A stretch of DNA of 64,000 bases from Planosporangium thailandense (GTDB taxonomy: Bacteria; Actinomycetota; Actinomycetes; Mycobacteriales; Micromonosporaceae): positions 62,001 through 126,000 of the forward strand of contig NZ_JAATVY010000008.1 in NCBI RefSeq assembly GCF_011947195.1. The letters are read 5' to 3'. How positions within the stretch are numbered: position 1 is the first letter of the stretch; each line of letters opens with the position of its first letter. The translations under genes and the position numbers were made by a program. The notes beneath the pieces were generated by a model. That model worked only from the letters and a program-made list of their open reading frames with translations. It was not told where the DNA came from and did no database searches. This document shows, in pieces, positions 1-64,000 of this stretch.

Positions 1-1
1 C

Positions 2-649
2 ACGTACCGCATCCCCCGCGCCCTGGACGCCGCCGGCATCGCCGAGGTGATCGAGGCGTTCGCGGCCGGGGCCCAGCGGGCCCTCGACGCCGGCTTTCGC
101 GCCGTCGAGGTCCATGCCGCGCACGGCTACCTGCTGCACGAGTTCCTGTCGCCGCTGTCCAACGACCGGACCGACGAGTACGGCGGCAGCCTCGCCAACC
201 GGATGCGGTTGACGGTCGAGGTGACCGAGGCGGTACGGGCAGTAGTCGGCCCGGACGTGCCGGTGCTGGTCCGGATCTCGGCCACCGACTGGGTCGACGG
301 AGGATGGACCGTCGAGGACAGCGTGGTACTGGCCCGCGAGCTGAAGGCGGCCGGGGCCGATCTGATCGACTGCTCCACCGGCGGTGTGGTGCCGCAGGCC
401 AGCATCCCGGTTGGGCCGGGTTACCAGGTGCCGTTCGCGTCGCGGGTACGGGCGGGAGCGGACGTCCCCACCGCCGCCGTCGGGATCATCACCGAGCCCG
501 AGCAGGCCGAGGAGATCCTCGCCGAGGGCCACGCCGACCTGGTGCTGCTCGGCCGCGAGCTGCTGCGCGACCCGTACTGGCCGCGCCGTGCCGCCATGAA
601 GCTGGGCGCGGAGCCGGGGTGGCCGCAGCAGTACCGTCGGGCGTTCTGA
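2..649 (+). CDS. NADH:flavin oxidoreductase, Old Yellow Enzyme family (5' part missing)
   Basis: C-terminal 215 residues of an FMN-dependent ene-reductase of the OYE/YqjM type; the frame is open to the left edge, so the start lies outside the window. The visible signature is the active-site segment VEVHAAHGYLLHEFLSP followed by N-DR-DEYGGS-NR-R, the pattern that closes the (beta/alpha)8 barrel around FMN in this family. Near the end, GIITEPEQAEEIL and LVLLGRELLRDPYWP supply the phosphate-binding strand and the usual C-terminal helix. Such enzymes reduce activated C=C bonds with NAD(P)H in the cytoplasm; the substrate here cannot be told. Nothing downstream suggests a dedicated pathway. Confidence 0.9.
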   Translation, partial: TYRIPRALDAAGIAEVIEAFAAGAQRALDAGFRAVEVHAAHGYLLHEFLSPLSNDRTDEYGGSLANRMRLTVEVTEAVRAVVGPDVPVLVRISATDWVDGGWTVEDSVVLARELKAAGADLIDCSTGGVVPQASIPVGPGYQVPFASRVRAGADVPTAAVGIITEPEQAEEILAEGHADLVLLGRELLRDPYWPRRAAMKLGAEPGWPQQYRRAF

Positions 650-669
650 AGCCGCCTATCCTGATCGGC

Positions 670-759
670 GTGCTGTTCAAAGCGCTGTGCATCCTGTCGG
701 TGATCTTCGTGGGCGTGGGGATGATCGGCATCGCGATCCGCCGCCGGCGCGGTCTGTAG
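670..759 (+). CDS. Possible 29-residue single-pass membrane peptide
   Basis: Begins with a GTG 20 nt after the OYE stop codon and encodes one hydrophobic segment (LCILSVIFVGVGMIGIAI) followed by a basic RRRRGL end, which would orient it with the C-terminus in the cytoplasm. No clear Shine-Dalgarno sequence precedes it. Very small membrane proteins of this layout are common in actinobacteria, but the length is too short for a firm call. It could be translated by reinitiation after the upstream gene. Confidence 0.35.
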   Translation: MLFKALCILSVIFVGVGMIGIAIRRRRGL

Positions 760-1285
760 ACCCACCGGCGGCGGATCGCCACGTCGTCACCGCCGCCACG
801 CCGCCGCGTCGTCACCGTTGCCACGCCGTCACCGTCACTGTCGCCGCGTCGTCACCCTTGCCACGCCGCCGCAGCGCCGGGCCGCATACCCCGGCCAGCA
901 CTGGCACTTCTGCGCATGAGGTGCGCCACTCTCACCGCGATCGACTCCCCTTGCGCGAACCCGCAGGATCGCCGCACTGATTGTCGTCTATCGATCTTTA
1001 ACGGCGACTGAGCAGCCCCGACAGATCGCGCTCCACGACCGCTGACGCGGCAAGGGTTCCGGCCTTCACCGCTGGGCCACGGTGCGCCGAAATGAGGCCG
1101 ACATCAACGGTTGCCGATAGCGATGACCATTGATACCTTCGCCCAGACGTCGGCGGACCTTTGATTGTTCGGCCCATTAAGGCTTTTTCCTATCAACCGT
1201 CGGCGCCGAGCACAGGTCGGTTATCCGACCGTGGCCATCGCAGCGCGATGAACCCACCCCCGACGATCCACGAAAGGAACGCACC
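760..1285. other. Gene-free 526-bp region upstream of the tyrosinase operon, with a 29-bp direct repeat
   Basis: No convincing coding frame. The first part is a degenerate mixture of CGCCGCGTCGTCACC and TTGCCACGCC words. A near-perfect 29-bp direct repeat lies at 802-830 and 842-870, differing only at the S and Y positions of CGTCGTCACCSTTGCCACGC and its neighbours. The second half (about 1000-1285) is less GC-rich and should hold the promoter of the tyrosinase operon; no standard -10/-35 pair stands out. Confidence 0.5.
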
Positions 1286-1702
1286 GTGGCGGACATCAGG
1301 CGCCGGGATCTGTTGAAACTGGCGGCGACCGGCGTGGTCGCCGTGACCGGAGTCGCCGGTGGCACCCAACTGGTCACCGCGACCCGCTCCCAGGCCGCAC
1401 CGCAGGACCACAACCACTCCACCGCTGACGAAACCTTCGAGGAGGTCTACCGGGGACGGCGGATCGAATGCGGTGTCAGTGGCGCCAGCCACCACCACGA
1501 CCGACGCACGGCGCTCGGCGTACCGCTGGCCGCCGCCCCGTTCGTCCGCATCGACGAAGCCGAACTGCACGTCATGGTGAACGCGGACGGCTCCTACACC
1601 AGCGTCGTCAACCACTACAAGTCCTTCCGGACCCTGACCGACGTGGCCCGCGCCGCCGTCGACGACCTGAACGGCGCCCAACTTCTCCCGATCCGCGCCT
1701 GA
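1286..1702 (+). CDS. melC1: Tyrosinase co-factor / copper chaperone MelC1
   Basis: Protein of 138 residues with a twin-arginine signal (RRRDLLKLAATG at about residues 5-16, then a hydrophobic stretch to about residue 30), as in the Streptomyces MelC1 caddie protein. That protein binds apo-tyrosinase, delivers copper and carries it through the Tat pathway. The mature part has His-rich patches (DHNHS, SHHHD) and the family core HVMVNADGSYTSVVNHY, where the conserved Tyr occupies the tyrosinase active site. The GTG start is preceded by GAAAGGAAC. The tyrosinase gene follows after 46 bp, so the two form an operon. Identification rests on the core motif and on this pairing. Confidence 0.92.
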   Translation: MADIRRRDLLKLAATGVVAVTGVAGGTQLVTATRSQAAPQDHNHSTADETFEEVYRGRRIECGVSGASHHHDRRTALGVPLAAAPFVRIDEAELHVMVNADGSYTSVVNHYKSFRTLTDVARAAVDDLNGAQLLPIRA

Positions 1703-1748
1703 GGCCCCGTCTCCCACTCACTCCCCACATCGGAGGGACACCCACAGC

Positions 1749-2570
1749 ATGGGCACCCGCAAGAACCAGCGCGACCTGACCGCAGCCGAGAAGCGCGACT
1801 TCGTCAACGCGATCCTCGAACTCAAACGCAACGGTCACTACGACCGGTTCGTGCAGACCCACAATCACTTCATCACCAGCGACACCGACGACAGCGTCCG
1901 CGTCGGCCACCGCTCACCGTCGTTCCTGCCGTGGCACCGGCGGTTCCTGCTGGAGTTCGAGCAGGCGCTGCAGGCGGTCAACCCGGCGGTGACCCTGCCG
2001 TACTGGGACTGGACCGTCGACCGTAGCGCCACGTCGTCGGTGTGGGCGCCGGACTTCATGGGCGGCGACGGCCGCGCCGGTGACGGGCAGGTCACCACGG
2101 GGCCGTTCGCCTACGGCTCCGGCAACTGGACGCTGACCGTACGGGCGGACAGCCGCCCCTACCTGCGTCGTCAGCTCGGCGGGAGCGGTGACGTGCTGCC
2201 CACCGCCGCCGACGTCAGGAGCGTACTGGCGATCGCGACCTATGACGCGGCGCCGTGGAACAGCCGCGCCGCGACCGGCTTCCGCAACAGCGTGGAGGGC
2301 TGGCGCGGCCCGAATCTGCACAACCGGGTGCACGTCTGGGTCGGCGGCAACATGCAGACCGGAATGTCACCCAACGACCCGGTCTTCTGGCTGCACCACT
2401 GTTACATCGACAAGCTGTGGTCGGACTGGCAGCGCGCCCACCCCGGTTCGGGGTACCTGCCCGTCGGCGGCACCCCCGACGTGGTGGACCTCCACGACGC
2501 TATGGCGCCCTGGAACAACGTCACCCCGGCGGACGTCCTGTCGCACACGGCCTGGTACTCGTACGCCTGA
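1749..2570 (+). CDS. melC2: Tyrosinase MelC2 (type-3 copper monophenol oxidase)
   Basis: 273 residues, the normal length for actinobacterial tyrosinases. The six copper ligands are in place: H38, H54 and H63 for CuA (QTHNHF, GHRSPSFLPWHRRFL) and H191, H195 and H216 or H217 for CuB (NLHNRVHVWVGG, DPVFWLHHCYID). The enzyme oxidises monophenols and o-diphenols to quinones, leading to melanin. It has no signal peptide of its own and is expected to be exported piggy-back on the Tat-dependent MelC1 encoded just upstream. The start ATG follows CATCGGAGGGACACCCACAGC, a good ribosome site slightly far from the start. The stop lies 3 bp from the stop of the convergent membrane-protein gene, so transcription collides here. 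Confidence 0.95.
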   Translation: MGTRKNQRDLTAAEKRDFVNAILELKRNGHYDRFVQTHNHFITSDTDDSVRVGHRSPSFLPWHRRFLLEFEQALQAVNPAVTLPYWDWTVDRSATSSVWAPDFMGGDGRAGDGQVTTGPFAYGSGNWTLTVRADSRPYLRRQLGGSGDVLPTAADVRSVLAIATYDAAPWNSRAATGFRNSVEGWRGPNLHNRVHVWVGGNMQTGMSPNDPVFWLHHCYIDKLWSDWQRAHPGSGYLPVGGTPDVVDLHDAMAPWNNVTPADVLSHTAWYSYA

Positions 2571-2573
2571 CCG

Positions 2574-3221
2574 TCATGACGAGACCGCGACCGCGACCGT
2601 GGCCACGCCGGCGCCGACCAGGGCGTACGCCCAGAGCCGGTCGAGGTTGATCCAGGCCGAGCGCAGGATGCTCAGCCCGACCACCTCGTACACGACCGTC
2701 GCGATCACGCCGGCCACCGCCACCATCGCGACGGTGTGGACCGCCGTGGCGGCAAGCCCGGTCCACAGCGAGGCGCCCGCCGCCGCCAGGTGATCGTGCA
2801 TGCCGGCCATTCCGGCCGGGGCGGGGCCGGCGACGAGCACCGGCAGCAGCATCAGTCCGGCGCCGTGGATCGACGACATCAGGAACGACCACGAGATCAG
2901 CTGTACCGGTGACAGCCGCATGCCGGCCCACCGGAAATGGCGTTTCGACAGCGCCCGCCACAGGCCGAATCCGACCAGGACGACGCCGCCGCCGATCGCG
3001 ACGAACCGGGTCGCCAGCACGGACTGGAAGACGCCGACCAGGCCGGCCACGACCAGTACCGACGCCGCGTGCCCCGCCGCGATCGGCGGCAGGGCGCGCA
3101 GCAGGGCTGTCCGGCTGCGCTCCTGCAGGCCGATCGCGACCGCGAACAGCCAGCCCATGCCGGGATTGAGCCCGTGGAAGGCGCCGAGCCCGGCAAGGGC
3201 CAGCCACTGCCAACCGGTCAC
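2574..3221 (-). CDS. Polytopic membrane protein coupled to the SBP56/methanethiol oxidase gene
   Basis: 215 residues with about six hydrophobic helices. The first helix carries HGLNPGMGWLFAVAIG, and a second conserved-looking polar helix has SSIHGAGLMLLP; an MHDH patch lies in a loop. The His-in-membrane pattern recalls, without proving, metal transporters of the NicO/UreH kind. The gene starts inside the last codons of the upstream SBP56 gene (4-bp ATGA overlap at 3218-3221), so the two are translationally coupled. A job in metal supply (SBP56 is copper-dependent) or in handling a volatile sulfur product is inference from this coupling. I do not recognise a named family. Confidence 0.8.
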   Translation of the reverse strand: MTGWQWLALAGLGAFHGLNPGMGWLFAVAIGLQERSRTALLRALPPIAAGHAASVLVVAGLVGVFQSVLATRFVAIGGGVVLVGFGLWRALSKRHFRWAGMRLSPVQLISWSFLMSSIHGAGLMLLPVLVAGPAPAGMAGMHDHLAAAGASLWTGLAATAVHTVAMVAVAGVIATVVYEVVGLSILRSAWINLDRLWAYALVGAGVATVAVAVSS

Positions 3222-4666
3222 GGGTAGCAGTACGAGTCGGAGGAGGCGTCGCCACCCTGCAGCCGTACCTGGTGCACCCGCCGGCCCCGGAAGTCGTCGC
3301 CGTTGGGGAAGAAGCGCTCGTCGAGGCTCATGCCGCCGTTCGGGTCGGCGTCGAGCTTGATCGCCCAGGCGCCGACGCCCTCCGGGTAAAACTGGTCGTC
3401 CCAGGAGCCGTAGAGCGAGTTGGTGACGTAGACCCGCCGCCCGTCCCGGCTGAGCTCGACCATCTGCGGGCCGCCCCGCAGCGGCTGGTCGGGCGCGGCC
3501 GGGTGCGGAACCCGGCCGACGATGCCACCGATGCGCACCGAGCCGGTCTTCACCGGCTTGAACGGGTCGCTCACGTCGTACTGGAGCAGCTCACCGGTCC
3601 CCCAGCACGACACGTACAGCGTCTTGTCGTCGACCGTCAGGTCGATGTCGGTGACCAGCGGCGGGACCGCGCCGAACGGCTGCAGGATCGGCGGCAGCAG
3701 CGCCGGGTCGGCCGGCTCGGCCGGGATGTCGATCACCTTGGTGGCGGCCCACTGCCCGACCGTTCCGGCCCGCGAGGCTGCGCCGTGCGACCCGGAACGG
3801 TCGCCCTCGCGGTGCCAGAGCCAGATCGACGCGGACAGGTCCTCGACGCTGACGACCACGCTGGCGAACCCGTACTCCTTGGTCGGGTCGTGCGCCGGCC
3901 GCAGCTCCAGGGCCATCTGGTACTGGTCGCCGAGGTCGACGGTCTGCTGGTGGCGGCGCTTGCGCAGGTCGAAGAAGTGCAGGGCGTGCCCGTACTTGCG
4001 CCCGAGCAGCAGCTCGCCGACGAGGCCGTCCTCGACCATCGAGGGGGTGCCCCACTCGCTGGTGATCAGCGTGTCGTGGCCGAGGTGCCACCAGAAGTCG
4101 TACGCCAGGTACTGCGGCCCCCGGTCCAGCTCCCACCGGCCGAGCACCTCGAACGTGTTGTGGTCGAGCAGCGCGATCCCGCCCGGCCCGTCGTTGCCGT
4201 CCGCCCCGCCGAGCGCCGAGACGTAGATGCCTTCCGGCCCGCAGTGGATGGTGTGCGGGCGGGAGTAGCCCGCCTGCTTGGCCAGCTCCTCGGGCTCGAG
4301 GACCTTCACGATCTCCGGCTGCCGCGGGTCGGACTTGGTGTCGATCACGTAGAGGCGCGACGAGCGCAGGCCGGGCACGATCAGGTACCGCCGCTCGACG
4401 TGCGGATGGGGCGCGTACGGGCACAGCGCGCTGCTGCAGGCGTTCCAGCCGAAGTGGTGCAGTTCGTCGCCGACGTAGGGCATGTCCGTCCAGCCGACGA
4501 CCTGCCCGTACCGGCCGGAGTCGGGGTCGACGTCGAGGACCGCGATCGCGTCCGGCTGCTGCGCCGACCGGTCGAAGGCCGCGAGGTAGGCCAGCTTCTC
4601 CGGCGGAGCGCTCACCGCCTGCCGCGGCGACGGGTAGAAACTCGGGTCAGGCTTCCACAGCGCCAT
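3218..4666 (-). CDS. Selenium-binding protein SBP56 family / methanethiol oxidase
   Basis: 482 residues, close to the usual 460-480 of SELENBP1-type proteins. These beta-propeller enzymes oxidise methanethiol to formaldehyde, H2S and H2O2 with copper. Family landmarks include an N-terminal YLAAF segment, DELHHFGWNACSSALC carrying the conserved Cys that binds selenium in the animal protein, RYLIVPGLRSSRLYVIDTK, and the late VYVTNSLYGSWDDQFYPEG block. The ATG is preceded by a strong AAGGAGG. A perfect dyad at 4751-4771 lies in the upstream region. The next gene overlaps its stop by 4 bp. Family assignment is firm; the exact reaction in this organism is inferred. Confidence 0.9.
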   Translation of the reverse strand: MALWKPDPSFYPSPRQAVSAPPEKLAYLAAFDRSAQQPDAIAVLDVDPDSGRYGQVVGWTDMPYVGDELHHFGWNACSSALCPYAPHPHVERRYLIVPGLRSSRLYVIDTKSDPRQPEIVKVLEPEELAKQAGYSRPHTIHCGPEGIYVSALGGADGNDGPGGIALLDHNTFEVLGRWELDRGPQYLAYDFWWHLGHDTLITSEWGTPSMVEDGLVGELLLGRKYGHALHFFDLRKRRHQQTVDLGDQYQMALELRPAHDPTKEYGFASVVVSVEDLSASIWLWHREGDRSGSHGAASRAGTVGQWAATKVIDIPAEPADPALLPPILQPFGAVPPLVTDIDLTVDDKTLYVSCWGTGELLQYDVSDPFKPVKTGSVRIGGIVGRVPHPAAPDQPLRGGPQMVELSRDGRRVYVTNSLYGSWDDQFYPEGVGAWAIKLDADPNGGMSLDERFFPNGDDFRGRRVHQVRLQGGDASSDSYCYP

Positions 4667-4750
4667 TGGGCCTCCTTGGCCGCAAGTGAAGCCGGTTGGG
4701 ACGGTGCTACCACTGACCCTACGGCCTTTCGAGGAATCGCGAAGAACAAT

Positions 4751-4771
4751 AACCTATCAAGCTAATAGGTT
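4751..4771. promoter_or_regulatory. Perfect inverted repeat, probable operator upstream of the SBP56 gene
   Basis: AACCTAT (4751-4757), 7-bp spacer, ATAGGTT (4765-4771), in an AT-rich patch unlike the surrounding 70% GC. It lies 84 bp upstream of the SBP56 start and 104 bp upstream of the toxin gene, in the divergent promoter region. A dimeric repressor or activator site is likely. Its owner is unknown; an Rrf2-type sulfur regulator is one possibility, by analogy only. Confidence 0.55.
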
Positions 4772-4837
4772 AAGTCGTCAAGATCCTTTACCCAGTCAAT
4801 AGTCCGACGCCGCCCGATCAGCGCCCCCCGGTCCGTG

Positions 4838-4868
4838 CCGACACTTCTGGTTTACCATTCGCTATACT
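4838..4868 (+). promoter_or_regulatory. Probable promoter of the toxin-antitoxin operon, leaderless start
   Basis: A good -10 hexamer TATACT at 4863-4868 stands 6 bp before the GTG at 4875, so the transcript would begin at or next to the start codon. There is no Shine-Dalgarno sequence. A weak -35 (GACACT, 4840-4845) sits 17 bp upstream. Leaderless translation is common in actinobacteria. Confidence 0.5.
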
Positions 4869-4874
4869 CGACCC

Positions 4875-5240
4875 GTGGCGACCGAGGAATGGGAGATCTA
4901 CCTCGTCAGCGAGGTACGCGATTGGATCGACAGCCTCGACCCGGCCACCCATGCCCGCGTCGTGCAAGCGATCGACCTGCTCGCCGAAGCCGGGCCGGGG
5001 CTCGGCCGACCACTGGTCGACACGATTCATGGATCGTCGATCGCCAACCTGAAGGAGTTACGCCCCGGCACCGTGCGCATCCTGTTCGCCTTCGACCCGT
5101 GGCGCGCCAGCATCCTGCTGGTCGCCGGGGACAAGGCCGGACGGTGGAACCAGTGGTACGTCGAAGCCATCCCCCTGGCCGAGCAACGCTACGAGACCTA
5201 TTTGAAGGAACGCGCCGAGGAGGAAGGCCAGCAGCCATGA
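4875..5240 (+). CDS. RelE/HigB-type toxin
   Basis: 121-residue small basic protein with the RelE/ParE-superfamily pattern of the phage-derived Gp49-like HigB group: an N-terminal strand and SEVRDWIDSL helix, the central IHGSSIANLKELRPGTVRILFAF strand-turn-strand (quoted in pieces: LKELRPGTVRILFAF), and a WYVEAIPLAEQRYETYL C-terminal helix. Members cleave mRNA at the ribosome. The gene precedes its partner and overlaps it by ATGA (5237-5240), the toxin-first order typical of HigBA. Initiation is from GTG, probably leaderless. Confidence 0.85.
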   Translation: MATEEWEIYLVSEVRDWIDSLDPATHARVVQAIDLLAEAGPGLGRPLVDTIHGSSIANLKELRPGTVRILFAFDPWRASILLVAGDKAGRWNQWYVEAIPLAEQRYETYLKERAEEEGQQP

Positions 5241-5554
5241 GCAGTTACGTTCGATGGAACGACATCCGCGCCGAACAGGTCGAGCGCGCTGGCGGCGAAA
5301 AGGCCGTCGACGCTGGCAAGCAGGAGTTGCTCGCCAGCGTGGTCGGGCACCGCCTGGCCGAGGTGCGCCGCGCCCGAGGTCTGACCCAGCAGCAGGTAGC
5401 CGAGCACATGGGCGTCACTAAGGGCCGCGTATCCCAGATCGAGCAAGGCAAGATCTCCGGCCAGGACGTGGTCGCCCGCTACGCCGCCGCGCTCGGCGGA
5501 AGGCTGCACCAGGCGATCTACTTCGACGACGGCAACATAGCCGCCATCGCATAG
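5237..5554 (+). CDS. HigA/XRE-type antitoxin
   Basis: 105 residues with a single helix-turn-helix at about 38-75 (VRRARGLTQQQVAEHMGVT then KGRVSQIEQGKIS), as in XRE-family antitoxins that bind the toxin and repress their own promoter. The start ATG overlaps the toxin stop, so translation is coupled. I chose this start because the frame upstream is only a shadow of the toxin gene. The N-terminal part (to about residue 35) is helical and charged and may wrap the toxin. Confidence 0.85.
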   Translation: MSSYVRWNDIRAEQVERAGGEKAVDAGKQELLASVVGHRLAEVRRARGLTQQQVAEHMGVTKGRVSQIEQGKISGQDVVARYAAALGGRLHQAIYFDDGNIAAIA

Positions 5555-5594
5555 GCAGCAACCGTGACGGCAACGCAGGTCGACTTCTACAGCG

Positions 5595-6926
5595 TCAGCC
5601 GGCGGTCGCGGCGGCCACCATCCCTTCGGCGATCCGCTCGACGTCGGCGTCCTCGGTCACGTACGGCGGCATCGTGTACACCAGGTCCCGGAACGGCCGC
5701 AGCCACACCCCTTGCGCGCCGGCGGCCCGGGTCGCGGCGGCGATGTCGACCTCGTGGTCGAGCTGAATGACCCCGATCGCGCCGAGCACGCGTACGTCCG
5801 CCACGCCGGGCGCCCCGACGGCGGGCGCGAGCGCCGACCGCAGGACGGCTTCGATGCGTTTGACATCGGTCCGCCAGGCACCGCCGTCGAGCAGGTCCAG
5901 CGAAGCGTTCGCCACCGCGCACGCGAGCGGATTGCCCATGAAGGTCGGCCCGTGCGCCAGCACCGGAACGCTCCCCCGCGAGATGCCGTCGGCCACCTCG
6001 GTCGTGCACAGGGTCGCGGCGAACGACAGGTACCCGCCGGACAGCGCCTTGCCCACGCACATCACGTCGGGGCTGACGCCGGCGTGGTCGGCGGCGAAGT
6101 AGGCGCCGGTACGGCCGAAGCCGGTGGCGATCTCGTCGAAGATGAGCAGCACGCCGGCGGCGGTCGTCGCCTCGCGCAGCACCCGCAGGTACTCCGGCGA
6201 GTGGAACCGCATCCCCCCGGCGCCCTGCACCACCGGCTCGACGATGACGGCCGCCAGCTCGTCGGCGTGCGCCTCGATGAGCGCGACCAGGTGCCGGGCG
6301 TACGCGGCTTCGAACTCCACCGGCGGCTCCTCGGCGAAGACCTGGCGGGGCAGGACGCCCGTCCAGAGGTGGTGCATGCCGCCGTCGGGGTCGCACACCG
6401 ACATCGGGTGGAACGTGTCGCCGTGGTATCCGCCCCGCCAGGTCAGCAGCCGCTGCTTGCGCGGCTGGCCGACCGAGCGCCAGTACTGCAGGCACATCTT
6501 CGCGGCGACCTCGACGGCGACCGAGCCGGAGTCGGAGAAGAAGACGTGTTCGAGGCCGGCCGGGCTCAGCTCGACCAGCCGGGTGGCGAGCCGTACGGCC
6601 GGCTCGTGGGTGAGGCCGCCGAACATGACGTGGCTCATGCGGCCGAGCTGATCGCGGACGGCGGCGTCGAGCACCGGGTGGGCGTACCCGTGAATGGCCG
6701 CCCACCACGAGGACATGCCGTCGATCAGCTCCCGGTGACCCTCGAACGGCTCGGCGAGGCGCAGCCGGACGCCGGCGGCCGACTCGACGACGAGCGGGGC
6801 CGACGTTCCGGGCACGGATGAGTACGGATGCCACACGTGGGCGCGGTCGAGGGCGAGCAGTTCGGTCGGGCGCACGGCGGGAAGCCTACTGGCCCGGCGG
6901 GTCCGGTCCGATCGGATGGCCGCCAC
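5595..6926 (-). CDS. bioA: Adenosylmethionine-8-amino-7-oxononanoate aminotransferase
   Basis: 443 residues. PLP-dependent class-III aminotransferase converting KAPA to DAPA in biotin synthesis with SAM as amino donor. BioA hallmarks are the N-terminal [57 protein letters not shown], and the PLP site with D264 ([14 protein letters not shown]) and the Schiff-base lysine K293 (CVGKALSGG). The [19 protein letters not shown] loop is also typical. No bioF, bioD or bioB is visible next to it. The start is uncertain: the ATG at 6926 has no strong ribosome site and a GTG at 6875 ([15 protein letters not shown]) is an alternative. It is divergent from the lipoprotein gene. Confidence 0.95.
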
Positions 6927-7010
6927 CGGTCCTGTTTGTCACAGGCGGGGTTGACGCGAGCAGAGGGGCCCGGATTGACTCGGTCCATAACCGGTTGGGG
7001 AGCGACGACG

Positions 7011-8270
7011 ATGACCAGACCTCTGCCCCGCCGCCCCGCCCGGCGCGGGCGCGCCCGCGCGGTCACCGCCGCGCTGTCCGTCGCCCTGGCCGCGAGCGCG
7101 CTCACGGCTACCGGATGCACCTGGTCGGAGCCGGCGAAGAAGGCCCGCCCGGCGCCGACCACCGGCGCGGCCGTTCCCGACAAGCCGTCGAAGCCGCAGA
7201 CGTTGAAGGTTCTCGACCTCGCCGGCGATCTCCAGCTGACACAGGGGATCCTCGACAACTTCCAGAAAGAACACCCGGAGGTCGTCACCAGAATCGTCAC
7301 CGCGCAGGGAAGCCCGCTGCAGGCGCCGGCGGAGATCAAGGCGGCACAGGCGGCGGGACGGCTCGACGTCGATCTCGTGCTCACCGACTCCGATGGCCTC
7401 GCCACCGGCCTGGCGCAGGGGACGTGGCTGAAGCTCACCCCCGCGTACGACGCCAGACTGCCCGCGCTGAGCACCATCCACACCCCGGACGCGGCGATGA
7501 TGCAGCAGTTGGCGCAGGGGTACGGCGTCACCCTCGCCGAGAGCCCGGTCGGGCCGCTCATCATGTACAACCCGAAGACGGTGCCCACCCCACCCACGAC
7601 GGCCGACGAGCTTCTCGCGTACGCCAAGCAGCACCCGGGGAAGGTGGAGTACGCCCAGCCGCGCAACTCCTGGCCGGCGCGGGCGTTGCTGATGGGCCTG
7701 CCGTACATCCTCGGCGACCGCAGCCCGACCCAGCCCGAGACCTGGACCAGGACCTGGGAGTACCTGGCGGAGATGGCGCCGTACAACCCGCCGTACCCGG
7801 TCAGCACGGGGCAGACGATGACCGATCTCGCGAGCGGCACGGTCGACATCATCGCCACCACGACGGGCTGGGACATCAACTCCCGGGCGCTGGGCACCGT
7901 ACCGGCCGAAATGAAGGTCTCCACCCTCCAGGGCTTCCATTGGGTGATGGACGCCCACTACGCGGTGGTCCCCGTCGGCGTCGACCGGGACAAGCTGGCG
8001 GCCGTCCTCAGCCTGATCCGGTACGCGCTGCAGCCGAATCAGCAGGCGGTGATTTTCGACAAGGGGTACTTCTACCCCGGCCCCGCGGTCAAGGGCGCGA
8101 CCATCGACCTGGCGCCGGCCGACAGCCAGGATGTCATCAGGCAGTTCGGCCGGCCCGAGTACGACAGCCTCATCAGCGACGCGCCGAAGGCGACACCGGT
8201 GCCCGTCGACGTCCGGCTGAAAGCCTTCGAGCTGTGGGATCGCAACGTCGGTTCGGTCGCCAGGAGATGA
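7011..8270 (+). CDS. Extracellular solute-binding lipoprotein (family 1-like)
   Basis: 419 residues from the ATG that gives a proper export signal: basic n-region (RPLPRRPARRGRAR), hydrophobic core, and lipobox-like LTATGC with Cys at about 33, so a lipid-anchored surface protein. The mature part has the two-lobed binding-protein style: opening TLKVLDLAGDLQLTQGILDNF, an internal SPVGPLIMYNPKTV hinge, and a WVMDAHYAVVPVGVD segment. It resembles family-1 binding proteins of ABC importers, but no permease or ATPase gene is adjacent, so the ligand is unknown. The longer in-frame ORF reaching back to 6828 would destroy the signal peptide and was not used. Confidence 0.8.
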   Translation: MTRPLPRRPARRGRARAVTAALSVALAASALTATGCTWSEPAKKARPAPTTGAAVPDKPSKPQTLKVLDLAGDLQLTQGILDNFQKEHPEVVTRIVTAQGSPLQAPAEIKAAQAAGRLDVDLVLTDSDGLATGLAQGTWLKLTPAYDARLPALSTIHTPDAAMMQQLAQGYGVTLAESPVGPLIMYNPKTVPTPPTTADELLAYAKQHPGKVEYAQPRNSWPARALLMGLPYILGDRSPTQPETWTRTWEYLAEMAPYNPPYPVSTGQTMTDLASGTVDIIATTTGWDINSRALGTVPAEMKVSTLQGFHWVMDAHYAVVPVGVDRDKLAAVLSLIRYALQPNQQAVIFDKGYFYPGPAVKGATIDLAPADSQDVIRQFGRPEYDSLISDAPKATPVPVDVRLKAFELWDRNVGSVARR

Positions 8271-8649
8271 CCTTACTTAGCAATGCGCCGTGACAGACGG
8301 TAATCACCCGTTATGTCCGACCCAGAGGCGGCGAAACCCGATCGGCTGCCCGTCCACAGTGGGACCTCTCGGCATCAACGCGGAGAGTAAGGGTGGTGCG
8401 GTCATTCGCAAGCCGACTTGAGCAGGGACGATACCGCATACCGTTCGACGATGATTACTAATCGTGATCAGCAATCGATGAACATGATGGGCCGTTGTCC
8501 CCTGGTCGGACAGATTCCTGCGCTGCGGCCTTCTGGCCCTTGTAACGGTCAGTGACGACCCATAGCGTTCGGAACGCGACAAGGCGCCAGCGGCAACTGG
8601 CGCCTCATCGCTTCGCGAATCAGCCATATGTCAGGCAGGGGAGGCCGAC
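8271..8649. other. Gene-free 379-bp region upstream of the polysaccharide cluster
   Basis: No supported gene; a 107-codon minus-strand frame (8304-8627) has no ribosome site and no protein-like pattern. The region is less GC-rich in its middle (about 8400-8520). It contains a short perfect dyad GCGTTC-G-GAACGC (8565-8577) and a strong hairpin at 8582-8605. It should hold the promoter and leader of the LPXTG-GT2-wecB cluster. Confidence 0.5.
8582..8605. promoter_or_regulatory. Hairpin in the leader of the LPXTG/GT2/wecB cluster
   Basis: Perfect 9-bp arms AGGCGCCAG and CTGGCGCCT around a 6-nt loop, 45 bp upstream of the LPXTG-protein start. There is no T-run, so a simple intrinsic terminator is less likely than a leader or attenuator structure. 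It lies 311 bp beyond the lipoprotein stop. Confidence 0.5.
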
Positions 8650-8832
8650 ATGTCACAACCGAAGGTGCTCGGGCCGATCGCTGTATCGGGAGGATCAGCA
8701 GCGATGCTCCCGGTAACCGGCAACAATGCGGCCCTCGTGGCGCTGATCGGGTTCTTTCTGGTAGCAACCGGGTTGCTACTGGTTCGATCCGGTCGTGTCC
8801 GCCCGGCTCGCGCTCGCGGCGACGTCCGCTAG
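8650..8832 (+). CDS. 60-residue stand-alone LPXTG sorting-signal protein
   Basis: Short protein consisting almost only of a cell-wall sorting signal: LPVTG at residues 20-24, a hydrophobic helix (ALVALIGFFLVATGLLLV) and a basic tail (RSGRVRPARAR). There is no N-terminal signal peptide, so how the LPVTG end would reach a sortase is unclear. The ATG has an excellent GGGGAGG 5 bp upstream, which supports a real gene. The GT2 glycosyltransferase gene starts 35 bp downstream, so they are probably co-transcribed. A cell-envelope role with the GT2/WecB pair is inference. Confidence 0.75.
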   Translation: MSQPKVLGPIAVSGGSAAMLPVTGNNAALVALIGFFLVATGLLLVRSGRVRPARARGDVR

Positions 8833-8867
8833 CAACGGCGTCCGAACGCGAGAGAACCAACCCGACG

Positions 8868-10223
8868 ATGACCCTGCTCCTCATCGGCGTTGCGCTGCTG
8901 GTGGCCTGGCCGTTGTACAACGTCGCGCTGGTGTTCTACACCGCCCGCGACAGCGTGTACGCGGCACGGCACAGACGCCGCGCTGCCAGACGTGGTGACA
9001 CCGGGCTCGGCGCCACCGCGCCCGGTGACACCCGACGCGGCGACCTCGGACCATCTGCCGGGCACGAGCCCGGCGTCTTCTGGATCGTGGTGCCCTGCCT
9101 CAATGAGGAGCGGGTCATCGGACGGACCGCCCGCAACGCGCTCGCGCTGCGCGGACCGGCCGGCACCCGTACCCGGGTCCTGGTCGTCGACGACGGCTCC
9201 GACGACGGTACGCCGGACGTCATCGCCGCCATCGAAGACCCGAACCTCCGGGTGCTCCGCCGCACCCTCCCCAACGCGCGGAAAGGCAAGGGCGAAGCGC
9301 TCAACGCCGCCTACCGCTACATCCGGCAACAGACCGCCGACGACGGCGACGATCCGGCGCGCGTCGCGGTCGGCGTCATCGACGGCGACGGTCGCGGCAG
9401 CGCCAACATGCTGGTGAACGTCTCGGACGCGATGCGCGATCCCGAGGTCGGCGCCGTCCAGTGCCGCGTGCGCATCCACAATCGCGACCGGATCCTCGCC
9501 GCGGTGCAGGACATGGAGTTCGCCTGCATCGCCAACGCCAGCCAGCTCATGCGCAACTCCCTCGGTACGGTCGGGCTCGGCGGCAACGGACAGTTCACCC
9601 GGCTGTCGGCGCTGGCCCTGCTCGGCGACGCCCCCTGGTCGTCGTGCCTGGTGGAGGATCTGGAGCTGGGCCTGCGGCTGCACCTGGCCGGCGTACGGAT
9701 CCGCTACACCGCCCAGGCCGCCGTCACCCAACAGGGGCTGGTGGACGTCCGCCGGCTGCTGCGCCAGCGCACCCGCTGGGCACAGGGCAACCTCCAGTGC
9801 ATCCGCTACGTGCCCAAGCTGTACCGGGCCGCGCACATCTCGAACGCGGCAATGGTCGAGATGCTGTACTACCTGCTCGCACCGTGGCTCAACGCGGTCG
9901 GCACGGTCGTCATGACCGCGGTGACCGGATATTCGCTGTGGCATCTCGCCGACGGCCCGACCATCCACTCCCGACTCCAGCTGCTCGCGACGGTGGCGGT
10001 GTGGCTCGCCGCGATGGTGGCTCCGTTCCTCACCTGGGGCGTGCTGCACCGGCTGCAACTGCGCGACGAGAAGCTGCGCCGCTGCCTCCTGGCCGGCCTG
10101 TGCTACCCGGCGTTCCTCCTGCTCGGTCTGGTCAGCACGTACCGGGCGATCGGCCGCCAGCTCACCCGCCGCAACGCCTGGGCCAAGACCGAACGGCTGG
10201 CCGAAGCGACAAACCCGACGTGA
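8868..10223 (+). CDS. Membrane glycosyltransferase, GT2 family (processive beta-glycan synthase-like)
   Basis: 451 residues from the ATG that begins an N-terminal membrane helix (MTLLLIGVALLVAWPLYNVA). The catalytic domain shows the ordered GT2 residues: DDGSDDGT (nucleotide-binding Asp), DGDGR (DxD for UDP-sugar/metal), EDLELGLRL (catalytic base Asp) and QRTRWAQGN (QxxRW, the mark of processive cellulose/chitin/hyaluronan synthase-like enzymes). Three or so C-terminal membrane helices follow. The product is probably a beta-linked surface polysaccharide. The next gene encodes UDP-GlcNAc 2-epimerase, hinting at a GlcNAc or ManNAc substrate. A longer upstream in-frame extension overlaps the LPXTG gene and lacks coding character. 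Confidence 0.88.
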   Translation: MTLLLIGVALLVAWPLYNVALVFYTARDSVYAARHRRRAARRGDTGLGATAPGDTRRGDLGPSAGHEPGVFWIVVPCLNEERVIGRTARNALALRGPAGTRTRVLVVDDGSDDGTPDVIAAIEDPNLRVLRRTLPNARKGKGEALNAAYRYIRQQTADDGDDPARVAVGVIDGDGRGSANMLVNVSDAMRDPEVGAVQCRVRIHNRDRILAAVQDMEFACIANASQLMRNSLGTVGLGGNGQFTRLSALALLGDAPWSSCLVEDLELGLRLHLAGVRIRYTAQAAVTQQGLVDVRRLLRQRTRWAQGNLQCIRYVPKLYRAAHISNAAMVEMLYYLLAPWLNAVGTVVMTAVTGYSLWHLADGPTIHSRLQLLATVAVWLAAMVAPFLTWGVLHRLQLRDEKLRRCLLAGLCYPAFLLLGLVSTYRAIGRQLTRRNAWAKTERLAEATNPT

Positions 10224-10309
10224 GAGCACTCACCAACAGAAGCGACAACGGCACGGACGCCGGTCTCAACCCCTCGCACGGATGCGGTACCCAGGAAGAC
10301 AGGCACCCG

Positions 10310-11503
10310 ATGTCCCTCCCGGAAGTCCACCTCATCGCCGGCACCCGCCCCGAAGCCATCAAGCTCGCGCCGGTGGCCGCCGCCATGCGGGCGGCGGGCC
10401 GGGTCACCCCGGTCCTCGTGGCCAGCGGCCAGCACCCGACGATGGTCACCCAGGCGCTCGAGGCCTTCGCCCTGGAGCCGGACGTGACCCTGCGGGTCGA
10501 GCGGGTCACCGGTTCCCAGCCCGAGCTGATGACCGAGATGATCAAGCAGCTCGACGCGCTGTTCGCCGAGCGCCAGCCGGCGGCCGTCGTGGTGCAGGGC
10601 GACACCACGACCACCCTGGCCGGCGCCATGGCCGCGTTCTGGCGCCACATCCCCGTGGTGCACCTGGAGGCGGGGCTGCGCTCCGGCGACCTGGAGTCGC
10701 CGTTCCCCGAAGAGGCCAACCGGCGGCTGGTCGGCCAACTGGCCAGCCTCCACCTCGCCCCCACGTCGCTCGCGGCCACCAACCTGCTCAACGAGTCGGT
10801 GCCGGCCTCGCAGGTTTTCATCGCCGGCAACACCGTCGTCGACGCGACCCTCGCGGTGGCCGCCCGCCAGCTTCCGTTCGACGACCTCCGCCTGGAGCGC
10901 GCGGTCGCCGGTGGCAGCCGGCTGGTGCTGGTCACCGCGCACCGCCGGGAGTCCTGGGGCGCCCCGCTCGACCGCATCCTCGGTGCGGTACGGGCGCTGG
11001 TGCGCCGCTACCCCGACATCCAGGTCGTCCTGCCCAGCCACCCCAACCCCGCGGTCCGCGCCCAGGTGGACGCCGGGCTCGCCGGGGTGGAGCGGGTGAT
11101 CGTCACCGATCCCCTGCCCTACCCGGCGCTGTCGCGGCTGCTGTCGCACGCGTACCTGGTGCTGACCGACTCGGGCGGCATCCAGGAGGAGGCGCCGTCG
11201 TTCGGCGTACCCGCGCTCGTGCTGCGCGAGGTCACCGAACGGGTGGAGTCGCTGCACGCCGGCTGCGCCAAGCTGGTCGGCACCGACGCTGACCTGATCG
11301 TCGACGAGGCCTCCCGGCTGCTCGACGACAAGGCTCTGCGCGACTCGATGACCGCGTCGGGCAACCCCTACGGCGACGGGCTCGCGTCCGTGCGCACCGA
11401 GCAGGCCGTCGCCGTCCTGCTCGGCCTCGACACCACGCTGCCCGTGCCGATGCCTCCGCTCGAGGTGGTCGTCAACGCCGTCGCAGCGGGAGTAAGGGCT
11501 TGA
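10310..11503 (+). CDS. wecB: UDP-N-acetylglucosamine 2-epimerase (non-hydrolysing)
   Basis: 397 residues. Interconverts UDP-GlcNAc and UDP-ManNAc for surface polymers. Family marks are the N-terminal HLIAGTRPEAIKLAPV, VVQGDTTTTLAGAMAAF, HLEAGLRSGDLESPFPEEANR, VTAHRRESWG and the C-terminal LTDSGGIQEEAPSFGVPALVLR. The start ATG gives the family's N-terminus directly; AGGAAG lies 12 nt upstream. It is 86 bp downstream of the GT2 gene and followed by a strong terminator, so it ends the cluster. It would supply an activated sugar to the GT2 enzyme or to teichoic/linkage-unit synthesis. Confidence 0.95.
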   Translation: MSLPEVHLIAGTRPEAIKLAPVAAAMRAAGRVTPVLVASGQHPTMVTQALEAFALEPDVTLRVERVTGSQPELMTEMIKQLDALFAERQPAAVVVQGDTTTTLAGAMAAFWRHIPVVHLEAGLRSGDLESPFPEEANRRLVGQLASLHLAPTSLAATNLLNESVPASQVFIAGNTVVDATLAVAARQLPFDDLRLERAVAGGSRLVLVTAHRRESWGAPLDRILGAVRALVRRYPDIQVVLPSHPNPAVRAQVDAGLAGVERVIVTDPLPYPALSRLLSHAYLVLTDSGGIQEEAPSFGVPALVLREVTERVESLHAGCAKLVGTDADLIVDEASRLLDDKALRDSMTASGNPYGDGLASVRTEQAVAVLLGLDTTLPVPMPPLEVVVNAVAAGVRA

Positions 11504-11558
11504 TGCGCAGTTCGGTACCGACCGCGATGGTCAACGGCTGAGTCGTCGGCACGGGGGC

Positions 11559-11590
11559 AGAAGGGGCGCCGGTCTTCCGGCGCCCCTTCT
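11559..11590. terminator. Strong bidirectional terminator hairpin
   Basis: Perfect 14-bp arms (AGAAGGGGCGCCGG at 11559-11572 and its complement at 11577-11590) with a TCTT loop, placed between the convergent wecB and SnoaL-like genes. Both arms end in short T/A-biased steps (CTTCT or its complement), so it can act on both strands. Confidence 0.85.
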
Positions 11591-11616
11591 GGCGTCCGGC
11601 GACGGTTTGGTGACGG

Positions 11617-11991
11617 TTATCCAGACAACCCGGGTAGCACCCGCTTCAGGGCCGCAACGTCGTAGACGCGTCGGATCCGCTCGATCAAGCCGTCGTCGGC
11701 GCGGATATCCAGAAAGTCGATCACACGGATCGGATCGGCGCGGTTGCCGACCCGGCAGTCGCACATCAGGACGGCCCGGCCGGCGGCGTACGTCTCCGTG
11801 ACGAGGCTGACCCCGTCCAGGTGGTCGGCGAACCGGCCGAGCGCCGCCACCAGCCGCTCCGGCGAACCGAGATCGCTCTCGCCGTCGAGGTTGGACTCGG
11901 CGCGCATGTCGTCGGCGAGCAGGCGGCGGACACCATCGCGGTCACCGCCGGTCCAGGCATCCACGTACCTGCGGGCGGTCTCACGGGTCAA
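11617..11991 (-). CDS. SnoaL-like (NTF2-fold) protein
   Basis: 124 residues with the NTF2/SnoaL-like pattern: N-terminal helix TRETARRYVDAWTGGDRDGV, LLADDMRAES, a long central helix (SPERLVAALGRFADHLDGV), and paired strands ending in VRVIDFLDIRADDGLIERIRRVYD (seen as pieces VIDFLDIRADDG and IERIRRVYD). Members range from ketosteroid-isomerase-like enzymes to ligand-binding proteins. No catalytic pair can be assigned here and the neighbours do not suggest a pathway. It is probably monocistronic, with a terminator at its 3' side. Confidence 0.75.
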   Translation of the reverse strand: MTRETARRYVDAWTGGDRDGVRRLLADDMRAESNLDGESDLGSPERLVAALGRFADHLDGVSLVTETYAAGRAVLMCDCRVGNRADPIRVIDFLDIRADDGLIERIRRVYDVAALKRVLPGLSG

Positions 11992-12128
11992 TGACTCAGC
12001 GCTAATGGGGACAAAGTACCACTGGCGGCGGCAAGATCCACGAAAAGAGTCCTCAGGTCCGCACGCCGGACGCCGACGTCAAACATGTCTCGCATCAGCG
12101 AGTGGTGCTACGTCAGAGGGTGCAGGAA

Positions 12129-14897
12129 ATGGACCGTGATGACGATACGCGCAGCGACGCCGCCCCGGCGACGCCGCCGGCGTGTCGCCCGTCCGGCGTG
12201 GTGTCGGTACCAGCAATGCAGCCGTCGGTGTCGACCCTGCTCGTCGCCGGTGCGGTGGTCACCGTCGCGTCGGTCGCCTGGTTCGTCCTGCGCCTGGTGC
12301 ACCCGTTCGGATCGACGGTCCTCGGGTGGCTGCCGCTGCCGTTGAGCACTCTCCTCGGCCTGGTCGCCGCCTGGAGCGCGGCCCGCGAGCCGGGCCTGGC
12401 CCCGCCGGCCCGGCGCTTCTGGCGGTGCCTCGCGATCGCCGCGATCTTCGTGACCCTCGCGCTCGTCAGCAGCGCGTACGACGCACTGGCGGGCGCCGCC
12501 CCGGTCCAGCACGTCGGACCGCTCAGCGTCGCCCTGTTCAGCATGTCGGTCGTCTTTGTCACCGGCGGCCTGCTACGCAAGCCGGTACGCGGTCGCGCCA
12601 TCCGGGAATGGCTCACCGCCGGCCTGGACATCGCGATCATGGCCGTGGCGGTCGGGCTGCTGCTGTCGTACTTCATCCTCGAGCGCCCGTCCAACCGGTA
12701 CCTCTTCGGCAGCAATGCCATGGTCTTCACGGCGATCGCGGTACTGGCAACCATGGTCATCACGGTCTCGATGCGAGCGAGTCTCGCCGGCAACCACGGC
12801 GTCGACCGGCGCTCCATCGGGGTGCTCGCCGGCGTGGCCGCCCTCAGCGCGCTCCTGGTCGTCAACTCGTCGATGCTCGCGCACCGGCCGGACCTGTCGA
12901 TCCTGATGCCCGCCATTCCCACGACCTACCTCGGCGTGGTCGTCGCGGCCGTGCTGCAGCGGCGCGCCGCCTCCGAACTGCAGGTCAGGGGCCACCGACG
13001 CCGCCGGGCCTTCAACGTCATGCCGTACGCGACCATCGCCTGCACCGACGCGCTGCTGCTCATCGCGGTGCGCGACAGCCGCGGCGGGATCCAGATGATG
13101 GTCGCCGGCTCGGTCGCGATGACCGCGCTCGTCGTGATCCGCCAGCTCTTCGCGTTCGCCGACAACAGCCGGCTCCTGGCCAAGGTGGACGCGAGCATGC
13201 TCGAACTGCGCCGGCACGAGCGGCGCTTCCGGTCCCTGGTGCAGAACTCCGACGACGTCATCAGCATCATCGACGCGGCCGGACGCTTCGTGTACGTAAG
13301 CCCCGGCTCGCGGCGGGTGATGGGCTTCGAGCCGGAGGACTGGATCGGCAAGCGGGCCCAGGAGACCGTACACGCCGACGACCTGCTCGAGGTCAAGGAG
13401 CTGTTCCGGCAACTGAAGCGGGAACCAAGCGTCAGCCTCCGCCACCAGGCCCGGATGGTCCACGCTGACGGTTCGTGGCGGTGGATGGAGATCACCTATA
13501 CCAACCTGCTGCACGACCCGAGCGTGCACGGCTACGTCTCCAACGCGCGCGACGTGTCCGACACCCGGCGCTACCAGGACCAGCTGGCCTACCAGGCGTC
13601 ACACGACGAGCTGACCGGGCTGGCCAACCGGGCGCTGTTCACCACGCGCATCGAACGCGCCCTGGCCACCGCCGCACCCGGCACCGTCGCGGTCGCCCTG
13701 GTCGACCTGGACGACTTCAAGACCATCAACGACCGGCTCGGACACGGGGTGGGCGACGCGCTCCTGGTGGCGGTGAGCGCCCGCATGCGCGCCTGCATGC
13801 GGCCCGACGACGTGGTCGCACGGCTCGGCGGCGACGAGTTCGGGATCCTGCTGACCGACCTGCGCACCGGCGAGGGCTCGCACGTCGCGGAACGGATCAT
13901 CGGCGCGCTCGGCGCGTCACTCAACGCCGGCAACCACGACCTGCTGATCCAGGCGAGCATCGGGCTGGCCGACAACGAGGCCGACTGCACCGCCGAGGAC
14001 CTGCTGCGCCGCGCCGACCTGGCCATGTACGCGGCCAAGGAGCTGGGCAAGAACCGGTACGTCCATTACGACTCGGAGCTGGACGCCCGCGCGGTCGAGC
14101 ACGCCCAGCTCGCGGCGGAGCTCAGCCACGCGCTCGAACGCGACGAGCTGCACCTGATGTACCAGCCGGTCGTCGACCTGCCGACCGGCCGGATCGTGGG
14201 CGTCGAGGCGCTCGTACGCTGGGAGCACCCGCGCGACGGGATGGTGCCGCCGTTGCACTTCATCCCGGTGGCCGAACGCACCGGCCTGATCGTGCCGATG
14301 GGCACCTGGATCCTGCGGACGGCGTGCCGGCAGGCCGCCGAGTGGCAGGAGCGGTACGGCGACGCCGCACCGGACCGGATGAGCGTCAACGTGTCGGCCC
14401 GGCAACTGCTCGAACCCACGTTCCCGCAGACGGTCGCGGCGGTGCTCGCCGAGACCGGACTGGATCCGAGCCACCTGACGGTCGAGATCACCGAGACCGC
14501 GGTCTTCGGTGGCGGCCGCGCGGTGGAGACGGTCGCGGCCATCCACGCGCTCGGCGTGAGCATCGCGCTCGACGACTTCGGTACCGGGCACTCCTCGCTG
14601 GGCCTGCTGCGTACCTGCCCCGTTGACGTGCTCAAGGTGGACAAGTCCTTCGTGGACGGGGTCACCGGTACGGTCGAGCAGGAGGCGATCGCCACCTCCA
14701 TCATCGAGATCGCGCAGGCGCTCGGGCTGCGGGCGATCGCCGAGGGCGTCGAAACCGGGGCGCAGGCGGAACGGCTGCACACGCTTGGGTACCGGTTGGC
14801 CCAGGGGTTCCACTTCGCCAAGCCGCTGCGCTCGACCGAGATCGAGAACCTGATCACGCTCGCCGAGGACGACGGGTCGGAGCCCGCCGCCGCCTGA
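12129..14897 (+). CDS. Membrane-bound PAS-GGDEF-EAL cyclic-di-GMP protein
   Basis: 922 residues. The N-terminal ~330 residues form about nine membrane helices (a MASE-like sensor region). A PAS domain follows at about 360-465 (RRFRSLVQNSDDVISIIDA, HADDLLEVKELF). Then comes a GGDEF domain with intact RLGGDEFGIL and, five residues earlier, RPDD as the RxxD inhibitory site, and an EAL domain with EALVRWEHP, TAVFGGG, DDFGTGHSSLGLL, KVDKSF and EGVET. Both halves keep their catalytic residues, so it may make and degrade c-di-GMP. The ATG at 12129 has CAGAGGG 8 bp upstream; GTGs at 12102/12105 are alternatives. It is separated from cydA by a palindrome and is probably its own transcript. Confidence 0.93.
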   Translation: MDRDDDTRSDAAPATPPACRPSGVVSVPAMQPSVSTLLVAGAVVTVASVAWFVLRLVHPFGSTVLGWLPLPLSTLLGLVAAWSAAREPGLAPPARRFWRCLAIAAIFVTLALVSSAYDALAGAAPVQHVGPLSVALFSMSVVFVTGGLLRKPVRGRAIREWLTAGLDIAIMAVAVGLLLSYFILERPSNRYLFGSNAMVFTAIAVLATMVITVSMRASLAGNHGVDRRSIGVLAGVAALSALLVVNSSMLAHRPDLSILMPAIPTTYLGVVVAAVLQRRAASELQVRGHRRRRAFNVMPYATIACTDALLLIAVRDSRGGIQMMVAGSVAMTALVVIRQLFAFADNSRLLAKVDASMLELRRHERRFRSLVQNSDDVISIIDAAGRFVYVSPGSRRVMGFEPEDWIGKRAQETVHADDLLEVKELFRQLKREPSVSLRHQARMVHADGSWRWMEITYTNLLHDPSVHGYVSNARDVSDTRRYQDQLAYQASHDELTGLANRALFTTRIERALATAAPGTVAVALVDLDDFKTINDRLGHGVGDALLVAVSARMRACMRPDDVVARLGGDEFGILLTDLRTGEGSHVAERIIGALGASLNAGNHDLLIQASIGLADNEADCTAEDLLRRADLAMYAAKELGKNRYVHYDSELDARAVEHAQLAAELSHALERDELHLMYQPVVDLPTGRIVGVEALVRWEHPRDGMVPPLHFIPVAERTGLIVPMGTWILRTACRQAAEWQERYGDAAPDRMSVNVSARQLLEPTFPQTVAAVLAETGLDPSHLTVEITETAVFGGGRAVETVAAIHALGVSIALDDFGTGHSSLGLLRTCPVDVLKVDKSFVDGVTGTVEQEAIATSIIEIAQALGLRAIAEGVETGAQAERLHTLGYRLAQGFHFAKPLRSTEIENLITLAEDDGSEPAAA

Positions 14898-14928
14898 GCG
14901 CTTCCCGCCGGCACCTGAGCCGCTAAGA

Positions 14929-14956
14929 GTACCGTGTCTACATGTAGGCACGGTAC
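14929..14956. promoter_or_regulatory. 28-bp near-perfect palindrome upstream of cydA, probable operator
   Basis: GTACCGTG (14929-14936) and CACGGTAC (14949-14956) flank a second palindrome CTACATGTAG (14938-14947); only one pair mismatches over 28 bp. It lies 113 bp before the cydA start. This does not match the Rex site known for actinobacterial cyd operons (TGTGAACGCGTTCACA-like), so the regulator is unknown. The dyad could also fold as a terminator for the upstream gene, but it lacks a T-run. Confidence 0.6.
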
Positions 14957-15068
14957 CTAAATGTGACCAGGCCCGCGATCGATGCCCCCGCTGGACGGTC
15001 GGTCGCCTGCCCGGCCGCACGCTTGGTCCGTAACCGCCTCCCCGCTGGGATCGGAAGGGACGGGTCTC

Positions 15069-16463
15069 ATGCACGCGCTGGACCTCGCACGGTGGCAGTT
15101 CGCGGTAACCACGCTGTACCACTTCCTCTTCGTACCGCTCACGATCGGCCTGTCGGCCCTGGTCGCACTCCTGCAGACCGCGTGGGTACGCACCGGCAAG
15201 GAGCAGTACCTGCGCGCCACCAAGTTCTGGGGCAAGCTCTTCCTCATCAACTTCGCGATGGGCGTCGTCACCGGCATCGTGCAGGAGTTCCAGTTCGGCA
15301 TGAACTGGAGCGCGTACTCCCGGTTCGTCGGCGACGTCTTCGGCGCGCCACTGGCGATCGAGGGGCTGCTGGCGTTCTTCCTCGAGTCCACGTTCCTCGG
15401 TCTGTGGATCTTCGGTTGGGACCGGCTGCCGAAGAAGGCCCACCTCGCGAGCATCTGGCTCGCCTCGATCGGCACGATCCTTTCGGCGTACTTCATCCTC
15501 GCCGCCAACTCGTGGATGCAGCACCCCGTCGGGTACCGGATCAACCCGGCCACGCACCGGGCCGAACTGACCGACATCGTTGCCGTGCTGACCAACTCCA
15601 CGACGCTGGTGACGTTCCCGCACACCGTCGCCGCGGCGTTCCTGACCTCCGCCGTACTGATGCTGTGCGTCTGCGCGTGGCACCTCGCGCGCGGCAACGA
15701 GATCACGGTGTTCCGGCCCAGCCTGCGCCTGGCGCTGTGGGCCATCGTCCTCTCCGGCGCCGCCGTCGCCGTCACCGGTGACGTCCAAGGCAAGATCATG
15801 ACCGAGCAGCAGCCGATGAAGATGGCCGCCGCCGAGGCGCTGTACGAGACCTCGCAGCCCGCGTCGTTCTCGCTGTTCTCGATCGGGCCGCTGGACGGCA
15901 GCGCCGAGACGTTCGCGGTGCGGGTGCCGCACGTCCTGTCCTTCCTGGGCAAGGGCGACCCGAACGCCGCCGTGGAGGGCATCAACGACGTCCAGCGCGC
16001 GTACGAGCAGCGCTTCGGGCCGGGCAACTACAAGCCCTACATTCCCCTCACGTACTGGTCGTTCCGGCTGATGATCGGCCTCGGCCTGATCTGCGTGCCG
16101 CTCGGACTGGTGGGGCTGTGGCTGACCAGGCGCGGCCGGACCCCGACGAGCCGCGTGTTCTGGCGGGCCGCCGGCTGGTCGGTGGCGCTGCCGCTGCTGG
16201 CCAACTCGTTCGGCTGGATCTTCACCGAGACGGGCCGGCAGCCCTGGACGGTCTTCGGGATCCTGCACACCGACGACAGCGTCTCGCCGGCGGTCGGCGC
16301 CGGCGGCGTGATCACGTCGCTGACCGTGTTCACCCTGCTCTACGGCGGTCTGGCGGTGGTGGAGGTGTTCCTGCTGGTCCGCTACGCCAAGGCCGGCCCG
16401 CCGCAGGTGCCCACGGGCGACGAACGCCCGGCCGAAGACCGCCCGCTTGCCTTCGCGTACTGA
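15069..16463 (+). CDS. cydA: Cytochrome bd ubiquinol/menaquinol oxidase subunit I
   Basis: 464 residues, nine-helix quinol-oxidising subunit holding hemes b558, b595 and d in the cytoplasmic membrane. The start ATG gives the family N-terminus LDLARWQFAVTTLYHFLFVPL with the early His ligand. Other conserved pieces are FGMNWSAYSRFVGDVFGAPLA, LAANSWMQHPVGY, FPHTVAAAF and the GRQPWTVFGIL box. The quinol loop is the short form usual in actinobacteria. AAGGGA precedes the ATG. First gene of cydABDC. Confidence 0.96.
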   Translation: MHALDLARWQFAVTTLYHFLFVPLTIGLSALVALLQTAWVRTGKEQYLRATKFWGKLFLINFAMGVVTGIVQEFQFGMNWSAYSRFVGDVFGAPLAIEGLLAFFLESTFLGLWIFGWDRLPKKAHLASIWLASIGTILSAYFILAANSWMQHPVGYRINPATHRAELTDIVAVLTNSTTLVTFPHTVAAAFLTSAVLMLCVCAWHLARGNEITVFRPSLRLALWAIVLSGAAVAVTGDVQGKIMTEQQPMKMAAAEALYETSQPASFSLFSIGPLDGSAETFAVRVPHVLSFLGKGDPNAAVEGINDVQRAYEQRFGPGNYKPYIPLTYWSFRLMIGLGLICVPLGLVGLWLTRRGRTPTSRVFWRAAGWSVALPLLANSFGWIFTETGRQPWTVFGILHTDDSVSPAVGAGGVITSLTVFTLLYGGLAVVEVFLLVRYAKAGPPQVPTGDERPAEDRPLAFAY

Positions 16464-16475
16464 GAGGTGCTCACC

Positions 16476-17510
16476 ATGACGCTCACCGACGTGTGGTTCA
16501 CGCTCATCGCGCTGCTGTGGACCGGGTACTTCTTCCTGGAGGGCTTCGACTTCGGCGTCGGCATCCTGCTGCCGGTGCTGGGCCGGTCGGAAACCCACCG
16601 CCGACTGCTGATCAACACGATCGGGCCGGTCTGGGACGGCAACGAGGTGTGGCTGATCGTCGCCGCCGGTGCCACGTTCGCCGCCTTCCCCGAGTGGTAC
16701 GCGAGCCTCTTCTCCGGCTTCTACCTGCCGCTGCTGGTGATCCTGGTCGCGCTCATCCTGCGCGGCGTCGCGTTCGAGTACCGGGGAAAGGTCGACAGCG
16801 ACCGCTGGCGGCGCAACTGGGACCGGGCCATCGTCTTCGGCAGCCTCGCGCCGGCGGTCCTGTGGGGCGCGATCTTCGCCTCGGTCGTGCACGGGGTGGC
16901 GCTCGACGCCGACCACCAGTACGCGGGCGGGCCGCTCGACCTGCTCAGCCCGTACGCGCTGGCCGGCGGCGCCGCGACCCTGCTGTTGTTCACCACGCAC
17001 GGCGCGGTGTTCGTGGCACTGAAGACCACCGGTGACATCCGACACAGCGCGCGGGCGGTCGCCGGCCGGACCGGCGTCGCGGCCCTCGTCGCCGTCGCCG
17101 GGTGCCTGGCCTGGCTCCAGCTGACCCGGGGCACCACCGCGACCGCGGTCACCGCCGCCCTCGGCGCGGCGGCCCTGCTCGCGGCGCTGATCGCGGTCCG
17201 CGCCGGTCGCGAGGGGCGCGCATTCGGAGCCACCGCGGTGACGATCGTCGCCGCGACCGCGACCCTGTTCGGCGCGCTCCACCCGGACGTGCTGCCGTCG
17301 ACGCTCGACCCGGCGTACAGCCTGACGATCACCAACGCCGCCGCCAGCCCGTACACGCTGCGGATCATGACCTGGGTGGCGGTAGCGTTCATTCCCGTGG
17401 TGCTGCTCTATCAGGGCTGGACCTACTGGGTGTTCCGCAAACGTATCGGCGCCCAGCAGATCCCGCCCGTGACGTCCAGACCGTCCCCCGCCGGCGCGGC
17501 GAGATCGTGA
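16476..17510 (+). CDS. cydB: Cytochrome bd oxidase subunit II
   Basis: 344 residues, starting at the ATG that gives TLTDVWFTLIALLWTGYFFLEG (seen as TLTDVWFTLIALLW then FFLEGFDFGVG, the CydB signature near the first helix). WDGNEVWLIVAAGATFAAFP is the second conserved block. Eight or nine membrane helices. It pairs with CydA to form the oxidase. Gap to cydA is 12 bp; GAGGTG serves as ribosome site. Its stop overlaps the cydD GTG by 4 bp. Confidence 0.95.
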   Translation: MTLTDVWFTLIALLWTGYFFLEGFDFGVGILLPVLGRSETHRRLLINTIGPVWDGNEVWLIVAAGATFAAFPEWYASLFSGFYLPLLVILVALILRGVAFEYRGKVDSDRWRRNWDRAIVFGSLAPAVLWGAIFASVVHGVALDADHQYAGGPLDLLSPYALAGGAATLLLFTTHGAVFVALKTTGDIRHSARAVAGRTGVAALVAVAGCLAWLQLTRGTTATAVTAALGAAALLAALIAVRAGREGRAFGATAVTIVAATATLFGALHPDVLPSTLDPAYSLTITNAAASPYTLRIMTWVAVAFIPVVLLYQGWTYWVFRKRIGAQQIPPVTSRPSPAGAARS

Positions 17511-19144
17511 AACCGCTCGACCCCCGGCTGCTCCGCTACGCCCAGGCGACCCGCTGGTACCTGGCCGCCTCCGTCGCCCTCGGCCTGTCCGTCGCCGGGC
17601 TGATCGTCGCGCAGGCGACCCTGCTCGCCGGCGGCATCACCGACGTCTTCCTCCACGGCGCCGGGCTGCACGCCCTGCGCGGCACGCTACTCGCGCTCGG
17701 CGCCGTCGTCGTCGGCCGGGCGGTGGCGGCCTGGGCGCAGGAACTCGCCGCGCACCGCGCGTCCGCCGCGGTCAAGACCCAGCTCCGCGAGCGGCTGCTC
17801 GACCACGTCGTACGCCTGGGCCCCGGCTGGCTGACCGGCCAGCGGGGTGGAGAGCTGACCACGCTCGCCACCCGGGGCGTGGACGCGCTCGACGGGTACT
17901 TCTCCCGCTACCTGCCCCAGCTCGTCCTCGCGTCGATCGTGCCGTTCATCGTGCTCGCCCGGCTGGTGCCGGCCGACCTGCTGGCCACGGTCACCATCGC
18001 GGTCACGCTGCCGCTGATCCCGATCTTCATGGCGCTCATCGGGCTCACCACCGAAGCCCGCAACCGGCGCAGCTTCCGGATGTTGACCCGGCTGGCCCAC
18101 CACTTCCTCGACGTGGTGGCCGGCCTGCCCACCCTCAAGGTGTTCGGCCGGGCTAAGGCGCAGGCGGAGACGATCCGCCGGGTCAGCGACGAGCACCGGC
18201 GGGCCACCATGCGTACCCTCCGGCTGGCCTTCCTGTCGTCGCTGGTACTGGAGCTGATCTCGACGATCTCGGTGGCCCTGGTCGCCGTCGCGGTCGGGCT
18301 GCGCCTGGTCAACGGCCGGCTCGACCTGCACACTGCCCTGCTGGTGCTGGTCCTGGCCCCGGAGGCGTACCTGCCGCTGCGGCTGGTCGGCACCCACTTC
18401 CACGCCAGCACGGAGGGGCTCGCGGCCGCCGAGCAGGTCTTTTCAGTACTCGAAGAGGAGCCCCCGCCGCGCGGCGCCCGTACCGACGTCCCGGCCGGCC
18501 CGATCGTGCTCTCCGATGTCACGGTGCGCTACCCCGACCGCGCGGTGCCGGCCCTCGACGGCGTCGACCTGACCATCGTGCCCGGCGAGGTCGTGGCGCT
18601 GGCCGGTCCGAGCGGGTGCGGCAAGTCGACGCTGCTCTCGGTGCTGCTGGGCTTCGTGGTGCCGGACGCCGGCCGGGTCATCGTGGGCGGCGTGAACGTG
18701 GCCGACCTCGACCCGGACGCGTGGCGCCGGCACGTGGTGTGGATGTCGCAGCGGCCGTACCTGTTCGCCGGCACGGTCGCCGACAACATCCGGCTGGGCA
18801 CCCCGGACGCCCCTCCCGATGCGGTGCGCTCGGCGGCCGAGGCGGCGCTGGCCGCCGACTTCCTGGACACGCGCGTCGGCGACGGCGGCGCCGGGCTGTC
18901 GGCCGGCCAGCGGCAACGGGTCTCGCTCGCGCGAGCGTTCCTGTCCGAAGCGCCCTTGGTGCTGCTGGACGAGCCGACCGCGAACCTCGACGGGGAGAGC
19001 GAAGCGGCGGTACTGGAGGCGGTGCGCCGGCTGGCGGCCGGCCGCACCGTCGTGCTGGTCGCGCACCGGCCCGCGCTGCTGGCGCTGGCCGATCGGGTGG
19101 TCCGGATGGATGCCGGCCGGGTGGTCGAGGCGGTGACAACATGA
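17507..19144 (+). CDS. cydD: ABC exporter CydD, cytochrome bd assembly
   Basis: 545 residues. Half-transporter of the heterodimeric CydDC thiol exporter (cysteine/glutathione) needed for assembly of cytochrome bd. Six N-terminal membrane helices, then the ATPase with Walker A GPSGCGKST, the signature motif as LSAGQRQRVSLARAF, and Walker B VLLDEPTANLD followed by an H-loop VAHRP. Coupled to cydB (GTGA) and to cydC (ATGA). The gene order after cydAB identifies which half it is. Confidence 0.93.
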   Translation: MKPLDPRLLRYAQATRWYLAASVALGLSVAGLIVAQATLLAGGITDVFLHGAGLHALRGTLLALGAVVVGRAVAAWAQELAAHRASAAVKTQLRERLLDHVVRLGPGWLTGQRGGELTTLATRGVDALDGYFSRYLPQLVLASIVPFIVLARLVPADLLATVTIAVTLPLIPIFMALIGLTTEARNRRSFRMLTRLAHHFLDVVAGLPTLKVFGRAKAQAETIRRVSDEHRRATMRTLRLAFLSSLVLELISTISVALVAVAVGLRLVNGRLDLHTALLVLVLAPEAYLPLRLVGTHFHASTEGLAAAEQVFSVLEEEPPPRGARTDVPAGPIVLSDVTVRYPDRAVPALDGVDLTIVPGEVVALAGPSGCGKSTLLSVLLGFVVPDAGRVIVGGVNVADLDPDAWRRHVVWMSQRPYLFAGTVADNIRLGTPDAPPDAVRSAAEAALAADFLDTRVGDGGAGLSAGQRQRVSLARAFLSEAPLVLLDEPTANLDGESEAAVLEAVRRLAAGRTVVLVAHRPALLALADRVVRMDAGRVVEAVTT

Positions 19145-20919
19145 CCGCCACTCCGCGATCTTGGACACCTGAGCGACCTATAGGTGGCACAAGTGTCCAA
19201 GATCGGCGGCCGATGCTGCGGCTGCTGCGTCTCGCCTCGCCGCTCGCGCCCCGGCTCGCGCTCGCCGTCCTTTTCGGCGTCCTCGCGGCCGGCAGCGCGA
19301 TCGGCCTGACCGCGACCTCCGCCTGGCTGATCTCACGTGCCGCGCAGCACCCGCCCGTGCTCTACCTGACCGTCGCGATCGTGGCGGTACGCACCTTCGG
19401 CATCGCCCGGGGGGTGTTCCGCTACGTCGAGCGGCTCGCCGGCCACGACGCCGCGTTCGGTGTACTGACCCGGCTGCGGGTGCTCGCGTACCAGCGCCTG
19501 GAGCGGCTGGCGCCGGCGGCCCTGCCGGTGCTGCGCGCCGGTGACCTGGTCGGACGCTTCGTCGCCGACGTCGACGCGGCGCTCGACGTCCTCGTACGGG
19601 TCGTCCTGCCCTACATCGTCGCGGCGCTGATCGGCGCGGCCACCGCCGGCTTCCTCGGCGCCCTGCTGCCCGGCGCCGGGGTCGTACTCGCGGCCGGACT
19701 CCTGCTCGTGGCGGTCGGCGTGCCGGCCATCCAGCACACGGTGGCCCGGCGCGCCGACCGGCGTACCGCGCCGCTGCGCGGCGAGCTGTCCGCGGCAACC
19801 GTCGACCTGCTGCGCGGCCTGCCGGATCTCGTGGCGTTCGGCGCGGCCCGCCGCCGGCTCGCCGCCCTCGCCGAGACCGACGACCGGCTGCGCAGGGCGA
19901 CCGCCCGGTCGGCGGCCGGCGTCGGGCTCGGCGCCGGCCTGGTTGCCCTGGCCACCGGCGCCTGCGTCTGGGCCGGCCTCGCGCTGGGTGCCGGTGCGGT
20001 ACGGGCGGGCACCCTGAACGGCGTCGTCCTCGCCGTCGTGGTGCTCACCCCGTTCGCGGTCTTCGACACCGTCTCCGGGCTGCCCGCCGCGGCCGCCCAA
20101 CTGGCGACGGCCCGCGCGGCCCTCGGGCGGGTGTTCAGCCTGCTCGACCAGCCCGACCCCGTGTCGGAACCGGCCGCGCCGGCGCCCCTGCCCGCCGATC
20201 ACCGGCTGGAGCTGATCGGCGTGAGCGCCCGGTGGCCCGGCGGGCCCGACGTGCTGCACGATGTCGATCTGGCCCTGTCACCCGGCCGGCGGGTCGCGGT
20301 CGTCGGGCCGAGCGGCTCGGGCAAGAGCACGCTCGCCGCGGTGCTCGTACGGTTCCTCGACCCCAGCGCCGGGAAGGTGACCCTGGGCGGCGTCGACACC
20401 CGCGACCTCGCCGGTGATGACGTCCGCACCGTCGTGGGTCTGCTCACCGACGACGCCCGCCTGTTCGACACCACGATCAGGGACAACCTGCGGATCGGCG
20501 ATCGCGGCGCCGACGATGAGCGGCTACGGGCCGCGCTCGCCGACGCCCGGCTGCTGGAGTGGGTCGACTCGCTGCCGAACGGCCTCGACACCATGGTGGG
20601 CGAGCAGGGCTCCCGCTTGTCGGGCGGGCAGCGCCGGCGGCTCGCGCTCGCCCGCGCGCTGCTGGCGGAGTTCCCGATCCTGATCCTGGACGAGCCGACC
20701 GAGCACCTCGACGAGGAGACCGCCGACGCGCTCACCGCGGACCTGCTCGCCGTGACGCGCGGGCGGACCACCGTCCTGATCACCCACCGGCTGACCGGGC
20801 TGGCGGAGGTCGACGAGATCGTCGTCGTCGACGGCGGCCGGATCGTCCAGCGCGGCGGCCATGACGATCTCGTTGCCGTGGACGGCACGTACCGGCGGAT
20901 GTGTCAGCGCCATTCGTGA
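19141..20919 (+). CDS. cydC: ABC exporter CydC, cytochrome bd assembly, with palindrome-encoded N-terminal extension
   Basis: 592 residues if started at the ATG overlapping the cydD stop. The family-like part begins at residue 25 (MLRLLRLASPLAPRLALAV), where an ATG at 19213 is an alternative start. The first 24 residues (core [17 protein letters not shown]) are encoded by a 48-bp palindrome at 19157-19204, so they look like an insertion. Six membrane helices, then Walker A GPSGSGKST, signature LSGGQRRRLALARAL, Walker B LILDEPTEHLDEE and ITHRL. Partner of CydD. A second palindrome begins at the stop codon and should act as terminator. Confidence 0.92.
   Translation: MTATPRSWTPERPIGGTSVQDRRPMLRLLRLASPLAPRLALAVLFGVLAAGSAIGLTATSAWLISRAAQHPPVLYLTVAIVAVRTFGIARGVFRYVERLAGHDAAFGVLTRLRVLAYQRLERLAPAALPVLRAGDLVGRFVADVDAALDVLVRVVLPYIVAALIGAATAGFLGALLPGAGVVLAAGLLLVAVGVPAIQHTVARRADRRTAPLRGELSAATVDLLRGLPDLVAFGAARRRLAALAETDDRLRRATARSAAGVGLGAGLVALATGACVWAGLALGAGAVRAGTLNGVVLAVVVLTPFAVFDTVSGLPAAAAQLATARAALGRVFSLLDQPDPVSEPAAPAPLPADHRLELIGVSARWPGGPDVLHDVDLALSPGRRVAVVGPSGSGKSTLAAVLVRFLDPSAGKVTLGGVDTRDLAGDDVRTVVGLLTDDARLFDTTIRDNLRIGDRGADDERLRAALADARLLEWVDSLPNGLDTMVGEQGSRLSGGQRRRLALARALLAEFPILILDEPTEHLDEETADALTADLLAVTRGRTTVLITHRLTGLAEVDEIVVVDGGRIVQRGGHDDLVAVDGTYRRMCQRHS
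19157..19204. repeat. 48-bp GATC-bounded palindrome, copy A (cydD/cydC junction)
   Basis: Starts GATCTTGGACAC and ends GTGTCCAAGATC; the two 24-bp halves pair at 21 of 24 positions around a CCTATAGG centre. It lies 12 bp downstream of the ATGA overlap between cydD and cydC, inside the 5' end of the cydC frame. A closely related copy (33938-33985) sits at the cbiB/cobQ junction. The length (16 codons) preserves the frame. Confidence 0.9.
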
Positions 20920-20965
20920 TCGTGAAGGGTTCATGGGGTCCTGGCCCCACGAACCCTTCACGATC
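20918..20965. repeat. 48-bp GATC-bounded palindrome acting as terminator after cydC
   Basis: Starts GATCGTGAAGGGTTC and ends GAACCCTTCACGATC; 20 or 21 of 24 positions pair. It begins within the cydC stop codon and lies just before the stop of the convergent membrane-protein gene, so it can terminate both. Same length and GATC ends as the 19157 and 33938 palindromes but a different core. Confidence 0.85.
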
Positions 20966-20968
20966 ATG

Positions 20969-22408
20969 TCACTTCTGGGTGCCGCCCTGCGGCCGTCGGC
21001 GGCGTGGGGTGGCCGGCTTCTCCGGCTGCGGCACCTCGGCGGTGGGAATGACCTGCGTACGCTCCGGGTCGTCCGCCCCGCCGGCAGCGTCCGCCGTACC
21101 GGTAGCGTCCGCCGTACCGGCAGCGTCCGCTGTACCGGTGACCGGCAGCGCGATGGGCTGGGTCGGCTCGGCATCCTGAGTCCCGCCGGCCGCCCCTCCC
21201 GCGAGCGCCTGGACCTCGCTGGTAGAGATCGCGATGGTCGGGTCGTCGGACGGCGGTGCCTGCGGCAACGTGCCCGCTTCGGCCTCGGCCCGCTGCGCCG
21301 CCTGCCCGGCCCGATCCCGGGCGGTGGTCCTCGGTCGACTCGTCCGCTTCCTGGGCGGCTCGACCGGCGCCGCCTGCTCGGGCACCTCGGATGCAGCCGG
21401 TGCCGCGAGCGCCTCGGATGCTTGGGTCACGTCCGCAGCAGCCGCAGCGCTCGCCTGCATCTCAGCGGCAGCCTGCCGCTCAGCCGCCTCCTGCGCCTCG
21501 CGCTCGCGGCGGGCGGCCTCCTCACGCTCGGCAGCTTCCCGCGCCTCGCGCTCCCGCCGCGCGGCTTCTTCACGCTCGGCAGCCTCCCGCGCCTCCCGCT
21601 CGCGGCGGGCGGCCTCCTCACGCTCAGCCGCTTCACGCGCCTCGCGCTCGGCCGCTTCCCGCGCCTCCTGCTCCCGGCGGGCGGCTTCCTCCCGCTGCTC
21701 GGCGGCGACGCGCAGCTGCTCGCGTACCCGCAGCCGTTCCAGCTCGGCCCGGCTCAACCAGGTCTCCCAGCGCACCTGCATCGGGCGCACCAGGCCACCG
21801 CCCACGCCCACGATGAGAATCCCGGCCAGGGTGGCGAGGATCGCGATGAGCACCGGTGTGGTGACGGAGGTGGCCACCTCGATCTGGTTCAACGCGGCGA
21901 TGACACCGATGCCGATGATGAACGCGCTAGCGACGTTGGCCAGCAGCCGCCCGTACGACAGGCCACCGAGCGCGCCGGTGACGATGTTGCGCACTCCGGA
22001 CGCGACGGCGGCGGCGATCACGACGATGATGATCGCGACGAAAGCCTTGGGCAGCCAGGCCACGATTCCCGCGATGAGCGTGGAGACGGGGTTGGGCCCC
22101 CAGATGCCGAACGCCAACTGGAGCGTGAACAGCAGCACCGCGTAGTAGACAAGGGTCGCGACGAGGCTCCGGGCGTCGTACGAGGTCTTGGCCAGCAGCC
22201 GCCCGAGTCCCCCACGCTCCACCGCCCGGTCGAAGCCGACGCGCTGCAGCAGCCGACTCGCGCCGGCGCGGAGCCATCGGGCGGCGAGCCAGCCCAGGGC
22301 CAGGATCACCAGGAACAAAATCAATCTGGGTACGAAACGGGCGACGTCACCGAGCGCATCCTGGACCGGTCCCGACGCGAGAGCCGTCACGGCTGCACCT
22401 CCATACAT
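20969..22408 (-). CDS. Membrane protein with conserved TM-helix repeats and a repetitive Ala/Glu/Arg coiled-coil tail
   Basis: 479 residues from the ATG preceded by AGAGGA. About residues 20-225 hold five hydrophobic helices of the TM_helix type found in MscS-like small-channel proteins (RLILFLVILALGWLAARWLR; GPNPVSTLIAGIVAWLPKAF; VASAFIIGIGVIAALNQI). No MscS beta-domain follows. Instead there is a long charged coiled coil made of near-identical units (EEAARREREAREAAER, about four copies, 21,480-21,700), then an Ala/Pro/Thr-rich tail with GTADAAGTADATGTADAAG. The tail ends in PRRRRPQGG. Function unknown; a channel or scaffold is possible. The codon-level DNA repeats make the copy number likely to vary. 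Confidence 0.8.
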   Translation of the reverse strand: MYGGAAVTALASGPVQDALGDVARFVPRLILFLVILALGWLAARWLRAGASRLLQRVGFDRAVERGGLGRLLAKTSYDARSLVATLVYYAVLLFTLQLAFGIWGPNPVSTLIAGIVAWLPKAFVAIIIVVIAAAVASGVRNIVTGALGGLSYGRLLANVASAFIIGIGVIAALNQIEVATSVTTPVLIAILATLAGILIVGVGGGLVRPMQVRWETWLSRAELERLRVREQLRVAAEQREEAARREQEAREAAEREAREAAEREEAARREREAREAAEREEAARREREAREAAEREEAARREREAQEAAERQAAAEMQASAAAAADVTQASEALAAPAASEVPEQAAPVEPPRKRTSRPRTTARDRAGQAAQRAEAEAGTLPQAPPSDDPTIAISTSEVQALAGGAAGGTQDAEPTQPIALPVTGTADAAGTADATGTADAAGGADDPERTQVIPTAEVPQPEKPATPRRRRPQGGTQK

Positions 22409-22750
22409 GAGTTCCTCTCGATCCTGCCGTACCCGAGCAATCCATCGATGACACGCCCGGGTCGACCGCCACACGCGAAACATTCAACGTTCCGGCGTTG
22501 TTGTCTAACACGTCGGTGTGACGAGTCTCGCCGAGCTACACCCATCGCCCGGGTGGAATACGGTGCGTAGCGCGATCGCCGCTGCGCCGCTCACCGAGGG
22601 GCGGACCGCACATCGGCTCTGCGTCACGCCCCCGCCACCTACGATCGCGAGAGCGTTGTCGTTTTCACACAAATAACCACTTGCACCCGTTTTGGACGGC
22701 ACTAGCCGGTCGGCCGGCTTGGCTTTACCGACCGGCCTGCGAGAGGATCC
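22409..22750. other. 342-bp divergent promoter region
   Basis: No gene. It separates the TM-helix protein from the signalling operon. It contains CAACG-TTCCGG-CGTTG (22485-22500) and an AT-richer stretch (22,650-22,690) that is the best place for the operon promoter, though no clear -10/-35 pair is visible. Confidence 0.45.
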
Positions 22751-24055
22751 ATGCATGCGTGCCAGAGCGGACCGTACGGATGGGCGGGGCACCGCCGGAC
22801 GGTGGAGCCTGCCCGCGTGACCATTCCCGACACGACCACCGCCCGCCATGAGCAGGCACGCCTCGGCCACCTGGCACCGCCCGGGCCCGTCGGCGCGACC
22901 GATCGGCTGCGGGTCCTCCTCGTCGAAGACGATTCCGGTGACGCCTTCCTGGTGCAGGAGCTGCTGCACGAGGCCCGCGCCCCGGTCGATCTCGAGGTCG
23001 CCGCCACCATGGCTCTGGCCCGCCCATTGCTGGGGTCGGTCGACTGTGTGCTGCTCGACCTCGGCCTTCCCGACGCCAGTGGCCTGAGCGGCCTGCGCCA
23101 ACTGCTCGACGAGGCGGCGGGCGTCGCGGTCTGCGTACTCACCGGCCTCGAGGACGAGCACCTCGGCATCGCGGCGGTCGGCGAGGGCGCCCAGGACTAC
23201 CTGATCAAAGGCCAGGTTGACGGGGTCCTGCTGACGCGCGCCCTGCGCTATGCCGTCGAACGTAAGCGGGCCGACGAGAACGCCCGGCGGCTGCGCGAAG
23301 CGGAGCTGCGCCAGGCCGAGTCGGCGCGGCTGGAGCGCGGCCTGCTCCCCCAGCCGCTCATCGACCCCACCACCGCGGGGCTCGTCTCCTTCTACCGGCC
23401 GGGCCGCCACCGCGCGCTGCTCGGCGGCGACTTCTACGACGTCGTCGAGGTCTCACCCGGCCGGCTCCAACTGCTCGTCGGCGACGTCTGCGGCCACGGC
23501 GTGGAGGAGGCGGCGCTCGGCGTCACGCTGCGGGTGGCGTGGCGGGCGCTGGTCCTGGCCCGCGTGCCCGACGACGACGTACTTCCGGCGCTGGAGCAGG
23601 TGCTCGTCAGCGAGCGGCGCTCCGACGAGCTCTTCGCGACGGTGGCGATGGTCACCGTCGACGTGCCCGCCGCTCGCGCCACCGTACGGCTGGCCGGCCA
23701 TCCGCCGCCCGTACTGCTGACGGGTGGCCGGGCCGTCCCCTGCGACGTCGACCCGGGCCTGGTGCTGGGCGTCGTGCCCGGCACCTCGTGCCCGGCCGTC
23801 GACGTCGACCTCCCCGCCCCGGACTGGGCACTGCTGACCTACACCGACGGCCTCATCGAGGGCCTCGGCGGCAGCGCCCGCGACCGGCTGGGCGTCGAGG
23901 GTCTGTGCACCCTGCTCAAGGAGTACCGCGAGAGCGTTGCCACGCCGCACGAGCTGCCCCGGTGGCTCGTGGGCCAGGCGGAGCTGCGAAACGGCGAGCC
24001 GCTGGCCGACGACGTGGCGATGCTGCTGGTCAACGCGGCTGGTGCGACATGGTGA
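22751..24055 (+). CDS. Response regulator with SpoIIE/RsbU-type PP2C phosphatase output
   Basis: 434 residues: receiver domain at about 50-170 (LRVLLVEDDSGDAFLVQELL; phospho-acceptor in DCVLLDLGLPDASG; Lys in YLIKGQ), a short coiled linker (ADENARRLREAELRQAESARLERGLLP in pieces), and a PPM/SpoIIE phosphatase with GGDFYDVV, GDVCGHG, YTDGLIEG and a late DDVAML metal site. Such proteins dephosphorylate anti-anti-sigma factors. ATG at 22751 has GAGAGG 5 bp upstream; GTG at 22817 is an alternative. First gene of a three-gene operon with a kinase and a second receiver. Confidence 0.9.
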   Translation: MHACQSGPYGWAGHRRTVEPARVTIPDTTTARHEQARLGHLAPPGPVGATDRLRVLLVEDDSGDAFLVQELLHEARAPVDLEVAATMALARPLLGSVDCVLLDLGLPDASGLSGLRQLLDEAAGVAVCVLTGLEDEHLGIAAVGEGAQDYLIKGQVDGVLLTRALRYAVERKRADENARRLREAELRQAESARLERGLLPQPLIDPTTAGLVSFYRPGRHRALLGGDFYDVVEVSPGRLQLLVGDVCGHGVEEAALGVTLRVAWRALVLARVPDDDVLPALEQVLVSERRSDELFATVAMVTVDVPAARATVRLAGHPPPVLLTGGRAVPCDVDPGLVLGVVPGTSCPAVDVDLPAPDWALLTYTDGLIEGLGGSARDRLGVEGLCTLLKEYRESVATPHELPRWLVGQAELRNGEPLADDVAMLLVNAAGATW

Positions 24056-24062
24056 AGACGAC

Positions 24063-25745
24063 ATGGTGAAGTGGACACTGGGTCGGCGGATCACGGTCAT
24101 CTGCGCGCTCGTCGGCCTCCTGCTCACCGTCATCGGGGTCGCGGCGGTCGCCACGGCGGAGACCAGCCGCTCACAGGTGAAGGTCCTGATGGACGAGGTC
24201 GGTCCGCTGCGGACCGACTGCGGGCAGCTGCTCACGGTCCTGGCCGACCAGGAGAACGGGGTACGCGGATACGCGCTGACCCGGTCCGACGCGTCCCTCG
24301 CGCCCTACCGGAACGGGGTCACCGAGGAGCAGCGCCTGATCCGGGAGATGCGCGGCCTGTCGCACGACGCCGTCGTGCTCGCGCGGCTGTCGGAGCTGGA
24401 GGCGCGGTCGGCGGCGTGGCGGGCGCAGGTGGCCGAGCCGACGATCGCCGCGGTCCGGGACGGTAGGGCCGGCGACGTCCCGTCGATCGTGGCGGATCCG
24501 AACTCCACCAGGTCCAGCCAGGCGCGCGAGTCCGCGCAGGCGCTGCTGGACCGGGTCACCGCCGTCCGGGACGCCTCGGTCACGCAGGTCCGCGGCACGC
24601 TCGGGCTGCTCGTGATACTCCTGGTCCTGGCCGTGATCCTGATCGTCGTCGCCGGTCTGACCATGGCGCTGCTGCTGCGCCGGCTGGTCACCGTCCCGGT
24701 CGTCTCCCTCGCCGGCGAGGTGCGCCGGGTGGCGAGAGGTGAGTACGAGCGGGAGATCGAAAGCGTCGGGCCGACGGAGATCGCCCGGCTGGCCCGCGAC
24801 ATCAACGCCATGCGCCAGCAGATCGTGGCCGACCTCGGCACCGTACGCCGGGCGCATCTCCAGCTGGAGAAGGCCAATCAGCTGCTCGAACAGCAGGCCG
24901 AGGAGCTGACCCGGTCCAACCGCGACCTCGAGCAGTTCGCGTACGTGGCCTCGCACGACCTGCAGGAGCCGTTGCGCAAGGTGGCCAGCTTCTGCCAGCT
25001 GCTCCAGCGCCGCTACGCCGGCCAGCTCGACGAGCGGGCGGACCAGTACATCGCGTTCGCGGTGGACGGCGCCCAGCGGATGCAGCGGCTCATCAACGAC
25101 CTGCTCGCGTTCTCCCGGATCGGCCGTATCACCAGCGGGTTCACCGACGTCGACCTGGACCGGGTCGTCTCCGAGGCGGCCGCCCAGTTGAGCTGGCGGA
25201 GCGAGCAGGCCGGCGGCACGATCACCTGGTCGGATCTGCCGACCGTGCGCGGCGAGGAGCCGCTGCTGTCGGCCCTGTTCACCAACCTGATGTCCAACTC
25301 GCTGAAGTTCCGCCACCCGGACCGGCCGCCGCGCATCCACATCCAGGCGGAGCGGGTCGGCGATGAGTGGCACATCTCCTGCGCCGACAACGGCATCGGC
25401 ATCGAACCCGAGTACGCCGACAAGATCTTCATCATCTTCCAACGGCTCCACCCGAAGAACGAGTACCCGGGCACCGGCATCGGCCTCGCGATCGCCAAGA
25501 AGATCATCGAGTACCATGGCGGCCGCATCTGGCTCGACACGGAGGCCCGGGAAGGCACGGTGATCCGGATCGCCCTACCGGTGATCGCGGGCGAGGACAC
25601 ACCGGCCGAGACGACGGCCCACGAGACGACGGCCCATGAGCCGACCGCCGACCCGACGACCACCACCGACCAGACCGCCGCCGAGCACCCGGAGCTGGCT
25701 CCGGTGGCCGCCGACGCCGGCCGCACCGAGGAGACCGCGTCATGA
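24063..25745 (+). CDS. CHASE3-HAMP sensor histidine kinase
   Basis: 560 residues. A first membrane helix ([20 protein letters not shown]), an external CHASE3-like domain ([19 protein letters not shown]), a second helix near residues 180-205, a HAMP segment ([17 protein letters not shown]), a coiled coil, HisKA with the phospho-acceptor His in [17 protein letters not shown], and HATPase with N-box [16 protein letters not shown] and [12 protein letters not shown]. The bacteriophytochrome-like DLQEPLRK form commonly pairs with small receivers such as the one encoded next. The C-terminal tail is Thr/Ala/Glu-rich ([18 protein letters not shown]). Start ATG is 8 nt after the previous stop; a 15-nt tandem duplication (GACATGGTGAAGAC type) spans the junction. 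Overlaps the next gene by ATGA. Confidence 0.93.
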
Positions 25746-26200
25746 GCGACGCCCTGCACAACCCCGCGCCCACCCCGATCGAGGTGCTGCTCGTGGAGGA
25801 CGATCCGGGCGACGTTCTCATGACGAAGGAGGCCTTCGAGGAGCACAAGGTGCGCAACAGCCTGTCGGTGGTCAACGACGGCGCCGAGGCGATCGCGTAC
25901 CTGCGCCGCGAGGGCCAGTACGCCGGCGCGAAGCGGCCGGACCTCATCCTGCTCGACCTGAACCTCCCCAAGCGGGACGGCAGGGAGGTGCTGGCCGAGA
26001 TCAAGAACGATCCGCAGCTGCGCCAGATCCCGGTCGTGGTGCTGACCACTTCCCAGGCCGACGAGGACATCGTCCGCAGCTACCAGTTGCACGCGAACGC
26101 GTACGTGACCAAGCCGGTCGACTTCGAGCGGTTCATCGAGGTCGTACGCCAGATCGACGACTTCTTCGTCAGCGTGGTGAAGCTGCCGCCCCGCGCCTGA
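25742..26200 (+). CDS. Single-domain response regulator (Rcp1/CheY-like)
   Basis: 152 residues, receiver only: acidic pocket [18 protein letters not shown], phospho-acceptor Asp in [13 protein letters not shown], Thr/Ser in VVVLTTSQA, Lys in [11 protein letters not shown]. This matches the Rcp1 class that accepts phosphate from phytochrome-type kinases. It overlaps the kinase gene by ATGA, so it is its likely partner. No output domain, so it should relay or bind a target, possibly the receiver-PP2C protein of the same operon. Confidence 0.93.
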
Positions 26201-26209
26201 ACCCTTTTG

Positions 26210-26257
26210 AACCTTGGGGAGTCTGACACCGGATCCGGTGCCAAACTCCCCAAGATC
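26210..26257. repeat. 48-bp palindrome between convergent genes, terminator-like
   Basis: Core CTTGGGGAGT ... ACTCCCCAAG with perfect ACACCGGATCCGGTG-type centre (GGATCC at 26231-26236). The inner 42 bp (26213-26254) pair almost fully; the outer right end is GATC. It lies 10 bp after the receiver stop and 6 bp before the stop of the convergent M20 peptidase. Same length and design as the other GATC-bounded palindromes in the window. Confidence 0.8.
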
Positions 26258-26263
26258 TGGCGA

Positions 26264-27598
26264 TCAACCCAGGCCGGCCAGCAGCAGCGCCTCAGCCAGG
26301 CAGCCGCGCGCGAACTCACCGAGGTGGAGGCTCTCGTTCGGCCCGTGCGCCCGCGAGTCGGGATCCTCGACGCCGACGACCAGGACCTCGGCCCCCGGGA
26401 ACAGCTCCTGGAACGTCGCGATGAACGGGATCGACCCGCCGATGCCCATGTCGACGGGGGCCACCCCGTCCCACGCCGCGGCGTACGCCGCCCGGGCCGC
26501 GTCGTAGGCCGGCCCCGAGGTCCCCACGACGCAGGGCTCACCGCCCTGTTCCAGGGTCACGGTCACCTTCGCCCCCCAGGGCGCGTGGCGCTCCAGGTGC
26601 GCCACGAGCGCCTCGTACGCGGACTTCCAGTTGTCGCCGGGCGCGATCCGTACGCTCAGCTTGGCCTTTGCCACCGGCACCAGCGCGTTGGGCGCCTCGC
26701 CGGTGGACGGCGCGTCGATGCCGAGCACCGACAGCGCCGGCTTGGCCCAGAGCCGCTCGACGATGCGCCCGGTGCCGATCAGCTCGACGCGAGCGAGCAG
26801 GCCCGCCTCCTGGCGGAACCGGTCCTCGGGGTAGTCCAGCGGGGCGGCGCTGCCGCGGACGAGCCCGGCGACGGCCACGTCACCGTTGTCGTCGTGCAGC
26901 GTGGCGAGCAACCGGGACAGGGTGGTCAGGGCGTCGGGCACCGCGCCGCCGTACATGCCGCTGTGCACGGCGTGGTCGAGCGTACGGACCTCGACGAACG
27001 CGTTGACGATGCCGCGCAGCCCGGTCGTCAGCGCCGGCTGGCCGATGTCCCAGTTCCCGGAATCGGCGATCACGATGACGTCCGAGAGCAGGTCGTCGCG
27101 GTATTCGCGCAGCAGCGTCTCCAGCGACTCGGAGCCGTACTCCTCCTCACCCTCGACGAAGACGACGACCCCGACCGGCAGCGTGTCGCCGAACGCCCGC
27201 AGCGCCGCGATGTGGGTCATGATGCCGGCCTTGTCGTCGGCGGCGCCGCGCGCGTACAGCCGGCCGTCCCGCTCCACGGGCTCGAACGGATCGCTGCGCC
27301 ACTCGGTGAGATCGCCGGGCGGCTGGACGTCGTGGTGGGCGTACAGCAGCACGGTCGGCGCGCCGGGCGGAGCCGGCCTGCGGCCGATGACGGCCGGCTG
27401 GCCCCCGGCCCGTACGATCCGGACGTCGGGCAGCCCGACGCCGCGCAGCAGGTCGGCCACGGCCTCCGCGGACCGCTCGACCTGGCTGTGGTCGAACCCC
27501 TCGAACGCGATGCCCGGTATGCGCACCAGCCGTTCGAGATCCGCCCGTACCCCTGGCAGTACGCGGTCGATGGCCGCGCGCAACTCGATCTCGTCCAT
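26264..27598 (-). CDS. M20 family metallopeptidase (dipeptidase-like)
   Basis: 444 residues. Zinc dipeptidase of the M20/ArgE-CNDP family: first metal His/Asp in LLYAHHDVQPPGD, bridging Asp in YARGAADDKAG, catalytic Glu pair in FVEGEEEYGSES, later Asp in VIADSGNWD, and a C-terminal His in DSRAHGPNESLHLGEF. The dimerisation lid domain spans about residues 190-330. Cytoplasmic, cleaving small peptides; substrate unknown. Probably its own transcription unit, since the M48 gene upstream ends 53 bp before its start. Confidence 0.93.
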   Translation of the reverse strand: MDEIELRAAIDRVLPGVRADLERLVRIPGIAFEGFDHSQVERSAEAVADLLRGVGLPDVRIVRAGGQPAVIGRRPAPPGAPTVLLYAHHDVQPPGDLTEWRSDPFEPVERDGRLYARGAADDKAGIMTHIAALRAFGDTLPVGVVVFVEGEEEYGSESLETLLREYRDDLLSDVIVIADSGNWDIGQPALTTGLRGIVNAFVEVRTLDHAVHSGMYGGAVPDALTTLSRLLATLHDDNGDVAVAGLVRGSAAPLDYPEDRFRQEAGLLARVELIGTGRIVERLWAKPALSVLGIDAPSTGEAPNALVPVAKAKLSVRIAPGDNWKSAYEALVAHLERHAPWGAKVTVTLEQGGEPCVVGTSGPAYDAARAAYAAAWDGVAPVDMGIGGSIPFIATFQELFPGAEVLVVGVEDPDSRAHGPNESLHLGEFARGCLAEALLLAGLG

Positions 27599-27651
27599 GA
27601 CCGCGATCGTATGTTTGTCCCGGTTGCCGGGCGCGGGCAGCCCGGGTCAGG

Positions 27652-28782
27652 TCAGGTCGGGTCGCCCGGCTGGTCGTCGTCGGCCTCCGCCGACCACGGG
27701 TTGTCGGCGCGCGACGATTCCCCACCGTTGGCGCGCGGTCGACGCCCGCCGGCCATCCAGTCGCGGACCCGGCCGGCGCCGCTGCCGACCCACTCGCCGG
27801 CGCCGTCGCCGAGCCGGCGCAGCAGCGACACCAGCGGATCCTGGGACCGGGCGAAGGTCTCCCGGTAGGAGTCGGCGGCCGCCTTCACGTCCTCGCGTAC
27901 CGAGGACGCGCGCGGATCGTCACGCCGCAGGTACTCACCCGCGAGGATCCGCTGGTACTCCCCCGAGTCGACCCACGACCGGAGCGCGGCCGCCCGGGCG
28001 ACCGGCAACGGATGGGTACGGTCGAGCACCATCCCGACCTTGATCATGCTGTCACGCAGGTCCCCGGCCCGTTCGTACTCGGCTGCCTGCTCGAGGAACG
28101 CGGTCACGTCCACTTCGGACAGATCCCCGCCGCCGGCGAGCTTCATGCCCAGCCGCAGGGCCACATGCGGGTCCTGCACGGCGAGCAGGCCGGCCCGGTC
28201 GGACGACAGCTCGGCCTTGCGCCACCACTCGCGCAGCCCCGCCGAGATCGCCCGCAGCGCGAGCGACCCGACCGGCAGCCAGGCCAGGCGGGTGGCCCAG
28301 TCGTGCAGGACCATCGCCATCGTCCGGTACAGCGCGTGGCCGCTGAGCAGGTGGCCGAGCTCGTGGCCGAGCAGGCAGCGCAGCTCCTCGTCGTCGAGCA
28401 GCTCGAGCGCCCCCGAGTTGACCACGAGGAACGGCTTGGACATGCCGATGCACATGCCGTTGATCGAGCGGTCGTACTGCACGTACAGCTCGGGCAGTTC
28501 GGCGATGTCGAGGGTCGCGGCGGCCTCCGCGAACAGCCGGTAGACCCGCGGGTACTGCCGGTGGTCGACCCGGATCGCGCTGCCGAGGTACTCCAGCCGC
28601 AGTGCCCGCTCGTTCCACAGGCCGGACAGGGCCTTGAGGACGTCGTCGAACCCGCGCAGCTCACGGAGCGCGGCGAGCGCGCCCCGGTCGGCGGGGTGCT
28701 CCCAGGACCGCGAGCTGATCCCGGTCAGGACGACTCGTCTGCGCGCCGGAGCGGCGCCGGTCACCTCGTCGTCGGTGCTCAT
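27652..28782 (-). CDS. M48 family metallopeptidase
   Basis: 376 residues from the ATG that follows GGAAGGAG (an ATG 24 bp upstream is also in frame). Zinc motif HELGH in LLGHELGHLLSGHALYR, with the third ligand Glu probably in WWRKAELSSDRAG. A short hydrophobic stretch (WLPVGSLALRAISAG) follows the active site, but there is no clear N-terminal membrane anchor. The C-terminal 130 residues are charged and disordered-looking. Resembles the cytoplasmic M48 proteins common in actinobacteria. It follows the uridine-kinase-like gene by 20 bp and is likely co-transcribed. Confidence 0.88.
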   Translation of the reverse strand: MSTDDEVTGAAPARRRVVLTGISSRSWEHPADRGALAALRELRGFDDVLKALSGLWNERALRLEYLGSAIRVDHRQYPRVYRLFAEAAATLDIAELPELYVQYDRSINGMCIGMSKPFLVVNSGALELLDDEELRCLLGHELGHLLSGHALYRTMAMVLHDWATRLAWLPVGSLALRAISAGLREWWRKAELSSDRAGLLAVQDPHVALRLGMKLAGGGDLSEVDVTAFLEQAAEYERAGDLRDSMIKVGMVLDRTHPLPVARAAALRSWVDSGEYQRILAGEYLRRDDPRASSVREDVKAAADSYRETFARSQDPLVSLLRRLGDGAGEWVGSGAGRVRDWMAGGRRPRANGGESSRADNPWSAEADDDQPGDPT

Positions 28783-28802
28783 GGCCGTCTCCTTCCCGCG
28801 CG

Positions 28803-29435
28803 TCACCGTTCCCCGGATCGTCCTCCTGCGGCGGTCCGCCGTAAATACTGCTCCCCCGGGTCAAGCGGTACATCCGGCGCACCATCGACCAACAGATCGA
28901 CGTGATCGGCCGTACGGTCGGCGGCGAAATGGCCCTCTTCCTCGGCGAACCACCGCACCAGGTGCGGCTCCAGGTGTGCGCCGTCGCGTTCGAGGCCCCG
29001 CGCCAGCCGCAGGTGCCGGGGCGCGGTGATGAACACCGAGAGCGTCAGCTCCGGACGGATCACCGCCCGCGCGCTGGTCACCCCTTCGACGACGAGGACC
29101 TCCGGCACGGGTACCCGGATCCGCTCCGCGAACCGGGCCGCGTGCCAGTCGTAACGGCGGTACTCTCCGGGCTGCCCTTTCCGCAGCTTTTCAAGCACGT
29201 CGCGGTCGAAGCGCGGCCAGAAGCCGACCATGTCGTCCCAGCCGTCGAGCAGGTCGTCGGTGTGGATCTCGACGGTCGCCGCCCCATTCGCCCGGAGCAC
29301 CCGGGTGAGACCAGCAGCGAACATCGTCTTCCCGGCGCCGGACGGTCCGTCGACGGCGACGAGCCGGACCGGGCCCAGCTTCGCCGGACTCTTGACGACC
29401 TGGGCCGCGAGGTCGGCGAAGCGCTCGATACACAC
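28803..29435 (-). CDS. Uridine kinase-like P-loop protein
   Basis: 210 residues starting at GTG (VCIERFADLAAQVV) with AAGGGGG upstream; a longer in-frame extension would run into the divergent gene's promoter and has no coding character. Walker A VDGPSGAGKTMFA, a HTDDLLDGWDDM segment like the uridine-kinase substrate loop, and LVVEGVTSARAV. The family phosphorylates uridine/cytidine or related small molecules; the specificity here is not certain. Divergent from the large M48 membrane protein, 82 bp apart. Confidence 0.8.
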   Translation of the reverse strand: MCIERFADLAAQVVKSPAKLGPVRLVAVDGPSGAGKTMFAAGLTRVLRANGAATVEIHTDDLLDGWDDMVGFWPRFDRDVLEKLRKGQPGEYRRYDWHAARFAERIRVPVPEVLVVEGVTSARAVIRPELTLSVFITAPRHLRLARGLERDGAHLEPHLVRWFAEEEGHFAADRTADHVDLLVDGAPDVPLDPGEQYLRRTAAGGRSGER

Positions 29436-29517
29436 GGAACGCTCGCCCCCTTCCACCGTTTGTCGCCATCGCGACGACGTCGCCGACACGTGCCGCGACC
29501 ACACTACGTTGAAGGCC

Positions 29518-32391
29518 GTGGAGTCCACGGACGAGACGGCAAAGGTCGTGGCGGGCCCCCTGTTCTCGCTGGTCTCCGGGACTACGCTGCGCTTCGCGTC
29601 GCTTATCGCCGCGGTGCTCGGTACGGCCACCTTCGCGTTCAACGTGCTGTACACGACGGTGCCGGCGAATGCGCGGCGCGGCGCCGAGACATACACCCGC
29701 TGCGCCGAGGTGCTCTGGGCACACACCCCGACGGCAGTGGTCGACGTCGACAGCTACACCGCCGCGACCGAGCAGTCGCTGCGCGACCACAGCCGGTGCG
29801 TCGCCCCGTTCGAGCACGCGGAGGCGATGTGGGCGTTGGCCGGCCTCGGCGTCCTGCTCGTGGTCGCAGCGGTGCTGTACCTGCTGGCCCCCTGGTGGAC
29901 CCGGCGGCGGGGCCGCCTGATCCCGGTCACCCGCGAGGACTTCCCCGACCTGTACGCGGAACTTACGGCGCTGGTCGCGACGGCCGGGCTGCGACGCACC
30001 CCGATCTTCGTCATCGACGCGGCGGCGGGCACGCCGGGCGGGCTGGCCTTCGGTCGGCTCGGCCGGTACACCGTACGGCTCAACGCGGGCCTGGTACCTG
30101 TGCTGTCCACCGAGCCGGCCACGTTCCGCGCGGTGGTGCTGCACGAACTGGCGCACATCCGTAACCGCGACGTCGACCTCGCGTACGCCGCGGTGGCGCT
30201 GTGGCGCGCGTTCATCGCCGTAGCGATGGTGCCGCTCGTGGTGGTGCTGCTCGATCCGCCGATCCTGACCGATCCGTGGGCCGCGCCGTGGTCGTGGCCC
30301 GGTTACGGCAGCGGGCTGCTCGTCGACGGCGGCCGGACGGTGGCATTCGCGGCTGTGGTGTACCTCAGTCGTAACGCGGTGCTGCGCAGCCGTGAGCTGT
30401 ACGCCGACGCGCGGGCCGCCGCGCACGCCGCCGGCGCCCTGCGCCGGATCCTGTCGAAGGCCGCCGGGGAGGCCCGGTGGCGGGCCCGGATCGCGGCACA
30501 CCCCCTCCGCCTCGTCCGGTTACGGGCGATCGACGACCCGCTGCTAGTGGTGCGACCGTGCTTCGCAGAGCTGTTCGGCGCCGGACTGACCACCGCGATC
30601 GCGGCCGACGCTCTCACCTCGTACGCCTATCTGGCGCTCCCGCACACCGGGGATCCGGCCGATCGGGTCTCCAGTTGGCTCGTCGCGCCCGTGGCCACCG
30701 GGCTGCTGGCCGCTGCCGCCTGGCGTGCCGCGGTCGCGTCCGCACCACACCATCGGCTCTCGGTGGTGCCGGCGGCCCTGGGCTTCGGCCTCGGTTGGCT
30801 CTGCGGCGACCTGCTCGCGACCCCGCTCGGCCCCTTCGTCTGGGGAGTGTTCGGCAGTGCGGTCTCCACCGGCTGGCTGCCGTACGCCGACGTCCCCCGG
30901 GTAGGCGGGTTCAGCCTCGACGCGGCCGTCGCCGGCTCCCTGCTGCTGGCCGCGGGGATGCTCTGTCAGGCAGGCCTCGTGTCGGCGGCGGCGCGCTGCT
31001 GGCTACCGGTCCTGCGCGGTCACACCGCTCGCCGGGGCTGGCTCGCCTCCACGCTCGTCACCGCCGTGCCGTTCGCCGTCTGGTACGGCATCTGGTCGGA
31101 AGTCCGCAGCGCGCCCTACCTCGTCGGTCGCCTGTACCACCTCGGGGCAGCGGACGCCGCGCGGCTGGGGATTTCGGTCTGGGAGGGACCGGGCTTCGCG
31201 GCGTTGACCACCTTCTACCCGCCGCTGAGCATCTTCCTCGGGCGGCCCCTGGCCGTCCCGGTGGTAATGGTGGCGTGGCTGTATCCGCTCGCGGCCTGGC
31301 TGCGACGGCCGGCCGGTGCGTCTGCTCGCCCTGTCCTTCGGCTCCGGTGGGCGCTGACGGCGGGTGTCATCGGCGGCGCGGCGGTGGCGGCCGTGCTGGT
31401 CACCGCCAGGGCGCTGCTACACCGCTTCGCCCCGGACCTGGCCGGCTCCGCTGCCTTCTCGTCGTACTACTACTGGTCCGCCACTGCCGTGGCGGTACTG
31501 GCACAGGCGGTCGTCGGTGGCGTTGTCGCGGCCCCGGTCCGGCCGCTGGGTCTGGTGCTCGGCCAGTTCGCCGCGTTCTGTACCGCCGTGGTGTCCACGG
31601 CCGCGATGATCGGCGTCATCTGCCTCGGCGGCTGTATCCCCACGTTCCGACTCCGGTCCGCCGCGTGTCCGTGGCAGTTCGATACCGGGTACGTCCTGAA
31701 CCTTCTTCGTCGCATCGTCGTCGAGGGGGCGATCGCCGCGCTGCTGGCCGGGGTCGCAGTCAGCGTGGTCGCCTACGCCGTGGCCGGCCGGCCGCTCGTA
31801 CGCTGGCGTCGCGCCCGGTCCCGACCGGTCATCGCGCTCGCCGCGGTGCTTCTGGAACTGGTGCTCGTGGCGACGCTCGTGGCGGGTCCGGTTGGAGGTT
31901 TGCGGCCGGCGCAGGTGTCGGCGCAGCCGTCGACGTCGGCGTCGCGGCCGCCGTCACCGTCTCCTGGTCCGGTGTCCGGGTCGGATCCGTGCGTGATCGG
32001 TACGTGGGTCGAGGTCTCCCACCGGGAGGAGGCGCATCCGCAGCCGTACGGCGCGGTGACGCTCGTCGGGACAGGGACGATCCGACGGTTCGGGGCCGAC
32101 GGGACGCTGATGGTCGACTACGGCGACGGAGTCGCGCTTTCCGGCACTGCGCGGGGCGACACCTTGGAGGCGGTCTTCTCCGGTACGGAGAGGTTCGAGT
32201 TCCACACCGAAGTCGGCACGATCGTGTACACGAATCCCCGGTCCGACGCGGTGTTCACCTGGAAGGTCAACGGTCTGGCGCTCTACCGCGGACCCGCCGG
32301 CGTCAACCCGCCGACGGACCGCTACACGTGTACCGGCAACACCCTGCGCCTGGTCAGCGACAACTATGTGATCGAGCTACGCCGGTCCTGA
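29518..32391 (+). CDS. Large multi-spanning M48-type membrane metalloprotease with C-terminal beta domain
   Basis: 957 residues from a GTG. Membrane helix at about 20-40, an extracytoplasmic loop with two Cys, a second helix ([22 protein letters not shown], in part), then the protease domain with [15 protein letters not shown] (HELAH zinc motif) and [10 protein letters not shown] as the likely third ligand. About twelve further helices follow to residue 790. The last 150 residues (from [13 protein letters not shown]) form a soluble beta-rich domain that recalls lipocalin-type beta barrels, after a Pro/Ser linker. Function unknown; quality control or surface processing is plausible. It overlaps the convergent cobQ by 15 bp. 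Confidence 0.8.
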
Positions 32392-33921
32392 ATCACCCGT
32401 CCCAGGCGGAACGAAACGCAAACCGGCCGGCGGCCCGGCTTCGATGAGCCGCCACAACGCACCGGTGTCGAGGTGCTCCTCGACCAGGTCGCCGAGCAGG
32501 TCAAGGCCCCGTTCACGAAGGCCGGCGAAGTCGGTGTCTGGCGCGCCCCGGAAGCCGTGCCGGCCCGCCAGCCGGGCGGCTTCGGCCAGGAACGCGCGGC
32601 GGAAGTCGTCGGCTTCGAAGGCGCCGTGCCAGTGCGTACCGAAGATGTTGCCGCTGTGGGCGCCTTCGCCGGTGCCGTCGGCGGTCCTGATGAGCGGCGT
32701 GACATCGGCGCTGCGGGACACGTACCCGTGGTGGATCTCGTAGCCACGCACCCCGGCGCCGAGGGCCGCGCCCTCGGGGCGGCGGAGCGTCTTCTCGGGG
32801 GCGAACGCCACCTCGATCGGCAGCAGCCCGAGCCCGGCGACGGTGCCGCGCCGGCTCTCGACCTCGTCGTGGATGCGCTCGGCGAGCATCTGGTACCCGC
32901 CGCAGATGCCCAGCAGCGGCTTGCCGGCCTTCGCGTGGGCGGTGACGGCCTCGGCCAGACCGGTCTCCCGCAGCCAGGCAAGGTCCTCCACAGTGGATTT
33001 ACTGCCGGGCAGGATGACCAGGTCGGCGTCGGCCAGGTCGGCCGGCTCCGTGGTGATGCGGACCCGTACGCCCGGCTCGGCAGCGAGCGCCTCCGCGTCG
33101 GTGGCGTTGGAGATGCGGGGCAGCCGGACCACGGCGACCGTCAGCCACTCCGTGCCAAGGGGTTGGCTCGGACGGCCGAGGGTACGGCCGTACGCCAGCG
33201 AGTCCTCGCCATCCAGCCACAGGTCGTTGCTCCAGGGCAGCACGCCGTAGACCGGTCGACCGGTCAGCCGGCGCAGGTCGTCCAGGCCGGGCTGGAGCAG
33301 CGCCGGATCGCCGCGGAACTTGTTGACCACGAACCCGGCCAGCAGCGCCTGGTCTTCGGCCGACAGTAGGGCCAGCGTGCCGTACAGCGCGGCGAACACG
33401 CCGCCCCGGTCGATGTCGCCGACGACGATCGTGGGTAGGCCGGCGGCCCGTGCCAGGCCCATGTTGACGAAGTCGCCGGCCCGCAGGTTGATCTCGGTCG
33501 GGCTGCCGGCCCCTTCGCAGATCACGACGTCGTACTCGGCCCGCAGCTCAGCAAGGGTATCGAACACTGTCTGTCGAAGCTTTCCGCGGAACTCCCGGTA
33601 GGTCATCGCGTCGACCTGCCCGACCGCCCGGCCGAGCAGCACGACCTGGCTGCTGCGGTCGGAGCCGGGCTTGAGCAGTACCGGATTGAACCGCACGCTC
33701 GGCGCCACCCGGCACGCGGCGGCCTGCATCGCCTGCGCCCGGCCGATCTCGCCGCCCCGACCGGCGTCGTCGACCACGACCGCCGAGTTGTTGGACATGT
33801 TCTGTGCCTTGAACGGGGCGACCCGGACCCCACGGCGCACCAGCCACCGGCAGAGCCCCGCGGTCACCAGGCTCTTGCCCGCGTCCGAGGTCGTACCGGC
33901 GACGAGCAGTCCTCCACTCAT
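32377..33921 (-). CDS. cobQ: Cobyric acid synthase
   Basis: 514 residues. Glutamine-dependent amidation of adenosylcobyrinate a,c-diamide at four carboxylates. ATP-domain start [42 protein letters not shown], and a C-terminal GATase-1 domain with nucleophile Cys in [11 protein letters not shown] and His/Glu region GYEIHHGYV plus [10 protein letters not shown]. The ATG overlaps the cbiB stop by ATGA, so the two late cobalamin genes are coupled. A 48-bp palindrome lies 16 bp upstream of its start. Confidence 0.95.
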
Positions 33922-34934
33922 CGCCGTCCTCCTCGGCGATCTTGGACACTTGTGCCGGCTATAGGTCGCCTAGGTGTCCAAGATCTGCGGGCTCGCGCGG
34001 CGGTGGCGAGCACCGCGAGCCCGGTCGCGGCGGCGGTCACCAGCCCGGAGAGCCGTACCGCCCGATGGATGTCACCGACCTGCGGCGCGCGACCGGACCG
34101 GCCGAGCACCGGCCGATCCTCTACCCGACCGGCGTAGACGTTGCGCCCGCCGAGCCGTACGCCCAATGCCCCGGCCATCGCAGCCTCACACTGTCCGGAG
34201 TTGGGGCTCGGGTGCCGGCGCCCATCGCGCGCCCAGGTCCACAGCGCCCGCAGCGGGCTGCCGCCGACCAGCGGCGCCGCGGCCACCGTGAACGCGGCCG
34301 TGATGCGGGCGGGAACCAGGTTGGCCACGTCGTCGAGGCGCGCCGCCGCGGTGCCGAACCGGGCGTACCGACTCGACCGGTGCCCCACCATGGCGTCGAG
34401 GGTGTTGACGGCGCGGTATCCGACGAGCCCGGGCAGGCCGGCAACCGCTCCCCAGAAGAGCGCCCCGACGGCGGCGTCGGAGGTGTTCTCCGCGACCGAT
34501 TCCACCGTGGCCCGGGACAGCTCGGACCCGTCGAGCGCCGACGGGTCGCGCCCGCACAGGTGCGGCAACCGGTTGCGGGCGGCGGCGAGGTCACCGCTGC
34601 CGAGAGCCGAAGCCATCACCGTTCCCTCCCGTCGTAGCGAGGTCGAGCCGAGCACGGTCCACGTCGTGGCGGCCACGAGGGCCGCACGGAGCACCGGGCG
34701 GCGTCGGGTGGCGAGGCTGGCCGCCACCGCCGCCGCGGTGGGCACGCCGGCGGCGACCGCCACGTACCGCGCGCCCGCCTGCGTGGTCGGCGCGTACATG
34801 CACCGTTCGAGGGCGCCGGCGACCCGCCCGTACCCTGCGATCGGATGCCACCGCCGGGGGTCCCCCAGGGCGGCATCGAGCAGAGCGCCGGCGAGCAGTC
34901 CGGCCCCGGTGGCGACGGCGATCTTCCGAGACAC
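33918..34934 (-). CDS. cbiB: Adenosylcobinamide-phosphate synthase CbiB/CobD with palindrome-encoded C-terminal extension
   Basis: 338 residues. Integral membrane enzyme joining aminopropanol (or its phosphate) to adenosylcobyric acid. Family marks: [69 protein letters not shown] and [19 protein letters not shown]. The normal C-terminus should end near LATAARA; after it the frame continues through a 48-bp palindrome, adding [17 protein letters not shown] and GGRR. The same peptide occurs at the CydC N-terminus. Coupled to cobQ by ATGA. Confidence 0.93.
33938..33985. repeat. 48-bp GATC-bounded palindrome, copy B (cbiB/cobQ junction)
   Basis: Starts GATCTTGGACAC and ends GTGTCCAAGATC with CTATAG at the centre; 17 of 24 positions pair. 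It lies inside the 3' end of the cbiB frame, 16 bp before the cobQ start. Nearly the same sequence as copy A at 19157-19204, and read in the equivalent frame. Confidence 0.9.
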
Positions 34935-35002
34935 CCGTGCAGCGTAGCGACGAACGGCGGGACACGGTCGGGTCGGGCGGTGGCGCCAGTGCCGGTCTCC
35001 TC

Positions 35003-35162
35003 GCCTTCCCGTCGGGCGTCAGGTATTCCCGTCGGACGCCGCACCTTCCCGCCGGACGCCGCGTCTTCCCGACGGACACCGCACCTTCCCGATGGACGCC
35101 GGGTCTTCCCGTCGGACACCGCACCTTCCCGACGGACGCCGCGCCTTCCCGTCGGACGCCGG
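35003..35162. repeat. 20-bp tandem repeat (minisatellite), eight units
   Basis: Consecutive 20-bp units close to TTCCCGTCGGACGCCGCACC, eight copies with scattered changes, filling most of the 277-bp gap between cbiB and the SSB-paralogue gene. The period is not a multiple of three and neighbouring units differ without respect to codon position, so coding is unlikely. No spacers, so not CRISPR. Confidence 0.9.
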
Positions 35163-35211
35163 CCGAGACCGTCGATCGGAACGATCTCGGCCGCCCCCGT
35201 TGCGTCGACGA

Positions 35212-36036
35212 TCAGGCCGGAACCGGCACCCTGGACCGGCTGCGCCGTCCTGCGGGCCGATCCCGCTCGGTCCCGGTGCCTGTTTCGCCAGTCTCGGGCT
35301 GCGCCTCGGCCTCCCCGGCGTCCGCTACGCCGCCGAGCCCGGCCTCGCGGAGCGCGTTCATGGCGTCGTCCTCGACCGGCGCAGCACCCGCGAGGTCCCC
35401 GTTCTCGGTGTCCCTGGTCGGCAGGTCGAAATCACCGAAGGAATCCGCCGGGCCCGGACCGAAGGAGATCTCCTCGGGGCGCGGCTCGGGCTGCGACTCG
35501 GATTGCGGCACGGCGCCATGCTCGGTGCCGTGCTCGGAGCCGTGCTCGGAGCCGTGCTCGGAGCCGTGCTCGGAGCCGTGCTCGGAGCCCGGCGAGCTCA
35601 CCGACACGGTCGGCTCACCCGCGATGCGGGCGTCGGACTCGGCGTCCTCCACCGCGCTGACCAGGCCGGCCGCGCGGTGCCGGACGAACTTCGCGAAGCC
35701 TCGCGACAGGTCGTGTCCCACGGCGATCGCCTCGAGTTCGTAGGACACGCGCGGCTGGCCGTCGTCGCCGATCCAGTCCCGGGTGTACATCCGGCCGGTC
35801 ACCACCAGCGGGTCGCCGGTGACGATGGATTGGGCCACCCCTTCGGCGAGACGCCGCCAGCAGGTGACGCGCACCCGCAGGCTCGGCCCATCGATCCAGC
35901 GACCATTGTCCTTGTCATAGCGGCGTGACGTGGACGCCACCCGGAAACTGGCGACGAGCGTGTTCGTTCCAGTCGTACGCCGGAGTTCCGGCGCGTTCAG
36001 CGCGTTGCCGACAATCGTCACGGTCGTGTCAAACAT
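35212..36036 (-). CDS. Single-stranded DNA-binding protein paralogue with GSEH-repeat tail
   Basis: 274 residues from the ATG preceded by GGGGAGAAGCG. Residues 1-115 form the OB fold (FDTTVTIVGNALNAPELRR; VASFRVASTSRRYDK; VRVTCWRRLAEGVAQSI; PLVVTGRMYTRDW). The tail carries five GSEH units and one GTEH, encoded by 12-bp DNA repeats at about 35,517-35,590, then acidic linker sequence. It ends in a basic GRRSRSRVPVPA instead of the acidic DDDIPF-type tip of housekeeping SSB, so it may not recruit the usual partners. Actinobacteria often have such a second SSB, in some cases linked to chromosome segregation or competence. Confidence 0.85.
   Translation of the reverse strand: MFDTTVTIVGNALNAPELRRTTGTNTLVASFRVASTSRRYDKDNGRWIDGPSLRVRVTCWRRLAEGVAQSIVTGDPLVVTGRMYTRDWIGDDGQPRVSYELEAIAVGHDLSRGFAKFVRHRAAGLVSAVEDAESDARIAGEPTVSVSSPGSEHGSEHGSEHGSEHGSEHGTEHGAVPQSESQPEPRPEEISFGPGPADSFGDFDLPTRDTENGDLAGAAPVEDDAMNALREAGLGGVADAGEAEAQPETGETGTGTERDRPAGRRSRSRVPVPA
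35516..35595. repeat. 12-bp tandem repeat coding for GSEH units
   Basis: Period-12 repeat (GTGCTCGGAGCC on the plus strand), six units, in frame within the SSB paralogue. Units are nearly identical at the DNA level, which suggests recent expansion by slippage. Confidence 0.9.
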
Positions 36037-36225
36037 CGCTTCTCCCCATGCCGTGGTCTGCTGTGTGAGTCGACTCGCGGCACAGCCTGCGCCAGCGCGG
36101 GGGCGCGCGGCAGCCCGTACACCTGAACCTGTGGATGGCAAGGGTGCCTGTGGATGGGGCAGCGCACACAACGAGGGTGTGCTACGGGGCAGCCATTTAG
36201 TTGACTCGGCGGTAACCTGCGTGGC

Positions 36226-37173
36226 GTGGAGACCGACCTGCTGGGCATGCCGTACGAGCGACACACGATCGACCTCGGCACCGATGACGAAGGGCCGGTG
36301 ACGGCGACCCTCGTACGCCGCCACGCCGAGCAGCCCGACGGGCGTGCGGTGCTGTACGTGCACGGGTTTTCCGACTACTTCTTCCAGTCGCACCTGGCCG
36401 ACTTCTACACGTCCCGGGGCATCAACTTCTACGCGTTGGACCTGCGGAAGTACGGTCGTAGTCTGCTCCCCCACCAGACGCCGAACTTCTGCCGCGATCT
36501 GAGCGAGTACTACCCGGAGCTCGACGAGGCGGCCCGCGTCATCCGCGCCGAGGACGGCCACGACCGACTTCTCGTGACCGGGCACTCCACCGGCTGCCTC
36601 ATCACCGCGCTGTGGGCCCACGACCGGCGCGGCACCGGCGCGGTCGACGCCATGTTCTTCAACAGCCCGTTCTTCGACATGAACGTGCCCCGGCACATCA
36701 AGCTCGCCATGACGCCCATAGCGTTGCGAAAGGGCCGGACCCAGCCGTACTACAAGATGCCGGTCGGCCTCAACGACGTGTACGGCAGCAGCATCCACCG
36801 TGACCGGTACGGCGAATGGGAGTACAAGCTCGAGTGGAAGCCGTTGCCGGGCTTTCCGGTCTACGCCGGCTGGCTACGCGCGATCCTGGTGGCGCAGAAG
36901 CGGCTGCACGTCGGCCTCGACATCCAGGCGCCGATCATCGTGGCCTCGTCCACCGCGAGCTACAAGCGGGCCCGGTGGGGCGAGGCGGCTCGCGCGGCGG
37001 ACTCGGTGCTCGACGTCGACCACATGGCCCGGTGGACGCCGGCGCTCGGCAGGCGTACAACTCTCGTACGTGTCGAGGGCGGCCTGCACGACCTGACGCT
37101 GTCGGCCGAGCCGTCCCGTAAGCAGCTCTTCGACGAGCTGGGCCGCTGGATGGACGCGTACTTCACGGCTTGA
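36226..37173 (+). CDS. Alpha/beta hydrolase (monoglyceride lipase/serine aminopeptidase S33-like)
   Basis: 315 residues from a GTG. VLYVHGFSDYFFQSHLADF gives the HG oxyanion-hole region, LVTGHSTGCL the nucleophile elbow (GHSTG), and a C-terminal His lies in VEGGLHDLTLSAEPSR. FYALDLRKYGRSLLPHQTPNFCRD fits the lysophospholipase/monoacylglycerol-lipase group, here in pieces (LDLRKYGRSLLPHQ). No signal peptide; cytoplasmic. Substrate unknown. It overlaps the convergent DUF1444-like gene by 11 bp. Confidence 0.9.
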   Translation: METDLLGMPYERHTIDLGTDDEGPVTATLVRRHAEQPDGRAVLYVHGFSDYFFQSHLADFYTSRGINFYALDLRKYGRSLLPHQTPNFCRDLSEYYPELDEAARVIRAEDGHDRLLVTGHSTGCLITALWAHDRRGTGAVDAMFFNSPFFDMNVPRHIKLAMTPIALRKGRTQPYYKMPVGLNDVYGSSIHRDRYGEWEYKLEWKPLPGFPVYAGWLRAILVAQKRLHVGLDIQAPIIVASSTASYKRARWGEAARAADSVLDVDHMARWTPALGRRTTLVRVEGGLHDLTLSAEPSRKQLFDELGRWMDAYFTA

Positions 37174-37726
37174 AGATCTCCCAGCCACCGTCGCGGCGCA
37201 CCAGCAGCTGCTGGGTCAGCAGGTGCTGGTCGCCAGCGAAGAAGACGCGTTCGACCGCGCGCCTCGCCTTGTCAAGGCCCTGCGACGACTGTGAGCCGGT
37301 CACCACGACGACGTCGCGGGCCGGCACCCCGACGACCAGCTCGCCCTGAACCGAGCCCGCGAGCTGCTGCCAGAGGAGATCGACCAGCAGCAGGCTCGAC
37401 TCGATACCGTCGAACGACAGCATCAGGGTCGGCGACTCCCCGTGTACGCGTACGCTGCCCACCATCGTGCCGAGGTTCTCGGTGGCGCGGGACTTCAGCA
37501 CCCGCCGGGACAGCCCGAGTCGATCGAGGTCGAGCCAGCTGACGAAGCGCTGGCCGTACGGCGGCCCGAATGAGTACGCGACGGCCAGCTCGGCGGCAAA
37601 TTCGTCGAGTACCGGTGCCGCGGGGTCACCGTACGGGTCGTCCTCCGCACGAGCGAGAAGCGGAAGGAATGTGGTACTCGTCACGTGCACGGGTGCACCG
37701 TAGTTGTCGGGAGTCCCGTTCGGCAT
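37163..37726 (-). CDS. DUF1444/YtpQ-like protein
   Basis: 187 residues, no signal or membrane segment. The layout resembles DUF1444 (Bacillus YtpQ): a LDEFAAELAVAYSFGPPYG opening, a central FVSWLDLDRLGLSRRVLKSRA segment (quoted as LDLDRLGLSRRVLKSRA), then GELVVGVPARDVVVVTGSQS and a late FFAGDQHLLTQQLLVR strand pair. The biochemical role of this family is not known. The assignment is by pattern memory and is moderate. Confidence 0.65.
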   Translation of the reverse strand: MPNGTPDNYGAPVHVTSTTFLPLLARAEDDPYGDPAAPVLDEFAAELAVAYSFGPPYGQRFVSWLDLDRLGLSRRVLKSRATENLGTMVGSVRVHGESPTLMLSFDGIESSLLLVDLLWQQLAGSVQGELVVGVPARDVVVVTGSQSSQGLDKARRAVERVFFAGDQHLLTQQLLVRRDGGWEIFKP

Positions 37727-37915
37727 CGTCCGTACAGCCAGGTCGGGACGATCCCACTTGTCTGGTTTATGGTGAAATTCTGGTTACCGAGCGTGGGCGC
37801 CTCATACCACCTGCGTACATGGTGGGAAATCCAACCCACCGTCAGCCCTTTCGACCCGCATAGAGGCGTGGTATGGCGGTAGCCTTTTCCCGCGACGCAG
37901 CGTGGCGTCGTTCAT

Positions 37916-37988
37916 GCGCTCGTAGCTCAGTGGATAGAGCAGAGGACTTCTAATCCTAAGGTCGCAGGTTCGAATCCTGCCGGGCGCG
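37916..37988 (+). tRNA. tRNA-Arg (anticodon TCT)
   Basis: 73-nt cloverleaf. Acceptor arms GCGCTCG (37916-37922) and CGGGCGC (37981-37987) pair with one G-T; D-arm TAGCTCAGTGGATAGAGC; anticodon loop CTTCTAA with TCT; T-arm GCAGGTTCGAATCCTGC. CCA is not encoded. The integrase gene begins 82 bp downstream, so the 3' end of this tRNA is the likely attachment site (attL) of the adjoining integrative element. Confidence 0.97.
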
Positions 37989-38069
37989 CCCTGCTCACGG
38001 CGTTTTTCTTGATCTTCGGCCCGGCTTCGTGGAGCCGATCGTGGAGCTAGTCGCCGGTATCCTGGCTCC

Positions 38070-39554
38070 ATGGCTCCCCCGGCGGCAGCACGGAAGCGAA
38101 CCCGCGGCGAGATTGAAGTCCTTCCCAGTGGGTCACTCAGGGTCAGGGTGTACGCAGGCACCGACCCGGTGACTCGCAAGCGCCACTACCTCGTGGAGAC
38201 GGTTCCGGGAGGACGTGGGGCCGAGCGGGAAGCCGAGAGAGTGCGGACGCGGCTGCTTGGCCAGGTCGACGAGCGGCGCAACCCGCGGACCCGAGCGACG
38301 CTCGACCAGTTGCTCGACCGTTGGCTGGATGTCGTCGAGCTCGAAGCGACGACGCGAGTGAACTACAAGTCGAAGCTGGACAAGCACGTGCGGCCGGTGC
38401 TCGGCCGGCTGCCGCTGACGAAGCTCGACCCGGAGACGCTCGAATCCTTCTATGCCAGTTTGCGCAAGTGCGGCGAGCGGTGCGGCGGACGAAAGTACGT
38501 CGAGCACCGCAAGGCCGGTTCGCACGAGTGCACGGACAAGTGCCGTCCGCACAAGTGCCGGGGGCTGAGCGCGTCGACGGTGCGGCAGCTCCACTGGATA
38601 TTGAGTGGGGCGTTCGAGCGGGCGGTGCGCTGGCGCTGGCTCGGCATCAACCCGGCGTCGCAGGCATCGCCGCCGTCACTCCCCCATCCGGATCCGCACC
38701 CACCGTCGCTCGACGAGGCGGCTCGGATCGTGGAAGCGGCGTGGGCCGATCCCGACTGGGGAACGCTGATCTGGCTGGCGATGACGACCGGGGCGCGCCG
38801 CGGTGAGCTATGCGCGCTTCGGTGGCAGCATGTCGACCTGGACGCCGGCGTTCTGACCCTGCGACGCAGCATCTACATGGACGAGGACGGCGAGTTGCAG
38901 GAGAAGGACACCAAGACGCACCAGCAGCGCCGCGTGGCCCTCGATCCGGAGACCATGACGGTGCTGCAGGAGCACCGGGCGCGGGCGGTGTCGCGGCTGG
39001 CTTCAGTCGGGCTGGATCTGGACGCCGGCGCCTACGTGTTCTCGCCCGAGCCGGACGGCAGCCGGCCGTTCCGGCCCGACTCGGTCACGCAGCGGTATGG
39101 GCGCCTCGCGGCGCGGCTCGGCATCTCCACCACTATTCATGCGCTGCGGCATTACTCAGCGACTGAGCTCATCAATGCGGGCGTCGACGTGCGGACGGTC
39201 GCCGGGCGGCTCGGACATGGCGGGGGCGGTACGACGACGCTGAAGGTGTACGCGGCCTGGCTGAGTGAGTCGGACCAGCGGGCGGCCGCGACGCTGTCGG
39301 CGCGGATGCCCGCCAGACCGACCGAGCCGACAGCGCCGCGGCGGACGGGGCCGAACCCATACGAGGTGATCGCGGAGGCGCTGCGCGACGACATCAGGTC
39401 GGGACGGCTCAAGCCCTGCGACCACCTGCCCACGGTGGTCGAGCTGGCAGCGCAGCACAGAGTAGGCAGTGGTACGGCGCAGCGAGCGGTCGCACTGCTT
39501 CGTGACGAGGGTCTGGTCGAGGTCGTCCGCGGACGTCGAGCTGTTGTCAATTAG
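38070..39554 (+). CDS. int: Tyrosine site-specific integrase with C-terminal GntR-type winged helix
   Basis: 494 residues. N-terminal arm-binding domain (RVRVYAGTDPVTRKRHY), core-binding domain (about 75-200) carrying a Cys-rich insert (Cys134, 138, 154, 158, 163: likely zinc-binding), and a catalytic domain with Arg in TTGARRGELCALRW (243/244), HALRH (H357, R360), H383 in GRLGHGG and nucleophile Y394 in TLKVYAAW. Residues about 430-494 add a GntR-like winged helix (NPYEVIAEALRDDIRSGRLK; LAAQHRVGSGTAQRAVALL). It would integrate the element at the flanking tRNA-Arg; the extra domain may regulate its own expression. Immediately downstream of the tRNA, as in AICE-type elements. Confidence 0.93.
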   Translation: MAPPAAARKRTRGEIEVLPSGSLRVRVYAGTDPVTRKRHYLVETVPGGRGAEREAERVRTRLLGQVDERRNPRTRATLDQLLDRWLDVVELEATTRVNYKSKLDKHVRPVLGRLPLTKLDPETLESFYASLRKCGERCGGRKYVEHRKAGSHECTDKCRPHKCRGLSASTVRQLHWILSGAFERAVRWRWLGINPASQASPPSLPHPDPHPPSLDEAARIVEAAWADPDWGTLIWLAMTTGARRGELCALRWQHVDLDAGVLTLRRSIYMDEDGELQEKDTKTHQQRRVALDPETMTVLQEHRARAVSRLASVGLDLDAGAYVFSPEPDGSRPFRPDSVTQRYGRLAARLGISTTIHALRHYSATELINAGVDVRTVAGRLGHGGGGTTTLKVYAAWLSESDQRAAATLSARMPARPTEPTAPRRTGPNPYEVIAEALRDDIRSGRLKPCDHLPTVVELAAQHRVGSGTAQRAVALLRDEGLVEVVRGRRAVVN

Positions 39555-39700
39555 ATGACCAGTACGACAACCAGCACTGGCAACGCCTCACCGTGGCCAC
39601 CTGTCGAGCGCAAGACTGCGACGGCTCACGCCGCACCCGCCTCAGGACTACCAAGCACCATCCATGGCGCCCGACAACCGGACCGCGGGATGATCCGGCG

Positions 39701-40384
39701 ATGACCTCACGGACACCCCTCGATCTCGACCCGCCACCTCCACCCGGACCCCCGAAGGGACAGTCCGAAAGAGTGGGCGAAGTCATCGATGATCTACTTA
39801 AAGACCCCAAGACGCCCAAGCTAGTCGCGGCCTTCTATCACCCAGCGAATGGTTTTGCTGGAGACACGTTCCTCGCGCTCGCACCAAACGAACCGAACGT
39901 GATCACCATCCCAGACCTACTTGCCGTAACGCTGCTTGAGGTCCGGTTCTGGCCCACGGCCGTACGCACGATACTCCCGGGTGGTGAACTAGACGACAAG
40001 ATCCAGCAACACCTCGCGGCGATCCCGCTCGGCGTCCCCCTCTGGGAGGCCACAGACGTGCACCTTGCCTGGGCGGAGTCCCTGTGGAAGCTACTGAACA
40101 CAAAACAAGTGCCCGGAGTCGGGAAGTCAATCGCTGGCAAGTTGTTGGCAAGGAAACGCCCGGACCTAATTCCAATCGTCGACAACGTTATCGCGAAGAA
40201 ACTGAACTGTGCGTCGATGACCTACTGGACCACCTACCGCGAGGTCCTCACCTGCGAGGAACGCCGCCAGCGGCTGTCCGCCCTCCGGCCAGGCACATCG
40301 ACGGTCCGAGTTCTCGACACCGTCATGTGGATGCACTGGAGTAACGGGAAGCAGGCCAAGAACATCCGGGACCACCTCGGCTAG
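39701..40384 (+). CDS. DUF6308-like protein
   Basis: 227 residues from an ATG (TSRTPLDLDPPPPPGPP); a longer in-frame start at 39593 would add a low-quality extension. IPDLLAVTLLEVRFWPTAVR, a helix-hairpin-helix-like PGVGKSIAGKLLARKRPDLIP, and a C-terminal LDTVMWMHWSN segment recall DUF6308 of actinobacteria. The HhH-like motif suggests DNA or nucleic-acid contact in the manner of base-excision glycosylases, but no catalytic residue can be named. Cargo of the integrative element, 146 bp behind int. Confidence 0.6.
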   Translation: MTSRTPLDLDPPPPPGPPKGQSERVGEVIDDLLKDPKTPKLVAAFYHPANGFAGDTFLALAPNEPNVITIPDLLAVTLLEVRFWPTAVRTILPGGELDDKIQQHLAAIPLGVPLWEATDVHLAWAESLWKLLNTKQVPGVGKSIAGKLLARKRPDLIPIVDNVIAKKLNCASMTYWTTYREVLTCEERRQRLSALRPGTSTVRVLDTVMWMHWSNGKQAKNIRDHLG

Positions 40385-40430
40385 CCGCAACGCTGGCTTG
40401 GGGCCGGCCGGTTGCCGGAGGCTACTTTCG

Positions 40431-40456
40431 TGTCGGGCTCCACTTGATGCGTTACG
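40431..40456. repeat. Left terminal inverted repeat of the IS481-type element
   Basis: TGTCGGGCTCC then A then CTTGATGCGTTACG; pairs with 42595-42620 at 23 of 26 positions. A small hairpin (ACGGATC 40454-40460, GATCCGT 40471-40477) overlaps its inner end and may block read-through. Confidence 0.85.
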
Positions 40457-40496
40457 GATCGCGGTCAGATGATCCGTGACAGCTCCGGCTAGACGA

Positions 40497-40754
40497 TCAT
40501 GGTTTTGGGTTGGTGATGACTTCGGCGGCCCACCAGTCCGGCTTGGTCTGCTCCCAGGCCAGCTCCCCGGTGAAGTTCCACTCCCGACGTAGGTATTCCA
40601 GCAGGTCCCGTTGTGCGATTTCGACGGCCGCGTCGGGTGAGGTGCCTGGCAGCTCTCCGCACCCGATGCCGCCTGGTGGCTCTTCGAACACGGAGACGCG
40701 CCAGCATCGCGGGGTTCGGTACAGGACCACGTACTTGATGTCGACCTGGTTCAT
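40497..40754 (-). CDS. Small hypothetical protein inside the IS481-type element
   Basis: 85 residues, acidic-to-neutral, with two Trp-rich pieces (RREWNFTGELAWEQ, KPDWWAAEVI) and PDAAVEIAQRDLLEYL. No known domain recognised. It starts 18 bp after the transposase stop on the same strand and lies inside the terminal repeats, so it travels with the IS. It could be an accessory transposition factor or a passenger. Confidence 0.65.
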   Translation of the reverse strand: MNQVDIKYVVLYRTPRCWRVSVFEEPPGGIGCGELPGTSPDAAVEIAQRDLLEYLRREWNFTGELAWEQTKPDWWAAEVITNPKP

Positions 40755-40772
40755 GGCACGGGGCTTCCGGTT

Positions 40773-42560
40773 TCAGCTGCCCCGGCGTGGGGGCTCGGGT
40801 TTGCGGACCTTGAATCTAGCGATGGGCTTGGTGGTCGTGCGAGCGACTTCGGTGATGAGCCGGTCGCCGTCGTGGATGCGGAAGGTGGTGTCGGCGGCTT
40901 CGACGGTGACGGTGGCGCCGGCGTGGCGGATGCCGACGTGGATACGTTGGCCGGCCACGACCAGGGCGCCGCGGCAGTTGATCCGTCGCTGCACCCGTAG
41001 CGGGTCCGACGGCGGTTGCGGCGCAGGTCCGGCGGGGCGGGCGTCGCGGATGCGCGCCATGTCGGTGGAGGTCAGAGGGTTGGGCAGGCTGCGGAGCAAC
41101 TGCCCGTCGGTGGTGATCTGCATCAGTGCGCCGGCGAGGCGGACGGTGACCCGACGGCCGGCGAAGTGGTAGCCGACGGGGTGTTGGCGGCCGGCCAGGC
41201 CGATCAGGCCGGTGGCGTTGACCAGCCGGTCGACCTCGATGGGCGCGCCGGGGCGCAGGGCCCCGGTGGGCAGCGGTGGTGGGCCGGCCGGTCGGGCACC
41301 GTCGACCAGCAGCTGGCGCAGGTGGGCGGTGGTCAGCCGGGACGGCACGGTCTTGAGCCGCACCCCGTCGACGATGAGGTGGACGACGGTCGTGTCGGCC
41401 CACAGCGTGATGGTCTGACCGGCGCGGGCCGGGCCGAGCCAGAACTGCTGGCCGCCCACGCCGAGGTTGCCCGAGGCGGGCACCACCCGCTCGGCCTCGA
41501 CGGCCAGGTTGACCGGCTCCAGGCCGTTGGCCGCCATCACCAGCGGCGCGGTGGACCGCAGCGGCGTGGTCGGCGGCGTCGGGTCGAGCTGGGGTGCGGC
41601 GAGGGAGGACGGTAGCCGCAGCGGCAGCGGTGCCTGGTCGGGTCGTGGGGTGAACCGGTCGGCGGGGAAGGCCATGTCCAGGGACTGGTGGGGTCGGTTG
41701 GTGTTGTACTCGTGGCGGAAGGTGTCGATGGCGGCCTGCACGCTGGCCAGGTCGGGCCAGACCGGCGTGGCGTCGAGCAGTTCGCGTTGCAGGGTCTGGT
41801 GGAACCGCTCGACCTTGCCGGTGGTCGTCGGCGACCGGGGCTTGGTGTTGCGGGCGACGATGCCGTTCTCGCGGCAGATCCGCTCGAAGAGCACCTCGCC
41901 GGGGCGGGGTCGGGTGAACCGGCCGGTGAACTGCTTGCCGTTGTCGGTGAGGATCTCCTCCGGGATCCCGTATGCGCGCAGTGCGGCGACCAGGGCCAGG
42001 CAGACCGCGCGGCCGGTGGCCCGGGCCACCACCGTGGCGATGACGCAGAACCGGGAGTGGTCGTCGACGCCGGTGACGACCTTGGCCTCGGTGCCGTCGG
42101 CGAGCAGGACGCCGCCGACGATGTCCATCTGCCACAGCTCCATCGGCGCCGAGCGTTCCCAACGGCGGTAGTCCTCACGACGTCGGCGCCGGGGCAGCGC
42201 GTCGACCAGGCTGTGGCGCACCAGCACCCGATAGATGGTGCTCACCGACGGAATCGGGCCCGGACAGCCATTACGGCCCAGCTCGTAATGCAGCCGCCGC
42301 TGTCCCCAGCGCGGATGGTTACGGCGAAGCTCGCAGATCGCCGCCTCCACCTCGGGCGGAGTCTGCGCGGGATGCGCATGCGGGCGGTGCGACCGGTCGG
42401 CCAGCCCGGCCAGGCCCTCGTCGCGATACCAGCCCAACCAGCGATGCACCGCCTGCCGCGAGACGCCGAACCGCTCGGCGACCTCGGTCACCGGCACCCC
42501 GGCCTCGACCTCCAACACGGCGCGATAGCGCTGCTCTGTCACGGTCAACTCCACCAGCAC
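40773..42560 (-). CDS. IS481-family transposase with extended C-terminus
   Basis: 595 residues. N-terminal helix-turn-helix (VTEVAERFGVSRQAVHRWL, about 24-42), HTH_Tnp-like linker, DDE core with D146 (LWQMDIVGG), D206 (ILTDNGKQF) and E251 (KVERFHQTL). The core ends near residue 310. The remaining 285 residues contain three related beta-rich units (about 345-415, 430-505, 525-595), each with a V-G-Q-X pattern and a TVTV strand (RAGQTITLWADTTVVHL; FAGRRVTVRLAGALMQI; HAGATVTVEAADTTFRI). They recall the Mu-transposase C-terminal barrel. Longer than most IS481 transposases; seemingly intact. Confidence 0.9.
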   Translation of the reverse strand: MLVELTVTEQRYRAVLEVEAGVPVTEVAERFGVSRQAVHRWLGWYRDEGLAGLADRSHRPHAHPAQTPPEVEAAICELRRNHPRWGQRRLHYELGRNGCPGPIPSVSTIYRVLVRHSLVDALPRRRRREDYRRWERSAPMELWQMDIVGGVLLADGTEAKVVTGVDDHSRFCVIATVVARATGRAVCLALVAALRAYGIPEEILTDNGKQFTGRFTRPRPGEVLFERICRENGIVARNTKPRSPTTTGKVERFHQTLQRELLDATPVWPDLASVQAAIDTFRHEYNTNRPHQSLDMAFPADRFTPRPDQAPLPLRLPSSLAAPQLDPTPPTTPLRSTAPLVMAANGLEPVNLAVEAERVVPASGNLGVGGQQFWLGPARAGQTITLWADTTVVHLIVDGVRLKTVPSRLTTAHLRQLLVDGARPAGPPPLPTGALRPGAPIEVDRLVNATGLIGLAGRQHPVGYHFAGRRVTVRLAGALMQITTDGQLLRSLPNPLTSTDMARIRDARPAGPAPQPPSDPLRVQRRINCRGALVVAGQRIHVGIRHAGATVTVEAADTTFRIHDGDRLITEVARTTTKPIARFKVRKPEPPRRGS

Positions 42561-42594
42561 TCAGCGGAGTGTCACGTATCAAGTGAAGCCACGA

Positions 42595-42620
42595 CGTAAC
42601 GCATCAAGCGGAGTACGACA
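42595..42620. repeat. Right terminal inverted repeat of the IS481-type element
   Basis: CGTAACGCATCAAG ... GAGTACGACA, the inverse of the left end with three mismatches. The upstream word ACGTATCAAGTGAAG repeats part of it in direct orientation. Confidence 0.85.
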
Positions 42621-42767
42621 CGGAAGCCGCTTCCGGGCTGGGAGCAGTTCCTGTACAGCTTCAAGGCGGCCCGGACGGGCCGCACACGCCGCCGATTGGG
42701 CGTCCTGGCCGCCCGGCCGGGGGTGGCCGGGCGGCCAGGCCCAGTGCCCATCGGCTGGCGCGAATAG
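42621..42767 (+). pseudogene. Possible 3' remnant of a gene cut by the IS481-type element
   Basis: Immediately after the IS right end an open frame runs for 48 codons to TAG, with protein-like content (GWEQFLYSFKAARTGRTRRR, LGVLAARP). No start codon or matching 5' part is seen on the left side of the IS, so the rest may have been deleted. It could also be a chance frame. Confidence 0.35.
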
Positions 42768-43286
42768 GGGACAGATGGCGGGCCGCCGAAGCAACGGACA
42801 GTACCGAGGGCGGCTGATCTGGGTGGGCCGGCAGCCGGCCGGTGGCGAGCCGGTGCGCGGCGTGACCGACCGCGCCGCGCCGTAGCGCGGGATAGCGGTC
42901 TGCGGTGGTCGGGCTCTTTGCCTCCGGCGGGGATCTCCGGCCCCGGGATGGCGAAGATCCTGTACGCGCGTCGCGGTGCGTGGGTGGTTGCGCGGAGCCA
43001 TCCCGCCCACCGTCGACCCGGGCGAGCCGAGCAGACCACCGCCCGGGCCGCCAGCGTCCGTACGAACGTCGAGGTCCGCTTGACGTGGCGGCCCGGGCGG
43101 CGGCCCGCTCCCTGAAAGGCGGGTCGACGGCGGACGGGATGGGGGGACTTTTGTTGCAGGGCATGACTGTCGATGCGGCAGCAACATAAGATTCTCTGGT
43201 ATCTACAGTCGCTCACGTTCCGCTCGCATGCAGGAATCTACTAACGCCGGACGGTTCGACGAAGCAAACGCAGAAAGGCCAGAGTT
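42768..43286. other. 519-bp GC-rich stretch with no supported gene
   Basis: Several overlapping frames are open on both strands here, as expected at this GC content, but none has a good ribosome site plus protein-like pattern. A 55-codon frame at 42949-43116 (MAKILYARRGAWVV) is the least unlikely. The base composition drops sharply near 43,150, where the next island begins. Confidence 0.4.
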
Positions 43287-43874
43287 GTGAAGCAAGGTCC
43301 GATGAACGGCACACCGACCACCGAGCCGCTACCTCGTGATGTCGAGGCGCGATTACGGAACTTGGATCCGACAGCGCTTAGCCGCCAGGTGCTCATTCTG
43401 CCAACCCAAACGCGAGGCGGGACGACGCACTACCTTGCGGATGATGTGGTTGCCGTTCAGGTAGCCCGAAAGGGAGGGCTGGATGCTGCTTACTTGGTTC
43501 CTGCAGAAGACCGGACCTACCTGGAGGAGTACTCCGCTGAGTGGGTTCTCGAACTAGCGGTGGCTGTCATGCAGGGCATGACGCAAGATATCGCAACAGG
43601 TATAGGGGCATACCTATGGGAGAGGGCGAAGTATGTTGTCGGCGTCGGACACCATTCTGGGCCCGTTGAATCGGTCCCGATGCGCCTCGGTCTCGCTCGG
43701 TATGAGCGGGAAGCCGATGGAGCGGTTCGTATTGACAATCTGGTAATCGAAGGAAGTCCGGAGAATGTAGAAGCGGCTGTCCGGGCTTTGGTTGGCCACG
43801 CGGCCACGCCAGAGCTCGTGGAACTCGACGCGCATGAGGTTGACCAAGACGGAAATTCATCCGAAGAGGACTAA
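43287..43874 (+). CDS. Hypothetical protein, first gene of an AT-richer pair
   Basis: 195 residues from GTG (AGAAAGG upstream; ATG at 43302 is an alternative). No domain recognised. It has TRGGTTHYLADDVVAVQVAR and a helical VLELAVAVMQGMTQDIATG, then a glycine turn and an acidic C-terminus (DGNSSEED). Codon use is clearly less GC-rich than the chromosome, which points to recent acquisition. The next gene follows after 2 bp on the same strand. Confidence 0.7.
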   Translation: MKQGPMNGTPTTEPLPRDVEARLRNLDPTALSRQVLILPTQTRGGTTHYLADDVVAVQVARKGGLDAAYLVPAEDRTYLEEYSAEWVLELAVAVMQGMTQDIATGIGAYLWERAKYVVGVGHHSGPVESVPMRLGLARYEREADGAVRIDNLVIEGSPENVEAAVRALVGHAATPELVELDAHEVDQDGNSSEED

Positions 43875-43876
43875 AG

Positions 43877-44977
43877 TTGGGGCTCTCGCCGCAGTCATCA
43901 GAACGCAGTGGATTACGCACTTCTGGCCTTATTTTACGTGTCGGTACGCCGCCGCCACCTGTAGGGCCGGCGCGAACGGGGTACTGCCTCGGCAAGGGCA
44001 TAGAGGCTTTGAATCTCGCGCGTGTGAAATACGGGACGGCGCTTTTAATTCTGGCTCCGCTGCTTTCGAGAGGGATTCGCTCATTGCCGGAACCCATCCC
44101 GCTCCATGAGGGATTGTGTCGACAGTATGCGCTACGTATAGGCAAAGAACGGGTGCGTCAGTGGTTTTCGGTTCGGGACGAACTTGCGGATCGGCGGCGG
44201 GATACGGTTGGGAAGTGGCCGCGGTGGTGGGCCATTGACCGTGCGAGGGCGCTCTATTGCCGGAAAGAGAGTGAGAAGGCGGAGGAGTTTGCGCGTGACT
44301 CGCTGACTCTAGCCGTCGAGGCGTTTCACTGGCTCCGCGACATCACTTTTGACTATCCGAGACAGACAACGTTCGAATTGGTTGCCGATTATGCCGATGG
44401 CCAAATGGTCGATGGCGTCGTCAGTTTAGGTGAGATTTTCGATGAGGCGCACCTGTTTGCGCATCGGGCTGGTGAGCTCGTGGGGGGAATCTTCGGATGC
44501 CTCTATGTGCATGATGAGCACGGATGGAGCGAAAAGTGTGCGACGCAGCTCATGCATATTCCGCGTGGGAATAGCCCAGGGATGGTCGTGAAGTATGCCT
44601 GCAGCGTTTGCGGTGACGATCCAGGAGAATGCTGCCACAGTCTTGGGGAGGAATATGAAACCTTGGCAAAACGCATAGACGGAACGTGCAACATATGTTA
44701 CGAGGAAGGTGAATGTAACCACGTTCTTGGTGAGCCTTACCGCCTAATCGCAACGGTCCGAGTCCGGGATGTTGTTCTACAAGAGGTGTCGCTCGTCAAG
44801 CGCCCACGTGATCCTCTAGCGCGGATTACCAGCAGAGGTGTGGATAACGCCGAACTTATTCGACAGTTCGGGAAAGTGCCGGAAGCTACCACGCAGCTAT
44901 GGTGCCACGGTTGTATGTATCCGTGTCAGGGGCTGGATGAGGTAGAGGTGCTCGAACCAACCACGCCGGCGGTTTAG
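43877..44977 (+). CDS. Cys-rich zinc-ribbon-like hypothetical protein
   Basis: 366 residues from a TTG (GAAGAGGA upstream), 2 bp after the previous stop. The N-terminal ~40 residues are less protein-like, so the true start may be further in. Middle part is helical (LTLAVEAFHWLRDITFDYP). From about 235 there are zinc-binding CxxC-type clusters: CSVCGDDPGECCHSLG and CNICYEEGECNHVLG, then LWCHGCMYPCQG. I do not recognise the family. The clustered CxxC/CxxH units suggest a nucleic-acid-binding or structural zinc role. Possible cargo or defence gene; AT-richer codon use. Confidence 0.65.
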   Translation: MGLSPQSSERSGLRTSGLILRVGTPPPPVGPARTGYCLGKGIEALNLARVKYGTALLILAPLLSRGIRSLPEPIPLHEGLCRQYALRIGKERVRQWFSVRDELADRRRDTVGKWPRWWAIDRARALYCRKESEKAEEFARDSLTLAVEAFHWLRDITFDYPRQTTFELVADYADGQMVDGVVSLGEIFDEAHLFAHRAGELVGGIFGCLYVHDEHGWSEKCATQLMHIPRGNSPGMVVKYACSVCGDDPGECCHSLGEEYETLAKRIDGTCNICYEEGECNHVLGEPYRLIATVRVRDVVLQEVSLVKRPRDPLARITSRGVDNAELIRQFGKVPEATTQLWCHGCMYPCQGLDEVEVLEPTTPAV

Positions 44978-44994
44978 GCAGCTGCCATGCCGGC

Positions 44995-45954
44995 CTAACC
45001 GTCGCTGTATCGGCGAGCAATCTCCTTGTGTAGGTCAACATACGCGCGACTATCGTCCTCTGCCCATGCGAGCTTTTCCTGCAAGAATAGGTCGTCAGAC
45101 TCTCGAATCTCGCTTGCATGCTTCAGTAGTAGTTCCCGTAATTCGCTTCTCCAACCGAGTTCTTCGAGTGCGCGCGATTGCCAGTAGATGTCTTTCCGCT
45201 GGATGGCATCCTTGAGTGCGAGCTTGAATAGCTCTTCCACCAGCCCGTCTTTATACAACTCCTTGAGATAGAAGGCGGCGGCAAATGTGTTGCCTGTTGA
45301 GAGCCTATCGACCACGCCCCGCACGTAGGCTGCGGCAGCCTCACCATATTCTCCCAGGTGCTTATGGAGTCGTGCGAGTTGCAACGGATTGTCTGCAAGG
45401 CGTTCGCGCTCTCGTTTAATCACGTCGAGCGGAATCAGGTCGGCGCGTCCTTGCATTGCTCTGAGGAAGATGTGGGTCTCGTCATCTGTGTCCTGCTGCT
45501 GGAGTGCTAGATCGATGTACTTGTCGCGAAGTTCAATATTTTGGATCGCATCATAGTGCATCGCAAGTCGCCAGTAGCTCTCTTCATCCCTGTATATCTC
45601 CGCAAGCGACGTGACCAACTCCAGGTCCACGCGTAAATCTAGGGATTCTTCCTTGGCCGTGGCAGACTTTGCCCGTGTTTCGAGAACGATTTGGTGCCAG
45701 TCGTTTCGATATAGTGTTCCCTGGTCTGCGTCCAACTTTCTGTCAAATCCGCCTGAAATCTGAGTCTCGCGGTGACAGTCGAAACAGAGCACGCTAAGAT
45801 TCCTGGGGTCGTTATTTCCCGGGTTATCGTCTATGTGGTGTATTTGGACAGGTTTACCAGGTTTGCGGCATACGCAGCACGTGCGGTCGGACCGAAACAG
45901 GACCTCGGCGGCAAGTTCTGTGGGTATCGGGATTCGCTTCTTCTTGGATGCCAC
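44995..45954 (-). CDS. HNH endonuclease with helical repeat (TPR-like) C-terminus
   Basis: 319 residues. N-terminal HNH nuclease: CCVCRKPGKPVQIHHIDD (CxxC and HH), then NNDPRNLSVLCFDCHRE (N, CxxCH). From about residue 110 the protein is helical with repeated ~35-residue units (LAEIYRDEESYWRLAMHYDA; LARLHKHLGEYGEAAAAYVR; ALKDAIQRKDIYWQSRALEE), like a TPR sensor. HNH plus helical repeats is a plausible phage-defence effector layout, but no partner is certain. Convergent with the zinc-cluster gene, 17 bp apart. AT-richer codon use. Confidence 0.8.
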   Translation of the reverse strand: MASKKKRIPIPTELAAEVLFRSDRTCCVCRKPGKPVQIHHIDDNPGNNDPRNLSVLCFDCHRETQISGGFDRKLDADQGTLYRNDWHQIVLETRAKSATAKEESLDLRVDLELVTSLAEIYRDEESYWRLAMHYDAIQNIELRDKYIDLALQQQDTDDETHIFLRAMQGRADLIPLDVIKRERERLADNPLQLARLHKHLGEYGEAAAAYVRGVVDRLSTGNTFAAAFYLKELYKDGLVEELFKLALKDAIQRKDIYWQSRALEELGWRSELRELLLKHASEIRESDDLFLQEKLAWAEDDSRAYVDLHKEIARRYSDG

Positions 45955-46134
45955 GAAGCCTCCGATGTTGGTACACAGGCCAATTAGCTCGCCTTACTAT
46001 CTCAGGCTTGATCTGTTCATGTCGATCGTCGAGGGTAGTTCGGCGGTCACGGCCCTCTCGTTGGTGGAGGTCTCCGACTCTGAGAGCTTGCGGTCCCTCG
46101 TCCCCTCGCAGAGCCTAGGCCCGCCTTCCCTTCT

Positions 46135-46647
46135 CTAGCGGGTGCGCCTTCTCTCGACAAACACCATTTTTGGTTCGACATAACGTATACGAGTGCTGAT
46201 GTGCTTTCTTCCTACCCTTGTGTATACATAAGCCCGGTCGTCGGATCCGAATTTGTGACACAGGTGATACTCAAGCTTGGTGTTACCGAGATCTGCTTTC
46301 CATTCGCCCCAAGAGTGGCCGTCGAGGCGATGCGGGAATTCGGGGCCGTTCCATTGAAGTTTGAGTGTTCGGGGCACCATACTGTCGTTAGGTATCATGC
46401 CGGACGCTGGGCTCCAGTACACAATTTTCTCGATTCGCACCGAGGCGGCCCCTCTGCGCGTGTTGTGAACTTGGACTTGGAGTGACAGGGAGTCGTCCTG
46501 GGAGCGGAAGATAAGCGCGTCCACACGGACCATTGGTCCTCCCGACTTCCAGGCCAGAATTGCGACCAGCAGCGAACATAGGGAAACCAGCAGGGCAAGG
46601 GCGGCAATGGCGCCTGCCAGGAATTGGTACCTGTCCATTCCCCACAA
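46135..46647 (-). CDS. Hypothetical membrane-anchored protein
   Basis: 170 residues. The TTG start at 46647 has GAGAGGA at normal spacing; ATG at 46638 is an alternative. One N-terminal membrane helix (LAGAIAALALLVSLCSLLVAILAW), then a beta-rich outside or cytosolic domain (VRVDALIFRSQDDSLSLQVQVH, in part) and a basic end VERRRTR. This resembles the common one-helix beta-domain proteins of actinobacteria, without known function. Upstream neighbour on the same strand as the HNH gene, 180 bp apart. Confidence 0.65.
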   Translation of the reverse strand: MWGMDRYQFLAGAIAALALLVSLCSLLVAILAWKSGGPMVRVDALIFRSQDDSLSLQVQVHNTRRGAASVRIEKIVYWSPASGMIPNDSMVPRTLKLQWNGPEFPHRLDGHSWGEWKADLGNTKLEYHLCHKFGSDDRAYVYTRVGRKHISTRIRYVEPKMVFVERRRTR

Positions 46648-47083
46648 AGCTCATCCTCTCTCAATCCGTCGACCTCACTGGATGACCAGGTGGCATCGCC
46701 GATCGGGAGTGTTCCCTACCCAAAGGGTCAGCAGTGTCGGGTACCTGACGGCAGCCGTCCAGCTCACGCTCGGCCTGCTGTGTTGGGCGGTAGATCGTTC
46801 CGGACAACAGCCTCGTCGCTGTGAGATTTACGGCCGGACGCGGTAGCTGTGCGGCCGGTGGGCCAAGATCAGGCCGTCTCCAGGCCGTGATGTGACGACT
46901 TGGGACCACCAATAACCACCGCCTACCACCAACGTTGCCGCTGTTCACGGCGCCGATCGGCACCTTTAGTCCATCTCTGATCGAGGTGGAGATCAATTCA
47001 ACGCCAAGTGGCGGCCCGTGCTGCGATCAAGTAGGAGTGGTTGCACGTGCGGTCCGTGGGGACTCCGCGCTACGGTGCTTGAC
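46648..47083. other. 436-bp region without a supported gene
   Basis: Several short frames (46,607-46,996, both strands) lack ribosome sites and protein-like patterns. The stretch returns from the AT-richer island to GC-richer DNA. Confidence 0.4.
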
Positions 47084-47617
47084 ATGAAGAGAGCGGTCGA
47101 GGTCGATGCCATACGAACGCTTGTCGCGCAGGCACAAACCCACGTGGGCCGCAAGGCCGGGCGAACACCAGTGCGGTCTGCCCTTTACCAACTGACCCGC
47201 GGCCGGATCGACAAGCGACCCAGGCCGACCGTGGGGGAGTTGCCTCGGTTGGGGACGCCGTGGCAGGACACGGTGTCGGGGCGGTACTTCGGCTGGCGCT
47301 GTCGGCAAGCGAGTCTGAATGGCGAATTCGCGTTCGCCGTCGAGTACGTCATCTGCCGGAAGTGCAGCCTTGGCTGGGTGGACAAGCCGTACGCGGTCGA
47401 GAAGTACCAGCGGAACGGCATTGCATCGGCTGCTCTGCGAGCGCTTCGGATCGAGAACCGGGAACTGGCGTGGCATACCGGGAGCGGGCACATGAGAGAT
47501 TCAAGGCCGTTCTGGCGGGCTGTCGGTGACAGTGTTCCGGGTGGCTACGAGCATCGCGTCTTCTGCGAGCATGTCGCCCGTCACGGTGGCACCATGCGGC
47601 TCTGGCGTCTCCGGTGA
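47084..47617 (+). CDS. Hypothetical protein, GNAT-like C-terminus
   Basis: 177 residues from the ATG in CTTGACATGAAG; there is no clear ribosome site. The C-terminal half (EKYQRNGIASAALRALRIEN then LAWHTGSGHMRDSRPFWRAV) has the Q/R-x-x-G-I/L-A layout of acetyltransferase CoA-binding segments, followed by a FCEHV end. The N-terminal half has a CRKCSLGW piece that may bind metal. A GNAT fold is inference. Confidence 0.6.
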   Translation: MKRAVEVDAIRTLVAQAQTHVGRKAGRTPVRSALYQLTRGRIDKRPRPTVGELPRLGTPWQDTVSGRYFGWRCRQASLNGEFAFAVEYVICRKCSLGWVDKPYAVEKYQRNGIASAALRALRIENRELAWHTGSGHMRDSRPFWRAVGDSVPGGYEHRVFCEHVARHGGTMRLWRLR

Positions 47618-47871
47618 GTGACTAACTGAGTGACAACCCGCACGGACATCAACGGACGCCCCCGGACGTTGGTGGACCATTCCGGCAGGTCAGGGCGTGT
47701 GAAGTTGCAGGTCAAGCAGTCATGATTGTTGCCTGGGGGTCAAGGGCGCTTGTGGACGTACCGGCTCTAAACCGCTCGTAGGCATCCCGCAACCATGGTC
47801 AAGTTGCCGGCCATTAGTTGAGTGCCAAGGCGATGTTTACTCTACCGCCACAGTCTGATGCACTACACGAC

Positions 47872-48573
47872 ATGTCAGATTGGGTGACGCCGGTGGTCGG
47901 GCTGTTCGGCCTGCTCGTTGGCAACGTGCTGAACCGGAGCATGGAGTATAGGAAGTGGCGGCGAGCCGAGCGGCACCGGGCGTGTACGCAGCTCCTCAAT
48001 TCAGGTCACGCCGCAATGACGGCAGCGGTCTTCCACCAGGCGGCCGCCACCACTACGCCACTCATACTGGAGAACTCCTTTGACCAGTTCACGCAGCTCC
48101 TGAACTCTGGCCCGAAAGGCCGCGTCCTCAAGCCTCTAGCCCGGTTCGGCGCAAAGGTGCTTGTTCGCCGAATGAATCCAGAAAATGACTCGAAGGACGT
48201 GGACAGTGCGGTTCGCGGGGTGCTTGAGTCAGTGACGGCCCGAGTAGAGCAGCCGGTGGTTGACCTCATCACTGAACGCCTGGGAGCAGGGAAGACAGGT
48301 AGGCTTACACAACTCCGGGAAGCGACCAACGAACTCGGCCTTGCGGTTGAATCAGTTGAGCTCATCTGCCCACGTACTGTCGCAGAGACGGGACATGCCT
48401 TTAGCGAGGCTGCGCTCGCGCTCTTCGAGATGGAGTCCGACGAGGGACCATCCTGGGATGAGCGGTTGGGGACGTATAGCGCGGCCCGCCGAAATTTCGT
48501 CCGAACTGCTCGGCGGGACCTGGTTCGCGACAACGGCCTTCGTCTTCGGCTGCGCCGCCCGCGACAGCCGTAG
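47872..48573 (+). CDS. Hypothetical protein with N-terminal membrane helix
   Basis: 233 residues from the ATG starting MSDWVTPVVGLFGLLVGNVL, which places the membrane helix at the N-terminus; a TTG at 47818 and ATG at 47833 are also in frame. No strong ribosome site for any. After the helix a basic stretch (YRKWRRAERHRA) and a long helical cytoplasmic part with an RTVAETGHAFSEAALALFEME segment. No known domain recognised. Element cargo. Confidence 0.6.
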   Translation: MSDWVTPVVGLFGLLVGNVLNRSMEYRKWRRAERHRACTQLLNSGHAAMTAAVFHQAAATTTPLILENSFDQFTQLLNSGPKGRVLKPLARFGAKVLVRRMNPENDSKDVDSAVRGVLESVTARVEQPVVDLITERLGAGKTGRLTQLREATNELGLAVESVELICPRTVAETGHAFSEAALALFEMESDEGPSWDERLGTYSAARRNFVRTARRDLVRDNGLRLRLRRPRQP

Positions 48574-48848
48574 TGGGTGAGTGCCGCACGTTCTGCAGAC
48601 GCGCCGTGGTACAGCAGCGAAGTACAGCAACCGTACTGGCCAGAGACGGCCGAGGTTGGACCGAGGATGGGCCCTGACCTCGTGTCCGATCCTCAGCGAT
48701 CCCGCGGCCGATATTTGACACGCAAGAGGTCACTAGAGGTGTGCCGACGACAGAGATCCGTGATCTTCCGACCTACGTGGGCTTTCGCGGCGAGCCGATG
48801 GACGCCAGCGACTTGGTCAGCCCGGACGCCGATCCGTAGGCTATTCCG

Positions 48849-49409
48849 ATGCAAGTTGCCGCCGCAGCCGAGCGCGATGCCCGCGCAAAACTCGCCGAGG
48901 CCCTCCCCCGGCGATGGCGGCACGTTCAGGCCGTCGCGACGAAGGCACAGAGGGTGTCCTCGACCCTGAGTGCCGAGGACCGCCCGCTACTCATCGCCGC
49001 AGCGTGGCTGCACGACATCGGGTACGCCCCAGGACTGGCGACGACCGGCTTCCACCCCCTCGACGGCGCCCGATGGCTCCGACAGCAAGGGTTCAACGAG
49101 CGGATCATGTCGCTCGTCGCGTACCACTCCTGCGCGATCTTCGAGGCCAAGGAGCGCGGCCTCGCCGACCAACTGACCGCCGAGTTCGTGGACGAGGAGT
49201 CGACCCTCAAAGACGCCCTCTGGTACGCCGACCTGACGACCGGCCCGGATGGGCAGAACTTCGACGTGTTGGAGCGGTTAGCCGAGATCCGTGAGCGGTA
49301 CGGCCCTGATCACCTCGTGACCCAGTTCTGGACCAAGGCCGAGCCGGTCGCCGTCGCGGCCGTACGTCGAACGGAGGCGAGGCTCGCCGCCACCGGTCAA
49401 CCGATGTAG
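48849..49409 (+). CDS. HD-domain phosphohydrolase
   Basis: 186 residues. Metal-dependent HD signature: H25 (RRWRHVQAVATKA), HD in IAAAWLHDIGYAPG (about residue 55), H in GFHPLDGARWL, and a later His/Asp region (VAYHSCAIFEA; ALWYADLTTG). Likely a nucleotide or oligonucleotide hydrolase. It overlaps the 3' end of the convergent NUDIX gene by 13 bp; this HD, NUDIX and XRE-PLD trio recurs in actinobacterial integrative elements. Confidence 0.88.
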   Translation: MQVAAAAERDARAKLAEALPRRWRHVQAVATKAQRVSSTLSAEDRPLLIAAAWLHDIGYAPGLATTGFHPLDGARWLRQQGFNERIMSLVAYHSCAIFEAKERGLADQLTAEFVDEESTLKDALWYADLTTGPDGQNFDVLERLAEIRERYGPDHLVTQFWTKAEPVAVAAVRRTEARLAATGQPM

Positions 49410-49867
49410 GGCTCGGCTCTCCGCTCGTACCCGTGGTCGATCCGCAGCCGCATGGACGGATGGATCGGCAACGAGTCCAGCTCATCACGGCTGACCCAGC
49501 GCACCTCGGATGACTCGTCGCTCGTGGCCAACTCTCCCCCGAGGTACCGCGCGCGGAAGCACAGTGAGAACTGCTGACGCACCTCGCCGTTGCTGAACTC
49601 AATCAGGTGGTTCGGGTTGGTGTAGACGCCGACGATCCCGGTCGCCTCCACCTCTACGCCGGTCTCCTCGCGGGTCTCACGCGCCACCGTTTCGGCGATG
49701 TACTCGCCGAAGTCCTGGGCGCCGCCGGGCAGCGCCCACAGCCCGTTGTCGGTACGCCGGATAAGCAGGACCCGGTCCTGGTCGTCGAGCACGAACGCGG
49801 TCACCGCAACGACGATGCTGTTGGGGTTCGGCGCGTCGGGATCGTTGAAGTGCTCGATGCGGGCCAT
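49397..49867 (-). CDS. NUDIX hydrolase
   Basis: 156 residues. Nudix box GGAQDFGEYIAETVARETREETG, quoted as GEYIAETVARETREETG, with all catalytic Glu residues. Preceded by SIVVAVTAFVLDDQDRVLLI. Hydrolyses a nucleoside diphosphate linked to another moiety. In pSAM2-type elements a nudix protein (Pif) acts in transfer immunity, so a regulatory job in this element is possible. Starts 4 bp after the XRE-PLD gene, same operon. Confidence 0.92.
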   Translation of the reverse strand: MARIEHFNDPDAPNPNSIVVAVTAFVLDDQDRVLLIRRTDNGLWALPGGAQDFGEYIAETVARETREETGVEVEATGIVGVYTNPNHLIEFSNGEVRQQFSLCFRARYLGGELATSDESSEVRWVSRDELDSLPIHPSMRLRIDHGYERRAEPYIG

Positions 49868-49871
49868 GCGT

Positions 49872-50630
49872 TCAGGCTGCCACAGCCTCCGTCCACGCCG
49901 GTACCGAGCCGGCCAGGACCCGATCGACGCTGTCGGTGTACATTTCGAACAGGTCGCCGCCGGCGAGCCGGCGCAGGTGGAGTACCGGCGCGTGGGCCGC
50001 CGGAAAGCCGAAGACGTGCGTGTTGACGAGCATCTCGTCGTCGAACCGGTAGATCGAGTTGTAGAGGGTCGTCCGGTGGAAGCGCACGTCGACGCCGCGG
50101 ACGCCCTGCAGCGGCCGATAGAACGTCAACACATTGCGGATCTTGGTCGGTACGGCGTCGCCGATACCCTCGTCCATGCCACGCCGGCGAACCTCGTCGC
50201 AGTCCGGATCGCCGAGCAGGACGCTGACCTTCGCGCCGGCTGCCGCCTTCGCCTTCAGCTCGCGCACCAGCTTCGGCCGCTGTTCCGGCAGGAACAGGCC
50301 GGCGTACACCAGGATGCTGATCTGCTCGGTGGCCTCGTTGAACAGCCGGTTCCAGAGCGCTTCCGGTACCACCGACCGGCACGGGTAGAGCGTCACCAAC
50401 TCCGACTGAGCGACGCGAGCGGCCCGCTCGGGCGGGATCGCGTTGGGCCAGAGATACGACTCGCTCTCCTTCACCATCGCTGCTACAGCGTGGCGGAACT
50501 TCGGGTACGTTGGCCGGCCTTGAGTGATCCACCGCTCAACTGTCTTGGGATCGACCCCGACCTTCTCGGCCACCGCAGAGGGTGTCAAACCATTGCGTAG
50601 CAGGGAGTCTCGAAGCCGGTCGTTCGCCAC
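49872..50630 (-). CDS. XRE-type regulator with degenerate PLD-like C-terminal domain
   Basis: 252 residues from a GTG with AGGAGGAAGCA. N-terminal helix-turn-helix (GLTPSAVAEKVGVDPKTVERW), then a DUF5919/PLD-like domain: ISILVYAGLFLPEQ, KVSVLLGDPDCDEVRRRG, VRFHRTTLYNSIYRFDDEML. The usual HxK of active PLD enzymes is altered, so it probably binds rather than cuts. A likely activator or immunity regulator of the element, in operon with the NUDIX gene. Two direct repeats at 50639-50658 sit over its promoter. Confidence 0.85.
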   Translation of the reverse strand: MANDRLRDSLLRNGLTPSAVAEKVGVDPKTVERWITQGRPTYPKFRHAVAAMVKESESYLWPNAIPPERAARVAQSELVTLYPCRSVVPEALWNRLFNEATEQISILVYAGLFLPEQRPKLVRELKAKAAAGAKVSVLLGDPDCDEVRRRGMDEGIGDAVPTKIRNVLTFYRPLQGVRGVDVRFHRTTLYNSIYRFDDEMLVNTHVFGFPAAHAPVLHLRRLAGGDLFEMYTDSVDRVLAGSVPAWTEAVAA

Positions 50631-50638
50631 TGCTTCCT

Positions 50639-50658
50639 CCTAGGGACGCCTAGGGACG
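50639..50658. promoter_or_regulatory. Tandem 10-bp direct repeat, probable operator of the XRE regulator
   Basis: CCTAGGGACG twice in a row, 9 bp upstream of the XRE start codon and overlapping its ribosome site, in the divergent promoter region shared with the excisionase gene. Exact abutting repeats at a regulator start suggest autoregulation. Confidence 0.55.
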
Positions 50659-50780
50659 ACTTCATTGTTCCAAAGACGTCAATGGGTGTCCAGTGAATAG
50701 GTGAAGTCGTCACTGTCCGCAGAGCCATCTTGAGTCCACCAACGGCGCGCCAGAAGCGCCGGCCGACTCAGGAGGACGCA

Positions 50781-51032
50781 GTGACTCAGGAACAGCCGAG
50801 CAACGGCAAGCGCCCGGTCCGCTTCCACTCCGTCGCCGCGGTCGCGGAGATCCTCGGTACGTCCGAGGTCACGCTGTACCGCGCGATCCGCGCCGGCGAA
50901 TTCCCGGCGATCAAGATTCGCGGCCGCTACGTCATCCCGAGCCGCGCGCTCGACGACCTGGAGGAGACGGCCGTCTCGACGGGCAGCGTCGTCGACCCGG
51001 CCGAGCTTGCCGGGCACCGGGAGCGGGCGTGA
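50781..51032 (+). CDS. xis: Excisionase-like helix-turn-helix protein
   Basis: 83 residues from a GTG with a textbook AGGAGG 6 bp upstream; longer in-frame starts lack a site. MerR/excisionase-type winged HTH: SVAAVAEILGTSEVTLYRAI, RAGEFPAIKIRGRYVIP, SRALDDLEE. This layout matches the Xis/AlpA-like DNA-binding proteins of AICE elements that direct the integrase to excision. It sits far from int, and begins the plus-strand operon leading to the transfer genes, with a 4-bp GTGA overlap to the GGDEF gene. Confidence 0.8.
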   Translation: MTQEQPSNGKRPVRFHSVAAVAEILGTSEVTLYRAIRAGEFPAIKIRGRYVIPSRALDDLEETAVSTGSVVDPAELAGHRERA

Positions 51033-51895
51033 CTCGGAATCGCCGGCAGCTCTTCGACGTGCCGTTTGGCAGTCGGCCGACCCCGGCCGAAGACGGCTCC
51101 GACGCGACGACTCCACCACCCGCCGAAGCCCGGATCCGACCGCTCCTCGAAGGCAGGAGGCAGATCCATGCACCAGCGAACGGACGTCCGCCGATGCGCG
51201 CGAGCCACCGCCGGTGGACGGCGTCCCAGCCGCCACGTTCGACGGGGCCAGCGGTGACCACCGCAGCGCTTGCCCGCCGCCACCTGCGGTTGCGCCGGTA
51301 CGCCGGACGGCTGTCCCGGGAGCTTGTGGCGGCCCGCCGGGCCGCGGCGGAGGCAGAGTATGCGGCGACTCACGACACGCTGACCGGCCTGCTGAATCGG
51401 CGCGGCCTCTTCGAAGCATGGCCGACCATTCGGGCGACCGGCCTGCTGCTGGCCGACCTGGACGGCTTCAAACCGGTCAACGACGAATTCGGGCACGAGG
51501 CCGGCGATCAGGTGTTGGCGACGATCGGCACCCGTCTTGCAGCCATGGCGGGTACGGTTTCGGCCCGCCTGGGCGGCGACGAGTTCGCCCTGGCCACCGT
51601 TGTCGTCGACCCGGTAGAGCTGGCCGGCCGAGTCGCCTCGATAGTCGCCGCACCGATACGGATACGAGGCACCCGAGAGGTGACCGTGACCGCCTCAATC
51701 GGCGTTCGAGCGCTACAAGGTCCGACCATCCTGGACTGGGCGCTAGCCGAGGCGGACCGTGCGATGTACACGGCGAAGGCCGGCCCTGATCGGGTCGTGG
51801 TGTGGCGGCCGGGACTGCCCGGCCCAACAGTGGTGCCGCCGGTCCGACTGCGCGACACCCGCCCGGCACGACTCGACGGCGCGGATGGGCGGTGA
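51029..51895 (+). CDS. GGDEF-domain protein encoded by the integrative element
   Basis: 288 residues if started at the GTG overlapping the xis stop. The first ~80 residues are Pro/Arg/Ala-rich; the structured part begins near AALARRHLRLRRYAGRLSRELV. Diguanylate cyclase domain with DTLTGLLNRRG, LLLADLDGFKPVNDEFGHEAGD, RLGGDEFALA and a final ADRAMYTAK. The GGDEF motif is intact; the RxxD inhibitory site is missing (MAGTVSARL). No membrane helix or sensor domain. So a soluble c-di-GMP synthase carried on the element is likely. A GTG at 51253 is an alternative start. Confidence 0.85.
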   Translation: MTRNRRQLFDVPFGSRPTPAEDGSDATTPPPAEARIRPLLEGRRQIHAPANGRPPMRASHRRWTASQPPRSTGPAVTTAALARRHLRLRRYAGRLSRELVAARRAAAEAEYAATHDTLTGLLNRRGLFEAWPTIRATGLLLADLDGFKPVNDEFGHEAGDQVLATIGTRLAAMAGTVSARLGGDEFALATVVVDPVELAGRVASIVAAPIRIRGTREVTVTASIGVRALQGPTILDWALAEADRAMYTAKAGPDRVVVWRPGLPGPTVVPPVRLRDTRPARLDGADGR

Positions 51896-52083
51896 ACCCG
51901 ATGCAGATCCGCGTCATGGGAACGCCCGCCGAGACCGATGCCGCTGTCGCCCTGCTGCGCACCAGCGAGCGCATCGCGGTCGTGTCGATCAGCGCCCCGT
52001 ATCCGAATCACGGCCACTCGAGCCAGGTCCGCGTCTACGTGACCGCGCTGTTGCGCCAGAACCACTGGGAGGTGCGGCCGTGA
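51892..52083 (+). CDS. Small element protein (63 residues)
   Basis: Begins at a GTG overlapping the GGDEF stop (GTGA) and overlaps the next gene in the same way. MQIRVMGTPAETDAAVALL, then SISAPYPNHGHSSQVRVYV and LLRQNHWEV. No domain recognised. Its tight position in the transfer operon supports a real gene. Confidence 0.7.
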   Translation: MNPMQIRVMGTPAETDAAVALLRTSERIAVVSISAPYPNHGHSSQVRVYVTALLRQNHWEVRP

Positions 52084-52997
52084 GCGCCAGGCGCGCCGGG
52101 GAGCCCCGGCTGGCCGCCGCCGGTTCGTGGGCGGTGCTTGCGGCCTCGTTCGGGTTGTCGGCCGCCACGTGGGTGGCCATCGGTCGGGCCGCCGGCTTCG
52201 ACGGCGGCGACTACGTAGCCGCCACGAATCCTCACCGGCCGCTCTCCGACCCTGGTCTGTCCTGGGCGCTGCCGGTCGCGGTCGACGGGTACCTGGTAGT
52301 CGCGCTGGTGCTGTGGATGGCACCGGTGCCGCAGCGAGTTGCTCGCTTCGCCCGCACCAACACGTACGTCGCGGCCGCGGTCGGGATCGTGGCGCAGTCG
52401 GCGTACCACGCGCTGAGCGTCGGCCAGGCGATGCCGGCTCAGTCCTGGCGGGCGTGGCTCGCCGGGGCGGTCGGTGCCCTGCCACCCGCGCTCGCCGCCC
52501 TGGCGGTACACATGCGCGCTCTGCTCGTACGCGAATCCACTACGCCGGATCCCGTATCGGCCAGCCGTACCGATACAGCCGCAGCCGATACGCATACCGC
52601 TGTGGCGCCGGCCGCCATCGAGCCGCTGACGGTCGAGGCGGCTGAACCTTGGACGCCGATACGCGACCCGTGGGAGTACGCGCAGCCGACAGGCGCCAAC
52701 GAACCCAGTCCTGCCGGCGCCGACGAGCCAGCCGATACGCCGGCTCGAACCCGGCGCCCAGGTGACGAGGAGTTACTCGCCCGGCTGGCGGAGCTACCCC
52801 GCCGGTCCGACGGCACCGTACCGGTACGCCGTGCCATGGACGCCCTCGGCATCAGCCAGGGCCGGGCGTACCGGCTCCTCGACCTCGCCGGCCTACGAAC
52901 ATCGAAGTCCAACGCCACCCGTACCGATACGCCTGCTCCGGTCAATGGCAGCGCCGTACCGGCCGATCTTGCACCCACTACGGACGGTGCGCCGTGA
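52080..52997 (+). CDS. SpdB/DUF2637-like membrane protein with C-terminal helix-turn-helix
   Basis: 305 residues from a GTG with GGGAGG 7 bp upstream. Four N-terminal membrane helices (AGSWAVLAASFGLSAATWVA; WALPVAVDGYLVVALVLWMA; NTYVAAAVGIVAQSAYHALS; AGAVGALPPALAALAVHMRA), the arrangement of plasmid-spread (Spd) proteins of actinobacterial plasmids and AICEs that aid intramycelial transfer. The C-terminal part has PVRRAMDALGISQGRAYRLLD, a winged-HTH-like segment, after a Pro/Thr/Ala linker. Confidence 0.8.
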   Translation: MSARRAGEPRLAAAGSWAVLAASFGLSAATWVAIGRAAGFDGGDYVAATNPHRPLSDPGLSWALPVAVDGYLVVALVLWMAPVPQRVARFARTNTYVAAAVGIVAQSAYHALSVGQAMPAQSWRAWLAGAVGALPPALAALAVHMRALLVRESTTPDPVSASRTDTAAADTHTAVAPAAIEPLTVEAAEPWTPIRDPWEYAQPTGANEPSPAGADEPADTPARTRRPGDEELLARLAELPRRSDGTVPVRRAMDALGISQGRAYRLLDLAGLRTSKSNATRTDTPAPVNGSAVPADLAPTTDGAP

Positions 52998-53313
52998 CCG
53001 CCTGGCTCCGATTCCGCGGCACCGCCGCGGGGCACCCCCCGTCTGGTGCTCGAACCGCTGTCGGGCCAACGATGCCGCGCTCGGCGAGCACCGCAGCGAC
53101 CCGGTAACCGTCGTGGTCGGCAGGGCGTCTGTCGTCGGGACGCGCGTGGCCAAGAACGACAGCCGGCAACACCTCGAACTGCGCATCAGCATCCCGCTCA
53201 TGGGCGACAACGACGAGCAGCGTGCCATCGTCGCCGATCACATTCTCCGAGCGATCACACATGCGCTCCGGCAGGTCATCGCCATTCTGACCGCCACTAC
53301 AGGCAGTCACTAG
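52994..53313 (+). pseudogene. Frameshifted element gene (poly-C slip)
   Basis: A GTG overlapping the previous stop opens a frame (VTAWLRFRGTAAGHP) that ends after 37 codons. At the CCCCCC run (53035-53040) a shift by minus one joins it to a protein-like frame (VWCSNRCRANDAALGEH, DPVTVVVGRASVVGTRVAKN, LELRISIPLMGDNDEQRAIV) ending at 53313. The joined product would be about 107 residues. Causes could be a sequencing error, a real mutation, or programmed slippage. Without the shift, a shorter gene could start at GTG 53113. Confidence 0.55.
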
Positions 53314-53514
53314 CAGCAACCGGCCAACCCGCACTCCAGCCGCAGCATCAACAACCCACCGCAAGCCCCAGCTAGGCCAGATCTCTCACCAACGTCAACT
53401 CACTCTCATCACGCCGCACGAATCCCACGAAGAACAACGCACACCCATGCATCACCGATCCGACGGTACAAACCACGCCCGCTCCGCGGCGCCTGAAAAG
53501 AGAGGTAGGTCGGA
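53314..53514. other. C/A-rich, strand-skewed segment upstream of the relaxase; candidate oriT or origin
   Basis: The plus strand from about 53,290 to 53,480 is strongly enriched for C and A and poor in G (for example CAACAACCCACCGCAAGCCC, TCACCAACGTCAACTCACTC), unlike the genes around it. Relaxase genes of the MobF class commonly have oriT just upstream. No clean inverted repeat or nick site was recognised. It holds no gene and ends in GAGAGGTAGG, the relaxase ribosome site. Confidence 0.4.
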
Positions 53515-56500
53515 ATGTTGACGGTCGGTTTCACCGCCAGCGGTTCGGCCTACTACACGGCCGAAGTGGGCACGACCAGGACGGCGTACTACACAGACGA
53601 CGCCACGCTGGGTGAGCCTCCGGGCCGCTGGTGGGGTGCTGGCGCGCAGTCACTCGGTCTGGCCGGCGAGGTCGAAGCCCAGACCATGGCAGCTCTGTTC
53701 GACCGCTACCTCGACCCACGTGATCCACGCTCGCACGACCGAACAACATGGACGGAGGCTGCCACCATCGGCCGAGCGCTGGGGCGGTACCGCAGCGCCG
53801 ATGAGATCGCGACCGAGATGCTGGCAGCGGAGCCGGACGCGAGCCCGGAGCGGGTCGAGGAGATCCGGCTCGCCGCGGCCGGGAAGGTGCGCCGGCCCCG
53901 TACGTTCGTCGACCTGACGTACTCCCCCGTCAAGTCCGTCACCGTCATGCACACCGCCTTTGCAGCCAGGGAAGCCGCCGCCCGACGTACCGGTGACGCC
54001 GAGGCGGAGGCCGCCTGGCGCGGCCGCCGCGAGGCGGTCGAACACGCGGTGTGGGCCGGCAACGACGCGATGCTGCGATACATGTCCCGGCACGCCGGGT
54101 ACAGCCGGATCGGCCACCACGGCGGCGCCGGCGGGCGGTGGACCGACGCCCACGACTGGACCGTCGCCCAGTTCTTCCAGCACACCAACCGCGCCGAGGG
54201 CCCGCAACTGCACGTCCACAACGTCGTGCTCTCGCGGGTGCAGTGCCCGGACGGCCAGTGGCGGTCACTCGACCACGCGGCGATCGTCGACGCCCACCAG
54301 GCCGGTGGCGCGATCGGCGACCGGGTCACCGAGGTTGAGCTCGGCCGGCTACTCGGCGCTGCGTTCGACACCCGCGCCGACGGCGTGTGCCGCGAGTCCA
54401 CGCAGGTTTCCGAGGCCGTGCTGACCGCGTTCTCGCCGCGCCGTACCGCGATCGTCAATGCCGCCCGGCCGCTGATCGAAGCATACGAGGCGCGGGTCGG
54501 CAGGCCTGCGACGGCGCTGGAACAGACCAGGATCATGCGCTCGGTCGCCATGGCGAGCCGGCCCGGCAAGCAGCACAACGGCGAAGGGCTGGCGGAGCGC
54601 GCCGAGCGGATGGACCGGCAGATGCGGGCCGAGGTCGGCGCGGGTCTGCATCAGCTCGCCGACGACCTCGTCGCCAACGAGGGCACTCCCCCGGAGGCCG
54701 AGCCGTTCGACCCGCGCGCGGTGATCACCGAGGCGATGGCGCAGGCGTCGGCGACGGGAGCGACCTGGACCCGGTACCACCTGACGCGCCACATCACCGC
54801 TGCGCTTCCTGCCCTCGGCGACCTTGCGCCGGACGAGGTCGAGTCGCTCATCGAAGGTCTGGTGGACGAGGCGCTGACCATGGCGGAGCGCGGCGAGCAC
54901 CGGGACCCGATCGTCGGGGCCAGTTCCCGGTACGGAGCCGTATCGGTATCCGGGTCGACGGCCGACGTACTCCCCGACGAGCTGCGCCTGGCCGACGGCC
55001 GCTCCGCGCTCACCCGGCCGACCGAACGCCGGTACGCCGCTGAAGGCACCATCGCCGCGGAGCTGGCGCTGCGGCAGGCCGCCATCCGTACCTCCGGCCG
55101 CGTCGCCGACCCGGCCGCCGTCGACGGTTGGCTAGCCCGCCGCAGGGCCGCCGGGCTGACCCTCGGCGCCGACCAGGAGGCCGCGATACGCGGGGTGCTC
55201 ACCGGCGGGCAGCAGCTGTCGGTCATCGTCGGCCCGGCCGGTACCGGCAAGTCCCGGGTCGCGGCAGTCCTCGCCCAGGCCTGGACCGACCCCGAGCTGT
55301 GGGACGGTGCCGCGGGCCGCCTCATCGGGCTCACCATCTCGCAGACCGCCGCGAACAACCTCGCCACCGACGGCGTACCGGCGTTGAACGTGGCCCGCTG
55401 GCTCGGCATCCAGCGCCGGCTCGCTGCCGGTACCGCGCACGGCGACGACTGGAACCACCGGCTCACCGCCGACGACGTGATCGTGGTCGATGAAGCCGGA
55501 ATGGCCGACACCGACGCCCTCCGCGAGATCGAGGCCTACGTCCAGACCGCAGGCGCACGATGGGTATGGGCCGGCGACCACCGCCAGCTCGGCGCGATCG
55601 GTGCCGGCGGCATGATGGCCTCGCTCGTCGGCGCCGCCCCGACGTACGAGCTGACCACCGTCCGCCGGTTCGCCAACCGTTGGGAGGCGCAGGCCTCGCT
55701 CCGGCTGCGCGACGGCGACACCTCGGCCCTGCTCGACTACGAGCGGCACGGCCGGATCGTTTCCGCCGGGTCGCTCGCGGACGCCGAAGCGCAAGCGGCC
55801 CGCGGCTGGCTCGCCGACACCGTCTCCGGCGTGCGGTCGCTGCTCGTGGTTGACACCAACGAGCAGGCCGCCCGGCTGTCAGCCTCACTGCGGGACGAGC
55901 TGATCGCCCTCAGCCGGGTCCAACCCGACGGTGTGCATCTCCCCCGGCAGAACACGATCGCCGGAGTCGGCGACATCATCGTCACCCGCGCCAACAACTA
56001 CCGCCTCGACGACGAGACCGGCCGCCCAGCCGAGGTGGCGAACCGCCAGCTTCACCGGGTCGTCACCACCCGCGAGGACGGGACCCTGGTCGTTGAACCG
56101 GACGGCTGCCCGGGCCGGCGGGTCGTCCTGCCGGCTGGTTACGTCGAGACGTCGGTCGAGCTGGGCTACGCCGTGACCGTCCACGCCTGCCAGGGCGCGA
56201 CCGAGGGCACCACCCACTCGGTCGTGTCGTCGCGGTCGCGGCTGTCCAGCCTGTACGTACAGATGACCCGCGGCCGCGAGCGCAACACCGTCTACGCCGA
56301 GACCGCGACGTCCGGCGAGTCCGAGCGCACCGCGCTGGAGGTGCTCGCCAGTGCGGTCGACCGCCCGGACGAGCAGCTCGCCGCCGTCGACCAGGCCGCC
56401 GTTGCCGTCGACCGCAGCCGCAGCGTGCAGACGCTCGTCGAGGAGTACGCGGCCGGGGTCGAACAGGTGCAGCAGGCCCGGATCGGAGACCTGTTCGACC

Positions 56501-57870
56501 GGCTCACCGTCAACGGTCTACTCGGCGAGGACGAGCGCGTGGCGGTGGCCGCCGACCCGGCCACTCAGCAGCTCGGCTGGCTGCTGCGCTCGGTCGAGCT
56601 GGCCGGCCACGACGTCGACCGGGTCGTCACCGAAGCCGTCGACGGGCGACCGCTCACCGGCGCCCGCAGCATCGCCCAGGTGCTGCACGCCCGCATCAAC
56701 GACGCCATGCGCGGCCAGCTCACGCCGACGGTCGAGACCGTCGCCGAGGCAGTACCCACCGTCGACGGTACGTGGGGCAGCTACCTCAGTCAGCTCGCGG
56801 AGGCCGTCGACGACCGCCGCCGCCAGCTCGGCACCGAGACCGCCGAAAACCTCCCGGTGTGGGCGACCGAGACGCTCGGACCGGTACCGACCGGACCGGC
56901 CGACCGGCTCGAATGGGAGCACCGCGCCGGGGCGGTCGCCGCGTACCGGGAGCTGACCGGGCACACCGACGAGGAGAACCCGATCCCGCCGGCGCCAGCG
57001 GCCGGTATGACCGAACACCGGGCCGCGTGGGCGGCGGCGTGGCGTGCGCTCGGCCGTCCAGAGCTTGGCCGGGACGAGGCGGAGATGAGCGAGGGGCAGC
57101 TCCGGGTCCGGGTACGCGCCTGGGAGCGCGAGCAGACCTGGGCCCCGGGGTACGTCGGTGCCGAGCTCAAGGCGACCGCCGAGGCCGCTGCCCGATGCCG
57201 GCAGGAGGCCGCCATGGCGGCCGCTCGCGCCACCGTCGAAGTCGACGAGGGACGCCGCAGGGAGCTGCTGGCCGAGGCCGAGCAGCGCCGCGCCCTGGCC
57301 GATGTGCTCGCCGAAGCGGAACGGCAGCTCGACGTCGCCGACGAGGGCCGTGGCGCCTGGTATGCGCACACCGCCCCGACCCGGCAGGCCGCTGAGCGCG
57401 CGGCCTCGGAGCTGAAGTCCCGCGGTGTCGACCTGGACGCCAGCGAGGAGCGGGTTACCGCCGCTGAATGGCTGGAGGCCGAGCGCCTCGCCCGGCTCGA
57501 GGACGACGCGCACCGTCCCGTGGCCGAAGCCGACGTGACCGACGACCGCGACGCCGTCGACGAGGCCGACCGGAACGCGGCCGGCGAGTCCGAGAGCAGT
57601 CAGGCGGAGCGGGACGACGCGGACCAGGCCGCAGCCGAACCGGCCGACGACAAACGGCAGTCGTTGCCTGACAGAGTGCCGTCTCCGGCGGAGACGGCGG
57701 CCGCGGCCCTGCGGGCACGGGAGGCGCTGCGGCGCATCGAGGAGCGCAAGGCCGAGGAGGAAGCCAAGCGCGCCGCCGAGGCCGAAGAAGAGGAGGAGCT
57801 ACGCGAGGCCGCACGCCGCCGCCGCGACCAGATCCGCGCCGCCGAATGGGAGGACGCCGATGTCAGGTGA
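53515..57870 (+). CDS. MobF/TrwC-type relaxase-helicase
   Basis: 1451 residues. N-terminal relaxase: MLTVGFTASGSAYYTAEV and AYYTDD supply Tyr pairs at 13/14 and 25/26, the nicking Tyr pattern of MobF; RFVDLTYSPVKSVTV-like YSPVKS; three-His metal site in FFQHTNRAEGPQLHVHN (about 222, 232, 234). Helicase part: Walker A GPAGTGKSRVAAV (about 573), VVDEAGMADTDAL, QMTRGRERNTV. After 1150 a long helical charged tail (Ala/Glu/Arg-rich) ends in ERKAEEEAKRAAEAEEEEEL. It nicks at oriT and unwinds the strand for conjugative transfer. Preceded by AGAGGTAGG. Confidence 0.92.
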   Translation: MLTVGFTASGSAYYTAEVGTTRTAYYTDDATLGEPPGRWWGAGAQSLGLAGEVEAQTMAALFDRYLDPRDPRSHDRTTWTEAATIGRALGRYRSADEIATEMLAAEPDASPERVEEIRLAAAGKVRRPRTFVDLTYSPVKSVTVMHTAFAAREAAARRTGDAEAEAAWRGRREAVEHAVWAGNDAMLRYMSRHAGYSRIGHHGGAGGRWTDAHDWTVAQFFQHTNRAEGPQLHVHNVVLSRVQCPDGQWRSLDHAAIVDAHQAGGAIGDRVTEVELGRLLGAAFDTRADGVCRESTQVSEAVLTAFSPRRTAIVNAARPLIEAYEARVGRPATALEQTRIMRSVAMASRPGKQHNGEGLAERAERMDRQMRAEVGAGLHQLADDLVANEGTPPEAEPFDPRAVITEAMAQASATGATWTRYHLTRHITAALPALGDLAPDEVESLIEGLVDEALTMAERGEHRDPIVGASSRYGAVSVSGSTADVLPDELRLADGRSALTRPTERRYAAEGTIAAELALRQAAIRTSGRVADPAAVDGWLARRRAAGLTLGADQEAAIRGVLTGGQQLSVIVGPAGTGKSRVAAVLAQAWTDPELWDGAAGRLIGLTISQTAANNLATDGVPALNVARWLGIQRRLAAGTAHGDDWNHRLTADDVIVVDEAGMADTDALREIEAYVQTAGARWVWAGDHRQLGAIGAGGMMASLVGAAPTYELTTVRRFANRWEAQASLRLRDGDTSALLDYERHGRIVSAGSLADAEAQAARGWLADTVSGVRSLLVVDTNEQAARLSASLRDELIALSRVQPDGVHLPRQNTIAGVGDIIVTRANNYRLDDETGRPAEVANRQLHRVVTTREDGTLVVEPDGCPGRRVVLPAGYVETSVELGYAVTVHACQGATEGTTHSVVSSRSRLSSLYVQMTRGRERNTVYAETATSGESERTALEVLASAVDRPDEQLAAVDQAAVAVDRSRSVQTLVEEYAAGVEQVQQARIGDLFDRLTVNGLLGEDERVAVAADPATQQLGWLLRSVELAGHDVDRVVTEAVDGRPLTGARSIAQVLHARINDAMRGQLTPTVETVAEAVPTVDGTWGSYLSQLAEAVDDRRRQLGTETAENLPVWATETLGPVPTGPADRLEWEHRAGAVAAYRELTGHTDEENPIPPAPAAGMTEHRAAWAAAWRALGRPELGRDEAEMSEGQLRVRVRAWEREQTWAPGYVGAELKATAEAAARCRQEAAMAAARATVEVDEGRRRELLAEAEQRRALADVLAEAERQLDVADEGRGAWYAHTAPTRQAAERAASELKSRGVDLDASEERVTAAEWLEAERLARLEDDAHRPVAEADVTDDRDAVDEADRNAAGESESSQAERDDADQAAAEPADDKRQSLPDRVPSPAETAAAALRAREALRRIEERKAEEEAKRAAEAEEEEELREAARRRRDQIRAAEWEDADVR

Positions 57871-58183
57871 GCGGTTGGCGGGGCCGCCGGCCCAGCGCCC
57901 ACAGCACCGCGTCGACCGTACCGGCGGCGTACGCGGCAGGAATCGCCGAGGCGACCAAGCCCCGGGCGATGCGATCGGCGAGGTCCATCTCGACGCCGAC
58001 CGTGCCGGCGGTCGCCGGCTGCACGTCACGGCTGACCGGACGCCGGTCGCTCACGCCGGTGAGCCAGCTCAGCGCGGCGAGCGCGCCGGCGGGGCGCGGT
58101 GCCTGCGTCGCGCGGCACTGCCTGATCAACGCCGCCATCATCGCGCCGCAATCGGCCGCCGAGATGGCGATTGCCACGGCCAT
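57863..58183 (-). CDS. Possible minus-strand small protein between relaxase and coupling-protein genes
   Basis: 106 residues from the ATG giving MAVAIAISAADCGAMMAALI; frame open further up to 58279. Third codon positions are nearly all G/C on this strand, unlike the plus-strand frame in the same triplets, which favours this orientation. It has hydrophobic pieces (IARGLVASAIPAAYAAGTVD) but no recognised domain. It overlaps the relaxase 3' end by 8 bp. No good ribosome site is seen. Confidence 0.45.
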   Translation of the reverse strand: MAVAIAISAADCGAMMAALIRQCRATQAPRPAGALAALSWLTGVSDRRPVSRDVQPATAGTVGVEMDLADRIARGLVASAIPAAYAAGTVDAVLWALGRRPRQPLT

Positions 58184-58268
58184 GACTCTGACGGTCCCAC
58201 AGGGGTGCGACAGATCGCATCCACGAGTTCGAGCGCGAACCCCGGACACCACCCCTCGGAGGCAACGC

Positions 58269-59963
58269 ATGTCCAGCACTGACCGCAGGTTCCCGTTCCG
58301 GACCGCCGGATGCGGCCTGATTACGACGGCCGTCGGCTGGGCCTGGACCGACCTCGCCGCCGGTACGCCAGCCGAGCACTACGGCCCGGCCCTGCTCGTC
58401 GGCGGCGCCGCGATGACCGCCGGGACGATCTACTACCGGTTCCGACCGGCACGCGGCAGTAACGCGTTGATCGGCAAGTGGGACCGGCGTAGCCGCCGCC
58501 ACGGCGGCACCGCCTCCCGGTGGGACATCCTCGCCACGTCCTCACCGCTGGCCATGCGCCGCAAGGCGGCGGTACTGCGCCCGTCGCTGCGCGGCGCGAC
58601 GCTGTTGGAGCGCTGGCGGACGCCGGTCATGTCGTACGCGACGCCGCTGTGCACGGTCGGGCGCCTGAAGGTGTGGACCTCGTGCGAGGAGTCCACGCTA
58701 CGCGTTGGCATTCCGGGTACCGGCAAGTCCGCCGAGATGGCCTGCCGGGTCATCGACGCGCCTGGCGCGGTGGTGGTCACCTCCACCGCGGCGGATCTGG
58801 TCGAGCTGACCGAGCCGCTGCGCCGGGCCCGTGGGCCGATCCACCTGTTCAACCCCGGGGGTATCGGTGGCCGGCCGTCGACGCTGCGCTGGTCACCACT
58901 GGCCGGCTGCCGCGATCCGCAGACAGCGGCCCGCCGCGCGATCGACCTCATGGGGCCCGTGAAGGCCGGTACCGAGGGCGAGCGCTGGGACATCCAGGGC
59001 CGCCGGGTACTCGGGGTACTAATGCACGCCGCGGCGCTCGGCGGGTACCGCATGCGCGACGTCCAGGCGTGGGTCGCCAACCCGGACGCCGGCCGCAACG
59101 CCGTCCTCGCCGCGCTCGACCGCTCCCCGCACGCCGTCGCGATGCGCCAGGCAGCCGAACACGCCATCAACACGACGCCGAAGACACGGGACGGCGTCAT
59201 GCTTGCGATCGCACCGGCCGTGTCATGGGTAACCAACCCCGCCGCTGTCGAGGCCGGCGACGCAGTCGGGGACGGGCTGTTCGACATGGCCGAGTTCCTG
59301 GACCGGGCCGGCACGCTCTACCTGCTCGGCGACGATGACGGCACCGTCGGCCCGCTCGTCGCCGCGCTGACGGCTGAAATCGCCTATCAGGCGCGGCAGA
59401 TCGCCTCCCGCCAGCCCGGCGGGCGGCTGGACCCGGCGCTGACCATGGTGCTCGACGAGATCGCGCTGGTCTGCCCGGTACCGCTGGACCGGTGGATGGC
59501 GGAACTCCGCAAGCGCTCGATCACCATCCACGCCGCCTGTCAGGGTCTGGGACAGCTCCGGCAGCGCTGGGGTGATGACGGCGCCTCGATGATCGTGAAC
59601 TCCGCTGCGGCCGTGCTTGTATTCGGCGGCGCCAAGGACGCGTCCGACCTTGCCATGTTCGGTCAGCTTGCCGGCGAGCGTGACGAGGTGACCGTGGTGC
59701 GCGACGCCGACGGCAACGTCACGTCGACGAGCATGCGCCGGGCGCCGGTCATGTCGGCCTCGCACCTCGCGAGCCTCAAGAACCACCATGCGCTACTCAT
59801 CCGTCGCGGCATGCCGGTCGCGCTGGCCCGTACCCCGATCGCGTGGAAGCGTCGGGACGTGCGGCGCGCTGCAGCCGCCGACCGGAAAGCTACTCGTGCC
59901 GCAGAGCGGGTGTCGGTGGCTGAGCCTCGCCCGGCCGAAGCTGACGCGGAGGTGCCGGCATGA
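58269..59963 (+). CDS. TraG/VirD4-type conjugative coupling protein
   Basis: 564 residues from an ATG with GGAGG upstream (a long in-frame upstream extension has no coding character). N-terminal membrane segments (GCGLITTAVGWAWTDLAAG; GPALLVGGAAMTAGTIYYRF), Walker A LRVGIPGTGKSAEMACRV (about 146), Walker B LTMVLDEIALVCPVPL (about 392), then a TraG-like SITIHAACQGLGQLRQRWG and SAAAVLVFGGAKDASDLA. It links the relaxase-DNA complex to the transfer channel. The C-terminal tail is basic. Overlaps the next gene by ATGA. Confidence 0.9.
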   Translation: MSSTDRRFPFRTAGCGLITTAVGWAWTDLAAGTPAEHYGPALLVGGAAMTAGTIYYRFRPARGSNALIGKWDRRSRRHGGTASRWDILATSSPLAMRRKAAVLRPSLRGATLLERWRTPVMSYATPLCTVGRLKVWTSCEESTLRVGIPGTGKSAEMACRVIDAPGAVVVTSTAADLVELTEPLRRARGPIHLFNPGGIGGRPSTLRWSPLAGCRDPQTAARRAIDLMGPVKAGTEGERWDIQGRRVLGVLMHAAALGGYRMRDVQAWVANPDAGRNAVLAALDRSPHAVAMRQAAEHAINTTPKTRDGVMLAIAPAVSWVTNPAAVEAGDAVGDGLFDMAEFLDRAGTLYLLGDDDGTVGPLVAALTAEIAYQARQIASRQPGGRLDPALTMVLDEIALVCPVPLDRWMAELRKRSITIHAACQGLGQLRQRWGDDGASMIVNSAAAVLVFGGAKDASDLAMFGQLAGERDEVTVVRDADGNVTSTSMRRAPVMSASHLASLKNHHALLIRRGMPVALARTPIAWKRRDVRRAAAADRKATRAAERVSVAEPRPAEADAEVPA

Positions 59964-60562
59964 ACCGGCCAACGCCGGATCCGGCGCTCGTCGCGCTCGC
60001 TCGTGACGTCGAGCAGCTGCGCCGCGAAGTTGACCAGCACCGGGCCGACATCGACCGTGCTCGGGAGACCGGAGACACCGCGCACCGGGTCCTCGCCGAC
60101 CTCGTGGACCGAGTCGCCGCGGTTGCCGACGACCGGCCGGTTGGCGCTGACAACACCGAAGACGGCCAGCACGCCGGCGTGGAGTCCTGGCTGGTCTCGC
60201 CTCGGCCCGAGGCCCTGCAGGAACTCGTCGAGTGGATGGACCAGGTGCTCATCCACTACCCCGGCACCGTCGACGCTCTTGGTCAATGCTGGTCCCTGCA
60301 CGCGTGGATCGTCGAAGAGCTGCTCGCCCTGCGCGCTGCCTGGTCCGAGGCATACCAAGGCGATCGCGCGGGTGGCACCAAGGCCGTCGACTGGCACGAA
60401 CGCCACCGGCCAGGCGTTATAGCACGGATCACTCAAGGCACGGCTGGCTGTTCAGTCGAAGCTCACCAACCCGGCGGCCGCCTTGACCGGCCAATTCCTC
60501 CCGTCTTCAGCACGGAATGCACTGCCACATCAGGACGCAGTCAACGCAAGGAAGTGCTCTAG
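59960..60562 (+). CDS. DUF4913-like element protein
   Basis: 200 residues. Coiled-coil N-terminus (LARDVEQLRREVDQHRADID), then a DUF4913-type part with LGQCWSLHAWIVEELLALRA, WSEAYQ and a DWHERHRPGVIARI end. Frequent behind coupling-protein genes in actinobacterial elements; function unknown. The last ~35 residues look like non-homologous read-out. It ends 33 bp inside the 3' end of the convergent DpdD-like gene. Confidence 0.75.
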   Translation: MNRPTPDPALVALARDVEQLRREVDQHRADIDRARETGDTAHRVLADLVDRVAAVADDRPVGADNTEDGQHAGVESWLVSPRPEALQELVEWMDQVLIHYPGTVDALGQCWSLHAWIVEELLALRAAWSEAYQGDRAGGTKAVDWHERHRPGVIARITQGTAGCSVEAHQPGGRLDRPIPPVFSTECTATSGRSQRKEVL

Positions 60563-62683
60563 TGCCTGCAGAAAGGCCGTGACTCCACGGCCCTGCGGCA
60601 TGATCTGCCCCCTCCTGGGTCGTACAGCGTCAATAGCGGCCGTCGCGGCATGCGCCGCGTGCCAGGTATCGACGATCAGGTAGTCGGCCCGAGTTGCGAG
60701 TGATTGCAGCGCCTCCGTGGCAACCGTGTCGGCATTGCCCTCGACTGAGCTAGGGGAGCAAAGCCGCGACAGACGCCTGCCCAGGGAGTCCGCAGCCCTA
60801 GGCAGAAGCGTATACACGCCTATCACCGCACCATCGAGCCGGCGCCAAACAGTGTCTTCCTCGTCTGTCGGCTCGGTCAGGCGCTGAACCTGGAGACCAA
60901 TCTCCTCTGCCAGCGCCTCCCACTCGGACCGCTGACGCAGGCTCAGCCTCCTCTGGAAGTCCCGCGTCTTGCTCAGTATTTCTGCGACCACTGTCATCCG
61001 GAAATCCGCGGCGGGGGCTGACGCGTTGAGCAGAATGTCGATGAGCCCAAGACCCCAGTCCACTGCCGTCGGCGCGGCGATCCGTCGCCATAGAAGGGCC
61101 GCTTGTTCCACCATTTTCCGGTAGCGCGACTCCGCCGGACCGCTTTCGAGGAGTTGTTCTAGAAGCAGCAGATACGCCTCGCGTACAGGGGCGCTGAGGT
61201 TGTGCTGCTCAGCCAGCACCAACAGGACGACCTCGCAGAACTCGGCCGCGTGTGGCACTAAAGCCGTTGCTGCAGCGACTCGACATAGCACGTCCAGTCC
61301 AGCGACGACCTGGTCCTGATTGGTGCCCGTCCAGGCGTCGAACACGCCGATCGCGGCCTGCTCCACCATGGCAGGCGGTAGAACGCGTAGGTCTTCCCAC
61401 TGTGCGTATTGCGTACGGAGGATCTGAGCCGCGTCCGGCCAGCGTTCATCGCGTCCCAGCCGGGTACACCACTGAACCCAACCGGTGCAGGAATTGTCGA
61501 CGAAACGGGCTAGGTCTTGCAGGTCCCGCAGTAATCGCCGCCCAGGACGCAGTTGTTCCTCCGCGATGAATGTCTGGACCCTGCGTAGCACCGCAGGCGC
61601 CGTCGCGCCGTCTTCGGTCTCGAGGATCGCCTGCACGGCGAGGTCGGCCGTGGAAGGGTCCGGCAACTCAAGGAAGGCTTGGATGACCGCACCGTACTGT
61701 CCTTCGCCGAAAAGCGTCTGGACGTCGCTTCCGACTGCGGTCTCGCGTGGCCTCGACGGTTGCCCGAGGAGAACCAGCCGTTGCAACCGTTCTCGCTCTA
61801 CTTCGTCACTTGCCGAGTTCAGCAACCGCTTTAGGCGGTCGCTGTCGTCGAGGGCCAGCGCTGCAACTACTCCGACAGCGCGGCCCGCGCTGCTGCCGGG
61901 CACGTCGATAGCGCTAAGAACTGCGCCGAAACGGGCACCTAGGTCAGCGTCCGAGTAAACGTCGCGGGGCGAACGGCCTGTGGCACAGGGTTCAGCGAGT
62001 TCCGTCCACCACAGCATCTCCAGGAGGATCTCGTTGACAGCCCGCGGACGGCGTGCCTGCAAGAGTTGCATCAGGTACGGCAGCTCGCGCAGTTCGCGCC
62101 AGCGTTCCAGACGACCGAGCATCTCGATAGTCAAAAACCGGAGATTCTCGGCGCTGAGTTGCCCAGTGAGCCGAAGCTCCTCCAGCACTCGGTCGGCTAC
62201 ACGACCGTCGCGCTGCAACAAGGCGAGTCGGAAGTCGCGGAGTAGATCCACATGTGACAGCCGAACGGGACGCGGGCGCGCGTCCTTACCCTTGATCGTC
62301 GCAATCGCGTCCTCGACTCGATCGAGCAGATCCGCGGACGTGGCATCAGTTCGCCGCACATACGACAGGTGGACGAGTCCGGCTGCATGGAAGTGCCGGT
62401 CAGCGTCCTCGGTTTGGGGCACGAGCGTCACCGACTCAATCGTCGCTGTTGCTGGGCCGAGGAATGCCTGCAATACCTCGCGTCCTCGGCGCTGGCCCTC
62501 TCTGTCCTCCGACAGGAGATAGAAACCCGCGGGGTGGCGTTGGATCGGCACGACGATCCAACCACTGGCGCCGCTAGCCCAAGTCCGCGCCTGCTCCTCG
62601 ATCAGAATCTCCAGCCGGTCGCGGAACGGACCGAACCGACTGGGGTCTCCCACGCCCCACTGCAGAGCTTCCAGGATCGTCAC
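60530..62683 (-). CDS. DpdD-like protein (7-deazaguanine DNA modification system), tentative
   Basis: 717 residues, no signal or membrane part. N-terminal region GASGWIVVPIQRHPAGFYLL, then mostly helical repeats: LLRDFRLALLQRDGRVADRV, LSAENLRFLTIEMLGRLERW, ARRPRAVNEILLEMLWWTEL, and a C-terminal DYLIVDTWHAAHAATAAIDA with GVTAFLQALEHF. From memory this resembles DpdD, an essential but poorly understood member of the dpd cluster. It is coupled (ATGA) to the DpdK-like gene. The assignment depends on that neighbour and needs a profile search; a generic helical-repeat defence protein is the alternative. Confidence 0.55.
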   Translation of the reverse strand: MTILEALQWGVGDPSRFGPFRDRLEILIEEQARTWASGASGWIVVPIQRHPAGFYLLSEDREGQRRGREVLQAFLGPATATIESVTLVPQTEDADRHFHAAGLVHLSYVRRTDATSADLLDRVEDAIATIKGKDARPRPVRLSHVDLLRDFRLALLQRDGRVADRVLEELRLTGQLSAENLRFLTIEMLGRLERWRELRELPYLMQLLQARRPRAVNEILLEMLWWTELAEPCATGRSPRDVYSDADLGARFGAVLSAIDVPGSSAGRAVGVVAALALDDSDRLKRLLNSASDEVERERLQRLVLLGQPSRPRETAVGSDVQTLFGEGQYGAVIQAFLELPDPSTADLAVQAILETEDGATAPAVLRRVQTFIAEEQLRPGRRLLRDLQDLARFVDNSCTGWVQWCTRLGRDERWPDAAQILRTQYAQWEDLRVLPPAMVEQAAIGVFDAWTGTNQDQVVAGLDVLCRVAAATALVPHAAEFCEVVLLVLAEQHNLSAPVREAYLLLLEQLLESGPAESRYRKMVEQAALLWRRIAAPTAVDWGLGLIDILLNASAPAADFRMTVVAEILSKTRDFQRRLSLRQRSEWEALAEEIGLQVQRLTEPTDEEDTVWRRLDGAVIGVYTLLPRAADSLGRRLSRLCSPSSVEGNADTVATEALQSLATRADYLIVDTWHAAHAATAAIDAVRPRRGQIMPQGRGVTAFLQALEHFLALTAS

Positions 62684-63210
62684 AGCACGCCCCCGTAGCG
62701 GTCAAAGGCGTCCATGCGGGCCTGCGCCACAAAGTCCGGTTCAGTTCTCAGTTCCACGTATTCTTCGCGCAGATGAATGCCGTTGTGCGTGATGTTCATG
62801 CTGCCAACCAGTGCGTAGTCGTCCCCTGTCAGCGCCTTGGTGTGCAGACTGCGGGTGGTATCGACAACCACGTTGATTTTTTCGCCGACACGAAGGTCGC
62901 CAGCGAGCAACGTGAGGCGTCGGCGGAATGTGTCGTTATGACCGTCGGAGGTCGTCGCCACAACGACACGCGTCCCCTCTGCGGCCAGCGTAACGAGGAT
63001 TTCGGCGAGGCGGATCCGCCTGCGTCCGTGGCGGGTGAGCGCCGGGTATGTGCCAGCACTGTTGTCAATAATGTCGACGTCAGAAATCCACGGTGACACG
63101 AGCCACAGGCACCTGCTCGAACTGACCAATTCCGCGGAGAAGAGCGCGCCGAGTAGATCTAGTACCTCCCCGGCACTCTGTGCGGTGGACTTGCGGATGA
63201 CCCGGTTCAC
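62680..63210 (-). CDS. DpdK-like phospholipase-D-family nuclease
   Basis: 176 residues from a GTG with GAGGGAGGCGCC upstream (an in-frame ATG at 63285 would overlap the upstream gene deeply). RVIRKSTAQSAGEVLDLLGA, CLWLVSPWISDVDIIDNSAG, LAEILVTLAAEGTRVVVATT, and a single HKD-type motif LHTKALTGDDYALVGSMNIT with NGIHLREEYVEL. One HKD unit means it would dimerise to form an active nuclease. The pattern matches DpdK of Dpd restriction-modification systems. Overlaps both neighbours by 4 bp (ATGA at its stop, GTGA at its start). Confidence 0.7.
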   Translation of the reverse strand: MNRVIRKSTAQSAGEVLDLLGALFSAELVSSSRCLWLVSPWISDVDIIDNSAGTYPALTRHGRRRIRLAEILVTLAAEGTRVVVATTSDGHNDTFRRRLTLLAGDLRVGEKINVVVDTTRSLHTKALTGDDYALVGSMNITHNGIHLREEYVELRTEPDFVAQARMDAFDRYGGVL

Positions 63211-64000
63211 GGCGCCTCCCTCAGGTGTACGCGGGCCTCGACTAAGTGGACCGACTGCCGCATCCCGACGACGACCGGGTGGCACAACAGCGCTCCGACC
63301 TCCACCGGCCGGGTTTGCAAGTCCAGGATTGCCGTTCGCAGCATGGCACGATCAGTGTGTCGGGCGCGAAGGATTACCTCGCGCTGCTCGATCAGGGTTT
63401 CATGGACGGTGGCGCGGCGATCGTCGTCCCACGGAACCACATCGAGCGCGGTCGGACGTAGGTCCACATGTTCACGCACGGTCGGGATTGACGCCTGGAG
63501 ATGCGGCGCGTATGGGTTATAAGACAGGGTCGCCTGCGCGGCTTGGCCCCAGGGCCAGAGGACGTTGGCTACGGCCCGGGCACGCCGTTGCGGGGTCGTA
63601 TCCTCCTCGAGGTGAAGTACCTCGTCAACGCGCTTGTCCTCCGCCAAGAGCGCGCCGAGGGTACGGGCACTCACCTCCACCCGAGCGCGGTCGGCCGCCA
63701 TATCACGCAGGTCGAGCCACGATGCCACCTCGGCCAGTAGATTGGGGTGAGCGCCGGGCCCCGCGAGGCGGGTGCTCAACGCCGAGCGTGCCGGGCCGCC
63801 GAGGGCGAGGTCTTGGGCGCGCACGACGTCATCCAGCCGCGCGATGGCTAGGGAAACGACGGTATGGCCGGCACGCCACGCTGCGCGAAGTTCCTCGATC
63901 GCCGAGCGAACATCCCCAGCCTCGGATCGCAACAGCAACGTGAGTTCCTCATCCATGGTCTCTGCTGCGGAGGGGGTCAGGGCGTCGTCTAGGGCACGGG
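63207..64000 (-). CDS. Partial protein of the Dpd-like operon, 5' end beyond the window
   Basis: At least 264 residues; the frame stays open to the right edge (visible start of the reading: ALDDALTPSAAETMDEELTL), so the ATG at 63956 is probably internal. Helical, with LLAEVASWLDLRDMAADRAR, ANVLWPWGQAAQATLSYNP and LLCHPVVVGMRQSVHLVEAR. I do not recognise a domain. It is coupled to the DpdK-like gene by GTGA, so it is probably the C-terminal part of another dpd component or defence protein. Confidence 0.6.
   Translation of the reverse strand, partial: RALDDALTPSAAETMDEELTLLLRSEAGDVRSAIEELRAAWRAGHTVVSLAIARLDDVVRAQDLALGGPARSALSTRLAGPGAHPNLLAEVASWLDLRDMAADRARVEVSARTLGALLAEDKRVDEVLHLEEDTTPQRRARAVANVLWPWGQAAQATLSYNPYAPHLQASIPTVREHVDLRPTALDVVPWDDDRRATVHETLIEQREVILRARHTDRAMLRTAILDLQTRPVEVGALLCHPVVVGMRQSVHLVEARVHLREAP

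Follow-up and report, generated by a model that had tools for sequence, protein, structure and literature searches.

We analysed a 64,000-nt stretch of the Planosporangium thailandense genome (contig NZ_JAATVY010000008.1, positions 62,001 to 126,000; hereafter the window), in which two near-identical palindromes of 48 bp lie at 19157..19204 and 33938..33985, as a preliminary description of this DNA had noticed. The 12-bp arms are perfect and identical in both palindromes, and the arm sequence occurs exactly four times in the window, that is, as these two pairs. The adjoining genes could be named CydD, CydC, CbiB and CobQ from matches above the cut-offs of curated models. The features at these loci, together with two palindromes of other families, are as follows.

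17507..19144, + strand: cydD (TIGR02857, 667.7 bits against a cut-off of 435)
19141..20919, + strand: cydC (TIGR02868, 605.3 bits), overlapping cydD at ATGA, with an alternative start at 19213
19157..19204, no strand assigned: repeat copy 1, 12 nt past the cydD stop codon and within the cydC N-terminus if the ATGA start is used
20917..20966, no strand assigned: member of a second palindrome family (TGATC[CG]TGAAGG..), its first TGA being the cydC stop codon
26213..26254, no strand assigned: member of a third palindrome family (CTTGGGGAGTYTGACACC..), between convergent genes
32377..33921, - strand: cobQ (TIGR00313), overlapping cbiB at ATGA
33918..34934, - strand: cbiB (TIGR00380; PF03186 at residues 13-295)
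33938..33985, no strand assigned: repeat copy 2, in frame in the C-terminal tail of cbiB and directly ahead of the AGGAGG and ATGA start of cobQ

Both copies thus sit at ATGA junctions and are read in one frame, as had been proposed, the element being offset by 1 modulo 3 at the start of cydC and at the end of cbiB alike. Both also form more stable folds than 200 shuffled sequences (+ strand z -7.5 and -6.2, with 0 of 200 shuffles equal in either case). At the gathering threshold Rfam returned one tRNA in the window and no match at the repeat copies, and a scan for terminator-like sites called none at either of them. Translation of the cydC copy in P. thailandense is likely but not certain, since the CydC model first matches at residue 26, immediately past the repeat, and the ATG at 19213 offers an alternative start. 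The conserved domain of CbiB stops at residue 295 of 338, with the repeat beyond it. Upstream of cbiB (34993-35172), tandem 20-nt repeats (CGGACGCCGCACCTTCCCGA-like) form seven overlapping 80-nt copies in register.

The window copies belong to a large family. The P. thailandense genome, a 7.01-Mb draft in 114 contigs (the window being part of contig 93), holds 63 exact-arm pairs, nearly always just past stop codons, and a reversed control pattern gave 0; the repeat is thus present more often than expected by chance. Its length is 48 nt in all 50 of the 63 exact-arm copies that were listed. The arm occurs 144 times, 72 on each strand, with 126 occurrences in the 63 exact pairs and 18 elsewhere. 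Of these 18 unpaired arms 13 were inspected and proved to be 10 mutated copies, 2 half copies and 1 chance match in a gene. A role of single 12-mers like that of uptake sequences was rejected, since 126 of 144 arms lie in exact pairs and the 13 others inspected are mostly mutated copies. A different palindrome is fused to one of the half copies, and at C42:46003 (L250:3004) and C1:197266 the right arm is joined to another palindrome (GACTGGTCTGGGCCGC..), apparently the same chimera twice. Further palindrome families of 42-56 nt were seen at gene 3' ends, many with GATC near their ends (TGATC[CG]TGAAGG.., CTTGGGGAGTYTGACACC.., GATCGCGGAAAC..); their sites in this genome include C1:9735-9784, C1:430001+18559 and C93:17030-17083. 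Among strong palindromes in 1.06 Mb, 100 of 114 lie in convergent or co-directional gaps.

To place the repeat relative to genes, we read 1,264,342 bases of the genome, consisting of long stretches together with short windows picked for holding a copy and including 52 of the 63 exact copies. For gene prediction we built a simple finder that relies on codon usage and was trained on this genome only; some gene calls will be wrong, and the divergent cases may conceal missed genes. The placement set comprised 58 copies with at most 4 arm mismatches: 34 between convergent genes, 15 + 3 between co-directional genes, 4 between divergent genes and 2 inside open reading frames, with the cydC copy tallied as co-directional because the finder chose the later start. 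A gene end adjoins 52 of the 56 copies outside reading frames. The stop codon is within 30 nt in all 52 and within 15 nt in 49 of them (median 6). No feature of the repeat family is sharper than this distance to the stop codon. In convergent gaps both stops lie within 32 nt of the copy in 32 of 34 cases, and in co-directional gaps of at least 60 nt the copy is on the stop side in 9 of 9. The next gene begins 8-40 nt further on in 9 of the 18 co-directional cases, cydC among them. At 7 convergent copies a neighbouring reading frame enters the repeat and ends in it, four of them 27 nt in, at the centre. When only the long stretches were considered, a copy was found in 11 of 157 convergent gaps versus 8 of 765 others (p 5e-5), and 11 of the 19 copies fell in convergent gaps, which make up 9% of gap bases (p 2e-7). 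ATGA junctions are therefore not the typical location of the element, as 52 of 58 copies adjoin gene ends and 34 of 58 lie between convergent genes. Where the stem does stand at a coupled junction it may tune expression, as the preliminary description proposed.

The arms (positions 1-12) are nearly invariant, which is partly a consequence of arm-based detection. The remaining stem is informative. Positions 13-19 are variable, with two to four Watson-Crick pair types at most positions, and 84.5% of their cells are Watson-Crick, whereas shuffles reach 61% and at most 67%. At positions 20-21 mismatches prevail (34.5%), positions 22-24 pair at shuffle level, and the centre is mostly CYATRG, with the central AT in 53 of 58 copies. 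In the congeners the arms themselves have changed with compensation. Stem pairing has been kept through paired changes. On the sense strand of the 18 co-directional copies the non-Watson-Crick stem cells comprise 12 G-U, 3 A-C and 9 others; this excess of G-U over A-C is as expected if RNA is the selected form, with the caveat of small numbers and related copies. The 8 nt past the stem hold a mean of 0.97 T, with four or more T in 2 of 116 cases, compared with a mean of 1.89 and 14 of 122 at other 3'-end hairpins of the same genome. Outside the stem, bases at -k and +k (k 1-12) pair no more than in shuffles, and insertion into a pre-existing hairpin was rejected on this ground. The flank consensus is pyrimidine-rich and weak (0.18-0.46 bits at -8 to -4), with C, C, G and C the commonest bases, at low information, at -4 to -1.

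Beyond P. thailandense, exact-arm copies were found in three congeners, which judging by the coordinates of their copies are probably P. mesophilum (8), P. flavigriseum (16) and a metagenome-assembled genome titled Dactylosporangium (4; hereafter the MAG), and 77 of the 81 genomes examined had none. A one-genome-per-species collection of 84,980 species, from which P. thailandense itself is possibly absent, gave 50 matching stretches, all titled Micromonosporaceae: P. flavigriseum 16, Virgisporangium ochraceum 10, P. mesophilum 8, the MAG 4, Micromonospora 11 and an unclassified Micromonosporaceae 1. Viral contigs gave 0 exact matches to the repeat. A search with the 7-bp core of the arm matched in 45 of 250 genomes versus 12 of 250 for the reversed control, many single matches being non-palindromic, and its use was limited to spotting arms in other genera. 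The cores are alike among themselves in V. ochraceum (TACATCGAATTCGATGCA-like) and in Micromonospora (TTTCCGTTCGCG..ACGGAAA-like, 47 nt), and two genomes of another genus hold 7 copies with GACCTTGGACAC arms and TTTGTCAGG- or TTTGACCGG-like cores. Within V. ochraceum (10 copies) the cores differ by a median distance of 4, versus 14 to the P. thailandense copies, and within Micromonospora (11 copies including the unclassified one) likewise by 4, versus 12. The latter count leaves out the Micromonospora sicca copy (L018), whose core is of Planosporangium type and unlike those of other Micromonospora copies; a transfer is possible. Judged by these comparisons, the arms recur across genera and the cores are lineage-specific. 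A gene end read by eye lies within 30 nt of 15 of 16 copies in P. flavigriseum, 8 of 8 in P. mesophilum and 3 of 4 in the MAG, and of 6 of 10 in V. ochraceum and 3 of 12 of Micromonospora type. Planosporangium copies thus follow the stop-codon rule strongly and Micromonospora copies weakly, as read with a gene finder trained on P. thailandense only.

We then compared orthologous sites in two ways. In a first set, with loci chosen because the relative carries exact arms, 18 pairs were aligned and the repeat was at the same place in 13, several times with the same boundary base relative to conserved flanking sequence, as read by eye. At the 8 sites shared with P. flavigriseum the orthologue core distance was 6-11 (median 8), and 7 of the 8 orthologue cores were at or above the median distance to same-genome copies on both sides. 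From these comparisons, cores of P. thailandense and P. flavigriseum have changed in concert at shared addresses. Orthologue cores were closer than same-genome copies in 3 of 3 pairs with P. mesophilum and in 1 of 2 with the MAG; the orthologous signal kept in P. mesophilum argues against fast homogenisation everywhere. The second set took P. thailandense sites regardless of relatives; 27 of the 30 prepared were typed, 6 of the 27 without an aligned counterpart. Read by eye, the 21 pairs with P. mesophilum held a related element in 7, another hairpin in 3 and none in 5, with 6 not called. The 20 pairs with P. flavigriseum held a related element in 4, another hairpin in 3, an ambiguous one in 1 and none in 7, with 5 not called. 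One site, C27:277199, is in both relatives' lists as a neighbour only, among the pairs not called in either. The related elements often have compensated arms (GATCGTGGACAC, GATCTCGGACGC, GGCCTTGGACAG). Since at least 5 P. mesophilum and at least 7 P. flavigriseum sites are empty, those junctions can do without the repeat. At C38:408244, an empty site, the flanks seemingly arrived together with the repeat, as read by eye.

Only 3 of the 58 P. thailandense copies are coding, those in cydC, cbiB and recF, and all are read in one frame. Two coding copies lie outside the window.

C27:191766-192902 (L095:11766-12902), P. thailandense, - strand: recF, with the repeat in a linker and reading SWTDGGPVAPLSVQD
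L058:4298-6007, V. ochraceum: MmpA-family membrane protein gene with an in-frame copy, 1 of 10 copies in this species

Alignment with orthologues separated the three P. thailandense cases. The cbiB copy is absent from 3 of 3 congeners, and the reading frame is 18 codons longer at that end than in P. mesophilum; on these alignments the copy is a private in-frame insertion. In P. mesophilum cydC the repeat is at the same place with the frame open and the arms compensated, and it is probably translated there because no in-frame ATG, GTG or TTG lies between the repeat and the conserved LLRLASP. P. flavigriseum has a short, different hairpin at the cydC site and the MAG, as read by eye, another hairpin. 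The recF peptide has been retained by the MAG and P. mesophilum (SWTDGGPVAPLSVED, SWTDDGSVAPLSVQN) in spite of a decaying palindrome, and it is more distant in P. flavigriseum (SWDEAIPALPLTIEA). The RecF match spans 378 residues in all four genomes and the family length is similar, with no net gain of 16 codons visible against congeners or family. The three cases show capture into protein at different stages: the cbiB copy is private, the cydC copy is common to two species, and recF has a conserved peptide whose palindrome is decaying. A peptide-pattern search of 1,142 predicted P. thailandense genes returned recF, cbiB and two matches away from any copy. With the MmpA-family gene included, the SWT..SVQD frame is used in 4 of 4 coding copies, which is no more than suggestive. 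Across 116 oriented copies this frame is open in 113, the second in 104 and the third in 30; since it is open in 113 of 116 anyway, the open frame is no evidence of selection.

What might the repeat do? We give about even credence to the reading that it is a REP-like Micromonosporaceae family of 48-nt palindromes, acting as an RNA hairpin beside stop codons. The usual place in P. thailandense, a few bases past a stop codon and mostly between convergent genes, would let the palindrome form a hairpin at the message's 3' end, and one palindrome could serve both convergent messages. Such a hairpin would stand where the terminating ribosome sits and may slow termination and shield the 3' end from exonucleases. 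We favour a message-end hairpin beside the terminating ribosome because 49 of 52 copies are within 15 nt of the stop codon and because of the reported effect of E. coli REPs: PMC12306157, citing other work, states in the text available that translation is lowered by REPs less than 16 nt away from a stop codon; of 4,072 predicted E. coli REPs it counts 446 at such distances. We infer that such hairpins exist in vivo and influence translation or decay. The main rival sees the copies as transcription terminators that lack a U-tract, work in both directions, are shared by convergent genes and have spread ready-made. The strength of the hairpins on either strand, the 34 of 58 copies between convergent genes with both stops within 32 nt in 32 of them, and the replacement of the repeat by a different hairpin at several orthologous sites would all suit termination, and we consider it possible. 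However, the stem is followed by few T (a mean of 0.97, and four or more in 2 of 116, compared with 1.89 and 14 of 122 at the other 3'-end hairpins), no terminator-like site was called at either window copy, and the next gene follows within 8-40 nt in 9 of 18 co-directional cases including cydC; the absent T-tract and the close next genes oppose a simple terminator. A function of the duplex itself, with the palindrome bound by a nucleoid protein, a topoisomerase or a recombinase, seems unlikely to us. Gyrase is reported to bind the BIME repeats of E. coli. The arms, which recur across genera, are much more constant than the remaining stem, the central AT persists in 53 of 58 copies where a hairpin loop would be free to vary, and supercoils meet between convergent genes, as such a site would predict; yet arms change with compensation in the congeners, G-U exceeds A-C on the sense strand, and nearness to stop codons of a few nucleotides is unnecessary for a role in supercoiling.

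Two further explanations treat the repeat as a mobile unit. The preliminary description saw in it a counterpart of the Rickettsia palindromic elements (RPE), that is, a selfish element inserting in frame into protein genes. The likeness holds for the in-frame coding copies with their shared peptide in cydC, cbiB, recF and one V. ochraceum gene, all in one frame, for the private cbiB insertion and for a length of 48 nt, or 16 codons; it breaks down on the size, on the CGTC end and on the coding share of only 3 of 58 in a mostly coding genome (p 2e-43 for 3 of 58 at 0.86; coding fraction 0.71-0.88 across five stretches of the genome). As the frame is open anyway in 113 of 116 oriented copies and recF shows no net length gain against congeners or family, we judge an RPE-like origin very improbable. 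By the hairpin reading favoured above, the coding copies would instead be by-products of insertion before a stop (cbiB), after a start (cydC) or in a linker (recF), and would be tolerated since the unit spans 16 codons and has no stop in the frame used. A MITE, in which the arms would be the terminal inverted repeats of a DNA transposon and its transposase would move the short unit, is likewise scarcely credible. Dispersed copies, constant ends, a variable interior and empty orthologous sites are all MITE-like, but direct flank repeats of 3-7 nt, as a target-site duplication would leave, are absent in all 58 copies, and none of the 13 inspected unpaired arms (of 18) was seen to bound a longer element, so that no autonomous parent with the same ends was found there, in a genome of which about 1.3 of 7.0 Mb was read. 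GATC was rejected as a target-site duplication: 7 copies (G046, G113) end in GACC..GGTC, which is inverted and not direct, and direct flank repeats are lacking. A search for the Y1 transposase (PF01797, the only transposase family searched) gave 0 matches in P. thailandense and was positive in 5 of 14 control genomes.

We infer that the 48-nt unit is spread and kept uniform by some process of copying or conversion. What is copied seems to be the palindrome alone, since five P. thailandense copies are identical over 48 nt and the flanks share only a weak consensus. We tentatively propose, and would put it as a conjecture, that the arms are the recognition ends of a palindrome-copying or exchange system of Micromonosporaceae, which might rewrite cores at fixed addresses with the lineage's current core and need no RAYT, target duplication or known transposase. 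If true, the stop-codon hairpins of each species would change in concert, with ends and addresses remaining constant. Species-specific cores at the same address make gene conversion or targeted replacement testable by strain comparison. The spread and homogeneity of gene-less short palindromic repeats are little understood outside RAYT systems, and here is an actinomycete family without a detectable Y1 transposase, lying a few nucleotides from stop codons.

How does this family compare with known systems? The mycobacterial MIRU are actinobacterial repeats at overlapping stop/start operon junctions, and they are longer, directional and not palindromic. Among the 48-nt copies, by contrast, ATGA junctions were noted only for the two window copies. 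With RPE the family shares the translation of some copies in frame, giving a recognisable peptide (SWTxxxxxxxxSVQD) in unrelated proteins. However, as described in the available text of PMC10969869 and PMC3733652, RPE are about 150 bp long, often lie in genes and end in CGTC, whereas the P. thailandense repeat is 48 nt long, coding in 3 of 58 copies, and shows no CGTC in its flank consensus. Like MITEs, as characterised in the accessible part of PMC10969869, it is short, non-coding, dispersed, mostly intergenic and bounded by inverted ends; unlike them, it comes without a target duplication (0 of 58) or an autonomous parent found, and its interior is itself palindromic and changes in concert. 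In the titles and abstract openings listed, with most subscription journals outside the search, there is no description of the 48-nt family. The closest resemblance in placement is to REPs, which the available portions of PMC3733652 and PMC12306157 describe as short palindromes in high copy number. They lie downstream of coding regions, in convergent and co-directional gaps, and at times within genes or so that they provide a stop codon; a subset within 15 nt of stop codons is reported to stall ribosomes. Actinobacteria are not among the REP phyla named in the available text of PMC3733652, and RepRanger gives palindrome counts for three Actinomycetota genomes, none of them of the 48-nt family. 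The 48-nt family likewise occurs in many copies outside genes, mainly between convergent (34 of 58) and co-directional (18 of 58) genes, with the hairpin at most 15 nt past the stop codon in 49 of 52 gene-end copies. It differs in length (REPs are given as 20-40 nt in the same partial texts), in that the GTAG/CGTC tag of REPs is not seen in its flank consensus, and in that no RAYT-type Y1 transposase was found in P. thailandense (PF01797, 0 matches). With neither the tag nor the RAYT, it is set apart from the tagged REPs as a repeat of REP-like placement and maybe of REP-like function.
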